A DNA stretch of 43,028 bases, from the NCBI RefSeq assembly GCF_004402785.1, contig NZ_SOFP01000029.1, forward strand, positions 1-43,028, in the 5' to 3' direction. Positions 1 through 43,028 of this stretch are shown here, one piece after another (the stretch's first letter is position 1; each line of letters starts with the position of its first letter). This stretch comes from Cryobacterium algoritolerans (GTDB taxonomy: Bacteria > Actinomycetota > Actinomycetes > Actinomycetales > Microbacteriaceae). The notes under the pieces are model-generated. The model ran no database searches and was not told the origin of the DNA. It saw nothing but the letters and a program-made list of their open reading frames with translations. The position numbers and the translations under genes are program-made.

Positions 1-122
1 ACGAGGCGATGGCCATGATCGTGCGCGGCTTCATCGAACCGATCGCCCGGGAACTCCCCATGGAGTATGCCCTCGAACTCAACAAGCTCATTGAAATGGG
101 CATGGAAGGGTCGGTCGGCTAG
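1..122 (+). CDS. sufB: Fe-S cluster assembly protein SufB, C-terminal end (partial)
   Basis: The window opens inside a reading frame whose first complete codon is at base 3; it gives 39 residues beginning [20 protein letters not shown] and a TAG stop at 120-122. This is the conserved tail of SufB, the scaffold subunit of the SufBC2D complex that builds Fe-S clusters in the cytoplasm (family knowledge). The next gene, sufD, starts at the base directly after the stop, so the two are one operon. The N-terminal part of SufB lies outside the window, so nothing can be said about its cluster ligands. Confidence 0.9.
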
Positions 123-1322
123 ATGTCCGCGACCGCAATCCTGACTACCGCCATGCCCACTGCCGGGCAGCACGGCATCACCGAGCACTCGGACGGCCGT
201 TTCGGCTACGTTCCGGTGCAGACCCGTTCCGACCGGTTCACGAGCGTGAACGTGGCCGACTTCGGACCCGTCACGGGCCGCGAGGCGGTCTGGAAGCTGT
301 CCCCGGTGAAGAAGTTCACCGATCTGACCACGGGTGCGCTCGACGGGTCGCAGTACCCGGTCGAGTCGATATCCGTTGCCGGCGTCAGTGTCGCCTGGGT
401 CGGTCGGGGGGATTCCCGCATCGGCTCAGCCGGCGCCCCCGAAGAGCGGGCGTCGGCGAATGCATGGTCGAGTTTCGAGAAGGCTCTCGCCATTACGATC
501 AGCGGCGAGGAGGCCAAGGAGATCACGGTTACCCGTGCCCAGCTGGGTTCCGGGCCGCGCGGTGCGCACACGATCATCGAGGCCAAGCCGTTCAGCCGGG
601 CGATCCTGATCCTGTCGAACACGGGCGAGGCTCGGCTGACCGAGAACGTCGAGATCATCCTGGGCGAGTCGGCGAACCTGACGGTGGTGAGCCTGCAGGA
701 ATGGGGCGACACGGCCGTGCACCTGACGAACCACTTCGCGACCATCGGCCGCGACGCGCGCCTCAAGCACGTCGTGGTGACCCTGGGCGGCAGCATCGTG
801 CGGGTGAACCCGTCGGTGCGACTGTCCGGGGCCGGTTCGGACACGGAACTGTTGGGGCTGTACTTCGCCGACGCCGGCCAGCACCTCGAGCAGCAGGTGT
901 TCGTCAACCATGCCGCGCCGAACAGTCGCAGCCGGGTGACGTACAAAGGGGCGTTGCAGGGCCAGGGTGCCCGCACCGTGTGGATCGGCGACGTGCTGAT
1001 CGGGCGGGATGCCGCCGGCACCGACAGCTACGAGCAGAACCGTAACCTTGTGCTCACCGAGGGCACCCGGGCGGACTCGATCCCGAATCTGGAGATCGAG
1101 ACCGGCGACATCAAGGGCGCCGGGCACGCGAGCGCGACCGGCCGCTTCGACGACGAGCAACTGTTCTACCTGCAGTCGCGAGGCATCACCGAAGACGAGG
1201 CCCGGCGCCTCGTCGTGCGCGGCTTCCTCAGCGAAATCGTGCAGCAGATCGGATCCCCGGTGCTCGAAGAGCGCCTCCAGGCGGCCATCGAAGCAGAACT
1301 CACCGAGAGCACCCCGGCCTAA
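123..1322 (+). CDS. sufD: Fe-S cluster assembly protein SufD
   Basis: SufD pairs with SufB and the ATPase SufC in the cytoplasmic Fe-S scaffold complex. The 399-residue product has the usual family length. The C-terminal half carries the typical beta-helix core, with the stretch NSRSRVTYKGALQGQGARTV, then a D-S-Y-E-Q-N-R-N-L-V-L segment and the G-A-G-H-A-S-A-T-G motif with the conserved histidine, followed by the helical FYLQSRGI...A.RLVVRGF end shared with SufB. The ATG start directly follows the sufB stop, so translation is probably coupled. sufC follows after about 80 bases. There is no sign of truncation. Confidence 0.95.
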   Translation: MSATAILTTAMPTAGQHGITEHSDGRFGYVPVQTRSDRFTSVNVADFGPVTGREAVWKLSPVKKFTDLTTGALDGSQYPVESISVAGVSVAWVGRGDSRIGSAGAPEERASANAWSSFEKALAITISGEEAKEITVTRAQLGSGPRGAHTIIEAKPFSRAILILSNTGEARLTENVEIILGESANLTVVSLQEWGDTAVHLTNHFATIGRDARLKHVVVTLGGSIVRVNPSVRLSGAGSDTELLGLYFADAGQHLEQQVFVNHAAPNSRSRVTYKGALQGQGARTVWIGDVLIGRDAAGTDSYEQNRNLVLTEGTRADSIPNLEIETGDIKGAGHASATGRFDDEQLFYLQSRGITEDEARRLVVRGFLSEIVQQIGSPVLEERLQAAIEAELTESTPA

Positions 1323-1402
1323 GCATCCGGCTCACTCTGGCCGATACATCGGCCACTCCACCCTTTTCACGGCGCGCGCGCCGACGAACGAAAGTGAATT
1401 CC

Positions 1403-2167
1403 ATGTCAGTTCTACAGATCATCGACCTGCACGTCAGTGTCGAGACCGACCAGGGCACCAAGCAGATCCTGCACGGGGTGAACCTGACCATCAACGAGGG
1501 CGAGATCCACGCCATCATGGGCCCCAACGGCTCCGGCAAGTCCACCCTCGCCTATACGATCGCGGGCCACCCCAAGTACACCGTCGACAGCGGTTCGATC
1601 CTGCTCGATGGCGAAGAGGTCACCACGATGACCGTGGACCAGCGCGCCCGCGCCGGGCTGTTCCTGGCCATGCAGTACCCGGTCGAGATCCCCGGCGTGA
1701 CCGTGACGAACTTCCTCCGCACCGCCAAGACCGCCACCGATGGAGTCGCGCCGCCCATCCGCACCTGGATCAAGGAGGTGCGCGACTCCATGAAGCAGCT
1801 CCGGATGGACAAGAGCTTCGCCGAGCGCAACGTGAACGAGGGCTTCTCGGGCGGAGAGAAGAAGCGCAACGAGATCCTCCAGCTCGAACTGCTGAGGCCC
1901 CGGTTCGCCGTGCTCGACGAGACCGACTCCGGCCTCGACGTCGACGCGCTCAAGATCGTGTCGGAGGGCGTCAACCGGGCCAAGGAGAACACCGGCCTGG
2001 GTCTGCTCCTGATCACCCACTACACCCGCATCCTGCGCTACATCACGCCGGACTTCGTGCACGTCTTCGTCGACGGACGGATCGCCGAACAGGGTGGCCC
2101 CGAGCTCGCCGACCGGCTCGAAGACGAGGGCTACGATCGGTACCAGAGCAAGGCGGTGGCGCGTTGA
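1403..2167 (+). CDS. sufC: Fe-S cluster assembly ATPase SufC
   Basis: SufC is the ABC-type ATPase that drives conformational change in SufBC2D. The 254-residue product has Walker A GPNGSGKST (about residues 40-48), the signature FSGGEKKRNE, Walker B with FAVLDETDSGLD, and the H-loop ITHY. The SufC-type DETDSGLD and the KK after the signature separate it from transport ATPases. I chose ATG 1403 rather than the in-frame GTG at 1394 because the purine-rich GAAAGTGA lies at a suitable distance before 1403. The stop TGA overlaps the TTG start of the next gene, so the two are translationally coupled. Confidence 0.95.
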   Translation: MSVLQIIDLHVSVETDQGTKQILHGVNLTINEGEIHAIMGPNGSGKSTLAYTIAGHPKYTVDSGSILLDGEEVTTMTVDQRARAGLFLAMQYPVEIPGVTVTNFLRTAKTATDGVAPPIRTWIKEVRDSMKQLRMDKSFAERNVNEGFSGGEKKRNEILQLELLRPRFAVLDETDSGLDVDALKIVSEGVNRAKENTGLGLLLITHYTRILRYITPDFVHVFVDGRIAEQGGPELADRLEDEGYDRYQSKAVAR

Positions 2168-2538
2168 GCCTGGACACGGACACCGCGAAAGCTGCCCCGA
2201 TCGAGACGGCCGAATCCACCCTGAGCGCGAAGCGATTCGACGACGTCCAGGAGGCCCTCAAGGACGTCATCGACCCAGAACTCGGCATCAACATCGTCGA
2301 CCTCGGGCTGATCTACGACCTGGGCTGGGACGACGAGAACAACGCCCTGATCATCCACATGACCCTCACGTCGGCCGGCTGCCCGCTGACCGACGTGCTC
2401 GAGGAGCAGACCGGCATCGCCCTGGACGGCGTCGTCGATGCGTTCCGCATCAACTGGGTCTGGATGCCGCCGTGGGGCATTGAGAAGATCACCGACGACG
2501 GCCGGGAGATGATGAGCGCCCTTGGTTTCACCATCTAA
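2164..2538 (+). CDS. DUF59/MIP18 family metal-sulfur cluster assembly factor (SufT-like)
   Basis: Small (124 residues) cytoplasmic DUF59-family protein; members act as accessory factors in maturation of Fe-S proteins. The core is visible as FDDVQEALKDVIDPELGINI, then VDLGLIYDL and the conserved cysteine in TSAGCPLTDVLEEQ. The start is a TTG at 2164 that overlaps the sufC stop (TTGA). An AAGGCGG stretch about seven bases upstream serves as the ribosome site, and no ATG or GTG is available in this frame nearby. In many actinobacterial SUF operons sufS and sufU lie between sufC and this gene; here they are absent. Confidence 0.9.
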   Translation: MSLDTDTAKAAPIETAESTLSAKRFDDVQEALKDVIDPELGINIVDLGLIYDLGWDDENNALIIHMTLTSAGCPLTDVLEEQTGIALDGVVDAFRINWVWMPPWGIEKITDDGREMMSALGFTI

Positions 2539-2598
2539 CCGGCCGGATCAGCGCCGCACGGGCCCCGCATCGCACCTCCCTCTGAGAGGAGCGGCGCG

Positions 2599-2922
2599 GT
2601 GACCTATGTGATCGCGCTGCCCTGCGTCGATGTGAAGGACCGCGCCTGCGTTGACGAGTGCCCGGTCGACTGCATCTACGAGGGCGACCGCGCCCTCTAT
2701 ATCCATCCGGACGAGTGCATCGACTGCGGCGCCTGCGAGCCGGTCTGCCCGGTCGAGGCAATCTACTACGAGGATGACCTTCCCGAGGAATGGGCCGACT
2801 ACTACAAGGCCAATGTCGAGTTCTTCGACGACATCGGCTCGCCCGGCGGGGCGGCCAAGTCCGGGGTGTTTCAGAAGGATCACCCGATCATCGCCGCCCT
2901 GCCACCGCAGGTGGCGTCCTAG
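2599..2922 (+). CDS. fdxA: Seven-iron ferredoxin (3Fe-4S/4Fe-4S)
   Basis: Small acidic electron carrier of 107 residues, the standard length for actinobacterial FdxA. The first cluster set is C9, C17, C21 and C25 in [18 protein letters not shown]. The second is the classic C-x2-C-x2-C-x3-C-P in [12 protein letters not shown] (C40, C43, C46, C50). The start is GTG 2599, with GAGAGGAG some eight bases upstream. It follows the SUF genes by 60 bases in the same direction, so it could be co-transcribed and is a plausible client of the assembly machinery, but it may also have its own promoter in that gap. Confidence 0.95.
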
Positions 2923-3072
2923 GCGCTCCGGCCGCCGGAACCGCCGCGCCCCGCGAGGAGCGGATGCGGCGGTGCACCGGCTGCATCCCGCGGTGACGAC
3001 GGCGCACACGTTCGCCGGGTCCATCGATGCCCCTCGACTGGCCTCGGTGGTTCCCCACGCCTCGGCGCGTCG

Positions 3073-3088
3073 ACCCGGCCAACCGGGT
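3073..3088. terminator. Short hairpin between convergent genes
   Basis: ACCCGG-CCAA-CCGGGT is a perfect six-base-pair stem with a four-base loop. It lies between the end of the ferredoxin gene and the end of the decarboxylase gene on the opposite strand. There is no T-run, so its role as a terminator is only suggested by position. The rest of 2923-3130 shows no gene. Confidence 0.35.
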
Positions 3089-3130
3089 TCACATCGGTGC
3101 TGATCAGGACAATTCTATCGGGTGACGGCC

Positions 3131-4606
3131 TCAGTTGGCCGGCCCGGTGCCGGAATTCCCGGCCGTCGAACCGGCCGTCGCACCGGCCGTCGAACCGGCC
3201 GTCGCACCGGCCGCGTCAACCGAGGCGACCGCCCGCTCGAGGGCGGCCAGTGAGAGCGCGACGTCGTCGGCATCCGTGGACCAGTTGCTCACCGAGATGC
3301 GCAGCACGTCCCGGCCATGCCAGCGCGACCCGGACATCCAGGCCACGCCGCCGTTGAGCAGCGCCGTGGTCACCCGACGGGTGCGCTCGTCGTCACCGAA
3401 GCTGACACTGACCTGGGTGAACACCACCTCGTTCAGCACCAGGGCGCCGGGGATGCGCGCGATACCCGCTGCGAGTTCTGCCGCCCGGTCGGCCAGCCGC
3501 TCCACGAGGGCGATGGTGCCCGCGCGGCCGAGGGACCGGAGCGCGGCCCACACGGTCACGCCGCGGGCACGTCGAGAGAGCTCCGGCACCTTGTCGAACG
3601 GGTCGCCCGGGCCGGAGCTGTCGGTGATGAGGTAGCTGGTGTGCACGCCGAAGGCCGCGCGCACGACGTCGGGCCTGGCCACGATCGCCATGCCGCAGTC
3701 GTAGGGAACGTTGAGCGTCTTATGCCCGTCGGTCGCCCAGGAGTCGGCGAGCTCGAGTCCGGCCAGGGCCTCCCGGTAGCGCCGGCTCACCGCCGCCCAG
3801 AGACCGAACGCGCCGTCGACGTGCACCCAGGCCCCGCGATCGTGTGCGACGGCGATCGCGTCCGCCATCGGGTCGAACGCGCCGGAGTGCAGATTGCCTG
3901 CCTGCAGGCAGACGATGGCCGGGCCGACCGGGACTGCACCGTCGTCCATGGCGGCGGCCAGCGCGTCGGGCCGGATGCGACCCTGCTCGTCGGCGTCGAC
4001 GAGGATGGGCGCGCCGAGGCCGAGGTAGCGCAGCACCAGGTCGATGACGTCGTGCCGCTCAGCCCCCGCGAACACCCGGATGCGCGGCGCCCCGCTCAGC
4101 CCGAGGCCGGCGAGATCCCAGCCGACCCGGTCGAGCACGGCCTGCCTGCCCGCGGCGAGGCCGACGAAGTTGGCCGTGGTCCCGCCGGTCGTGAAGCCCA
4201 CGTCCGACCTGGGTGGCAGGCGCAGTAGGTCGAGCAGCCACCCTGCGGCGGCCTCCTCCGCCGCGGCGACGGCCGGACTGGCAAATCGCATGCCCGCGTT
4301 CTGGTCCCACGCGCTGACCAGCCAGTCGGCCGCAAGCGCCGCCGGGAGGGTTCCCCCGATCACCCAGCCGAAGAAGCGACCGGAGGGCATCGCCATCAGG
4401 CCGGGTTCGGCCAGGCGCGCGAGTTCGTCGATGACCTCGGCCGGGTCGGTCGGCTGCTCCGGCAGCGGCGCTGCGAATCCGGCACGCAACTCGTCGGCGG
4501 TGCGCGACGGGCCCACCGGGCGGGCGGGAACGGACGCGAGCCACTCCATGGCGTGCACTCTCGCCCGTTGCAGCGCCGCCTCGAAGGCGTCCGGCTGGGC
4601 CGACAT
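3131..4606 (-). CDS. Pyridoxal-dependent group II decarboxylase (aspartate/aromatic amino acid type)
   Basis: Cytoplasmic PLP enzyme of the group II decarboxylase family (PF00282 type), 491 residues. The PLP aspartate is in WVHVDGAFGLWA and the Schiff-base lysine in DSWATDGHKTLNVPYDCG. The substrate cannot be read from the sequence: aromatic amino acids, glutamate or diaminobutyrate are all possible for the family. The chosen start is the ATG at 4606 (MSAQPDAFE), not the longer frame to 4714, because TACACT lies exactly six bases before it, fitting a leaderless transcript. The last 20 or so residues are a simple A-G-A-T/A-G-S-T repeat encoded by a 12-bp tandem repeat and are probably not part of the folded enzyme. 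Confidence 0.85.
   Translation of the reverse strand: MSAQPDAFEAALQRARVHAMEWLASVPARPVGPSRTADELRAGFAAPLPEQPTDPAEVIDELARLAEPGLMAMPSGRFFGWVIGGTLPAALAADWLVSAWDQNAGMRFASPAVAAAEEAAAGWLLDLLRLPPRSDVGFTTGGTTANFVGLAAGRQAVLDRVGWDLAGLGLSGAPRIRVFAGAERHDVIDLVLRYLGLGAPILVDADEQGRIRPDALAAAMDDGAVPVGPAIVCLQAGNLHSGAFDPMADAIAVAHDRGAWVHVDGAFGLWAAVSRRYREALAGLELADSWATDGHKTLNVPYDCGMAIVARPDVVRAAFGVHTSYLITDSSGPGDPFDKVPELSRRARGVTVWAALRSLGRAGTIALVERLADRAAELAAGIARIPGALVLNEVVFTQVSVSFGDDERTRRVTTALLNGGVAWMSGSRWHGRDVLRISVSNWSTDADDVALSLAALERAVASVDAAGATAGSTAGATAGSTAGNSGTGPAN
3159..3218. repeat. 12-bp tandem repeat, five copies, inside the decarboxylase 3' end
   Basis: Five consecutive 12-base units alternate CCGGCCGTCGAA and CCGGCCGTCGCA, the last one diverged. 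Because 12 is a multiple of three, expansion keeps the frame; on the minus strand it encodes alternating A-G-A-T and A-G-S-T. Confidence 0.9.
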
Positions 4607-4612
4607 GGGGCC

Positions 4613-4618
4613 AGTGTA
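4613..4618 (-). promoter_or_regulatory. -10 hexamer TACACT for a leaderless decarboxylase transcript
   Basis: TACACT on the minus strand ends six bases before ATG 4606. This spacing would put the transcription start at the start codon. No clear -35 element is visible. Confidence 0.5.
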
Positions 4619-4698
4619 GCCCCCCGCGGGTCGATCGGGTCGGCTAGTTTTGGAGTGGACGGCCGCGACAGACCGATGACACCCACCGAGGATTCCCC

Positions 4699-5958
4699 GT
4701 GACCCAGCCAGCACACCCGAACGGTACGACCGGTACGACCGGTCCCAGCCGGGTGGCCCCCGGCCTCCTTGCCTGGCGCAACGCCGTTTTCGTGATCTTC
4801 TTCCTCAGCGGGCTCAGCCTTGCCACCTGGATGTCGCGGATCCCGGCCGTGCGCGACGGGCTGCGGCTGAGCACCGCCGAGGTCGGCCTCCTCATTTTCG
4901 GTCTCTCCGCCGGGTCGGTGTTCGGCCTCGTCGCCGCCGTGTGGATGCTCGGCCGATTCGGCGCGCGACGGTCGATGCTGCAGAGCGCCTCACTCTCGGT
5001 CGTCGGGCTGATCCTCGTCGGAGCCGGCTCCAGCCTGCTCACCTCAGCTCCCTTCGTCTTCTTCGGCCTTGCCCTTGTCGGCTTCGGTATCGGCTCGCTC
5101 GACGTCGTGATGAATGTGGAGGGCGCGGCGGCGGAGCGCGAGATCGGCAAGACCCTGATGCCGCTGATGCACGCCTGCTTCAGCCTCGGCACCGTGGTCG
5201 GGGCCCTCATCGGCGCCGGCGCCTCCCTCGTCGGGCTCCCGGTGCACTGGCACCTGCTCGGGATCGCCATCCTCGTGCTGGCCGCTGCGGTCGTCGCCGT
5301 GCCGTACATCCCACTGGTCGACCCGCGCCCCGAGACCGCGGCCGATTCAGCCGCCGGCCCGCAGACCCGGCGCGAACGGTTGCGCCGGAGCCTCACCGTC
5401 TGGGCGGACCTGAAGATCCTGCTGATCGGAGTGATCGTGCTCGGGATGACCTTCGCCGAGGGTTCGGCGAACGACTGGCTGGCCCTGGCCTCCGTCGATG
5501 GGCATGGCCTCAGCAACACCGAGGGCGCGATCGTCTTCGGAGTGTTCGTGGCGGCAATGACGGTCGGCCGGGTGCTCGGCGGCCCCGTGATCGACCGGTT
5601 CGGGCGCGTGCCGGTACTGCGCAGTTGCGCGGTTCTCGGCGGGCTCGGCCTGCTCCTGTTCATCCTGGCGCCCAGCCACGCCCTGATCTATTGCGGCACG
5701 GTGCTCTGGGGCCTGGGTGCCTCCCTTGGCTTCCCGGTGGGCATGTCGGCCGCCGCGGACGACACGAAGAATGCCGCCGCGCGGGTGAGCGCGGTGGCCA
5801 TGATCGGCTATTTCGCGTTCCTGGTCGGCCCCCCGGTGCTCGGGATGCTCGGCCAGGCCTGGGGCATCCTGAGCGCCCTGTTCCTGATCCTCGGGCTGAT
5901 GGTGCTTGCCGGACTGGCCGCACCGGCCGCGCGCGAAACCCGACACGTCTCCGGTTAG
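4699..5958 (+). CDS. MFS transporter, YbjJ-like
   Basis: Twelve-helix major facilitator protein of 419 residues. The first helix and loop read AVFVIFFLSGLSLATWMSRI followed by PAVRDGL, typical of the YbjJ/FucP-like branch. A duplicated MFS loop motif is visible at GRFGARRS (loop 2-3) and at DRFGRVPVLR (loop 8-9). A hydrophilic central loop (about residues 205-235) separates the two halves. The substrate is not deducible. The GTG start at 4699 has a GAGG stretch about seven bases upstream. It is divergent from the decarboxylase gene, with 92 bases between them, and nucS follows in the same direction with its own probable promoter. Confidence 0.85.
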   Translation: MTQPAHPNGTTGTTGPSRVAPGLLAWRNAVFVIFFLSGLSLATWMSRIPAVRDGLRLSTAEVGLLIFGLSAGSVFGLVAAVWMLGRFGARRSMLQSASLSVVGLILVGAGSSLLTSAPFVFFGLALVGFGIGSLDVVMNVEGAAAEREIGKTLMPLMHACFSLGTVVGALIGAGASLVGLPVHWHLLGIAILVLAAAVVAVPYIPLVDPRPETAADSAAGPQTRRERLRRSLTVWADLKILLIGVIVLGMTFAEGSANDWLALASVDGHGLSNTEGAIVFGVFVAAMTVGRVLGGPVIDRFGRVPVLRSCAVLGGLGLLLFILAPSHALIYCGTVLWGLGASLGFPVGMSAAADDTKNAAARVSAVAMIGYFAFLVGPPVLGMLGQAWGILSALFLILGLMVLAGLAAPAARETRHVSG

Positions 5959-5961
5959 GCT
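5956..5961 (+). promoter_or_regulatory. -10 hexamer TAGGCT for leaderless nucS
   Basis: TAGGCT ends exactly six bases before GTG 5968. No ribosome binding site precedes the GTG, so the mRNA probably begins at the start codon. The hexamer overlaps the stop of the MFS gene. Confidence 0.6.
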
Positions 5962-5967
5962 CATCGG

Positions 5968-6663
5968 GTGCGTCTCGTTATTGCCCAATGCTCCGTTGAC
6001 TACGCCGGAAGGCTCAGTGCGCATCTGCCGCTGGCCACCCGGCTGCTGATGATCAAGTCCGACGGCAGTGTGCTCGTGCACTCCGACGGTGGCTCGTACA
6101 AGCCGCTGAACTGGATGAGCCCGCCGTGCGCCCTCCAGGTCGCCCCGCCCGATGACGACCAGGCGGATGCCGGCGTCACCGAGGTCTGGACGGTCACCCA
6201 CGCCAAGACCGCAGACCAGCTCATCGTCAGCATCTACGAGGTGCTGCACGACTCGGCCCACGAGCTGGGAATCGACCCGGGGCTGATCAAGGACGGCGTC
6301 GAGGCTCACCTGCAGAAGCTGCTGGCCGAGCACATCCACCTGCTCGGGGACGGCCACACCCTCGTGCGTCGCGAATACATGACGGCGATCGGCCCGGTCG
6401 ACATCCTCGCCAGGGACGCCGCGGGCGGCTCGGTCGCGGTCGAGCTCAAACGCCGCGGGGACATCGACGGGGTCGAGCAGCTCACCCGGTATCTTGAGCT
6501 GATGAACCGGGATCCGCACCTGGCCCCGGTAGCCGGGGTGTTCGCGGCGCAGATCATCAAACCGCAGGCGCGCATGCTCGCCGAGGACCGCGGCATCCGT
6601 TGCCTGGTGCTCGACTACGACGCCATGCGCGGTCTCGACGACACCCAGTCCAAGCTGTTCTAG
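5968..6663 (+). CDS. nucS: Mismatch-specific endonuclease NucS/EndoMS
   Basis: NucS is the actinobacterial/archaeal endonuclease that cuts at mismatched bases and replaces MutS/MutL (family knowledge). The 231-residue product starts [20 protein letters not shown] and runs into [28 protein letters not shown], the conserved N-terminal dimer domain. The PD-(D/E)xK nuclease core is seen as [16 protein letters not shown]...VAVELKRRG with the catalytic D, E and K, then [10 protein letters not shown]. The C-terminus ends in ...LDDTQSKLF, resembling the tail that binds the beta clamp in this family. No truncation is seen. NucS pathways do not correct indels, which may bear on the short tandem repeats and the frameshift elsewhere in the window. 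Confidence 0.95.
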
Positions 6664-6677
6664 GCCCGAAGCGGGCC
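6663..6677 (+). terminator. Short hairpin after nucS
   Basis: GGCCCG-AAG-CGGGCC, a six-pair GC stem with a three-base loop, lies immediately at the nucS stop codon. There is no T-run next to it. It may be a weak or factor-dependent terminator. Confidence 0.35.
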
Positions 6678-6785
6678 GCCGAACGCCGGGCCGCCACACA
6701 CGGCACAAGGGGCTGGCGGCCACGGCGAAACAGGAATGCGCTCCATTTTTTACTTTACGGTGCAGGAGTTTGCGGCCATTCCGCC

Positions 6786-6791
6786 TAGGAT
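6786..6791 (+). promoter_or_regulatory. -10 hexamer TAGGAT for leaderless HAD phosphatase gene
   Basis: TAGGAT ends six bases before GTG 6798, and there is no ribosome binding site. An AT-rich stretch with a T6 run lies some 35 bases further upstream. Confidence 0.6.
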
Positions 6792-6797
6792 GGGCGA

Positions 6798-7466
6798 GTG
6801 AATTCGACACTGACGCGCACCTGGAGCGCCATCCTCTTTGACCTCGACGGAACGATCACCGACTCCGCCCCGGCCATCACCAACTCCCTGGCCCGCACCT
6901 TCGCCCTCCTCGGCCGCCCGGTTCCGCCGGCAGCGGAACTCCTCGCCTACGTCGGCCCGCCCCTGCTCGCGGCCTTCCGTGAATACGCCGGGATGACGCC
7001 CGATGAGGCCCTCGAGGCCCTCGCCGTCTACCGGGCCGACTACCAGGGTGAGCATATGCTCGACACCGCCGTGTACCCCGGCGTGGCCGGCCTGCTCGAG
7101 CGCATCCACGAGGCGAAGATCCCGATGGCCCTGGCCACGAGCAAGCCCGAACACAGCGCCATCACGATCCTCGAACACTTCGACCTCGCTAAATACTTCA
7201 CGGTCATGGTCGGCGCGTCCGACACGGAAACGCGAAGCTCCAAGGCCGACATCGTGGAGGAGGCCCTGACCCGCCTCGGCGCCGTCGGCGCCAACCTTGC
7301 GGCCCCGGTCATGGTCGGCGACCGTAGCTACGACGCTGAGGGTGCCGCCGCCCACGGCGTTCCCACCATCCTCGTCGAGTGGGGCTACGGCTCCCCCGCC
7401 GAGGCCGCCGCCGCGACCGCCACGGTCTACTCGGTCGACCAGCTCGGCAGGCTCCTGCTCGGCTGA
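6798..7466 (+). CDS. HAD-superfamily phosphatase, phosphoglycolate phosphatase-like
   Basis: Cytoplasmic HAD hydrolase of 222 residues. Motif I is FDLDGTITDS with the nucleophile and acid/base aspartates, motif II the LATSK region, and motif III/IV K...VMVGDRSYDAEGA. The helical cap lies between motifs I and II (about residues 20-90), the arrangement of the Gph/PgmB subfamily. Phosphoglycolate is the best guess for a substrate, but these enzymes are broad. The start is GTG 6798, supported by the leaderless -10 spacing. A strong hairpin follows the gene. Confidence 0.85.
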   Translation: MNSTLTRTWSAILFDLDGTITDSAPAITNSLARTFALLGRPVPPAAELLAYVGPPLLAAFREYAGMTPDEALEALAVYRADYQGEHMLDTAVYPGVAGLLERIHEAKIPMALATSKPEHSAITILEHFDLAKYFTVMVGASDTETRSSKADIVEEALTRLGAVGANLAAPVMVGDRSYDAEGAAAHGVPTILVEWGYGSPAEAAAATATVYSVDQLGRLLLG

Positions 7467-7471
7467 TCCAC

Positions 7472-7535
7472 CCGACACACGAAAACGCACGAGGTGCCTT
7501 CCTTCCGGCGGCGCCTCGTGCGTTTCCTGTGTCGG
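7472..7535. terminator. Long hairpin, probably a bidirectional terminator
   Basis: A long interrupted stem: CCGACACA pairs with TGTGTCGG on the outside, and AAACGCACGAGGTGC pairs with GCGCCTCGTGCGTTT on the inside (one G-T pair), with a short loop. It sits between the HAD gene and the end of the hps gene on the other strand. Confidence 0.75.
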
Positions 7536-7571
7536 CGGCTTCATGCCGCCGAGACATGCCGCCCCTGACCC

Positions 7572-7621
7572 AGATGATCTGGCTCAGATGATCTGGCTCA
7601 GATGATCTGGCTCAGATGATC
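7572..7621. repeat. 14-bp tandem repeat, 3.6 copies, overlapping the hps stop codon
   Basis: Three full copies of AGATGATCTGGCTC followed by AGATGATC. The stop codon of hps (minus strand, 7612-7614) lies at the junction of the third copy and the partial one, so the other units are duplications of the gene's last codons into the 3' untranslated side. Confidence 0.95.
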
Positions 7622-8235
7622 GCCGCACGCAGGGCCCGGGCCGCGGCCGCCGGATCCTCCGCACCGTAGATCGCGCCGCCCGCGACGGCAACGGATGCGC
7701 CGGCCCGCTGCACGGAGGCGATGGTGGCAATGCTCACACCGCCCGCCAGCGAGAACGGCACCCGGGCCGTCTCGCCCTGGTTGAGCAGTGTCGCCAGGGA
7801 GAAGCCGGGCTCGGCCTGCTCGTCGAGGCCGGCATGCATCTCAACGAACGCGGCGCCGAGTTCGGTGACCTCCCGGGCGCGGGTCACCTTGTCGGCGACC
7901 CCGATCAGGTCGACGACGACTCCCTTGCCGTGCTTCTTAGCCGCTGCGACCGCCCCGGCGATGGTGCTGTCACCGGCCGCCCCGAGCACGGTCACCAGGT
8001 CGGCGCCGGCCGTGAACGCCAGGTCTGCCTCGAGTTCTCCGGCATCCATGGTCTTGAGGTCGGCGAAGACCGTCTTATCCGGGTGCGCCGCCTTGATGGC
8101 GGTCACGGCGCGCAGGCCTTCCGCCTTGATCAGCGGGGTGCCGAGTTCGATGATGTCCACGTGCGGCGCGACCTGTGCGGCCAGCGCGAGGGCCGCATCC
8201 GTGGTGACCACGTCCATGGCTACTTGAAGCTTCAT
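7612..8235 (-). CDS. hxlA: 3-hexulose-6-phosphate synthase
   Basis: The enzyme condenses formaldehyde with ribulose 5-phosphate to 3-hexulose 6-phosphate, the first step of the ribulose monophosphate route. The 207-residue product is a decarboxylase-fold TIM barrel: MKLQVAMDVVTTDAALALA, DIIELGTPLI, then the metal/substrate motif VFADLKTMDAGELEAD (D-x-K-x3-D type), VVVDLIGV, the E-x-H pair in FVEMHAGLDEQ and the phosphate loop FSLAGGVSIA / VAVAGGAIYGA. The start is ATG 8235 (MKLQVAM) behind AGAGAGAAG. The related KGPDC (UlaD) shares this fold; the adjacent isomerase makes the synthase reading much more likely. Confidence 0.9.
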   Translation of the reverse strand: MKLQVAMDVVTTDAALALAAQVAPHVDIIELGTPLIKAEGLRAVTAIKAAHPDKTVFADLKTMDAGELEADLAFTAGADLVTVLGAAGDSTIAGAVAAAKKHGKGVVVDLIGVADKVTRAREVTELGAAFVEMHAGLDEQAEPGFSLATLLNQGETARVPFSLAGGVSIATIASVQRAGASVAVAGGAIYGAEDPAAAARALRAAII

Positions 8236-8317
8236 GTTGTTCTTCTCTCTGTTTCGGTTGGATTGACTGGATTCGTCGGGGAGACGGGGTGGTCTGGGAG
8301 GGCGAGGCTGGTCAGGG

Positions 8318-8920
8318 CTATTCGAGGTTGGCGTGGCGCGGCCACAGCTCCTCGGCCGATGCGCCGGATGCCTTCCACAAGCCGTGGAAAATGGCGTCGC
8401 CGATGACCACGACACTCTGCTCGAACAGGCCACCGGAGTACTGGGCCGAGACCTGCCCGTCGTGGTCCTGCTTCCGGGCGGCAGGAACCACGACCGTCAC
8501 CTTGGCCAGGCCGCCGAGCGGCGAGCCGAGATCCGTGGTGATCGCCACGATCCCGGCGCCGGCCGCCGCCGCAGCCTCGGCCGCACGCACGATCGCACCG
8601 GTGCTGCCCGAGCCGCTGGCCACCAGCAGCACGTCGCCGGGGCCGATCGCCGGCGCCGTCGTCTCGCCCACCACGTGCACCCGGAGTCCCAGGTGCATGA
8701 GGCGCATCGCGGTCATCTTCAGTGCGAGGCCCGACCGGCCGACCCCGAAGACGAAGACGCTCCGGGCGGCCAGCAGCCGTGCGGCGGCCGAGTCGAGGGT
8801 TGCCTCGGCATCTGCCAGCAGCCGAAGGATGACGGCGGCGTTCTCGGCAGCGATGAGTTCGAGGGCGGGCAGGATCGAGGGGGTGGGTTCGGGGCGCGAG
8901 ACTGTGGCGCGTGAAGGCAT
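8318..8920 (-). CDS. hxlB: 6-phospho-3-hexuloisomerase
   Basis: SIS-domain isomerase of 200 residues that converts 3-hexulose 6-phosphate to fructose 6-phosphate, completing formaldehyde fixation. The sugar-phosphate binding site is visible in VFVFGVGRSGLALKMTAMRL and in LLVASGSGSTGAIV. The C-terminal PHI signature QYSGGLFEQSVVVIGDAIFH is clear. It lies upstream of hxlA on the same strand, with about 80 bases between the genes, so phi-hps is the transcription order. The ATG at 8920 has GATGAGGT almost against it, an unusually close ribosome site. A perfect 20-bp palindrome sits 54 bases upstream. Confidence 0.92.
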   Translation of the reverse strand: MPSRATVSRPEPTPSILPALELIAAENAAVILRLLADAEATLDSAAARLLAARSVFVFGVGRSGLALKMTAMRLMHLGLRVHVVGETTAPAIGPGDVLLVASGSGSTGAIVRAAEAAAAAGAGIVAITTDLGSPLGGLAKVTVVVPAARKQDHDGQVSAQYSGGLFEQSVVVIGDAIFHGLWKASGASAEELWPRHANLE

Positions 8921-8973
8921 ACCTCATCGTGCGCCGTTCCGGGCAGGCGTGCGGCCCACCAAACGGACGGCAG

Positions 8974-8993
8974 ACCTACCCATCCGGGTAGGT
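8974..8993. promoter_or_regulatory. Perfect 20-bp palindromic operator between phi-hps and luxR
   Basis: ACCTACCCATCCGGGTAGGT has eight-base arms and a four-base centre. The core TACCC-N4-GGGTA is the pattern recognised by the CsoR/RcnR/FrmR repressor family and recurs at 11118 and, with one change, at 36304. Overlapping it on the plus strand is TAGGTT (8989-8994), which could be a -10 element. A LuxR-type dimer could also bind a site of this size. Confidence 0.7.
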
Positions 8994-9028
8994 TTACCCG
9001 GATTCAGCGAGTCAGGCACGGGAATGGA

Positions 9029-9034
9029 TAGGCT
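9029..9034 (+). promoter_or_regulatory. -10 hexamer TAGGCT for leaderless luxR-type gene
   Basis: TAGGCT ends six bases before GTG 9041, and no ribosome site precedes the GTG. The same hexamer at the same distance precedes nucS. Confidence 0.6.
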
Positions 9035-9040
9035 GGATTC

Positions 9041-10363
9041 GTGAATCCACTTCTCCAACCCCATTCGATCGAATTGCTCGAGCGCGTCGACCTGGTGCTC
9101 TCGAGCCCGCTCCTCGGCATGGCGGCGAGCCTCTCCGAACTGGTGCGCCCCCTCCTCACCCACAGCGCGCTGGTGATCTTCACCGAAGACTGCACCGGGC
9201 GGCCACAGAAGAAGGCCGGAGACGACGGGATCACGGACCGGGTGTCGATCGCGGAACTGGATACGCTGCGTGGCTCGATGCCGGAGGGCTCCGCGCCCCT
9301 CTGGCTGCCCGGCGCGACCATCGGCTCCGAGGTGCGCCCGGTGGCGGTCTGGCTCGCCGCCACGGGCGCGCTGCTCGTGCTCACCGACCCCGAGCCGGGT
9401 CCGGAATCCGAGTGGGCCGGGGCGCCCGCCCGACCTGGCACCGTGTCGGAGGACGGGCCGGAGAGTGGGCCGGCCCGGTCCATCGCCGTGATCGGGCAAT
9501 TGTGGGAGCTCGTCGCCGCCGGCATCCGTCGCCAGGTGGCCGCGGCGCCGCCCGCCTATCTCTTCGACTCGCGGGCCGCATCCGCTGAGCGGGCCAGGGT
9601 GATCGCCGATCTCACCGACGCACACGCGACCACGCTGGAGTCGCTCCTCGCCGTGCTCCGCGCCCGCGACGCCAGCGCGGAAGCGGCGCGCCAGAACGCG
9701 ATCGACGTGACGGCAAAGGCCATGGTACGACTACGGGCGGTCTCCGACCGCGACCGGTCCCTGTCGGAGGAACCGGTCGCTCAGGCCTTCGAACGGTTGC
9801 GTGACGATCTGCGGCCGCTGGTGCGTTTCGGCGACCTGGACGTGCAGTTCATTGAGCCCCCGCTCAACGGCCGCGCGCTCCCCGGCGAGGTTGCCCACGC
9901 CGGGCGAGCCATCGTGCGCGGTGCCGTGCTCGCCCTGATCGATCAGGAGGGGGTCGGCCGGGTGCGGGTGCAGTGGGACTGCGACGGCAGCAACCTGCTC
10001 ATCCGCGTCCGGGACGACGGGCCGGGCGATCTCACCACCGACGTTCCCAGTGTGAGCCGGCTGGCCGGCCGGGTTGCCGCGCTCAGCGGCAGCCTCGAAG
10101 TGGAGGCCACCGCCGGGTGGGGCTCCGAGATGGTGGTGACCCTCCCGCTGGACGCGCCGGTCGCCGCGCTGGCCCCGGCCGCCGAATGGGGCCTCAGCCC
10201 CCGCGAACAGGGTGTGCTGGAACTGGTCGCCTCCGGTGCGCGCAACCGCGCTATCGCCGAGGCGCTGTTGATCAGCGAGAACACCGTCAAGTTCCACGTG
10301 GCAAACCTGCTTCGCAAGGTGGGTGCCTCCACGCGGGCGGAGCTCGCCTCGCTCGCTCGCTGA
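9041..10363 (+). CDS. LuxR-type regulator fused to a degenerate histidine-kinase core
   Basis: 440 residues in three parts. Residues 1-170 are a GAF-like or unknown sensory region (not assigned). Residues 180-370 resemble a HisKA_3/HATPase_c pair: ERARVIADLTDAH (183-195) aligns with the usual E-R-x-R-I-A-x-E-L-H-D box, but threonine 192 replaces the phosphoacceptor histidine. The ATPase G1 box is DDGPG (325-329) and a G2-like GWGSEMVVTLPL follows, while the N-box asparagine is not visible. Residues 384-438 are a LuxR_C helix-turn-helix (LSPREQGVLELVASG, then NRAIAEALLISENTVKFHV). There is no receiver domain. It is divergent from phi-hps and may regulate it. Confidence 0.85.
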   Translation: MNPLLQPHSIELLERVDLVLSSPLLGMAASLSELVRPLLTHSALVIFTEDCTGRPQKKAGDDGITDRVSIAELDTLRGSMPEGSAPLWLPGATIGSEVRPVAVWLAATGALLVLTDPEPGPESEWAGAPARPGTVSEDGPESGPARSIAVIGQLWELVAAGIRRQVAAAPPAYLFDSRAASAERARVIADLTDAHATTLESLLAVLRARDASAEAARQNAIDVTAKAMVRLRAVSDRDRSLSEEPVAQAFERLRDDLRPLVRFGDLDVQFIEPPLNGRALPGEVAHAGRAIVRGAVLALIDQEGVGRVRVQWDCDGSNLLIRVRDDGPGDLTTDVPSVSRLAGRVAALSGSLEVEATAGWGSEMVVTLPLDAPVAALAPAAEWGLSPREQGVLELVASGARNRAIAEALLISENTVKFHVANLLRKVGASTRAELASLAR

Positions 10364-10382
10364 GCGCATCCGCTCTCCCGAC

Positions 10383-10407
10383 CCGAGCCGAGCCGAGCCG
10401 AGCCGAG
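10383..10407. repeat. CCGAG pentamer repeat, five copies
   Basis: Five perfect CCGAG units lie 20 bases after the luxR-type gene. It is a microsatellite-like stretch with no obvious function. Confidence 0.9.
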
Positions 10408-10482
10408 GCGGAGTGCACGCCGAACCAGGCACCGTGCGAAAATTGGCACGCCGGAAGCCGGATTGATCGAAGGGACCTCGCG

Positions 10483-11103
10483 ATGGACGCACACGAGTGG
10501 GACGACCGCTACCGGCAGGCGCGGGAGGGCCATGACGCGAGGCTCTGGTCGGCGGTGCCGGCGCAACTCGTGCAGGACACCGTGGCGCCCTGGCAGCCGG
10601 GGCGCGCGCTCGATCTGGCCACCGGCGACGGCCGCAACGCGATCTGGCTGGCCGGCCGGGGCTGGCAGGTCACCGGGCTGGACTTCTCCGCCGAGGCCAT
10701 AGCCCAGGCCGGGGAGCACGCGCGGGCCGCGGGCGTCCACGTGGACTGGCTGGTCGCGGATGCCACAACCTGGCAACCCGAGGGACGCTTCGACCTGGTC
10801 ACGGTGATGTACCTGCACCTTCCGGAGGTGCTGTTCCGCACCCTGCTGGCCAGGATGCTGGGCTGGCTCACCCCCGGCGGTCACCTGCTCGTCCTCGGCC
10901 ACGACCGGGCCAACATCGGCGTCGGCGGCCCCGGCCCCGGCAACCCCGACATTCTCTACACGCCCGAGCTACTCTCCTCGATTGTGGGACCGGAGCGAGT
11001 CCTGCGTTGCGAAACCGTCAGCCGGGACCTGGCCACCGACCCTGAGTCCCCCGCGGACACCGGCGGAGTGGCCCTCGACACCGTTCTGGTCGCCAGGGCC
11101 TGA
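10483..11103 (+). CDS. Class I SAM-dependent methyltransferase
   Basis: Cytoplasmic Rossmann-fold methyltransferase of 206 residues. SAM motif I is ALDLATGDGRNAIWLAGRG, the acidic residue at the end of beta-2 is in VTGLDFS, motif II/III includes WLVADATTW and FDLVTVMYLHL, and a post-motif LTPGGHLLVLGHDR follows. This set is typical of the UbiE/tellurite-resistance TehB-like branch; the substrate is unknown. The start is ATG 10483 behind AAGGGA about nine bases upstream. It is followed after 60 bases by a separately promoted membrane gene. Confidence 0.85.
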   Translation: MDAHEWDDRYRQAREGHDARLWSAVPAQLVQDTVAPWQPGRALDLATGDGRNAIWLAGRGWQVTGLDFSAEAIAQAGEHARAAGVHVDWLVADATTWQPEGRFDLVTVMYLHLPEVLFRTLLARMLGWLTPGGHLLVLGHDRANIGVGGPGPGNPDILYTPELLSSIVGPERVLRCETVSRDLATDPESPADTGGVALDTVLVARA

Positions 11104-11117
11104 GGTCTCGCCAGAAT

Positions 11118-11131
11118 TACCCCATAGGGTA
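11118..11131. promoter_or_regulatory. CsoR/CstR-like operator overlapping a -10 element
   Basis: TACCC-CATA-GGGTA is a perfect inverted repeat. TATATT (11130-11135) overlaps its right arm and can serve as the -10 box. The ribosome site and start of the DUF2892 gene lie about 30 bases further on, as expected for a repressible promoter. Confidence 0.65.
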
Positions 11132-11162
11132 TATTGGGAGGCACAGAGCAAGGGAGCACATG

Positions 11163-11387
11163 ATGTCCACTCTTCAGTTCCTCGGGTCGACCGCCGGTCG
11201 CTGGGCACGCATCATCGCCGGCCTCACCCTCGTCGCCCTCACCGTGGTCCTCGGCGGCTGGTGGTGGATCCTGGCCGTGCTCGGCGCCGTGTTCATCGCC
11301 GCGGGTTCGTTCGATTTCTGCCTGCTCGCGCCGCTCTTCGGCAAGCCGTTGCAGGGACCCGACTTCCGGAAAACCCACACATCCTGA
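11163..11387 (+). CDS. DUF2892 family inner-membrane protein (YgaP-TM-like)
   Basis: Small membrane protein of 74 residues with two hydrophobic segments (about 14-30 and 34-50) separated by a short turn, ending in the family signature GSFDFCLLAPLFGKPLQGPD. DUF2892 domains are found alone or attached to rhodanese domains in sulfur metabolism; the cysteine in FDFCLLAP is conserved in the family. Two ATGs are adjacent; the second (11163) is better spaced from GGGAG at 11152. The CsoR/CstR-like operator just upstream fits regulation by persulfide or copper. The MFS gene that follows starts within about 30 bases. Confidence 0.85.
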   Translation: MSTLQFLGSTAGRWARIIAGLTLVALTVVLGGWWWILAVLGAVFIAAGSFDFCLLAPLFGKPLQGPDFRKTHTS

Positions 11388-11413
11388 ACCCGGACCGGCC
11401 CGCGACCGGCGGG

Positions 11414-12676
11414 GTGCCGGTCGCACCGCCGACCACGCCGCCGAGCACGCCGCCGGACCACAGCCCGCTGCAGCGCTCGGTGGTGCGGGTTCTCGTCATC
11501 GGCCAGGTCCTCGGCGGCATCGGCATGGGTGCCACGCTCTCCCTGGGCGCCCTGCTGGCCGCCCAGCTCTCCGGTTCCAGCGCCTGGTCCGGCATGGCTG
11601 CCACCATGAGCACGCTCGGCGCGGCCCTTGTCGCCGTGCCGCTGTCCAGGCTCGCCCAGGCCCGCGGCCGGCGCCGTTCCCTGGCGGCCGGGTCGCTCAT
11701 CGCCGGGGCCGGAGCCGTTCTGGCCATCACTTCGGTGGCCGTCGACGCGTTCCCGCTGCTGCTCCTGGCCCTCATGCTCCTCGGCGCGGGGTCGGCCACC
11801 AACCTTCAGGCCCGGTTTGCCGCAACAGACCTGGCCAGCGTGCGGTTTCGCGCACGCGACCTCTCGATCGTCGTCTGGTCCACCACCGCCGGCGCGGTGC
11901 TCGGCCCGAACCTGTTCGGCCCCGGCGAGGTGGTCGGCGCTTCCCTGGGCCTCCCGCCGTTGACCGGAGCGTTCGCCTTCTCCCTGCTGGCCACGGTCGG
12001 CGCCGCCGCCGTCTATTCGGTTGGCCTCCGGCCCGACCCGCTGCTCACGGCCCTGGCTGTGCACACGAGCGGCTCCGCAGGCAGGCGCCGGATCGGCGGG
12101 CTGGCCATCATCCGGGCCAACCCGCCTGCCCGGTTCGCCGTCTGCGTGATCGCCCTCAGCCATGCCACGATGGTGGCCCTCATGTCGATGGCCCCCGTGC
12201 ACCTGCGCGACCACGGCGCCACGCTCACCCTCGTCGGGCTCACGATCAGCCTGCACGTGGCCGGAATGTACGCCCTCTCCCCCGTCTTCGGCGCCCTCGC
12301 CGACCGGGTCGGACGGATGCCGGTGATTCTCACCGGCCAGGCGCTGCTGTTGGCCGCGCTGACCCTGTTCTGGCTGAACGGCGACTCCCCGGTGGCCATG
12401 ACTGCGGGGCTGATCCTGCTGGGGCTCGGCTGGTCGGCATCCGTCGTCGCCGGCTCCGCGCTTATCGCCGAGGCCGTCGAGGTGCACGATCGCGCCCCCC
12501 TGCAGGGCTTCTCCGACCTCTCGATGAACGCGGCCGGGGCGCTCGGCGGCGCCATGGCCGGCCCGATCCTCTCGGCGGCCGGCTATTCGGGCTTGGGCCT
12601 GGTCACCATGCTCCTGGTTGCCGTGATCGTGGTCTGGTCCGCGCTGCGACTCGCGGCGGCACAGCGCTCCGGATAG
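11414..12676 (+). CDS. MFS transporter (drug/metabolite efflux type)
   Basis: Twelve-helix MFS carrier. Hydrophobic segments begin at VVRVLVIGQVLGGIGMGATL; an RARDLSIVVW loop lies in the first half and the MFS loop motif GALADRVGRMPVIL in the second. A Pro/Thr-rich stretch (VAPPTTPPSTPPDHSP) precedes helix 1. The start is uncertain: GTG 11414 is the first likely codon, giving about 420 residues, and GTG 11480 is an alternative that removes the proline-rich lead. It follows the DUF2892 gene by 26 bases and is probably in the same transcript, hence under the upstream operator. The substrate is unknown. Confidence 0.75.
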   Translation: MPVAPPTTPPSTPPDHSPLQRSVVRVLVIGQVLGGIGMGATLSLGALLAAQLSGSSAWSGMAATMSTLGAALVAVPLSRLAQARGRRRSLAAGSLIAGAGAVLAITSVAVDAFPLLLLALMLLGAGSATNLQARFAATDLASVRFRARDLSIVVWSTTAGAVLGPNLFGPGEVVGASLGLPPLTGAFAFSLLATVGAAAVYSVGLRPDPLLTALAVHTSGSAGRRRIGGLAIIRANPPARFAVCVIALSHATMVALMSMAPVHLRDHGATLTLVGLTISLHVAGMYALSPVFGALADRVGRMPVILTGQALLLAALTLFWLNGDSPVAMTAGLILLGLGWSASVVAGSALIAEAVEVHDRAPLQGFSDLSMNAAGALGGAMAGPILSAAGYSGLGLVTMLLVAVIVVWSALRLAAAQRSG

Positions 12677-12716
12677 CCTCCCGTGCTGAGGCCGTCAGTG
12701 CACGCCTGCCCCTGGC

Positions 12717-13874
12717 CTACCGTTGCCCAGGCTGTGACCCGGCAGCGACCGTCTGAATCGTAAAATGATCGAGATTCGGCATCGCGCGCTGCAGATGACG
12801 CTCGGCCTCGTTGGCCACCAGCCCTGCCGCAGACAGCAGGGTATCGGCGACCACGACGCGCGCCTCACCTCGAAGTCGGTGACCAACCCATCTCAAACGG
12901 ATACCGGAAACCTCCACCACCCCGGGGGCCTCCGCCAGTGCCGACCGCGCCCGGTCCACGAGCTCCGGTTCGATACCATCCATGAGTCGCCGACCGATGC
13001 TCCGCACCGTTCCCGAGAGCAAAACGATGATCGCCGCGGAGATCAGGAGGCCGACAATCGGGTCGGCCAACGGGAATCCGAGCATGACGCCGAGCGCACC
13101 TGCGACCACGGCCAGGGACGTGAAGCCGTCAATCCGTGCGTGAACGCCGTCGGCGACGAGGGCCGCCGATCCGATTTGCTGCCCGACGCGGATGCGATAG
13201 ACCGCGACCAGTTCGTTGCCCGCAAAACCGATCAGGCCGGCGGCGAGCACCCACCACAGGTTGTGCAACGGCGCAGGGTTGAAGAGCCGGTCGATCGACT
13301 GCCATGCTGCCACGACGGCGGATAGGGCGACCACCCCGACTATGAAGAGTCCGGCGAGGTCCTCGGCCCGCCCGTAACCGTAGGTGTATCGGCGGGACGC
13401 GATGCGACGGCCGAGGATGAACGCGATCCACAACGGAATCGCGGTCAGGGCGTCGGAGAAGTTGTGGATGGTGTCGGCGAGCAAAGCCACCGAGCCGCTG
13501 ACGAGCACGACGGCGAGCTGCAGGACGGTGGTGCCGAGGAGGATGAACAGGCTGATTTTGACCGCGCGGATGCCTTGGGTACTGGCCTCCAACGCGTCAT
13601 CGATCGAGTCAGCGGCGTCGTGGCTGTGAGGCACGAATAGTCCGTAGAAGAATCCCTTGACGCCGGTGGGGTGCGCGTGGCCAGCGCCATGGCCGTCCTC
13701 GTGGTCGTGCCCGTGGTCGTGCTCGTGCCCGTGGTCGTGCTCGTGCCCGTGCCCGTGGTCGTGCCCGTGGTCGTGCTCGTGCCCGTGCCCGTGGTCGTGC
13801 TCGTGCCCGTGCCCGCGGGTGTGGGCGTCGCCGGGAAGGCCATTATCGGGGGAATGCAGGTGTGGCGCGCTCAT
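12717..13874 (-). CDS. Cation diffusion facilitator, zinc-type, with His-rich N-terminus
   Basis: Proton-coupled exporter of Zn2+ and similar metals in the cytoplasmic membrane (CzcD/ZitB family), 385 residues. About 30 histidines lie in residues 5-70, in H-D-H-G/H-E-H units, a likely metal buffer or delivery loop. Six transmembrane helices follow, with metal-site motifs HNFSD in helix 2 and H-A-R-I-D in helix 5. The cytoplasmic C-terminal domain begins about DGIEPELVDRARSAL. The ATG at 13874 overlaps the stop of the upstream ArsR gene (ATGA), so sensor and exporter form a two-gene operon. The ArsR partner supports zinc or a similar divalent ion as substrate. Confidence 0.92.
   Translation of the reverse strand: MSAPHLHSPDNGLPGDAHTRGHGHEHDHGHGHEHDHGHDHGHGHEHDHGHEHDHGHDHEDGHGAGHAHPTGVKGFFYGLFVPHSHDAADSIDDALEASTQGIRAVKISLFILLGTTVLQLAVVLVSGSVALLADTIHNFSDALTAIPLWIAFILGRRIASRRYTYGYGRAEDLAGLFIVGVVALSAVVAAWQSIDRLFNPAPLHNLWWVLAAGLIGFAGNELVAVYRIRVGQQIGSAALVADGVHARIDGFTSLAVVAGALGVMLGFPLADPIVGLLISAAIIVLLSGTVRSIGRRLMDGIEPELVDRARSALAEAPGVVEVSGIRLRWVGHRLRGEARVVVADTLLSAAGLVANEAERHLQRAMPNLDHFTIQTVAAGSQPGQR
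13698..13815. repeat. His/Asp/Gly-coding six-base repeat region of the CDF gene
   Basis: The plus strand reads as successive GTGGTC, GTGCTC and GTGCCC hexamers, imperfectly arrayed in 12-30 base higher-order units. On the coding strand these give H-D, H-E and H-G pairs. Length variation here would keep the reading frame. Confidence 0.85.
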
Positions 13875-14236
13875 GCGCTGGCCTCGTTCTGGGTGTGGTG
13901 ATGGCGCGGAGTGCCCCCGAGGGAGTGCTCCGCCTGGAAGATCGCATCCGACACGAGTTGACTCGCGTGCTCGTTTTCCAAACGGTAGAACACCCGGGTC
14001 GCTTCATGGCGCGTGGTTACCATCCGCGCCAGACGCAGCTTGGCCAAATGTTGGGAGACGGCCGCGGGCGACTTGGTGATGGCATCTGCGAGTTGATTCA
14101 CGGAAAGCTCTCCGTCGCGCAGGGCAAGGACGATCCGCACCCGGGTGGGGTCTGCCAGCATGGCGAAGACTTCAACAGCCAACTCGACGAATTGACTATC
14201 GGGCGCACGGCCACACATCTCATTATCTGCATCCAT
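13871..14236 (-). CDS. ArsR/SmtB-family metal-sensing repressor
   Basis: Winged-helix repressor of about 121 residues. The helix-turn-helix region is FAMLADPTRVRIVLALRDGE, SVNQLADAITKSPAAVSQHLAKL, and the wing is TTRHEATRVFYRL. The C-terminal helix (EHASQLVSDAIFQAEHSLGG) and the HHH tail can supply alpha-5 type zinc ligands as in SmtB/CzrA/NmtR (family knowledge). I chose ATG 14236 (MDADNEM). An in-frame ATG exists at 14254, but AATAAT sits exactly six bases before 14236, which fits a leaderless transcript. An inverted repeat spans this start, so it probably represses its own operon with the CDF exporter. Confidence 0.88.
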   Translation of the reverse strand: MDADNEMCGRAPDSQFVELAVEVFAMLADPTRVRIVLALRDGELSVNQLADAITKSPAAVSQHLAKLRLARMVTTRHEATRVFYRLENEHASQLVSDAIFQAEHSLGGTPRHHHTQNEASA

Positions 14237-14244
14237 GCGCAGAT
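14225..14244. promoter_or_regulatory. ArsR operator overlapping the start codon
   Basis: ATCTGC-N8-GCAGAT, with two further matching pairs outside after one mismatch. It covers both the -10 hexamer edge and the ATG of the arsR gene, so a bound repressor would block initiation directly. Confidence 0.6.
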
Positions 14245-14248
14245 TATT
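14243..14248 (-). promoter_or_regulatory. -10 hexamer AATAAT for the arsR-CDF operon
   Basis: AATAAT on the minus strand ends six bases before ATG 14236. It overlaps the inverted repeat. Confidence 0.5.
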
Positions 14249-14310
14249 GCACATTCGGTTCGCGCGTCGCTGATCGGACGCGAACGTCGTTCGCCCGCGC
14301 GGAGTAATGT

Positions 14311-16260
14311 TTGCTGGTGATCAAATCTCGCGTAGGGTCCGCCGGCATCCGCACCTGGATGCTCAAGGGCCTTGTCAACCAGCGGGGCGAGCACGTGGGT
14401 CCCCACGCCGCCACGGCCGAGAAGACGCATTCCTGGTGGCGGGTGATGTGCCTGACCGGGGTCGACTACTTCTCCACCCTCGGCTACCAGCCGGCCATCG
14501 CGGCCCTCGCGGCCGGTCTGCTGTCGCCGATCGCGACCATCGTGCTGGTCGCCTTGACTCTTCTGGGTGCCCTGCCGGTGTATCGACGGGTCGCGCAGGA
14601 GAGCTTCCACGGGTCTGGTTCGATCCAGATGCTGGAACGCCTGTTGCCCTGGTGGGCCGGCAAGCTCTTCGTGCTCGCCCTGCTCGGGTTCGCCGCCACG
14701 GACTTCATGATCACGATCACCCTGTCGGCGGCCGACGCCACGGCCCACGCGATCGAGAACCCATTCGCTCCCGCCTGGATGCACGGTCAGGAGGTGCTGG
14801 TCACCCTGCTGCTGGTCGCGCTGCTCGGCATCGTCTTCCTCCGCGGCTTCAAGGAGGCCATCGGCATCGCCGTCGTGCTGGTTGCGGTCTACCTATTCCT
14901 CAATCTCGTCGTGATCATTGTGGCCATCGGACACGTCGCTGGGCATGCTGCCCTGATTACGGACTGGTGGGCAGCACTCACTGCGCAACATGGTAATCCG
15001 CTCGTCATGGTCGGAATTGCCCTGATCGTGTTCCCGAAGCTGGCGCTGGGCCTGTCCGGCTTCGAGACCGGGGTTGCCGTGATGCCGCAGGTGACCGGCG
15101 ACTCAAGCGACACCGAGGAGGACCCCGTCGGCCGGATCCGCGGCACCAAACGCCTGCTCACCACGGCGGCGCTCATCATGAGCGCCTTCCTGATCACCTC
15201 GAGCGTCGTCACGACCCTGCTGATCCCGCAGAAGGACTTCCAGCCCGGCGGACCGGCCAACGGTCGCGCCCTCGCGTATCTCGCACACGAATACCTCGGA
15301 CCGGTTTTCGGATCCGTCTACGACATCAGTACCATCTGCATTCTGTGGTTTGCCGGCGCGTCGGCGATGGCCGGCCTGCTCAACCTTGTTCCCCGCTACC
15401 TGCCGCGCTACGGGATGGCGCCCCAGTGGGCCAGGGCCGTCCGCCCACTCGTCCTGATCTTCATCGGCATCGCCTTCCTCATCACGGTGGTCTTCCAGGC
15501 GAACGTCGACGCCCAGGGCGGCGCGTACGCCACCGGGGTGCTCGTGCTGATGACGTCCGCCTCCGTCGCCGTAACCCTCTCGGCCTGGCACAAGCAGCAG
15601 CGCTGGCGCACCCTCGGATTCGGCGTCACCGCCCTGATCCTGACCTACACGACGGTCGCCAACGTCTTTGAACGCCCGGATGGCGTCCGGATCGCCGGAC
15701 TCTTCATCCTCGCCATCATGACCACCTCGATCCTCTCCCGCGTGCGGCGTTCCTTCGAGCTGCGGGCGACCTCCGTCGTGCTGGATTCCAACGCGCTGGA
15801 CTTCGTCATGTCGGATGCCGAGGAGTACGACGTCATCCGGATCATCTCGCACGAGCCCGATGAGGATACCGAGGCCGAGTACCGGAACAAGAGCCGCGAC
15901 GAACGACGCTTCGGCCACATCCCGCCCGGGTCACCGATCATGTTCCTCGAGGTGCACCCATCCGACTCCTCCGATTTCGAGGAGGACCTGCTCGTGCGCG
16001 GAGTCGCCAAGCACGGGTACCGTGTGCTCCAGGTCACGAGCGGGAACGTACCGAACACGATCGCCGCCGTGCTGCTGGAGATCCGCGACCAGACCGGCCT
16101 GATCCCGGAGATCTACTTCGAATGGACCCAGGGCAACCCGATCTCCAACATGTTCAAGTTCCTGTTCACCGGACTCGGCGAAATCGCCCCCGTCACTCGC
16201 GAGGTGTTGCGCGAATCGGAACCCAACGCCAAACGGCGACCGCACATCCACGTCAGTTGA
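14311..16260 (+). CDS. APC-superfamily permease with large C-terminal cytoplasmic domain
   Basis: Membrane transporter of 649 residues. About 12 helices span residues 45-480, beginning [20 protein letters not shown], the APC helix-1 pattern with the unwound GxxxSTLGYQP stretch. A soluble domain of about 165 residues follows ([15 protein letters not shown] onward). Overall size and layout resemble the K+/H+ symporter KimA group as well as amino acid permeases; the sequence alone does not decide. The TTG at 14311 is preferred because GGAG lies six bases upstream; GTG 14317 is possible. It is divergent from the zinc operon, with about 75 bases between the two. Confidence 0.8.
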
Positions 16261-16283
16261 TGAATTAGGGCGCGCGTGCCCGG

Positions 16284-16416
16284 CTCAGCCCGCGACGGGT
16301 ACCGCCCGGTCGGCACCGTGGGGCCGTGGGGCCGTGGCCAGCGCCTGGTGGACGTCCCCGCCGCAGATTCCCGCGCCGCAGCACAGGCCCGGTTCGGAGA
16401 TCTGGATGTTGGCCCT
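16284..16416 (-). pseudogene. arsD: Decayed arsD (arsenic metallochaperone) remnant
   Basis: On the minus strand, reading from 16413, the codons give A-N-I-Q-I-S-E-P-G-L-C-C-G-A-G-I-C-G-G-D-V-H-Q-A-L-A. This matches the ArsD N-terminus, including the As(III)-binding C-C-x4-C spacing and the following C-G-x-D-V-x-Q-A-L. The codon at the expected start is AGG (16414-16416) where ATG would be. About 20 codons later the frame is lost, and in another frame GRYPSRAE (16284-16307) appears, the usual ArsD C-terminal motif. So an ArsD gene of roughly 100 codons has lost its middle and probably its start. No arsA, arsB or arsC is nearby. Confidence 0.75.
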
Positions 16417-16480
16417 TGGGCACCGACTGCCGGTCCGGCATCCGTGGAGACGACCTGTCAGTGCTGTCGGTGAATCCTCC

Positions 16481-16500
16481 ATATCGATGAACATCAATAT
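16481..16500. promoter_or_regulatory. ArsR-type palindrome upstream of the arsD remnant
   Basis: ATATCGATGAACATCAATAT matches its own reverse complement at 16 of 20 positions, an AT-rich dyad of the kind bound by ArsR repressors. It lies 65 bases upstream of the dead arsD start and about 95 bases upstream of the universal stress gene on the other strand. It may be a relic, or may now serve the stress gene. Confidence 0.5.
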
Positions 16501-16593
16501 TTGGCTCATTCGGCGGGGAGTACTCGCAATGCCCGCCGGTCGGTGGCACGATCGGACTGGTCGGCACCCAGCCGCGCCGAAAGGGAGCAGATC

Positions 16594-17103
16594 ATGAGCG
16601 CTAGTCACCCGGCGCGCGTGATCGTGGGCGTCGCCCCGGGCCAACCGGATGCCGTCGTGTTGCAGGCGGCCGTATTCGCCGCCCATTTCGCGGCGGAGCT
16701 GATCTGCGCCTGGGTCGATGCCGGCCGTTTTATGGTCTCCGAGCACCCCGACGGCAGCATGTCCACCCTGTCGTTCGACCCGGACAACACGGACCTGGCC
16801 GACGAGGGTTTCCACCCGGGGCTGCGCGCCCACCTGGAGGCGCTGCTCGAAGGGAGCGGCGTGGCCTGGAGCACGCGGGCCCTGGCTGGCGACCCTGCCC
16901 TGGCCCTCGGCCATCTCGCCGAGACGTTGGGGGCGTCGCTGATCATTGTCGGCACGCGGGAATCCAGCGTCCGTGGCGGCCTCCAAGCGTTCTTCTCCGG
17001 TTCGATTGCCGTGCGCCTGGCCCACCGCCAGCACCGCCCGGTGGTGATGATCCCGCTCGCCCCCGTTCCCTTCGACGAACGGCTCCCCTGGGAAATGCGC
17101 TGA
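16594..17103 (+). CDS. Universal stress protein (UspA family)
   Basis: Single-domain UspA-fold protein of 169 residues, cytoplasmic. The ATP-binding signature G-x2-G-x9-G-S/T is approximated by GTRESSVRGGLQAFFSGSIA, with the conserved IIVGTRE before it and a closing PVVMIPLAPVP strand. The N-terminal strand RVIVGVAPGQPDAVVL has the family's V-G-V-D-like start but with A-P in place of D-G/S. The start is ATG 16594 behind AAGGGAGCAG. It stands alone, with the arsD remnant region upstream and a frameshifted gene downstream. Confidence 0.85.
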   Translation: MSASHPARVIVGVAPGQPDAVVLQAAVFAAHFAAELICAWVDAGRFMVSEHPDGSMSTLSFDPDNTDLADEGFHPGLRAHLEALLEGSGVAWSTRALAGDPALALGHLAETLGASLIIVGTRESSVRGGLQAFFSGSIAVRLAHRQHRPVVMIPLAPVPFDERLPWEMR

Positions 17104-17196
17104 ACAGAACTGGGCTGAACTGGGACTCAGGCGAGGACCCTCGGGCCCGCGTCCCGGGTTCCAGCGAGTGTCGGTGGCTACTGGGACCCTGCCGCC

Positions 17197-17689
17197 ATGA
17201 ATACGACTCAGCCCCACATCGACGAAATCCTCCAGGTGTTCTTCGACCATGAGCTCGCGGGGCGCGCCGGTCCTGTCACCCGTCAGCGCATCACGCGTGC
17301 GTACCAGCGGATGCTGGACTGCCTGGAAACCGAAGCGGACGTCATCCTGGTCGCCGACGACCGCGTGCTGCTCGCCGCCGAGCGCGAGATCGAGCCCCAG
17401 GGGGCCATGGTTCCGCACCATGCACGCCGAGGACCTGCTCTTCGGGCTCGGTCTGTTCCTGCGCGAGCCATGGCTCGATCACGGCACCCAGGAGCCTCAG
17501 GACCAGCGGGTACAGCTGCGACTGACCTCCGCGCTGATCGGCATGCTCGTGACGAACCGGCTCATCGACCGCGGCCGTTGGGAGTGCCCGCTAATGGATT
17601 TGCACGCTCGCATCCGTTCCGCCTCGAGCCCGCTGTATCCACGACGGATGCCGCGGTCGGCGATCCCGAAGGCGGAAGGGTGGCGCTGA
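17197..17689 (+). pseudogene. Conserved hypothetical gene broken by a one-base frameshift
   Basis: Two open frames meet at a run of five Gs (17400-17404). The first half reads MNTTQPHIDEILQVFFDHEL through LAAEREIEPQG. Removing one G continues directly into PWFRTMHAEDLLFGLGLFLR in the other frame, ending at TGA 17687-17689, for a 163-residue protein. Both halves have normal GC-rich third positions, and the downstream half has no ribosome site of its own. I do not recognise the family. It could be a real frameshift, a phase-variable tract or a base-calling error in the homopolymer. Confidence 0.65.
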
Positions 17690-17810
17690 ATACACCACCT
17701 GGCTTTCCGGGGCCCATCTAAACCGGGGGCGAACTTCTTCGGCTGCTTCAGACGGGAGCACGCGACCTTGGTCCTCTCCTGGCCTGAACGGCAGAGGAAC
17801 CTGGGTCGGC

Positions 17811-18041
17811 TCAGATGGTGGCTGGGCTACGCAATCGGTTCTTCGCCGCGTGCTCGATCAGCACGGGAACGTAGTCGCGCACCGGGTTTCCCGCCAGCGC
17901 TTCCTGCTGTTCGTGAACGGTCTGCTCGATCCGCACTCGCGGCTCTTCCGGGAACTTTTCGGCCAACCGATCGATGACCTTGGCGACGGCACGGTCTTCC
18001 TCTTGGGGGTTCACCTCTCCAGTTTCAGCCCCCGCCCCCAT
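17811..18041 (-). CDS. Small three-helix-bundle dimerisation domain protein
   Basis: A 76-residue soluble protein. Most of it is one predicted helical domain: EEDRAVAKVIDRLAEKFPEE, then PRVRIEQTVHEQQEALAG and NPVRDYVPVLIEHAAKNRLR. This pattern (helix, F-P, helix, R-D-Y/F-V-P-V-L-V/I-E) is that of a small actinobacterial family described as a three-helix-bundle dimerisation domain; its job is unknown. The start is ATG 18041, with GGAAG about eight bases upstream. The longer frame to 18221 runs antisense through the next gene and was not used. Confidence 0.75.
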   Translation of the reverse strand: MGAGAETGEVNPQEEDRAVAKVIDRLAEKFPEEPRVRIEQTVHEQQEALAGNPVRDYVPVLIEHAAKNRLRSPATI

Positions 18042-18155
18042 TTGGTCAACTTCCGGACGACGCGCGGGGCCGGTTTGCCCCGGCTTCGACGCTCCGGCCG
18101 CGTGGAAGACTGGAGCAACGGGCGCACACCGACGCGCTCGCCCGAAAGGCGAACC

Positions 18156-18638
18156 ATGACCGATGCATCGGAGGCGGCAGACCTCCTCAGCACTCTGCTC
18201 GACCAGGAACGCACCATCCAATTCGACTCCTTCGACTTCGGCGACGCCTGGGCGGTGGGCTCCAGGCTGGTGGAGCTCGGCTCTCTACGCGGGCATCCGA
18301 TCGCCGTGTCGATCACGTTCGGGGACCAGCGCGTCTTCCACGCGGCGCTACCCGGTTCGAGCGCCGACAACGACGCCTGGCTCGAGAGCAAGTTCCGGGT
18401 GGTGCGCCGGTTCGCGAACTCCTCGTTCGCGGTGGGCACGCGCTTTCGCTCGCTCGGCCGCGACTTCCGCACGGCCTCGCACCTCGACCCGGCCACCCAC
18501 GCCGCGCACGGGGGCGCCTTCCCGTTGCGCGTGCGCGGCTCGCTGATCGGCGTGGTCGGCGTCTCCGGCCTGGCCCAGCGCGACGACCACGACCTCGTCG
18601 TCGAGGTGCTCGCGGAGCACCGCCTGGCTCAGGGCTGA
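18156..18638 (+). CDS. UPF0303/HbpS-like heme-degrading domain protein
   Basis: A 160-residue cytoplasmic protein of the UPF0303 (GlcG/HbpS-like) family. Features are the N-terminal helix DLLSTLLDQERTIQFDSFDF, then DAWAVGSRLVELG, PIAVSITFGDQRVFHAALPG, the NDAWLESKFRVVRRFANSS block and the C-terminal GGAFPLRVRGSLIGVVGVSG strand pair. Some relatives bind or degrade heme or sense redox stress; the function here is not proven. The start is ATG 18156 with AAAGGCG seven bases upstream. It is divergent from the three-helix-bundle gene. Confidence 0.85.
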   Translation: MTDASEAADLLSTLLDQERTIQFDSFDFGDAWAVGSRLVELGSLRGHPIAVSITFGDQRVFHAALPGSSADNDAWLESKFRVVRRFANSSFAVGTRFRSLGRDFRTASHLDPATHAAHGGAFPLRVRGSLIGVVGVSGLAQRDDHDLVVEVLAEHRLAQG

Positions 18639-18687
18639 GCCGCCGCCGTTCACAGCTCCCGCCACGCGGACGGACCATTGCACAATG

Positions 18688-18705
18688 CGTTAGCCGCTGC
18701 TAACG
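18688..18705. promoter_or_regulatory. Perfect inverted repeat, ArsR operator
   Basis: CGTTAGC-CGCT-GCTAACG has seven-base arms. It overlaps the -10 hexamer of the arsR gene at 18713, as expected for autoregulation. Confidence 0.7.
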
Positions 18706-18706
18706 T
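18701..18706 (+). promoter_or_regulatory. -10 hexamer TAACGT for leaderless arsR
   Basis: TAACGT ends six bases before ATG 18713; no ribosome site is visible. It overlaps the right arm of the inverted repeat. Confidence 0.55.
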
Positions 18707-18712
18707 TTGTTC

Positions 18713-19033
18713 ATGGTCGACCTCCTCGAGGTGGCAACCGAGCCCACCAGGCGCCGGTTGCTCCAACTGCTCGCCCACGGTGAACAGACCGTGACCGAGT
18801 TGTCCGGCGAGTTTGCGGTGAGCCGTTCCGCGATCTCCCAGCACCTGCTGCTGCTTGCAGGAGCCGGGCTCGTAGCCGCCCGCAAAGAGGGCCGCAATCG
18901 GCATTACCGGCTGGACCAGGCCGGCATGGGACGGCTCCGCCGACTCTTCGACGCCTTCTGGACCAGTGAACTCGACCAGCTTGTGTCCGATGCCCACGCA
19001 CTTCGTTCGCGCCCACCGCAAGGAGAATCCTGA
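18713..19033 (+). CDS. ArsR-family repressor of the SRPBCC operon
   Basis: A 106-residue winged-helix repressor. EVATEPTRRRLLQLLAHGEQ, TVTELSGEFAVSRSAISQHL and EGRNRHYRLDQAGM show the ArsR fold. It has no cysteine or histidine cluster, so it is probably of the non-metal type often paired with SRPBCC genes. The TGA stop shares a base with the ATG of the next gene, giving a coupled operon: arsR, SRPBCC-MDMPI, SRPBCC, YCII. The inverted repeat at 18688-18705 is the likely target. Confidence 0.88.
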   Translation: MVDLLEVATEPTRRRLLQLLAHGEQTVTELSGEFAVSRSAISQHLLLLAGAGLVAARKEGRNRHYRLDQAGMGRLRRLFDAFWTSELDQLVSDAHALRSRPPQGES

Positions 19034-20022
19034 TGCCCTTCGACATGACCGTCTTTCTGCCGCTCGACCCCGACGCCGTGTTCCGGCTGATAACCGAGCC
19101 GGAGCGCCTGCGCCGCTGGAAGACCGTGGCCGCGCGGGTGGATCTGCGCGTGGGCGGCGAATATCGGTGGACCATCGTACCGGGTCGTTCCGCGGCCGGC
19201 ACGTTCACCGAGATTGAGCCGGGCAGGCGGGTCGTGCTCAGCTGGGGCTGGGAAGACTCGTCCGACCTGCCACCCGGATCCTCCACGGTCTCGATCACCC
19301 TCGACGCGGTCGAGGGTGGCACCACCGTGCGGCTCGTGCACGACGGTCTCACTGCCGAGCAGGCGGCAAGCCACGCCCAGGGCTGGCAGCACTTCCTCGG
19401 CCGCCTGGTCACCCTCGGTGTCGAGGGGGAAGTCGGCCCGGATGAATGGGCCGCTTTCCCCGACCCGATCGACCCGCTGGCCAGCGCGGAGGCCGCCCTC
19501 GCCATCGTGCAGCGCGTGCTACGCGGCGTGACCGCGGAGAACGAGGATGCCCCCACGCCCTGCGAGGACTTCACCGTCGCCGGGCTCGTCGCTCACCTTC
19601 AGGGCTCGATCGCCCGGATCGGCACGGCGCTCGGGGTGCCTGCGCCCGACGCCACCACCACACCCGCCGCCGCCGCCGCCGCCGAAGTAAGGATCGCCGA
19701 CATCGCCCAGAAGACCCTCGAGGCCCTCCGGCTCCGCGGGCTGGCCGGAACCCTTGACCTCGGACCCGGCGGCCTTCCCGCGACGACCGTGGCGAACATC
19801 CTCAACCTGGAGTTCCTGGTGCACGCCTGGGACCTGGCGACGGCGACCGGGCAGCACCTCGAGGTGGCGCCGGCGCTCTCCGACTACATCCTCGGCCTGG
19901 CCCGCCAGATCATCACCGACCCGATGCGCGGCGGCAGTTTCCACACGGCCATCGAAGTCGAGGAATCGGCCGCGAGCCTGCCACGCCTCCTGGCCTTCAC
20001 CGGCCGCCGGAATCCGGAGTGA
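19033..20022 (+). CDS. SRPBCC (AHSA1-type) domain fused to a TIGR03086 mycothiol-dependent-type domain
   Basis: A 329-residue two-domain protein. Residues 1-145 are an AHSA1/SRPBCC ligand-binding fold (MPFDMTVFLPLDPDAVFRLI, then RLRRWKT...GRRVVLSWGW, QGWQHFLGRL). Residues 150-329 match the TIGR03086/maleylpyruvate-isomerase-like DinB fold: TPCEDFTVAGLVAHL, then NLEFLVHAWDLATATG and LPRLLAFTGRR. The H in LVAHL and the E-x3-H in EFLVH are the expected metal ligands. The domains are usually separate genes. Such proteins modify small molecules with mycothiol or bind hydrophobic ligands, but the substrate is unknown. Confidence 0.85.
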   Translation: MPFDMTVFLPLDPDAVFRLITEPERLRRWKTVAARVDLRVGGEYRWTIVPGRSAAGTFTEIEPGRRVVLSWGWEDSSDLPPGSSTVSITLDAVEGGTTVRLVHDGLTAEQAASHAQGWQHFLGRLVTLGVEGEVGPDEWAAFPDPIDPLASAEAALAIVQRVLRGVTAENEDAPTPCEDFTVAGLVAHLQGSIARIGTALGVPAPDATTTPAAAAAAEVRIADIAQKTLEALRLRGLAGTLDLGPGGLPATTVANILNLEFLVHAWDLATATGQHLEVAPALSDYILGLARQIITDPMRGGSFHTAIEVEESAASLPRLLAFTGRRNPE

Positions 20023-20027
20023 CTCCC

Positions 20028-20489
20028 ATGGTTGACGTGACAACCGAAGCGATCATCCGCCGCCCCTGCCGGGAAGTCGCGGACTACGCGGCCGACCCCG
20101 ACAACGCACCGAGCTGGTACTCGAGGATTGACACGGCAGAGTGGCGCAGCCCGCGCCCACTGGCTCCCGGCGCGCGGATAGCCTTCATCGCACGATTCCT
20201 CGGCCGCACCCTCGACTACACCTACGAAATCGAGGAATACGTCCCGGGGGAACGCCTCGTGATGCGCACCTCGGAGGGCCCGTTCCCCATGCGAACTGAA
20301 TACACCTGGGCCGCGGTCGACGCCTCCCGCACCCGGATGACCCTGCGCAACAGCGGCGCGCCGCACGGTTTTTCCCGACTCGTCGCCCCGGTCATGGCGG
20401 CCGCGATGCGATTCATCAACCGCGGCGATCTGCGACGGCTGGCCGGCATCCTCGAAGCGGCCGGACCCGGGGCCGAAGCACCGAGCTGA
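20028..20489 (+). CDS. SRPBCC family protein
   Basis: A 153-residue single-domain START/Bet v1-like protein (MVDVTTEAIIRRPCREVADY, the W.S.I..A.W pattern, then YEIEEYVPGERLVMRT). It probably binds a hydrophobic ligand in the cytoplasm. ATG 20028 is chosen over GTG 20019 because GGAG lies nine bases before it, at the very end of the previous gene. It is the third gene of the ArsR operon. Confidence 0.85.
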   Translation: MVDVTTEAIIRRPCREVADYAADPDNAPSWYSRIDTAEWRSPRPLAPGARIAFIARFLGRTLDYTYEIEEYVPGERLVMRTSEGPFPMRTEYTWAAVDASRTRMTLRNSGAPHGFSRLVAPVMAAAMRFINRGDLRRLAGILEAAGPGAEAPS

Positions 20490-20550
20490 CCGACACCCAC
20501 GAAACAGCACCTAGCCGCCTGGCCGGGTGCACCAACAGGAAGGAAGCACC

Positions 20551-20874
20551 ATGAGCAAGTTCATCTACATCTACAAGGGCCCCGCCACCCCGACGGACCA
20601 GTTCACTCCTGAACAGGGTGAGAAGGAGACCGCGGCATGGGGGGCCTGGATGGGTCGGATCGGGTCGGCACTCGTCGAGGGCGGCGCCCCGTTCGCCGGC
20701 GGCACCGCCCTCGTCGACGACGGCTCGACCGCAGCGGCGGCCGACCTGACCGGGTACAGCGTCGTCGAGGCCGCCAGCCTCGACGAGGCGAAGGCCCTCG
20801 CCGAGGGTCACCCGTTCCTCAGCGAAGGCAAGGGCCGGTTCAGCCTGCAGATCTTCGAACTCGGACAGATGTAA
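20551..20874 (+). CDS. YCII-related domain protein
   Basis: A 107-residue protein with the YCII/DGPF-type alpha-beta fold (KFIYIYKGPATPTDQFTPEQ, then AAWGAWMGRIGSALVEGGAP, GYSVVEAASLDEAKALAEGHPFL). These domains occur alone or with sigma factors; the active site is unknown. The ATG has AGGAAGG upstream. It follows the SRPBCC genes in the same direction and ends at a strong hairpin, so it is probably the last gene of that operon. Confidence 0.85.
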   Translation: MSKFIYIYKGPATPTDQFTPEQGEKETAAWGAWMGRIGSALVEGGAPFAGGTALVDDGSTAAAADLTGYSVVEAASLDEAKALAEGHPFLSEGKGRFSLQIFELGQM

Positions 20875-20890
20875 CCTCGGATCAAAGTCC

Positions 20891-20920
20891 GGCCGGCCGG
20901 GACGCTGGTCCCGGCCGGCC
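20891..20920 (+). terminator. Strong GC hairpin
   Basis: GGCCGGCCGGGAC-GCTG-GTCCCGGCCGGCC is a perfect 13-pair stem with a four-base loop, 16 bases after the YCII gene. Only a short CTCTTC follows, not a full T-run. Confidence 0.75.
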
Positions 20921-20943
20921 ACCCTCTTCGTCAGGAGGCACCG

Positions 20944-22248
20944 ATGGGCGAGTCTGATCCCCTCGGCAGCGCTCCGCCCGCACGCCAGTGGTCGGCCTGG
21001 CGGGTGGTGCTGAACTTCGGCATCGTGAGCCTCGTCGTCGATCTGGCCTCCGATGGCGCGCAGTCGCTCACCGGCCCGCTCCTGGGCCAGCTCGGGGCAT
21101 CCGCGCTGGTCGTCGGTGTCGTGACGGGTCTGGGCGAGGCCTTCGCGCTCTCCTTCCGACTGATCTCCGGTCCATGGTCGGACCGTACCGGCCGCTACTG
21201 GACCTTCACCATTGCCGGTTACGCCCTGACCGCGGTCTGCGTCCCCCTGCTCGCCGTCACCCCATTTGTCGGCGGGACCGGCCTGGTGCTCGCCAGCGCA
21301 CTGATCCTGGCCGAACGCACCGGCAAGGCGATCCGCAGCCCGGCGAAGACCGTGCTCCTCGCGAACGCCGCCGGCGCCGTCGGGCGGGGCCGAGGCTTCG
21401 CCGTGCACAAGTCCCTCGACCAGGCAGGTTCGTTGCTCGGACCGCTGGTCGTCTCCGCCGTGATCGCCGCGACGACCGTGATCTGGCCGGCCTTCGCCGT
21501 GCTCGCTGTTCCGGGCGCCGTGGCAATCGGCATCCTCGTCTGGATGCGAACCCGAGTGCCCGACCTCAGCGTGTACGAGGGCAGCCGGGACCGCGCCCCT
21601 GTTGCTGCGCCGCCACAGGCAGGCGCGCCGGAAGATTCGGTCGACCCCGGTGACCCGTCCGACCCCGCGGACCGTCCCGCGGCCTTCAAGCTGCCTCGCA
21701 CGTTCTACCTCTTCGCTGCGACCGTGGGGGTGTCCACGGTCGGGTTGGTCAGCTTCGGCGTGATCTCCTTCCACCTCGTAGACGCCGGAATCCTGCCGCT
21801 TGCCGCAGTTCCGCTGGTCTTCGCTGTCGCCATGGGATCGGCCGCCATCGGCGCCCTGGCCAGCGGCTACGCCTATGACAAGCTGGGCACCGGAGTGCTC
21901 TTCACCCTGCCCGTGATGATCGCCCTCGTGCCGGGGCTCACCCTCTCGGCCCAGCTCGGCGCCGTCATCGTCGGCGCTGTGCTCTGGGGAATGGCAACCG
22001 GAATCCAGGAGTCCACGGTGAAGGCACTGGTCGCCGACCTGGTGCCGAACGGCATGCGCGGCACCGCCTACGGTATTTTCGCCGCGTTCGAGGGAGCGGC
22101 GGCACTCGCCGGCGGGGCACTGGCGGGGGCTCTCTACGGCCAGGTCCCGGTGCTGGTCGCCACCGTCGTCGCCCTCCAGGTGGCGGCCTTCGCACTGCTC
22201 TGGGCCACGATCCGGCGCCAACACCGGGACGCCGGACTCCTCGCCTGA
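20944..22248 (+). CDS. MFS transporter
   Basis: A 434-residue twelve-helix MFS protein. LNFGIVSLVVDLASDGAQSL and GPLLGQLGASALVVGVVTG open the first half; GPWSDRTGRYWTFTIAGYAL carries the loop motif. A polar central loop (about 215-240) is rich in Pro and Asp. The closing pair of helices contains GMATGIQESTVKALVADLVP and NGMRGTAYGIFAAFEG, typical of a YfkL/DHA-like group. The ATG follows AGGAGG by about seven bases. The substrate is not deducible. Confidence 0.85.
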   Translation: MGESDPLGSAPPARQWSAWRVVLNFGIVSLVVDLASDGAQSLTGPLLGQLGASALVVGVVTGLGEAFALSFRLISGPWSDRTGRYWTFTIAGYALTAVCVPLLAVTPFVGGTGLVLASALILAERTGKAIRSPAKTVLLANAAGAVGRGRGFAVHKSLDQAGSLLGPLVVSAVIAATTVIWPAFAVLAVPGAVAIGILVWMRTRVPDLSVYEGSRDRAPVAAPPQAGAPEDSVDPGDPSDPADRPAAFKLPRTFYLFAATVGVSTVGLVSFGVISFHLVDAGILPLAAVPLVFAVAMGSAAIGALASGYAYDKLGTGVLFTLPVMIALVPGLTLSAQLGAVIVGAVLWGMATGIQESTVKALVADLVPNGMRGTAYGIFAAFEGAAALAGGALAGALYGQVPVLVATVVALQVAAFALLWATIRRQHRDAGLLA

Positions 22249-22318
22249 TATTTTCCATAATCCTGCCCGGCGTGGGATTGTGGAACCAAGCCCCCGACCT
22301 GGCTCCCTTGGAGTTCCC

Positions 22319-23332
22319 GTGACCATACCGACGACGCCAACTCCGGACACCGACGACACCGTACGGGTAACGGAGCCGGACGACCGCATCACCCTGCGCT
22401 TCATGGCCGTGCCCCAGGACGTGGCGGCCTCGGGCACCACGGTCGCCGCCGGCAGCGTGCTCGAGTGGATCGACAAGGCAGCATATGCCTGCGCTGTGGG
22501 TTGGAGTGCCTCGGACACGGTGACGGCGTACGTCGGCAACGTGCACTTCACCCGGCCAATCAAGCCGGGCAACCTCGTCGAGGTACACGCCCGCATCATC
22601 CACACGGGCCGCACAAGCATGCACGTGCTCGTCACCGTCGAGACGACGGATGTGCGCGCCAGGGAATACAGTCCGGCAACCCACTGCATCCTCGTCTTCG
22701 TCGCCGTCGACGACGCGGGTAAGCCACGGGAGGTGCCCACCTGGATCCCCCACTCGGAGGTGGACCGCTCGTTGCAGCAGAACGCCCAGGCCCGGCTCGA
22801 GCCGCGCAAACGCATCCAGTCGATCATGCGCGCAGCGGAATATACCGAGGAGGGCAGCACACCGCGCACCATCTTCCGTTTCCTCGCCGCTCCCGCCGAC
22901 GCGAACTGGGGCGGCAACGCCCACGGCGGCACCGTCATGCGCTGGATCGACGAGGCCGCCTTCGCCACCGCGGCGGCCTGGAGCTCGGAGTCTGCCGTCG
23001 CGGTCTACTCCGGCGGCATCCACTTCTACCGCCCCATCCACATCGGGCACATCGTCGAGGTGGATGCCCGGCTCATCCATACGGGTCATCGCAGCATGCA
23101 CATCAGCATCCGGGTGCACTCGGGCAGCCCGAGAAACCCGCACGACCTCCAGCTCACCACGGCGTGCATGAGTATCTTCGTGGCGATAGGGGCGGATGGG
23201 CACGCGGAACCGGTCACCCCACTCACCCTGATCACTTCAGAGGACAAGGCCCTCGACGAGCAGGCCAGGACGCTCATCGCCCTGCGCGCGCCACTCGCGA
23301 TGATGCCGGTGGAACTCTTCCGCCGGCCCTAG
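22319..23332 (+). CDS. Acyl-CoA thioesterase with two hotdog domains
   Basis: A 337-residue cytoplasmic enzyme with two tandem hotdog domains of the BACH/YciA type, which hydrolyse acyl-CoA. Each repeat has the G-x-V-L/M-x-W-I-D-x-A-A/F core: SVLEWIDKAAYACAV in repeat 1 (about residue 45) and GTVMRWIDEAAFATAA in repeat 2 (about 200). Each is followed by V.FTRPIKPGNLVEV or FYRPIHIGHIVEVDA and H-T-G-x-x-S-M-H. The repeats imply internal duplication. GTG 22319 has GGAG six bases upstream. It reads alone between the MFS gene and a converging gene. Confidence 0.9.
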   Translation: MTIPTTPTPDTDDTVRVTEPDDRITLRFMAVPQDVAASGTTVAAGSVLEWIDKAAYACAVGWSASDTVTAYVGNVHFTRPIKPGNLVEVHARIIHTGRTSMHVLVTVETTDVRAREYSPATHCILVFVAVDDAGKPREVPTWIPHSEVDRSLQQNAQARLEPRKRIQSIMRAAEYTEEGSTPRTIFRFLAAPADANWGGNAHGGTVMRWIDEAAFATAAAWSSESAVAVYSGGIHFYRPIHIGHIVEVDARLIHTGHRSMHISIRVHSGSPRNPHDLQLTTACMSIFVAIGADGHAEPVTPLTLITSEDKALDEQARTLIALRAPLAMMPVELFRRP

Positions 23333-23375
23333 TCCGCCGGGTTGCTGACGCGGGTCCCTGGCCCGCCGAGGCAGG

Positions 23376-23789
23376 TCAGGCCGGGGATGCCGGCGAGAGG
23401 TGTTCGTGCACGCCGAGCCAGCGACCGCCCTGCAGGGCGAGCACGATCGTCTCCCGTTCGCGCTGGGTCTCCTCGACCCCGTCGGATTCGAGCAGGGTCG
23501 TCACGTCGTGGCTGAAAACGGCGACAGTGCCGAGGAGCTGCAGGCGCCGGTTCGCCGAGGTGCAGCCCAGGACGCGGAATCCGTTGGTCTGCTCCCAGTC
23601 TCGCCACAACTCTTCGTAGGCGGCGCGCGTTTCAAGCCGCTCCGGGACCGTGTGGAACACGAAGGTGGCCTCAGCTGCGAACCCGGCAAAGTAGGCATCC
23701 CGCCGATGGTGTCCGAAGTCATCGATGATCGTGTCCGCCGCGGCAAGGGCCTCGGCCACCAAGCCTGTCCGGTCCAGCTCGTTCGGCAT
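23376..23789 (-). CDS. NTF2-like (SnoaL-type) protein
   Basis: A 137-residue cone-shaped NTF2-like protein. The first helix is TGLVAEALAAADTIIDDFGH and the strand core HRRDAYFAGFAAEATFVFHT, VFSHDVTTLLE, ETIVLALQGGRWLGVHEHLS. The C-terminal H-E-H-L-S is as in AtzH- and SnoaL-like proteins. It begins four bases after the stop of the NCS1 permease, so it is translated from the same mRNA. It may be a small enzyme or binding partner for the imported compound. Confidence 0.8.
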   Translation of the reverse strand: MPNELDRTGLVAEALAAADTIIDDFGHHRRDAYFAGFAAEATFVFHTVPERLETRAAYEELWRDWEQTNGFRVLGCTSANRRLQLLGTVAVFSHDVTTLLESDGVEETQRERETIVLALQGGRWLGVHEHLSPASPA

Positions 23790-23792
23790 GAT

Positions 23793-25358
23793 CTACCGCG
23801 CCCTGCGGACAGCGGCCCTGGCCGCCGTCGAGCCATGGTCGGTGACGACTTCCTGCGCGGCCCCGTCGGTGGCGCGCACGAGACGTGGCCCGCTCGCACC
23901 GAAGACGTAGCGCGGTTCGGGGAAGATCCAGAGCGCGCCCAGGTAGAGCACTGCGCCGGCCACGACGGCTGTGACCAGGCTGAGGTCCATGCCGCCACCG
24001 ATCCCGATGAAAGGGCCGACGATGATGGGCGGATAGTTGGCGAAAAGCAGGCCGATGACGGCGGCGGCTATCCACGCCACCATCCCTCGCCAGTTCACGC
24101 CGGAGTTGAACCAGTAGATGCCGCCGATTTCCCCCTTGTTGAAGACCTGGAGGTTTCGGGCGTCGAAGTGGCCGCGGCGCACGACGTAGCCGATCGCCAT
24201 GATCACCATCCACGGAGTGGTGGTCACGATGATGGCACCGACGAAGGCGTTGACCGCACCGAGGAGGTCGAAGAACAGCCGGCCGGTCAGAATGAACAGG
24301 AAGGCGACCACGCCGATTCCGATCGTGGCCTGCACCCGGCTGAAGGTAGGGAACACCGAGGAGAAGTCAAGGCCGGTGCCGTACAGCGAGGTCGTCCCGG
24401 TGGACAGTCCGCCGATGAACGCGACCAGCATCAGTAGCACCGCGTACCAGATCGGAGAGGCCTGGATCAGGGCGAAGACGTAGTCCGCCTGTCCGGCGAC
24501 CAGCGTTGCCGTGGCGACGCCGAACAGGAACGGCACCAGGGTGAGGATCTGGCCGAGGAACGTCGCAAGGAGCAGCTTGCGCGGCGGTGTGCTCTTGGGG
24601 ATGTACCGGGACCAGTCTCCGAGGAACGCCCCGAACGAGATCGGGTTGCTCATCACGATGAGCGCTGCCGCCACGAAAGTCGGCCAGAAACCGCCCAGTG
24701 CCAGCGCGTCGGGTCCGGGGTTGTAGCCGGCGTCGAAGGTTCCGGAGAAGGCGACCACGGCCAGGAGGATCAGTGCCGTGTTGGCGATCACCGCCGTCTT
24801 GTTCACGAGCAGCATGAACTGGAAACCGTAGACCACCACCACGATCACGATCACGCCGATCACGCCGTAGACCAGGGTCCGCAGGCCGATCGAGTCGGAG
24901 ATGCCGGCCAGTCGATTGAGCCCCCCGACGAGGGCGTCGCCGCTCACCCACACCGAAATGGAGTAGAACGCGATCGCGGTGAGGAGCGACAGGAACGACC
25001 CGACGACCCGGCCGCGCACGCCGAAGAACGCTCCGGACGATACCGCGTTGTTCGTGCCTGTCTTCGGTCCGAAGAGCCCCATGGGCATCAGGAAAACGGT
25101 GCCGACGAGCACGCCGGTCACCGTGGCGAGCACGGCCTGCCAGAACGAAAGCCCGAGTACGATCGGGAACGTGCCGAGCAGGACGGTCGCGAACGTATTC
25201 GCTCCGCCGAACTGGATCCTCAGCAGGTCGACCCAGGTGGAGGTGCGGTCGGCAGGCGGAATCGTGTCGATCCCGTGCGTCTCCACCTCGGTGGCCTTCG
25301 GGCGGGCATTCAGCACCACCGTGCCGTCGTCGTGGACGGTACCGGTGTTTTCACTCAT
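23793..25358 (-). CDS. NCS1 family nucleobase/hydantoin-type cation symporter
   Basis: A 521-residue, twelve-helix transporter of the NCS1 family (purine-cytosine permease type) in the cytoplasmic membrane. Visible are the R-T-S-T-W-V-D N-terminal region, NTFATVLLGTFPIVLGLSFW in helix 1, and the MPMGLFGPKTGTNNAVSSGA, FFGVRG block typical of the family's substrate site, then NPISFGAFLGDWSRYIPK. The substrate is probably a pyrimidine, purine, allantoin or hydantoin-like ring, not deducible further. It is divergent from a cyclase-family hydrolase gene with which it probably forms a catabolic unit. The start is ATG 25358 with GAAGG upstream. Confidence 0.9.
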   Translation of the reverse strand: MSENTGTVHDDGTVVLNARPKATEVETHGIDTIPPADRTSTWVDLLRIQFGGANTFATVLLGTFPIVLGLSFWQAVLATVTGVLVGTVFLMPMGLFGPKTGTNNAVSSGAFFGVRGRVVGSFLSLLTAIAFYSISVWVSGDALVGGLNRLAGISDSIGLRTLVYGVIGVIVIVVVVYGFQFMLLVNKTAVIANTALILLAVVAFSGTFDAGYNPGPDALALGGFWPTFVAAALIVMSNPISFGAFLGDWSRYIPKSTPPRKLLLATFLGQILTLVPFLFGVATATLVAGQADYVFALIQASPIWYAVLLMLVAFIGGLSTGTTSLYGTGLDFSSVFPTFSRVQATIGIGVVAFLFILTGRLFFDLLGAVNAFVGAIIVTTTPWMVIMAIGYVVRRGHFDARNLQVFNKGEIGGIYWFNSGVNWRGMVAWIAAAVIGLLFANYPPIIVGPFIGIGGGMDLSLVTAVVAGAVLYLGALWIFPEPRYVFGASGPRLVRATDGAAQEVVTDHGSTAARAAVRRAR

Positions 25359-25459
25359 GTGGACGACCTTCGGGTTTCTCGGATGGCGCTGCGCGGTGGG
25401 AGAAGCGGGGGCTCAGAACAAGTTGGGTAGACCCTAGCCGCTTGCTTGTCCCTCATGCA

Positions 25460-25474
25460 ATAGTTCTTGACTAT
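25460..25474. promoter_or_regulatory. Inverted repeat over the cyclase start codon
   Basis: ATAGT-TCTTG-ACTAT, five-base arms, covers ATG 25473 and the likely -10 region (TAGTTC, 25461-25466, six bases before the ATG). It is a possible site for the XRE-cupin repressor encoded two genes downstream. Confidence 0.4.
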
Positions 25475-26141
25475 GAAGATAATCAGCGTCGTCGATCTCT
25501 CGGTCGCCGTGAACACCGCCACCCAGGTCTACCCGGGCGACCCGGTTCCGCGATTCGAGGTGCACAGCACGATCGAGCGTGACGGCTTCAATCTGCTGAG
25601 CGTGAGTATGGGCTCCCAGACCGGCACCCACGTGGACGCGCCGTACCACTTCGACGAATCCGCTCCGAAGCTGGACGCGCTGCCGCTGGGCCGCTTCATC
25701 GGGCCGGGCGTCATCGTCGATGCCAGGGACGTCGGAGCGCGGGGACGAATCACCTGGCGGCACATCGAACCCGTCGCTCATCTGCTCGAGCCCGGCTCGA
25801 TCGTGCTCCTGCACACGGGCTGGAGCACGCACTACGGCACCGACCGGTACTTCGACAATCCCTTTCTCGATGCGAGAGCATGCGCGCGCTTGATCGACCT
25901 CGGCATCCGCACGTTCGGGATCGACGCCATCAACATCGACGAAACCCCCGACGAGACGCACCCCGGCGAGGGCTTCCCCGTTCACCACCTCATTGCCGAC
26001 GTCGCGGGCGTGATCAGCGAGAACCTCACCAACCTGGCCTCGATCGACTTCGCCGGTCCGGTGATTTCGTTGCTACCGATAGCCTTTGAAGCAGCAGACG
26101 GCGCCCCGGTCCGGGCAGTCGCGCTGCACCTCGAAATGTAG
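25473..26141 (+). CDS. Cyclase-family metal-dependent hydrolase (arylformamidase/isatin hydrolase-like)
   Basis: A 222-residue PF04199-type hydrolase. The metal motif is Q-T-G-T-H-V-D-A-P-Y-H-F, the usual H-G-T-H-x-D-x-P-x-H with Q in the first place. A second signature is FGIDAINIDETP followed by E-G-F-P-V-H-H-L-I. The family opens amide or ester bonds in rings or formyl groups. The start is ATG 25473 (MKIISVVDLSV), which lacks a ribosome site. The XRE-cupin gene lies eight bases downstream and the NCS1 permease is divergent. Confidence 0.85.
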   Translation: MKIISVVDLSVAVNTATQVYPGDPVPRFEVHSTIERDGFNLLSVSMGSQTGTHVDAPYHFDESAPKLDALPLGRFIGPGVIVDARDVGARGRITWRHIEPVAHLLEPGSIVLLHTGWSTHYGTDRYFDNPFLDARACARLIDLGIRTFGIDAINIDETPDETHPGEGFPVHHLIADVAGVISENLTNLASIDFAGPVISLLPIAFEAADGAPVRAVALHLEM

Positions 26142-26149
26142 GGATCTCC

Positions 26150-26698
26150 ATGGCGCGACAGGTTCCAATCGGCGCGCGGCTGCGCGCGGCGCGGCTGGGC
26201 AAAGGCCTCACCCTCGAGGCCGTCGCCACCAGCGCCGGTATCACCCAGGGATTCGTCAGCAGGCTGGAACGCGACCAGGTCTCGCCGTCCGTTGCCACCC
26301 TGGTGGCCATCTGCGACGCCGTCGGCCTGCGGGTGGGCGAGCTGTTCGAGGCTCCCCCGACCCAGATCGTCCGCGCGGGGCACGGCTCACCGATCAATTT
26401 CGGCGGCCGGGGCGCGACCGAGAGCCTGCTGACGCCCGGCAACCAGAACCAGGTCGAGGTCATCCGCTCGGTTATCGATCCCGGCGGCTCGGCCGGCCTC
26501 GACCTCTATGTTCTCGACACAGAGATCGAATTCGCCTACATCCTGCACGGCACCCTGATCATCGTGATCGGTGAGGAAACGTTCTCACTGAATGCGGGCG
26601 ACGCGATGACCTTCCGGGGCCGCGACCCTCACACCTGGCGCAACGCGTCGACCGCGGAGGAGTGCGAAGTGCTCTGGATGCTGGCCCCGGCCCCGTAA
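26150..26698 (+). CDS. XRE-family regulator with cupin sensory domain
   Basis: A 182-residue repressor. The N-terminal HTH_XRE is RLRAARLGKGLTLEAVATSA then GITQGFVSRLERDQVSPSVATL. A C-terminal cupin_2 domain covers roughly 110-180 (EFAYILHGTLIIVIGEETFS then LNAGDAMTFRGRDPHTWRNAS). Cupin regulators of this type bind a small pathway metabolite. It is co-directional and eight bases from the cyclase gene, hence the probable local regulator of the cyclase and the divergent NCS1 permease. Confidence 0.88.
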   Translation: MARQVPIGARLRAARLGKGLTLEAVATSAGITQGFVSRLERDQVSPSVATLVAICDAVGLRVGELFEAPPTQIVRAGHGSPINFGGRGATESLLTPGNQNQVEVIRSVIDPGGSAGLDLYVLDTEIEFAYILHGTLIIVIGEETFSLNAGDAMTFRGRDPHTWRNASTAEECEVLWMLAPAP

Positions 26699-26781
26699 GC
26701 CGTGCTGAATCGCGGCCAAAGCACCTTCGTCGAGCGCGCGAACGTGTTGTGTCCGCAACTCAGCCGCACGGGACGGGCGGG

Positions 26782-26958
26782 TCAGCTCTCCGGGGCGATC
26801 GGGTCAGGGTCGGCCGCGTTCTCCGCACCCGCCGTCGGCCCGCCGTGTTCGCCGCTCTGGCGCGCCACATAGGCACGCTTGAGCTCCGCCCAGCGCGGCA
26901 ACGACACCTGATTGACCGGCGCCGGCTGCGCCTGGTCGGGTGCGGACGGTTCAGCCAC
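26782..26958 (-). CDS. Small hypothetical protein, tandem paralogue B
   Basis: A 58-residue acidic product (from GTG 26958) with central SLPRWAELKRAYVARQS, followed by a disordered-looking Gly/Ala/Asp/Pro tail. It shares the R-W-A-x-L-K-R-x-Y/F-V-x-R-Q-S motif with the protein encoded just upstream, so the two are a tandem duplication. GAGAG before the GTG could serve as a ribosome site, and only eight bases separate the two genes. I do not recognise the family. Confidence 0.55.
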   Translation of the reverse strand: MAEPSAPDQAQPAPVNQVSLPRWAELKRAYVARQSGEHGGPTAGAENAADPDPIAPES

Positions 26959-26966
26959 TGTCGCTC

Positions 26967-27092
26967 TCAGTCCCGATCCTTGTCCCGAACGCCATTGGAG
27001 GCACTCTGCCGGGAGACGAACTCCCGCTTGAGTGCGGCCCATCGAAGCGCCGAAACATACTGGATCGTTGAATTGTTCGTGGAATCGGCCAT
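26967..27092 (-). CDS. Small hypothetical protein, tandem paralogue A
   Basis: A 41-residue product starting MADSTNNSTIQYVSALRWAA and continuing LKREFVSRQSA, then a short charged tail. It has GAGAG five bases before the ATG. Codon use is less GC-rich at third positions than its neighbours. The shared motif with the next gene supports both being real. No transmembrane or signal segment is seen. Confidence 0.55.
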   Translation of the reverse strand: MADSTNNSTIQYVSALRWAALKREFVSRQSASNGVRDKDRD

Positions 27093-27293
27093 TGGGTCTC
27101 TCAGTCTCAAACGTGAAGTGAACGGCACGCCGCTGAGCCTTGTTCAATGAATGGACGATCGAGATTGTCACGGTTTGGCATCGGACTGCACGCGAGGGAT
27201 GTCCCACCGACCCACCACCATCAGTGGACGGGATCGCAACCACAATGATACCTCCGCAGCGGCCGTGGACGGGCATCGGCCAGCCGCGCCCAC

Positions 27294-27299
27294 TAGAGT
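27294..27299 (+). promoter_or_regulatory. -10 hexamer TAGAGT for leaderless uvrA-like gene
   Basis: TAGAGT ends six bases before ATG 27306. No ribosome site precedes the ATG. Confidence 0.6.
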
Positions 27300-27305
27300 C
27301 CTCTG

Positions 27306-29945
27306 ATGCAACCCCTGCCCCGTGACCCACGCTCCACCGAATCGACCATTGGATCGAGCACCGGGTCGAGGACCGACGCGACCACGGGCTTCGTGCGCGT
27401 GCGCGGGGCGAGGGAGAACAACCTGCGCGATGTCGATGTCGACGTGCCGCGCGACGCCATCGTCGCATTCACCGGGGTGTCCGGCTCCGGCAAGTCCTCC
27501 CTGGCGTTCGGCACGATCTTCGCCGAGGCCCAACGGCGGTTCCTCGAATCGGTCGCACCCTATGCCCGCCGCCTGATCCAGCAGGGGCACAGCCCGAGGG
27601 TTGACGAGATCACCGGGCTGCCGCCAGCAGTCGCGCTCCAGCAGCGGCGCGGCACGCCCAGCGCCCGGTCATCGGTGGGCACGCTCACCACGCTCTCCAA
27701 TTCGCTCCGGATGTTGTATTCCCGCGCCGGCACATATCCAGCAGGCGCGGTGCGCCTCGAGTCGGACTCGTTCTCGCCGAATACCGCAGCCGGTGCCTGC
27801 CCGCAGTGCCACGGGCTGGGCATAGCGCACACCGTCACGGCCGATTCGCTGGTGCCCGACTCGACCCTGAGCATCCGCGACGGGGCCATCGCGGCCTGGC
27901 CGGGCGCCTGGCAGGGCAAGAACCTGCGGGACATCCTGATCGTGCTCGGCTACGACGTCGACACGACCTGGCGTAACCTCCCGGCCGCCGACCGCGACTG
28001 GATCCTGTTCACCGAGGAGCAGCCCGTCGTGGAAGTTGTGCCCCAACGCGACCGAATCGCCAAGCCCTACCAGGGGCGGTTCTGGAGCGCGCGCAGCTAC
28101 GTCATGCACACCCTGGCCGACTCGAAGAGCCAGAGCCAGCGCGAACGGGCGCTGCGATTCGTCGAGTCAGGGCCGTGCCCGCTCTGCGGCGGCACCGGGC
28201 TGACCCCCGCGGCCCTCACGGTGACCTTCGCCGGCCGGTCGATCGCCGAACTGGCCGCGCTTCCGCTGACCGGCCTCGCCGAGGTCATCCGGCCCACTGC
28301 GGTCCTCACCGAGGCCGGCGCGGCCCGGCCGGATGCGGCATCCGGCGAGGTCACCGAGGTCGCCGTCACGCTGACCCGCGACCTGCTCTCCCGGATCGAG
28401 GTGCTGCTCGAGCTCGGCCTCGGCTACCTCAGCCTGGCCAGGGCAACCCCCACCCTCTCGCCGGGCGAGATGCAGCGGCTCCGTATCGCCACCCAGCTCC
28501 GCTCCGGTCTTTTCGGCGTGATCTATGTGCTCGACGAACCCTCGGCCGGATTGCACCCGGCCGACGCCGAGCCGCTCCTCGTCGTGCTCGAGCAGCTCAA
28601 GGAGTCCGGCAACTCCGTCTTCGTCGTGGAGCACAACATGGCCGTCGTGCGCAAGGCCGACTGGGTCGTCGACGTCGGGCCGCTGGCCGGCACCGAGGGA
28701 GGCGCCGTGCTCTACAGCGGGCCGATCGCCGGGCTGGCCGACGTGCCCGAGTCGGTCACCCGTCGATTCCTCTTCGCCGGGACCGAGGATGGATCCCGAA
28801 TCAAGGTCGAGAACGCCTCCGCGGCCCTGTCCCCCGCACCGGCCGAGCCGCAGCGCCGGGTGCCCGCCGAGTGGCTCGGCCTGCACGGGATCAGCCGCCA
28901 CAACCTCCGTGCCCTCGACGCCAGCTTTCCGTTGGGCGTTCTCACCGCGGTGACGGGGGTCTCCGGTTCGGGCAAGTCCACCCTGGTCAGCCAGGTCCTT
29001 GCCGACGCTGTCCGGCATGAGCTACACCCCGGCGGGGCGGCGGCCGACGACACGGTTGTCGCCGGGGCCGACGACACCGGCGACCCGGAATCTCCCGGCA
29101 CGGTCTCTTCCGCGACCACCGTCGACCGGATCACCGGCCTCGCCACCGTCGATCGCCTCGTGCGGGTCGACCAGAAGCCGATCGGCCGCACCCCGCGCTC
29201 CAACCTGGCCACCTACACCGGGCTCTTCGACGCGGTACGATCGGCCTTCGCCGCGACGGACAAAGCCCGCGCACGCGGCTACGGCGCGGGCCGCTTCTCC
29301 TTCAACGTGGCCGGCGGCCGCTGCGAGACCTGCCTCGGCGAGGGGTCCGTGGCCGTCGAGCTGCTCTTCCTGCCGGGCAGCTACGCGCCCTGCCCGGCCT
29401 GCGGCGGCTCCCGCTACAACCCCGAGACGTTGGAGATCGACTACAACGGCCGCACCATCGCCGAGGTGCTCGGCCTCACCGTGGACGCGGCCGCGGCATT
29501 CCTCGTGGACGTCCCGGCCGCCGCGCGCAGCCTGGGCACCCTCCGCGAGGTCGGCCTCGGTTACCTCCGGCTCGGCCAGCCGGCCACCGAACTCTCCGGC
29601 GGTGAGGCGCAGCGGATCAAGCTCGCCACCGAGCTGCAACGTGCCCGCCGCGGCCACACCCTTTACCTCCTCGACGAGCCGACCACCGGCCTGCACCCCG
29701 CCGACGTGCAACTGCTCCTGACCCAGTTGAACCGGCTCGTCGACGCCGGCAACACGGTGATCGTGGTCGAGCACGACCTCGACGTGGTCGCAGCGGCCGA
29801 CTGGGTGATCGACCTCGGGCCGGCCGGCGGCGACGCGGGCGGGCGCATCCTCGTCTCCGGACCGCCCGAGACCGTTGCCGCGCATGCGGAGAGCCGCACC
29901 GCCGCCTACCTGTCCCGGCGCCTGGCCGACGGCAGCGCCGGCTAG
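27306..29945 (+). CDS. UvrA2-type ABC excinuclease subunit (class II UvrA)
   Basis: An 879-residue twin ABC protein, shorter than housekeeping UvrA (about 950). First ABC: Walker [15 protein letters not shown] (about 57-70) and signature [12 protein letters not shown]. Second [17 protein letters not shown] and [12 protein letters not shown], Walker [15 protein letters not shown]. Zinc fingers are CPQC, CPLC and C-x2-C...C-x2-C in RCETCLGEG...CPACGGSR. The LSPGEMQ variant and the short insertion between the Walker A motif and zinc finger 1 are typical of UvrA2 paralogues lacking the UvrB-binding domain. They occur in antibiotic or DNA-damage tolerance loci; the role here is unproven. Confidence 0.85.
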
Positions 29946-30040
29946 CCCACCGCGGGGCTGCGAACCCGGCTGTCTGCGGGCGCTACCGGTCCCGGATGAC
30001 CTAGATTTGTCAGCACACCTCATGGCGCGAAGGAGCCTCA

Positions 30041-31327
30041 ATGACCGGTTGGCGTATTCGGGACTTCCATGCAGACGATCTCGACGGCATCCTACAGCTC
30101 TGGCAGGAGATCACGGCGGCAAAGACGGAGCCGGTATACGGGCTGTCCGAGGTGATGGCGTCCTGCCAGAAAGACCACGCCGTGGTCGCACTGCACGGCG
30201 ACGAGGTGGTGGGCGCTGCCGTCGGCCGGGCCGCCCACGCCCAGGGCTGGATCGTCTTCCTCGCCACCCGGCAGTCCTGGCAGAGCCAGGGCATCGGCAC
30301 CGCCATGCTGGCGGCCCTCGAGACGCGGATGGCGCCGCACGGGATCACGAAGCTCTCCGCACTGATGCCGGAGACCGCCAGCCGGGTCGACGCGTTCCTC
30401 AACCGCGGCTTCGAGGTGAAAAAGCAGCTGCGCTACTTCGAGCGCGATATCCCGGTGCAACGAGAGGGCCTGCGCGCACTCAGCGAGGTGGGCGGCCGCA
30501 TCCTTCCCCGGGACCTGTGGGCCGGGGTCGGAGGCATGCGCAAGGAGAAGGAGCTGCTCGAGCGACGACTGGTCATGCCGTTGGCGAAGCCGGACATGGC
30601 CGACCGGTACGGCGTTGTGCCGCCGAAGGCCGTGGTGCTCTTCGGCCCGCCAGGCACCGGCAAGACCACCTTCGCCAAGGCCATCGCCTCCCGTCTCGAA
30701 TGGCCGTTCGTCGAGGTGTTCCCGTCAAGGCTGGCCGGGGACCCCCAGGGCCTGGCCGGCGCACTCAGGGAGACATTCCTCAAGATTTCCGAGCTCGAGC
30801 ACGCGGTCGTCTTCATCGACGAGGTCGAGGAGATCGCCGCGCAGCGGGGCGGTGAACCACCCTCGCCCCTGCAGGGCGTGACCAACGAGCTGCTCAAGAT
30901 CATCCCCGCCTTCCGGGAACAGCCCGGCCGGCTGCTCGTCTGCGCGACCAACTTCATCCGAGCCCTCGACTCGGCGCTGCTCCGGCACGGACGCTTCGAC
31001 TACGTCATCCCGATCGGTCTGCCCGACGATGCCGCCCGCCAGGCGATCTGGGCGGGTTACATCCCCAAACCGTTCGCCGACTCCGTCGACCTGGCCACCC
31101 TGGTCCAGGCGAGCGGCGGCTTCTCACCGGCCGACATCGAATACGCCGCGCGGCGCGCCTCACAGCAGGCGCTGGAGCGGGCGCTCTTCGACGACCCTGG
31201 CGACACCGACCCGAGCGGCCCCGGCACCGACGACTACCTGGCGGCGATCCGCTCGACCCGCACCACAGTGTCGGCCCAGGTGGCGGCTGAGTTCTTGGAG
31301 GACATCGAGCGGCTCGCCCGGCTCTGA
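30041..31327 (+). CDS. GNAT acetyltransferase-AAA+ ATPase fusion
   Basis: A 428-residue protein with two full domains. Residues 1-140 are a GNAT acetyltransferase fold: MTGWRIRDFHADDLDGILQL, and the acetyl-CoA loop Q-x-x-G-x-G/A as QSQGIGTAML (81-90). Residues 165-425 are a single AAA+ domain: Walker A GPPGTGKTT (202-210), Walker B VVFIDEVEE (257-265), sensor 1 N304 in CATN, arginine-finger-like LLRHGRFD. It resembles FtsH/Cdc48-type single-ring ATPases. AAA+ proteins unfold or remodel partners. The GNAT part could acetylate the substrate or act as an adaptor. A GAAGGAG site precedes the ATG by 7 bases, and TAGATT (about 30001) may be the -10. Confidence 0.85.
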   Translation: MTGWRIRDFHADDLDGILQLWQEITAAKTEPVYGLSEVMASCQKDHAVVALHGDEVVGAAVGRAAHAQGWIVFLATRQSWQSQGIGTAMLAALETRMAPHGITKLSALMPETASRVDAFLNRGFEVKKQLRYFERDIPVQREGLRALSEVGGRILPRDLWAGVGGMRKEKELLERRLVMPLAKPDMADRYGVVPPKAVVLFGPPGTGKTTFAKAIASRLEWPFVEVFPSRLAGDPQGLAGALRETFLKISELEHAVVFIDEVEEIAAQRGGEPPSPLQGVTNELLKIIPAFREQPGRLLVCATNFIRALDSALLRHGRFDYVIPIGLPDDAARQAIWAGYIPKPFADSVDLATLVQASGGFSPADIEYAARRASQQALERALFDDPGDTDPSGPGTDDYLAAIRSTRTTVSAQVAAEFLEDIERLARL

Positions 31328-31367
31328 GCGCTCCGGAACGGCGGGCCGCTGGGCGGATGCCGCGGTG

Positions 31368-32117
31368 TCAGACCCCAGGCCGGCCCGCGGCGTCGCCCGC
31401 CTCCTGCATGAACTCCGCCAGGGTGGCCTCGATCGTCGCGTACGACCAGCGGTGGGCGGCGTCGGCGTCACGCTCGGCGAGCGCAACGGCGAGCTGGTTG
31501 TGCCGGTGCGCGGAGGGCGGGGTGTACTCGGTGATGGTGAACCGCTTTTCCTCTTCCCTGGTGCGCAGCAGCGCGGCGACAGTGCCGGCGAAGTGACCCA
31601 TCACGCTGTTGCCCGATCCGACCAGGATCAGGCAATGGAAGGCGATGTCCGACTCCAGGAACCGGCGGCCGTCGCCGGCGAGATCGGCGGCGACCATCGC
31701 CGCGGCGGCCTCGGCGACGGCGACGAGCTGGGCATCCGTCATCAGCCGAGCACTCAGCCGGGCGGCGACCGGCTCGATCCCGAGTCGCATCTCGAGCATC
31801 TCGCGCATCTGGGTGAAGTACTCCGGCCCCCGGCCGCGCCAGAGGATGATCTGCGGGTTCATCAGGTCCCAGGCCCCTCGCGGGAGCACCTGCGTTCCGA
31901 CCCGCTGGCGCGGCTCGACCATGCCGAGCGACTGCAACACCCGCAGGGCCTCGCGCAGCACCGAACGGGACACGGCGAAGGCCGCGCTGATCTCGTCCAG
32001 GTTCAGGATGTCCCCCGGCGCGTAGCGTCCGTCGACGATCTCCTGGCCGAGGGAGTTCAGCACCCGGGCGTGCAGCCCTCGTTCGCGCCACGAGCCGAGG
32101 CCATCGCCAGTGATCAT
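31368..32117 (-). CDS. gntR: FadR-type GntR repressor of gluconate use
   Basis: A 249-residue regulator. The N-terminal winged helix is RVLNSLGQEIVDGRYAPGDI, LNLDEISAAFAVSRSVLREA, RVLQSLGMVEPRQRVGTQVL. The C-terminal FCD all-helical ligand domain follows (EPVAARLSARLMTDAQLVAV onward, with D-x3-H in ESDIAFHCLIL). It binds an acidic sugar, as expected for gluconate. ATG 32117 is supported by GGAAGG about six bases upstream. It is divergent from gntP, and a perfect palindrome lies between them. Confidence 0.88.
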   Translation of the reverse strand: MITGDGLGSWRERGLHARVLNSLGQEIVDGRYAPGDILNLDEISAAFAVSRSVLREALRVLQSLGMVEPRQRVGTQVLPRGAWDLMNPQIILWRGRGPEYFTQMREMLEMRLGIEPVAARLSARLMTDAQLVAVAEAAAAMVAADLAGDGRRFLESDIAFHCLILVGSGNSVMGHFAGTVAALLRTREEEKRFTITEYTPPSAHRHNQLAVALAERDADAAHRWSYATIEATLAEFMQEAGDAAGRPGV

Positions 32118-32272
32118 CAGTGCTTCCTTCCGGTGCCGCTCGCTTCCGGTGCCGCTCGCTGCCTGCGCCGCGGTGACCGGTATCAGCAATCGTTTGCGGC
32201 GTCCCCGCGATCGTAGCGGCGAATTGCGCCGTCGCTCTTCCCACAACCACGTCACGTATGCCACACTCAATT

Positions 32273-32288
32273 ATCTGATTAATCAGAT
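32273..32288. promoter_or_regulatory. Perfect 16-bp palindromic operator of the gluconate genes
   Basis: ATCTGATTAATCAGAT equals its own reverse complement and is strikingly AT-rich. TATTAC (32290-32295) directly follows and could be a -10 element, so a bound GntR would cover the promoter of gntP. The gntR gene itself is on the other side, about 155 bases away. Confidence 0.75.
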
Positions 32289-32393
32289 TTATTACCGCAC
32301 GGTGTGTCCTTCCACTATGCCGGACCCACAGCCGGCCGGACGACTCCCCGTGCGCCACTTATGACGATGGGGTCGCAGGGACGCGGCCTCGGA

Positions 32394-33812
32394 ATGGACA
32401 TCCAGATGTATCTCTCCCTTGTGACCGCGGCACCCACGCCGGTTGTGCCGATCACCCCGGCCGGAAGCGACGCCCAGCTGATCATCGCCGCGATCGTCGG
32501 CATCGCCGTCATCATCGTGTTGATCACCTGGCTCAAGGTCCACCCGTTCCTCGCCCTCGCGATCGGCGCCGTCGGCGTCGGCGCCGGCGCCGGGCTCGCA
32601 CCGGGTGCCGCCGTCACCAGCTTCAGCACCGGTTTCGGCGGGACCATGGCGGGCGTCGGTATCCTCGTCGGCTTCGGCGCCATGTTCGGTAAGCTGCTCG
32701 CCGACTCCGGCGGAGCCGACCGGATCGTCGACTCGCTGGTCACCCGCTCCAGCGTCCGCACGCTGCCCTGGACGATGGCGCTGATCGGCGGGCTGATCGG
32801 CCTGCCGATGTTCTTCGAGGTCGGCCTCGTGCTCCTCATCCCCGTGATCATCCTGGTCGCACGGCGCAGCGGGATGTCCCTCATCCGGATCGCCATCCCC
32901 GCCCTCGCCGGCCTGTCCGTCATGCACGGCCTCGTGCCGCCTCACCCCGGCCCCCTGGTCGCCGTCACGGCACTCGGCGCCAACCTCGGCCTCACCCTCG
33001 CGATCGGCGTGCTCGTCGCCATCCCCACGGTCATCGTCGCCGGCCCGGTCTTCAGCAAGTTCGCCAGCCGCTGGGTCTCCGTGCCCGTGCCCGCCCTCTT
33101 CATCACCACCGAGGACCTGGGTGCCGGCGAGACGCGCACCGCACGCCCGAGTTTCCTGATCACCCTTTCCGGCATCCTGCTCCCCGTTGTGCTGATGCTG
33201 GCACGGTCGATCGCCGATGCCACCGCCCCCGGCTCCACCGCGCCGCTCAATACCGCGCTCGACTTCCTCGGTACCCCGATGATCGCCCTGGGCCTGGCCG
33301 TCATCTACGCAATGATCGTCTTCGGCCGCGGCGGCGGCATGGATCGCGCCGCCGTCTCCAAGTCGCTTGCCGACTCACTTCCCCCGATCGCGGGCATCCT
33401 CCTCATCGTCGGCGCCGGCGGCGGGTTCAAGCAGGTCCTGATCGACACCGGGATCGGAACCGTCATCGCGAATGCCGTCGCCGGCAGCAGCATCTCGGTG
33501 CTGCTCCTGGCCTGGTTCGTCGCCGCACTCGTCCGCGTCGCCACCGGTTCGGCGACGGTCGCGACCGTCACCGCCGCCGGCATCCTCGCCCCGGTTGCCG
33601 CCAGCCTGGGCGGCACGGATCTCGCACTGATGGTGCTCGCGATCGGCGCCGGTTCCCTGTTCCTCTCCCACGTCAACGATGCGGGCTTCTGGCTGGTCAA
33701 GGAATACCTGGGCACCACCGTCGGGCAGACCCTGAAGACCTGGACCATCATGGAGTGCCTCATCTCCCTCACCGGCCTGGCCGGCGTGCTCCTGCTGAAC
33801 ATAGTGATCTAG
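32394..33812 (+). CDS. gntP: GntP-family gluconate permease
   Basis: A twelve-helix GntP-type proton symporter of about 472 residues. Characteristic are the GFGGTMAGVGILVGFGAMFG loop, GGLIGLPMFFEVGLVLLIPV, VMHGLVPPHPGPL and the closing AIGAGSLFLSHVNDAGFWLV segment. The start is uncertain: ATG 32394 (MDIQMYLSL) is used; 32361, 32367 and 32406 are in frame too, none with a strong ribosome site. The gntK gene follows with a one-base gap. It imports gluconate or a related sugar acid for phosphorylation. Confidence 0.88.
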   Translation: MDIQMYLSLVTAAPTPVVPITPAGSDAQLIIAAIVGIAVIIVLITWLKVHPFLALAIGAVGVGAGAGLAPGAAVTSFSTGFGGTMAGVGILVGFGAMFGKLLADSGGADRIVDSLVTRSSVRTLPWTMALIGGLIGLPMFFEVGLVLLIPVIILVARRSGMSLIRIAIPALAGLSVMHGLVPPHPGPLVAVTALGANLGLTLAIGVLVAIPTVIVAGPVFSKFASRWVSVPVPALFITTEDLGAGETRTARPSFLITLSGILLPVVLMLARSIADATAPGSTAPLNTALDFLGTPMIALGLAVIYAMIVFGRGGGMDRAAVSKSLADSLPPIAGILLIVGAGGGFKQVLIDTGIGTVIANAVAGSSISVLLLAWFVAALVRVATGSATVATVTAAGILAPVAASLGGTDLALMVLAIGAGSLFLSHVNDAGFWLVKEYLGTTVGQTLKTWTIMECLISLTGLAGVLLLNIVI

Positions 33813-33813
33813 C

Positions 33814-34404
33814 GTGTTCGAGAACCAGCAGCCCGTCCTCGTGATCATGGGAATCTCCGGCTCCGGGAAGTCGACGGTGGCAGGCATCCTCGCCGGCCAG
33901 CTCGGCTGGGACCTGGAGGAGGGCGACGACCTGCACCCGCAGGAGAACATCGACAAGATGTCGGCCGGCCACGCCCTGAACGACGAGGACCGCGCGCCGT
34001 GGCTCGACACCATCTCGTCGTGGATCATCGAGCACACCATGGCGGGCATGCCCGGGATCATCACCTGCTCCGCGCTCAAACGCCGCTACCGCGACGTGCT
34101 GCGGGAGCACAACGTGATCTTCGTGCACCTGGCCGGGTCGAAGGACCTGATCGGCCGGCGGCTCGCCACCCGGCACGACCACTACATGCCGACCTCGCTG
34201 CTCGACTCGCAGGTAGCGACCCTCGAGGCGCCGGACGCCGACGAGCGGGCGATCACGATAGACGCCGGACGCGCACCGGCCGAGGAGGCCGCCGAGATCG
34301 TGCGGCGGCTCGCTCTCACGCCGCGTCCGGGCTCGTCGAGCCTGGGCGCCGCGGAGCCCGGGAAATCCTCGGTCGGCCGCGGCGCCACGGTCCAGGGCGC
34401 CTGA
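33814..34404 (+). CDS. gntK: Gluconokinase
   Basis: A 196-residue shikimate-kinase-like enzyme making 6-phosphogluconate from gluconate and ATP. Walker A is MGISGSGKST, then the family motifs EEGDDLHPQENIDKM, ALNDEDRAPWLDTI, ITCSALKRRYRDVL and DHYMPTSLLDSQVATLE. The start is GTG 33814, one base after the gntP stop. The C-terminal 25 residues are low-complexity and beyond the usual core length of about 165. A strong terminator follows. Confidence 0.93.
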   Translation: MFENQQPVLVIMGISGSGKSTVAGILAGQLGWDLEEGDDLHPQENIDKMSAGHALNDEDRAPWLDTISSWIIEHTMAGMPGIITCSALKRRYRDVLREHNVIFVHLAGSKDLIGRRLATRHDHYMPTSLLDSQVATLEAPDADERAITIDAGRAPAEEAAEIVRRLALTPRPGSSSLGAAEPGKSSVGRGATVQGA

Positions 34405-34422
34405 CAGCACATCGATTGACCG

Positions 34423-34454
34423 ACGAACGGCCCCGTTTTCGCGGGGCCGTTCGT
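34423..34454 (+). terminator. Strong hairpin after gntK
   Basis: ACGAACGGCCCCG-TTTTCG-CGGGGCCGTTCGT is a perfect 13-pair stem. There is no long T-run after it, but the shape is that of a typical actinobacterial terminator. Confidence 0.8.
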
Positions 34455-34569
34455 GCGTGGCGGCCGCTCACAGGGTTTCCCTGCCGAGTTCGGCTAATCT
34501 GAATGGGTACCGTCGGTGTATCCGGCCGGTTATCGTGCCGCACATCCGTGCCGGGCGAGCGGAGGTGAG

Positions 34570-35106
34570 ATGAACCAGGTCGCCTCCTCCGCGGTGTCGG
34601 CCGGCCCCGCGTCGGCCGCACACGGCCCCCTTCGCGCCGTGATCCTCGTCATGCTGACCCTGGTCGCCATGCTCCTCTGCCTGGTCGCGGTCTACTCCGG
34701 CGGCACCGGGCATGCCATGGCCCACATGGGGGCAACCAGCATGGCCGCGCCCCGGGCGGCGACCACGAACCAGATGCCGGGCGCGAACCCAGTGGCGGAT
34801 GCGCTCCCGGCGATTCCCCCAATCGCGGCTGCGCCGGCGACGCGCACCGGTCCGACGATGACCCTGGCCACGTCAGCAAGCCAGCCGGCGTTCTGCTCCA
34901 AGTACAACTCGCTCGGCGGCGGCGGCACGGCCGCAACGTCCTGCTCCAACGTGCTCGTGGTCGGCTCCAACGCTATTCTCGCGCGGATGCCGTCCGAGTC
35001 GGGTCTGGTCTTCGCCTCCGGCGGCTTCGTCAATGACACCTTCCGGGCCATTCCGCTTCACCTGCATCGCCCCAGCCTCACCCTCCTCTCCATTAGTCGC
35101 GTCTAG
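34570..35106 (+). CDS. Small membrane protein of the copper-type locus (DUF6153-like)
   Basis: A 178-residue product with one transmembrane segment (about 22-42, AVILVMLTLVAMLLCLVAVY), then a Met/His-rich stretch (GHAMAHMGATSMAAP) that could bind copper. A Pro/Ala/Thr-rich linker follows, then a region with two cysteines (FCSKYNSL...TSCSN) and a terminal LHRPSLTLLSISRV. The His/Met pattern and the tail resemble proteins called DUF6153 near actinobacterial copper genes; this link is memory-based. The GGAGG ribosome site precedes ATG 34570. TAATCT at 34495-34500 may be the -10. Confidence 0.6.
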   Translation: MNQVASSAVSAGPASAAHGPLRAVILVMLTLVAMLLCLVAVYSGGTGHAMAHMGATSMAAPRAATTNQMPGANPVADALPAIPPIAAAPATRTGPTMTLATSASQPAFCSKYNSLGGGGTAATSCSNVLVVGSNAILARMPSESGLVFASGGFVNDTFRAIPLHLHRPSLTLLSISRV

Positions 35107-35191
35107 ATCGAACCCGTCCGCGCGCCCTCTCCGGCAGCGTGGATTCGCCGTGTCAACGGCCACCGGTTTCGCACTCTTCCCCGACGAATGG

Positions 35192-35302
35192 ATGACCAAC
35201 ATGCAGCTGTACCCGCGCACCTCGCGCCCACCCATCCTCACTGAGGAGATCGCCGTCATGACGAGCCTCCTCGCGACGCTCTGGAGCGGGGGTTCACGAT
35301 GA
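35192..35302 (+). CDS. Possible 36-codon upstream ORF
   Basis: A small reading frame beginning MTNMQLYPRTSRPPILTEEI, ending at 35302. Its stop overlaps the ATG of the next gene (ATGA), which would couple the two. It has no recognised motif and no clear ribosome site. It could be only a chance frame in the 190-base gap. Confidence 0.2.
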   Translation: MTNMQLYPRTSRPPILTEEIAVMTSLLATLWSGGSR

Positions 35303-36261
35303 TCTCCCCTCGCAGAACCAGGCAACTCGGCTGTGCCGGAGCTCTCGCGACCGGGGTCGCGATCCTTCTGGCCGGATGCGCCCCAGGCCCGGATGCCGCA
35401 CCTGCCGCCCCGCCAGCCGCAGCCGATGGCTTCGAGCACATCCACGGCCTGGGCGCGGACGCCGGATCCGGTAAGACCTTTGTGGCCACCCACCAGGGAG
35501 TGTGGCTGATCCCCACGGACGCGCTGCCTTCCAGCTATCCGGCCAGGTCCTCGGTCGGTGGCATCTCGCAGCCGACGCGGGTCGCCAACCGCCGGCTCGA
35601 CGTCATGGGCTTCACGGTGGCCGCACCCGGCCTGCTGCTGGCCTCCGGGCATCCCGCTCCCGATCAGCCTTCCGATCTCGCCCTGCCCAACCTGGGTCTG
35701 ATCTCCAGCACGGATGCCGCGGAAAACTGGACCCGGCTTTCGCTCGCGGGCAAGACGGACTTTCACGATCTCGACGCCGTACCCCTGCCCGGCGACAATC
35801 TGCGGGTCTACGGCTACGACTCCGGCACCGGCACCCTGGTGATCAGCGACGACTCGGGCGCGACCTGGTCGACCGGCGAAACAGTGCCGCTGCGAGACCT
35901 CGCGGCCAACCCGGCCAATCCGGACCAGGTCTTCGCGACCACGGCCGAGGGTCTCGTCGGCAGCAGCGACGCCGGCCGCACTTTCAGCCTGGAACCCGAC
36001 GCGCCGACCCTGCTTTTGATCGACGTCGGCGATGCACAGACCGGCGGCGGCCTCGTCGGGATCGACCCGGCTGGCGTGGTCTGGCATCAGGGGTCCGCCG
36101 CCGGACCCTGGGTCAAGGGCGGCCGCACCGAGGGTGCCCCCATTGCCCTCAGCTACGTCGGCGGCAGCGTGCCGTGGATCCTCGCCGCGGACAACCGCGG
36201 CGTCGTGGCGAGCGATGACTTCGGAGCGACCTGGACCGTTCTCGTCTCGGTAAAGGCCTAG
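35299..36261 (+). CDS. BNR-repeat lipoprotein (F510_1955-type)
   Basis: A 320-residue secreted lipoprotein. A signal peptide with RTRQLGCAGALATGVAILLA ends in the lipobox LLAGC. The mature part is a beta propeller of sialidase/BNR type: Asp-box-like repeats SDDSGATW, SSDAGRTF and SDDFGATW, with FEHIHGLG near the N-terminus. It lies between the His/Met-rich membrane protein and the multicopper oxidase, so a metal-related role is likely, though the propeller alone does not show binding. It is in the same direction as both neighbours. Confidence 0.8.
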   Translation: MISPRRTRQLGCAGALATGVAILLAGCAPGPDAAPAAPPAAADGFEHIHGLGADAGSGKTFVATHQGVWLIPTDALPSSYPARSSVGGISQPTRVANRRLDVMGFTVAAPGLLLASGHPAPDQPSDLALPNLGLISSTDAAENWTRLSLAGKTDFHDLDAVPLPGDNLRVYGYDSGTGTLVISDDSGATWSTGETVPLRDLAANPANPDQVFATTAEGLVGSSDAGRTFSLEPDAPTLLLIDVGDAQTGGGLVGIDPAGVVWHQGSAAGPWVKGGRTEGAPIALSYVGGSVPWILAADNRGVVASDDFGATWTVLVSVKA

Positions 36262-36303
36262 GGCCATGAGCCAGAGATCTACCTGGGGCACGAAGCTCGG
36301 AAT

Positions 36304-36319
36304 TACCCCCGGGGGCATA
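36304..36319. promoter_or_regulatory. CsoR-like operator before the SHOCT/multicopper-oxidase genes
   Basis: TACCCCCGGGGGCATA, i.e. TACCC-CCGG-GGGCA with an outer TA, is the GC-rich dyad of CsoR-type copper repressors. CATACT (36316-36321) overlaps it and may be the -10 box. It lies 45 bases before the SHOCT gene. Confidence 0.65.
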
Positions 36320-36363
36320 CTGACACCGACGGAAAATCCGTCCCACACGAAAGGAGACCAATC

Positions 36364-36645
36364 ATGATGTACGGCTACGGAGGAGGAATGGGATGGGCCT
36401 GGGTGTTCGGCCTGCTGGCGCTGGTCGGCATCGCCTTGCTCGTCGTCCTCATGGTTCGGCTGTTCTCCGGCGGAGTGGATCGGAACACGCCGGACCCGCG
36501 GAACGCACCGGACCCACGGACACTACCGGCCGGCTCACCCGGCAGGAGCCGCGCCCGCCAGATCCTCGACGAACGCTTTGCGCAAGGCGACTTGACCGCC
36601 GAGCAGTATCGTGAGCAGGTTCAGGTACTCGGCGAGGGCGCCTAG
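36364..36645 (+). CDS. SHOCT-domain small membrane protein
   Basis: A 93-residue protein with one transmembrane helix (about 12-34, WAWVFGLLALVGIALLVVLM) and a C-terminal SHOCT motif (ARQILDERFAQGDLTAEQYR). Such proteins are common beside copper oxidases, with an unknown role. The ATG is behind GGAG seven bases away. The TAG stop shares a base with the GTG of the oxidase gene, so the two are translated together. Confidence 0.88.
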   Translation: MMYGYGGGMGWAWVFGLLALVGIALLVVLMVRLFSGGVDRNTPDPRNAPDPRTLPAGSPGRSRARQILDERFAQGDLTAEQYREQVQVLGEGA

Positions 36646-38150
36646 TGAAGCCGATCAGCCGCCGGACCGCCGTCACCCTCGGCGGTCTGGGACTGGCCGG
36701 CACCGTCGTCGGGGGTGCCGGGCTGCTCTGGACCGCGCAGCCCGGCCGTACCCCGTTCGGCGACACTGTCGCCCGGTCGGCGTTCGGGGCGAAATCCGGC
36801 GAGCCGCTGCGCCAGCCGACCGAGCTGAAGAGCCGCGACGGTGTGCTGGAGGTGACGCTGGATGCCGCGCCGGGCCAGGTGCGGATCGGCGGCCGGAACG
36901 CCGCCACCCTCGGCTACAACGGCGGCCTCCCGGGTCCGACGCTGCGTGTGCGGGCCGGGGACCGGGTTGCGGTGACCTTGCATAACGGTCTCGCCGACCC
37001 CACCAACCTGCACACCCACGGCCTGCACGTCTCCCCGGAGGGCAAGAGCGACAACCCGTTCGTCATGATCGAGCCAGGCGACTCGTTCGACTACGAGTTC
37101 CGGCTGCCGGCCGACCACCCGCCCGGCCTCTACTGGTACCACCCGCATCACCACGGGGTCGTGGCCGCCCAGGTCTTCGGCGGGCTCTACGGCGCCATCG
37201 TCGTCGAAGACCCGCTGCCGATCCCGGTCACCCGCGAACGCGTGCTGGTGGTCTCCGACCTCACCCTCAACGCCGAAGGCAGCCTGGCCCGGGCCACGGT
37301 GGCCGAACGGATGCACGGACGTGAGGGTGAGCTGGTGCTGGTGAACGGACAGCTGAACCCGGCGGTGGACATCCGTTCGGGCGAACGCGAACGCTGGCGG
37401 ATTGTCAACGCCTGCGTCTCCCGCTACCTGCGACTCCGACTCGACGGGCAGGAGCTGCGGCTCCTCGGTCTGGACTCCGGCCGGTTCGGCAAGCCGAAGA
37501 AGGTGGACGAGGTGCTGCTGGCACCCGGCAATCGTGCCGATCTGCTCGTCACCGCGACGGAGGGCGTCGCCGCCCTGCGCGCCGTTCCCTACGATCGCGG
37601 GGACGACGGCATGATGGGCGGCAGCGGCGGTTCCTCCCCCTCCGAGGTCACGCTCGCCACGGTGACTGTCGCAGATGCCGGTTCCGGCGGCAACGCCAAC
37701 GCGCTGGCGCCAATCCCCCGTCAAGCCACACCGCCCGACCTTCGCGGCGCCACGGTCACGGCGCGCCGCGAATTCGTCTTCGAAATGGGCATGGGCGGCA
37801 TGATGGGCGGCGGCGGCATGGGCTTCACCATCAACGGCCGCGAATTCGACGGCGCCAGGGTGGACACGACCGTGCAGGGCGGCAGCGTCGAGGAATGGAC
37901 CCTGACCAACGCCAGCCGGATGGACCACCCGCTGCACCTGCACGTCTGGCCGATGCAGGTCATCGAACGTGCCGGCCGCGCCGTGGACTCCGTGCTCTGG
38001 CAGGACGTCATCAACGTGCCGGCCCGCTCGGTCGTTCTGGTGCGGATCGCCTTCACCGGATTCACCGGCAAGACCGTGTACCACTGCCACATTCTCGACC
38101 ACGAAGACAACGGCATGATGGGCGTCATCGATGTCCGTCCGGCCGGCTAA
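36645..38150 (+). CDS. Multicopper oxidase, Tat-exported
   Basis: A 501-residue laccase-like oxidase. The N-terminal ISRRTAVTLGGLGLAGTVVG has twin arginines and a hydrophobic core, so Tat export is likely. Copper ligands: HTHGLHV and WYHPHHHGVVAAQ (first cupredoxin domain), HPLHLHVWPMQV and YHCHILDHEDNGMM (third domain), the latter with His-Cys-His and the axial Met. The loop between (about residues 320-400) is Gly- and Met-rich. It oxidises Cu(I) or organic substrates outside the membrane. Its operon is controlled by the CsoR-like site at 36304. Confidence 0.93.
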   Translation: MKPISRRTAVTLGGLGLAGTVVGGAGLLWTAQPGRTPFGDTVARSAFGAKSGEPLRQPTELKSRDGVLEVTLDAAPGQVRIGGRNAATLGYNGGLPGPTLRVRAGDRVAVTLHNGLADPTNLHTHGLHVSPEGKSDNPFVMIEPGDSFDYEFRLPADHPPGLYWYHPHHHGVVAAQVFGGLYGAIVVEDPLPIPVTRERVLVVSDLTLNAEGSLARATVAERMHGREGELVLVNGQLNPAVDIRSGERERWRIVNACVSRYLRLRLDGQELRLLGLDSGRFGKPKKVDEVLLAPGNRADLLVTATEGVAALRAVPYDRGDDGMMGGSGGSSPSEVTLATVTVADAGSGGNANALAPIPRQATPPDLRGATVTARREFVFEMGMGGMMGGGGMGFTINGREFDGARVDTTVQGGSVEEWTLTNASRMDHPLHLHVWPMQVIERAGRAVDSVLWQDVINVPARSVVLVRIAFTGFTGKTVYHCHILDHEDNGMMGVIDVRPAG

Positions 38151-38186
38151 CCGCTCACCTGGACTGAGCCGGAAAGATTCAGGATC

Positions 38187-39416
38187 ATGAAACACAACGG
38201 ACTTTTCCGGCGCGCCACGCCGGAGGCGATCAGGACCGACCGTCTCGCCGACTTCTCCTACCTCGACCCCGGCGTGGTCTATCTCGACTCCGCCTGCCAG
38301 AGCCTGCGCCCGCAACCGGTGCTCGATGCCCTGACGGAGTATTACACCAGCTACAACGCCTGCGGCGGCCGGGTGAAATATGCCTGGGGCAGGCGCGTCG
38401 ACGACGAGGTGGCGGCCGCCCGGCAGGGCGTGCTCGGTCTGCTCGGACTCTCGGGACGCCATTACGCGGTCTCCTTCACCCTGAACACGACCTTCGGCCT
38501 CAACCTGCTGCTACAGCAACTGCCGCATGGCCGTTACGCCCGGGTCGTTACCAGCCACATCGAGCACAACTCGGTCTTCCTGCCCACCATGACGGCGGCA
38601 AAACGGCTCGGCATCCCCCGGCTCCTGCTCGACCGGGCCGCCGACGGCGCCCTGCTCTACGAACCGGCCCGGCTCGAACGCGCCATCGTGGTCGTCAACG
38701 CCGCCTCGAACATCGATGGCCGGCTCCTGACGAACCTGGCCGACCTCGTGCGCGACACGCACGCACGCGGCGGGATCGTCATCCTCGATGCCGCCCAGGC
38801 GATGGCCCACGAGCGCGCCCTGCTGCAGAAGACTGACGCGGATGCGATCTGCTTCTCCGCGCACAAGATGTATGGCGCGAGCCTGGGCGTGATCGTCGCC
38901 CGGCGCGAACTGCTGGCCTCGCTCGAGCTCGCCTTCGTCGGCGGCGGCATGGTCGCGGATGTCCGTGAGGACTCCTACGACCTGCTCCCGAACGACCCGG
39001 GCGCCCTGCTCGAACCTGGGCTACAGGCCTGGGCCGAGATCATCGCCCTCCGCGGGGCGACCGACTGGATCGGCCGGGTTCGCCCCGGCGGCCGGCTCCC
39101 GACCGAACACCTCTCGGCCCTGTCGGAGCGGCTCTTCGACTCGCTCTCCGACATCCCCGGCCTGACAATGGTCAACGCCGCGGCCAGTCCGGTGATCAGC
39201 GTCTACGCGGCGAAGCAGGATTCACACCGACTGGCCGTCTTTCTCTCCCAATCGGGGATCGCCGCGCGCAGCGGTTACTTCTGCGCGCATCACTACCTCA
39301 AGCAACGGCTCGGTCTTCCCCCGCTGCTGCGTTTCTCGCTCGGGCTGCATTCGACCATGGCGGACGTCGACCGGGCACACGACGCCCTCGCCCGCCTCAT
39401 GAAAGGCCTCTCCTAA
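38187..39416 (+). CDS. Class V aminotransferase/cysteine-desulfurase-like protein
   Basis: A 409-residue fold-type I PLP enzyme. The PLP lysine is in CFSAHKMYG, the ring-binding aspartate in VILDAAQAMAH. A cysteine lies in the active-site loop: R.SGYFCAHHYL, in place of SufS's R-T/S-G-x-x-C. The N-terminus has YLDPGVVYLDSACQSLRPQP. Cysteine desulfurases of the Csd/SufS group have this cysteine, so persulfide formation is plausible. The next gene starts immediately after the stop. It is followed by a thioredoxin-fold membrane protein and a TauE/SafE permease, which suggests sulfur handling. Confidence 0.85.
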   Translation: MKHNGLFRRATPEAIRTDRLADFSYLDPGVVYLDSACQSLRPQPVLDALTEYYTSYNACGGRVKYAWGRRVDDEVAAARQGVLGLLGLSGRHYAVSFTLNTTFGLNLLLQQLPHGRYARVVTSHIEHNSVFLPTMTAAKRLGIPRLLLDRAADGALLYEPARLERAIVVVNAASNIDGRLLTNLADLVRDTHARGGIVILDAAQAMAHERALLQKTDADAICFSAHKMYGASLGVIVARRELLASLELAFVGGGMVADVREDSYDLLPNDPGALLEPGLQAWAEIIALRGATDWIGRVRPGGRLPTEHLSALSERLFDSLSDIPGLTMVNAAASPVISVYAAKQDSHRLAVFLSQSGIAARSGYFCAHHYLKQRLGLPPLLRFSLGLHSTMADVDRAHDALARLMKGLS

Positions 39417-40478
39417 GTGTTCTGCATCGCCGCCTTCATCGTTCTCCTCTTCATGGCCGCCATCTCGGCGCGCTACCGGCGTTACCTCGCGAAGGCGGCG
39501 AGTTGCACGCTCCGCCGGGTCACCTTCCGCCCCTGCGACACGACCTTTAAGCAAGATCTCAAGGACCACATGCTCGCGCCGCTCGCGGCCCGCCGCCCCG
39601 GACTCGTCGGCCCCGCCAGCGTTGCCCTCGAGGTGGTGGCGTTCCTCGTCGTGCTCACGACCATCTGGAGCGGCTACGTCGTCGTCGAGAGCGCGGCGAA
39701 CCTCTACGTCTACGGCACCTGCAACAAGCAGGACTCTGCCTCGTGCAGCCTGGGTGCCGAGGCCTGCTCGATCCCCGACCAGACCCCCACCTTCGGCGAA
39801 TCCCTGGCGGCCTGGGACGTCGTCGGTGCGTTCGGCAACGACTTCGTGCGGCTCGGCGAGACGTTCTCCGCGATTCCCTCGCGGATGCAGAACTGGGACG
39901 CCTCGGAATACCTGCCGGCGAACGCGACCTACCTGAACGGCCCGGACGCGAAGAAGGAGACGGCGCTCGAGGTGATCGACCCCGGCTGCACCTACTGCCT
40001 GCAGCTGTTCCAGAACATCGAGAAGGCCGGGTTCGCCGACCGCCGGAACCTCAGCTACATCGCCTTCCCGATCCAGTCGGCAACGGGCTACAAGTTCCCG
40101 AATTCGCTGCTGGTCACCCAGTACCTCGAGGCCCTGCGCCTGAACCCGCTCGCCGACGCGAAGACGCCGGTCGACTGGCAGATCCTCAAGCGCATCTACA
40201 CCGAGGAGAACGACGAGGGCGTGTCCTGGCAGAGCGTCATCAACGGCGCGGACTCCGCGGAAACCACCGCGCTGCTCCAGGAATGGGCACAGGAGTTCGG
40301 CCTGAGCCGGGCGCAGGTCGACACCGTCGCATCCGTCGCCGGTTCGACCGAAGTCGCCCAGGTGATCGCCCACAACAAGACCCTGGTCGAGGAGCGCATC
40401 CACACCGTGAAGATCCCGACCATCATCTTCGACGGACGCCGGCACGACGGGCTGGTCTCGGTGGACGACCTGGACTGA
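39417..40478 (+). CDS. Membrane-anchored thioredoxin-fold protein with several cysteines
   Basis: A 353-residue protein. There is one N-terminal helix (MFCIAAFIVLLFMAAIS) and another at about 65-90. Between them, on the cytoplasmic side by charge, is AKAASCTLRRVTFRPCD with two cysteines. After helix 2 comes YVYGTCNKQDSASCSLGAEACS, with three cysteines, then a DsbA/thioredoxin-like fold with C-x2-C in DPGCTYCLQLF (about 188-194). The C-terminus has the thioredoxin cis-Pro-like KIPTIIFDG. The GTG start abuts the previous stop. It could relay thiol or persulfide sulfur across the membrane; the family is not one I can name. Confidence 0.7.
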   Translation: MFCIAAFIVLLFMAAISARYRRYLAKAASCTLRRVTFRPCDTTFKQDLKDHMLAPLAARRPGLVGPASVALEVVAFLVVLTTIWSGYVVVESAANLYVYGTCNKQDSASCSLGAEACSIPDQTPTFGESLAAWDVVGAFGNDFVRLGETFSAIPSRMQNWDASEYLPANATYLNGPDAKKETALEVIDPGCTYCLQLFQNIEKAGFADRRNLSYIAFPIQSATGYKFPNSLLVTQYLEALRLNPLADAKTPVDWQILKRIYTEENDEGVSWQSVINGADSAETTALLQEWAQEFGLSRAQVDTVASVAGSTEVAQVIAHNKTLVEERIHTVKIPTIIFDGRRHDGLVSVDDLD

Positions 40479-40570
40479 CCTGGGTCGGGCCTCGAACGGC
40501 CGCGAACCGCGTCTGGCAGACTACGGATGGGGCACGGTTCCCGGTCGCCCGAGGCAAAGGAGCTGGCGTC

Positions 40571-40648
40571 ATGGCAACGAATGGATGGATCGGGCTCGGC
40601 AAGATGGGCGGGCCGGCGCGGGCATTCTGGACTGCTCCGCGATCGTGA
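40571..40648 (+). pseudogene. Remnant of a 6-phosphogluconate/hydroxyisobutyrate-type dehydrogenase
   Basis: A 25-codon frame, MATNGWIGLGKMGGPARAFW and five more residues, behind a good ribosome site (AAGGAG). It begins with the GxGxxG nucleotide-binding start of the 6PGDH/HIBADH family (W-I-G-L-G-K-M-G-G), then stops. The adjacent frame reads ILDCSAIVKLVDGTPDSNAG, perhaps part of the same lost gene or of nothing. It is a deletion scar, not a working dehydrogenase. Confidence 0.55.
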
Positions 40649-40688
40649 AGCTCGTCGACGGGACTCCCGACAGCAACGCCGGCCCCGC

Positions 40689-41486
40689 GTGACGCTGGTC
40701 GATGGCGCGATCATCGTGCTCGCCGGAATCGCCGCCGGGATCATCAACGTGGTCGCCGGCGCCGGCACCCTGATCACCTTCCCCGTGCTGCTTGCGCTCG
40801 GCGTGCCGCCGATCATCGCGAACGTGTCCAACACGGTCGGCCTGGTTCCGGCCTCCGTCGTCGGCGCCGTCGGCTACCGGCGTGAACTGGCGACGCAGTG
40901 GCGGGCGGTCGCCTGGATGGCGCTCTTCTCCGCGGTCGGCGGGATCACCGGCGGTTTGCTGCTGCTGGTGCTGCCCGGGGGGTTCTTCGCCGGCGTCGTC
41001 CCGTTCCTGCTGCTGGCCGCGCTTCTCTCGGCCATCCAGCCTCGCGTGGCCCGCTTCGTCCGGCGCCGGGCGACCGCGGGACCGGCCGGCACGTCCCTCC
41101 GCGACGCCGAAGAGGCGGCAACGGATGCCCGCCCGCTCACCCTCGGGCTCACCCTCGGCGTGCTCGCCACCGGCGTGTACGGCGGCTACTTCGGCGCCGC
41201 CCAGGGTGTGGTGCTGCTCGCCCTGCTCGGCATCCTCTGGTCCAGCGACCTGCACCGCGCCAACGGCGCCAAGAACGTGCTCGCCGGGATGGCGAACCTC
41301 CTTTCGGCGATCGTTTTCATCGCCAGCGGCACTGTGGACTGGCGGATCGCGATTCTGATCGGCGTCGGCTCGGCCGCGGGCGGCTGGCTGGGCGCCCGGA
41401 TCGGCCGCAGGCTGCCCGCGCCGGTGCTGCGCACCATCCTGGTGCTCGTCGCGGTGATCGCCGCCGTGGTCCTGTTCGCGACCTGA
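40689..41486 (+). CDS. TauE/SafE family sulfite/organosulfonate permease
   Basis: A 265-residue membrane protein with about eight helices. It has the family's pair of repeats: GIAAGIINVVAGAGTLITFP, then LALGVPPIIANVSNTVG in the first half, and GVYGGYFGAAQGVVLLALLG then NGAKNVLAGMANLLSAIVF in the second. TauE/SafE proteins export sulfite, sulfoacetate or related anions. The start GTG 40689 (MTLVDGAI) is followed by the first helix; no clear ribosome site is seen. It is convergent with the DUF2269 gene, two bases apart. Confidence 0.88.
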   Translation: MTLVDGAIIVLAGIAAGIINVVAGAGTLITFPVLLALGVPPIIANVSNTVGLVPASVVGAVGYRRELATQWRAVAWMALFSAVGGITGGLLLLVLPGGFFAGVVPFLLLAALLSAIQPRVARFVRRRATAGPAGTSLRDAEEAATDARPLTLGLTLGVLATGVYGGYFGAAQGVVLLALLGILWSSDLHRANGAKNVLAGMANLLSAIVFIASGTVDWRIAILIGVGSAAGGWLGARIGRRLPAPVLRTILVLVAVIAAVVLFAT

Positions 41487-41488
41487 GG

Positions 41489-41941
41489 CTACGGCTTCCA
41501 GACCATGAGCACGACCACGATGACCAAAAGAAGCGACGAGCTCCCGGATCCCATCGCCACGCGGGAGTAACCGGCGGGCTTGGCCTCGAGGGTGGCCGCC
41601 CCCGCTCCGGCGGTGATGGCCTCCGCCGCCTGTCGCATGGCCGGGACGACGACGAACAGGTTGATCGCCAGGGCGATCACATAGGCGAGGATCGAGAGCA
41701 GTACCCAGGTCGAGCCGAAGGTGAAGCCGTCCTTGGGGTCTGAGACCCCGAGGGCGCCGAAGCCGAAGAATGCGACGACGATCGACAGCAGGGTGAACAG
41801 GTTCACCGACTTCGCCAGCGTGGCGACCTGCCCAGCCTCCCCCGCCCGGATGGAACGCATGGCGGTCATCGGCAGGATGGCCATCGGACCGACAATGAAG
41901 ACCGCGGCGACGATGTGCAGGGTGTTGAACAGAATATCCAT
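41489..41941 (-). CDS. DUF2269-like four-helix membrane protein
   Basis: A 150-residue integral membrane protein with four hydrophobic segments (about 8-27, 48-65, 78-98, 130-148). It starts MDILFNTLHIVAAVFIVGPM, with a histidine in helix 1 as in the DUF2269 and cytochrome-like small families. The function is unknown. TACGCT (41948-41953, minus strand) ends exactly six bases before the ATG, so the transcript is probably leaderless. A 24-bp repeat array lies just upstream of that promoter. Confidence 0.8.
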   Translation of the reverse strand: MDILFNTLHIVAAVFIVGPMAILPMTAMRSIRAGEAGQVATLAKSVNLFTLLSIVVAFFGFGALGVSDPKDGFTFGSTWVLLSILAYVIALAINLFVVVPAMRQAAEAITAGAGAATLEAKPAGYSRVAMGSGSSSLLLVIVVVLMVWKP

Positions 41942-41947
41942 GGTTTC

Positions 41948-41953
41948 AGCGTA
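41948..41953 (-). promoter_or_regulatory. -10 hexamer TACGCT of the leaderless DUF2269 gene
   Basis: TACGCT on the minus strand ends six bases before ATG 41941. The 24-bp repeats begin three bases upstream of it. Confidence 0.55.
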
Positions 41954-41955
41954 GA

Positions 41956-42065
41956 GCGTCGCCCGGATGGGATCGGACTGCGTCGCCCGAATGGGATCGG
42001 ACTGCGTCGCCCGAATGGGATCGGACTGCGTCGCCCGGATGGGATCGGACTGCGTCGCCCGGATG
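41956..42065. repeat. 24-bp tandem repeat, 4.6 copies
   Basis: Four full units of 24 bases starting GCGTCGCCCGGATGGGATCG and ending GACT, with a G/A change in units 2 and 3, then a 14-base partial unit. It lies directly upstream of the DUF2269 promoter, between it and the end of the zinc-ribbon gene. Perfect spacing and near identity point to recent expansion. It is not CRISPR: there are no spacers. Confidence 0.95.
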
Positions 42066-42124
42066 CCCGCTACTCGTCGACGAGCAGGCCGAAGAGGTGA
42101 CCCGGGCGACGGAGTTCCGGAGGG

Positions 42125-42769
42125 TCACCAGGCACCTGCCGCGGCAACACCGGGGTGGTCGTCGGGGAGGCCATGGCGTTTGCCTGCCGCGAGCAGGGCC
42201 AGGTTCTTCTTTTCCCAGTCGCTCACGGCCTGCCGCTGCGGGTCGAGCACGCGCCCCTCGGCGCAGGCCATGATGGCTCGTCCGCAGGCGCAGGAGCCGA
42301 GGCGTGCGGGGTCGTCATGATGCAGCATCCCGAGCCGCCAGATCACGGCCATCGCCCAGTCCCGCTGACGCAGTGCCAGCATGCCGCGGCGTTCGGCGCG
42401 CCTGACCAGGTCGTTTTCTAGCACGGCCCGGAGTTCCCCGCTCACCGTGCGGTCGAAGCGGCCGGCGACCAGGCCGCGGAGGTCGTCGAGTTGTCCGGTC
42501 AGGGTCAGGATCGTCGCGGCAGCCTCTGCCGCGGCCACCGCAGCCTTTTCGGCGCCCATCCGGTGCACCTCCTGCAGGTCGGCGTACTGTGCCAGCCAGA
42601 GTTGCACGTGTTCGGCGTCCCGGCGCTCTGCCTTGTCGCCGCCGAGGTGGTGCAGGCACAGCGCGCAGACGACCTGGTCGGTCGCGGAGGTGAAGGTGAA
42701 CGATTGCAGTGCCTGGCAGCAGAAGCATTGGGCCCGGATGGCCTGGTAGAGCGGATACGAGTGCGTCAC
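42125..42769 (-). CDS. Zinc-ribbon, coiled-coil hypothetical protein
   Basis: A 214-residue protein of unknown family. The N-terminus has two C-x2-C knuckles, CFCC (about residue 14) and CALC (about 36), with a nearby H-H: a likely zinc ribbon. A long helical region, Ala/Glu rich, follows (about 70-110; EKAAVAAAEAAATILTLTGQ), then a third possible metal pair CACG (about 177). The GTG at 42769 has AGGGAG five bases before it. No partner is obvious. A run of 16-bp repeats lies upstream. Confidence 0.65.
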   Translation of the reverse strand: MTHSYPLYQAIRAQCFCCQALQSFTFTSATDQVVCALCLHHLGGDKAERRDAEHVQLWLAQYADLQEVHRMGAEKAAVAAAEAAATILTLTGQLDDLRGLVAGRFDRTVSGELRAVLENDLVRRAERRGMLALRQRDWAMAVIWRLGMLHHDDPARLGSCACGRAIMACAEGRVLDPQRQAVSDWEKKNLALLAAGKRHGLPDDHPGVAAAGAW

Positions 42770-42834
42770 GGTTTCTCCCTGGCTGGCCTGTAGTCGAGCG
42801 TAGCCGGTGGTCGAGCACCGCCGCCGGTCGGGCA

Positions 42835-42898
42835 CCTCCATGGCCGCGCACCGCCATGGCCGGGCACCGCCATGGCCGGGCACCGCCATGGCCGGGCT
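42835..42898. repeat. 16-bp tandem repeat, four copies
   Basis: Three near-identical copies of CCGCCATGGCCGGGCA preceded by a variant copy. Each unit includes the palindrome CCATGG. It is upstream of the zinc-ribbon gene. The remaining bases to 43028 are GC-rich with no gene that I can support. Confidence 0.9.
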
Positions 42899-43028
42899 GC
42901 GCAGACGCTTCGTCCTCGCTCCCGCGGTGGTTTCGGCAGCCCGCGCCCGCGGTCGCGGCAGCGCCCAGCGGTTTCGGGCGCGGTGTGGGCGGGCGCGGGC
43001 TGGGCAGGCCCGCGCGGCCGTGGGATTG

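What the first reader, a model, noticed from the sequence alone, without database searches (positions are those of the whole stretch)
8974..8993. Formaldehyde-fixing genes share a CsoR/FrmR-type operator with two other promoters in the window
The 20-bp perfect palindrome between phi-hps and the LuxR-type gene contains TACCC-N4-GGGTA. The same core stands at 11118-11131 (before DUF2892) and, with T to C, at 36304-36317 (before the multicopper oxidase genes). In the latter two cases the core overlaps a -10-like box. The CsoR/RcnR family includes FrmR, a formaldehyde sensor, which would suit hps-phi. One repressor, or several related ones encoded elsewhere, may tie formaldehyde, sulfur/copper and oxidase promoters together. 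The LuxR-type protein next door is an alternative binder.
Basis: partly seen in the sequence, partly recalled or inferred. Interest (0 to 1): 0.72.

Follow-up and report, generated by a model that had tools for sequence, protein, structure and literature searches.

The report
Operator of a formaldehyde-pathway LuxR regulator
The DNA palindrome beside this bacterium's formaldehyde-fixing genes differs from the two look-alike sites in the window; it is likely the binding site of the neighbouring LuxR-type protein, and the same motif stands before formaldehyde-fixing, sugar-recycling and (in two genomes) formaldehyde-oxidising genes of related bacteria, which would make it the mark of a shared formaldehyde-response circuit.

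Summary
The motif is real, but the three sites are not one operator. The hps-phi site (8975-8992) is of the class CCTACCC-GNNC-GGGTAGG, the top de novo palindrome of 40 phi-lux regions. The DUF2892 and oxidase sites are CsoR/CstR-type and score -0.7 and -20.3 against that matrix; hps-phi scores 23.7. The genome has three CsoR-family genes, none with the FrmR fingerprint. Best binder: the divergent LuxR-HTH protein (9041-10363). All 53 hps-positive genomes among 100 searched have it. A matrix trained on phi-lux loci also finds the motif before 26 of 27 other phi genes, 19 of 20 transketolase genes and 2 of 3 testable formaldehyde-dehydrogenase genes, but before 0 of 50 internal operon genes. 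In one genome lux and hps-phi lie 0.82 Mb apart and both carry it. The protein joins a kinase-like core without phospho-acceptor histidine to a LuxR HTH. Binding, formaldehyde as signal and activation are inferred. My literature searches listed no description of this regulator.

The parts
8975..8992 (.). Main operator A, CCTACCCATCCGGGTAGG (finding: 8974-8993), predicted binding site of the LuxR-type protein
   Evidence: De novo motif of 40 non-redundant phi-lux intergenic regions, window included; PWM 23.7 of a maximum of 27.2; only place with <=1 mismatch to the consensus in the genome
8954..8971 (.). Degenerate operator-like copy B, GCCCACCAAACGGACGGC, 21 bp from A on the phi side
   Evidence: Position inferred from orthologues: mean matrix score peaks at -21/-22 (z about 4), score above 0 in 11 of 33 sites there. 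Weak in the window itself
8930..8947 (.). Degenerate operator-like copy C, TGCGCCGTTCCGGGCAGG, 45 bp from A on the phi side
   Evidence: Score above 0 in 12 of 33 sites at -48 to -45, but mean-score peak at -45 only z 1.9; strong in Salinibacterium (12.6-15.1). Weak in the window itself
9029..9034 (+). Conserved -10-like box TAGGCT of the lux promoter, predicted start point at about 9041
   Evidence: TA(G/T)GNT boxes recur mainly at 14-16, 26-29 or 36-37 bp from the operator edge in orthologues that have one. Inferred promoter
9041..10363 (+). LuxR-type regulator gene: N-terminal GAF/PAS-like part, degenerate histidine-kinase-like core, C-terminal LuxR HTH, no receiver domain found
8318..8920 (-). 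phi, 6-phospho-3-hexuloisomerase
   Evidence: TIGR03127, 224.5 bits
7612..8235 (-). hps, 3-hexulose-6-phosphate synthase
   Evidence: TIGR03128, 253 bits
11118..11131 (.). CsoR/CstR-type site TACCCCATAGGGTA before the YgaP-like_TM (DUF2892) gene; a different operator class
   Evidence: lux PWM -0.7; one outer mismatch to ATACCn6GGTAT; sites at the corresponding distance downstream of lux in relatives are TACCCCnnGGGGTA in 5 of 6 distinct cases, the sixth being the window's own core on the other strand (the genes behind them were not checked)
11160..11387 (+). YgaP-like transmembrane protein (PF11127)
36304..36317 (.). CsoR-type site TACCCCCGGGGGCA before a SHOCT-like protein and a multicopper oxidase; a different operator class
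   Evidence: lux PWM -20.3; class TACCCCNNGGGGTA 13 places against 2 in control at <=1 mismatch, this one included
36645..38150 (+). Multicopper oxidase
   Evidence: PF07732, PF07731, PF00394

Best explanation
The palindrome at 8975-8992 is likely the operator of the divergently encoded LuxR-type protein (9041-10363), which would switch on hps-phi and adjust its own expression when formaldehyde appears. The motif CCTACCC-GNNC-GGGTAGG is conserved between lux and phi, and it also stands before transketolase-transaldolase-epimerase operons, before phi genes elsewhere in the genome, and before a glutathione-independent formaldehyde dehydrogenase in two genomes (shown by sequence). The protein looks like a one-component descendant of a NarL-family two-component pair: a kinase-like core without its phospho-acceptor histidine sits directly on the LuxR DNA-binding domain, so a signal would pass within one polypeptide rather than by phosphotransfer (architecture predicted, mechanism inferred). 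Formaldehyde or an adduct is the inferred signal, with invariant Cys314 as candidate sensor, and activation is preferred over repression because in the window the operator stands upstream of a -10-like box with no recognisable -35. The DUF2892 and multicopper-oxidase sites most likely belong to CstR (persulfide) and CsoR (copper) circuits and are unrelated. The stated confidence is for the binder and the regulon; I put formaldehyde as the signal at about 0.65 and activation at about 0.7.
Against: No binding, expression or formaldehyde data exist here. Matches among relatives are not independent. 9 of 53 phi-lux loci score under 17 and L166 has no site before phi; L110 has fdhA about 2.6 kb from lux without a site; lux homologues L065, L100 and L119 have none in the 260 bp before lux. 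Copies B and C are weak in the window itself. In tkt-type loci the middle copy is a different palindrome. Activation rather than repression is a preference: in L178 the operator ends 2 bp before a TAGGCT box, which would suit repression of lux, and the absence of a -35 rests on a simple consensus scan that found no promoter pair at all in 7400-9100. The operator-to-box spacings are not all in helical phase. Short homologues of about 270-285 aa lack the N-terminal domain, so that domain cannot be the only sensor. CsoR-family operators include 'type II' sites with interrupted GC tracts (PMC5146963, passage), and one CsoR-family protein binds a palindrome without a G-tract (PMC10318464, passages), so sequence alone does not exclude a CsoR-type binder.
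Confidence: 0.8

Rival explanations
1. A CsoR/RcnR-family repressor (FrmR-like, CstR or CsoR) binds the hps-phi site as well as the DUF2892 and oxidase sites, tying formaldehyde, sulfur and copper together.
For: Shared core TACCC-N4-GGGTA; three CsoR-family genes in the genome; CsoR-family type II sites may have interrupted GC tracts (PMC5146963, passage); one CsoR-family protein binds TACNNTACNNNNGTANNGTA (PMC10318464, passages).
Against: Base before TACCC is C in 34 of 34 half-sites upstream of lux but in 2 of 30 elsewhere, those 2 being the site before phi in L072; base after it is C in 0 of 34 against 22 of 30. The site lacks the ATACCn6GGTAT signature found at the CstR-like loci. No FrmR fingerprint. 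CsoR family in 97 of 100 relatives, hps in 53. lux PWM scores -0.7 and -20.3 at the other two sites.
Confidence: 0.06
2. The LuxR-type protein binds the site but senses something other than formaldehyde, such as a sugar phosphate of the RuMP or pentose-phosphate pathway (hexulose-6-phosphate, ribulose-5-phosphate), through the GAF-like or nucleotide-pocket region.
Against: fdhA as target in two genomes shares formaldehyde, not a sugar phosphate; short homologues lack the N-terminal domain; the P0004 homologue lacks the Cys51 motif but keeps the Cys314 motif.
Confidence: 0.3
3. The LuxR-type protein is a repressor of hps-phi relieved by formaldehyde.
For: In L178 the operator ends 2 bp before the -10-like box; in many loci the operator edge is 14-16 bp from that box, so it would cover the -35 region of lux.
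Against: In the window the operator is 36 bp from the box on the lux side. The known hps-phi regulator HxlR activates (PMC8879981, passages). Both points are weak.
Confidence: 0.25
4. The conserved motif is an RNA or DNA structure, or an unrelated general factor's site, rather than the LuxR operator.
For: A palindrome could form a hairpin; no direct binding data.
Against: It precedes operons in both lux-linked and unlinked positions and not their internal genes, and near-matches are not enriched in the host genome (53 against 74 in control at <=3 mismatches).
Confidence: 0.06

Closest known systems
HxlR of Bacillus (regulator of hxlAB = hps-phi)
   Same: Regulator of hps-phi; Cys-based formaldehyde sensing is a candidate here too (PMC8879981, passages)
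   Different: [quoted passage not shown] this protein has a LuxR/NarL HTH on a kinase-like core
FrmR and the CsoR/CstR family
   Same: Palindromic operators with GC-rich core; FrmR senses formaldehyde (PMC5146963, PMC5016687, passages)
   Different: No FrmR fingerprint in the genome; different flanking and centre bases at the operator
ScCsoR of Streptomyces coelicolor (site ATACCn6GGTAT, persulfide dioxygenase/rhodanese circuit)
   Same: Its site recurs at CstR-like loci of this genome (PMC7533328, passages)
   Different: Fits the DUF2892-type site, not hps-phi
NarX-NarL, DesK-DesR, VraS-VraR two-component pairs
   Same: Kinase ATP-binding fold, NarL-type HTH and NarL-like half-site TACCCAT
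   Different: Kinase-like core and HTH in one chain, no receiver found, His at the phospho-acceptor position in 0 of 57; half-site spacing differs (14 bp from TAC to GTA ends here, 16 bp for the NarL 7-2-7 arrangement, recalled)
RamA of Corynebacterium (LuxR-type metabolic regulator without receiver; recalled)
   Same: Actinobacterial one-component LuxR-type metabolic regulator
   Different: Only the HTH matches the RamA model (22 bits, cut-off 500)

Membership tests
CsoR/RcnR-family operator (CsoR, CstR, FrmR) | Outer A/T at TACC..GGTA and a C/G run of 4 or more in the centre (ATACCn6GGTAT, TACCCC..GGGG) | tested here: not met
   hps-phi site has C/G outside and CCC-ATCC-GGG inside; exact ATACCn6GGTAT 7 times in the genome, not here. 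Exceptions in the family exist: PMC10318464, type II sites in PMC5146963
CsoR/RcnR-family operator (CsoR, CstR, FrmR) | A FrmR-type sensor (N-terminal Pro, Cys35, His60, no Cys at 64) in the genome | tested here: not met
   Three proteins: C-H-C, C-A-C, C-A-C by alignment; FrmR model scores 29-38 bits, cut-off 133
CsoR/RcnR-family operator: DUF2892 and oxidase sites | TACCCC..GGGGTA-like palindrome, class enriched in the genome | tested here: met
   13 against 2 in control at <=1 mismatch, both sites included
LuxR/NarL HTH regulators (GerE, PF00196) | C-terminal GerE HTH | tested here: met
   63.7 bits, cut-off 23.5
NarL-type response regulators | N-terminal receiver domain | tested here: not met
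   Pfam finds GerE only; the part before the HTH folds as a kinase-like core
HisKA_3/DesK-type histidine kinases | DHp plus ATP-binding (CA) fold | tested here: met
   [not shown]
HisKA_3/DesK-type histidine kinases | Phospho-acceptor histidine | tested here: not met
   Position 192 is T 46, V 6, G 3, S 2 of 57, no His; the position is assigned by the recalled motif. A near-invariant His stands at 195 (54 of 57)
HisKA_3/DesK-type histidine kinases | N-box asparagine for Mg-ATP | tested here: inconclusive
   Probable position 298 is Ala in 53 of 57; G1 box DxGxG invariant; no residue-level structural alignment
HxlR (MarR/DUF24) regulators of hps-phi | MarR/HxlR fold | tested here: not met
   Only GerE found by Pfam
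Formaldehyde-sensing regulators | Direct reaction with formaldehyde alters DNA binding | not testable with these tools
   Candidate residues only: C314 57 of 57, C51 53 of the 54 rows with a residue there

The most novel reading that the evidence does not exclude
Actinobacteria control formaldehyde metabolism with a collapsed two-component system: a phosphorelay-dead DesK/NarX-type kinase core fused straight to a NarL-type DNA-binding domain senses formaldehyde itself, probably at invariant Cys314, and through one operator, CCTACCC-GNNC-GGGTAGG, often in a 22-bp-phased array, runs a regulon of hps-phi, tkt-tal-rpe, fdhA and its own gene.
Probability: 0.35. Interest if true: 0.78.

Novelty: new variant of a known kind. 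Interest (0 to 1): 0.63.

Why it matters
It names a candidate regulator and a precise operator for the RuMP (formaldehyde-fixing) pathway in Actinobacteria; the review I consulted names HxlR of Bacillus as regulator of hps-phi (PMC8879981, passages and part of its Table 5). The operator gives direct predictions for many genera, including methylamine-using Arthrobacter and Mycobacterium strains, could serve as a formaldehyde biosensor part, and suggests how a two-component pair may collapse into a one-component regulator.

Full report
WHAT IS THERE. The window is contig C65 of a 3.7-Mb genome; the best named match of its LuxR-type protein is in Cryobacterium (94% identity). Divergent genes flank the site: phi and hps on the minus strand, a LuxR-type gene on the plus strand. 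The palindrome has perfect 8-bp arms and a non-palindromic 4-bp centre, 16 of 20 positions. The core TACCC-N4-GGGTA is not chance: 9 exact places in the genome against 1 for the reversed pattern. At least one of the 9 (C57:40841) lies inside a predicted reading frame.

TWO CLASSES OF SITE. Among distinct exact cores in the loci then held (17 upstream of lux, 15 elsewhere), the base before TACCC is C in 34 of 34 half-sites upstream of lux, but A 19, T 5, G 4, C 2 of 30 elsewhere; the base after it is G 27, A 6, T 1, C 0 of 34 upstream of lux, and C 22 of 30 elsewhere. One of the 15 'elsewhere' sites, in L072, is really a lux-class site that stands before phi because lux and phi are in tandem there. 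The other class resembles the site of Streptomyces ScCsoR, ATACCn6GGTAT, which controls persulfide dioxygenase and rhodanese genes (PMC7533328, passages). That pattern occurs 7 times in the genome and 0 times in the control: two copies lie about 200 bp before the conserved domain of the CsoR-family gene at C83:25524, two before a metallo-beta-lactamase/rhodanese gene (L009) and one before a CoA-disulfide reductase/rhodanese gene near a second CsoR-family gene (L006, L002); the context of the other two was not resolved. Those two CsoR-family proteins carry Cys-Ala-Cys; the third, beside a CopZ-like gene, carries Cys-His-Cys and is nearest the copper repressor RicR (139.9 bits, below the cut-off of 175). 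So the DUF2892 site most likely serves a persulfide circuit and the oxidase site a copper circuit (inference from motif and gene function).

COMPARATIVE TEST OF THE HPS-PHI SITE. Of the 80 best lux homologues in public genomes (348 found, 80 kept), 52 are divergent from phi, 20 from transketolase, 3 have phi-hps downstream, 1 has tkt downstream, and 4 show neither, one of these on a 4-kb contig. De novo motif finding on 40 non-redundant phi-lux regions (window included) gives CCTACCC-GNNC-GGGTAGG, log-likelihood 358 against 28.5 after shuffling. The matrix gives 23.7 at hps-phi, -0.7 at DUF2892 and -20.3 at the oxidase. Thirteen of 13 non-redundant tkt-lux regions, not used for training, have a best score with p <= 0.016. 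A wider out-of-sample test: score 9 or more before 26 of 27 phi, 19 of 20 tkt and 2 of 3 fdh genes; controls inside such operons 0 of 20 hps, 0 of 15 tal, 0 of 15 rpe (what was and was not given to it is listed under Tried and rejected). Controls inside lux coding windows: 95th percentile 2.3, maximum 5.9 of 212.

OPERATOR FOLLOWS THE GENES. Where lux and phi are in tandem the motif stands before phi (L072 24.5, L059 20.7, L057 15.3). In G060 lux and hps are about 0.82 Mb apart; phi has the perfect consensus (26.8) and lux a near-perfect one (24.5). In G039 (Cryobacterium zongtaii in the named set, L051) hps is not found, while lux and its site (21.1) remain, which fits autoregulation. In G088, without hps, a 43%-identical homologue is divergent from a glutathione-independent formaldehyde dehydrogenase with the perfect consensus between them, and G172 repeats this with a weaker site (19.0). 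Formaldehyde is what hps-phi, fdhA and the Ru5P-regenerating tkt-tal-rpe operon have in common (pathway knowledge). Against this: L110 has an fdh homologue nearby without a site, L166 has no site before phi, and three lux homologues have none before lux.

ARRAY. Second sites cluster at about -22 and -45 on the phi side, about two helical turns apart, as for cooperative dimers on one face (inference). The evidence is uneven: mean-score peak z about 4 at -21/-22 but 1.9 at -45, although 12 of 33 sites score above 0 at -48 to -45. In the window these copies are degenerate.

MECHANISM. Shown: motif, its distribution, linkage, co-occurrence, and domain architecture as predicted. Inferred: that the LuxR-type protein binds the motif, that formaldehyde is the signal, that Cys314 senses it, that the effect is activation. 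Arguments for the binder: 53 of 53 hps-positive genomes of 100 have lux, while CsoR-family genes are in 97 of 100; nearly invariant reading helix; NarL-like half-site TACCCAT. Relatedness inflates all such counts; the rearranged and unlinked loci are the stronger evidence.

LITERATURE. A 2022 review names HxlR for hps-phi and FrmR for the glutathione pathway (PMC8879981, passages). A genome study of methylamine-using Arthrobacter and Mycobacterium, including strains MA-N2 and 141 that appear here as L079/L100 and L086, describes their RuMP gene clusters; its Figure 2 legend marks regulatory genes, and 'LuxR' does not occur in the main text (PMC5023230, passages). Searches listed no paper on this regulator.

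Noticed in passing
window 7565-7620: Tandem 14-bp repeat (CTGGCTCAGATGAT) running into the last codons of hps.
   Followed up: no
window 7483-7525: Inverted repeat with 16-nt arms (94% complementary) between the gene ending near 7466 and hps; the terminator scan found no T run behind it.
   Followed up: no
window 10383-10406: Short run of CCGAG repeats after the lux stop codon.
   Followed up: no
L031-L042 and related Cryobacterium loci: lux homologues of about 270-285 aa lack the N-terminal domain yet keep hps-phi linkage; in G041 and G035 part of the region that would encode it holds stop codons.
   Followed up: partly
tkt-lux regions, e.g. L092 upstream of 4935: A strongly conserved second palindrome, ACACTGTTTTCTGACGGT in most, at the middle position of the array.
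   Followed up: partly
L065 (Rhodococcus jostii): lux homologue without RuMP genes or operator in the locus, near a cytochrome P450 and a ferredoxin-type reductase, which could be a formaldehyde-releasing demethylase.
   Followed up: no
L110 8798-10006; L173 3427-4605: Formaldehyde-dehydrogenase homologues (85% and 52% identity to that of L178) within a few kb of lux and hps-phi.
   Followed up: partly
G000:C83:25313-25348: Two ATACCn6GGTAT sites 20 bp apart about 200 bp before the conserved domain of a CstR-like gene, suggesting autoregulation; the longest reading frame would run over them.
   Followed up: no
+61 to +64 from the operator, at the start of lux in loci with short spacing: Matrix scores above 0 in 8 of 33 sites; probably coding sequence, unexplained.
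   Followed up: no
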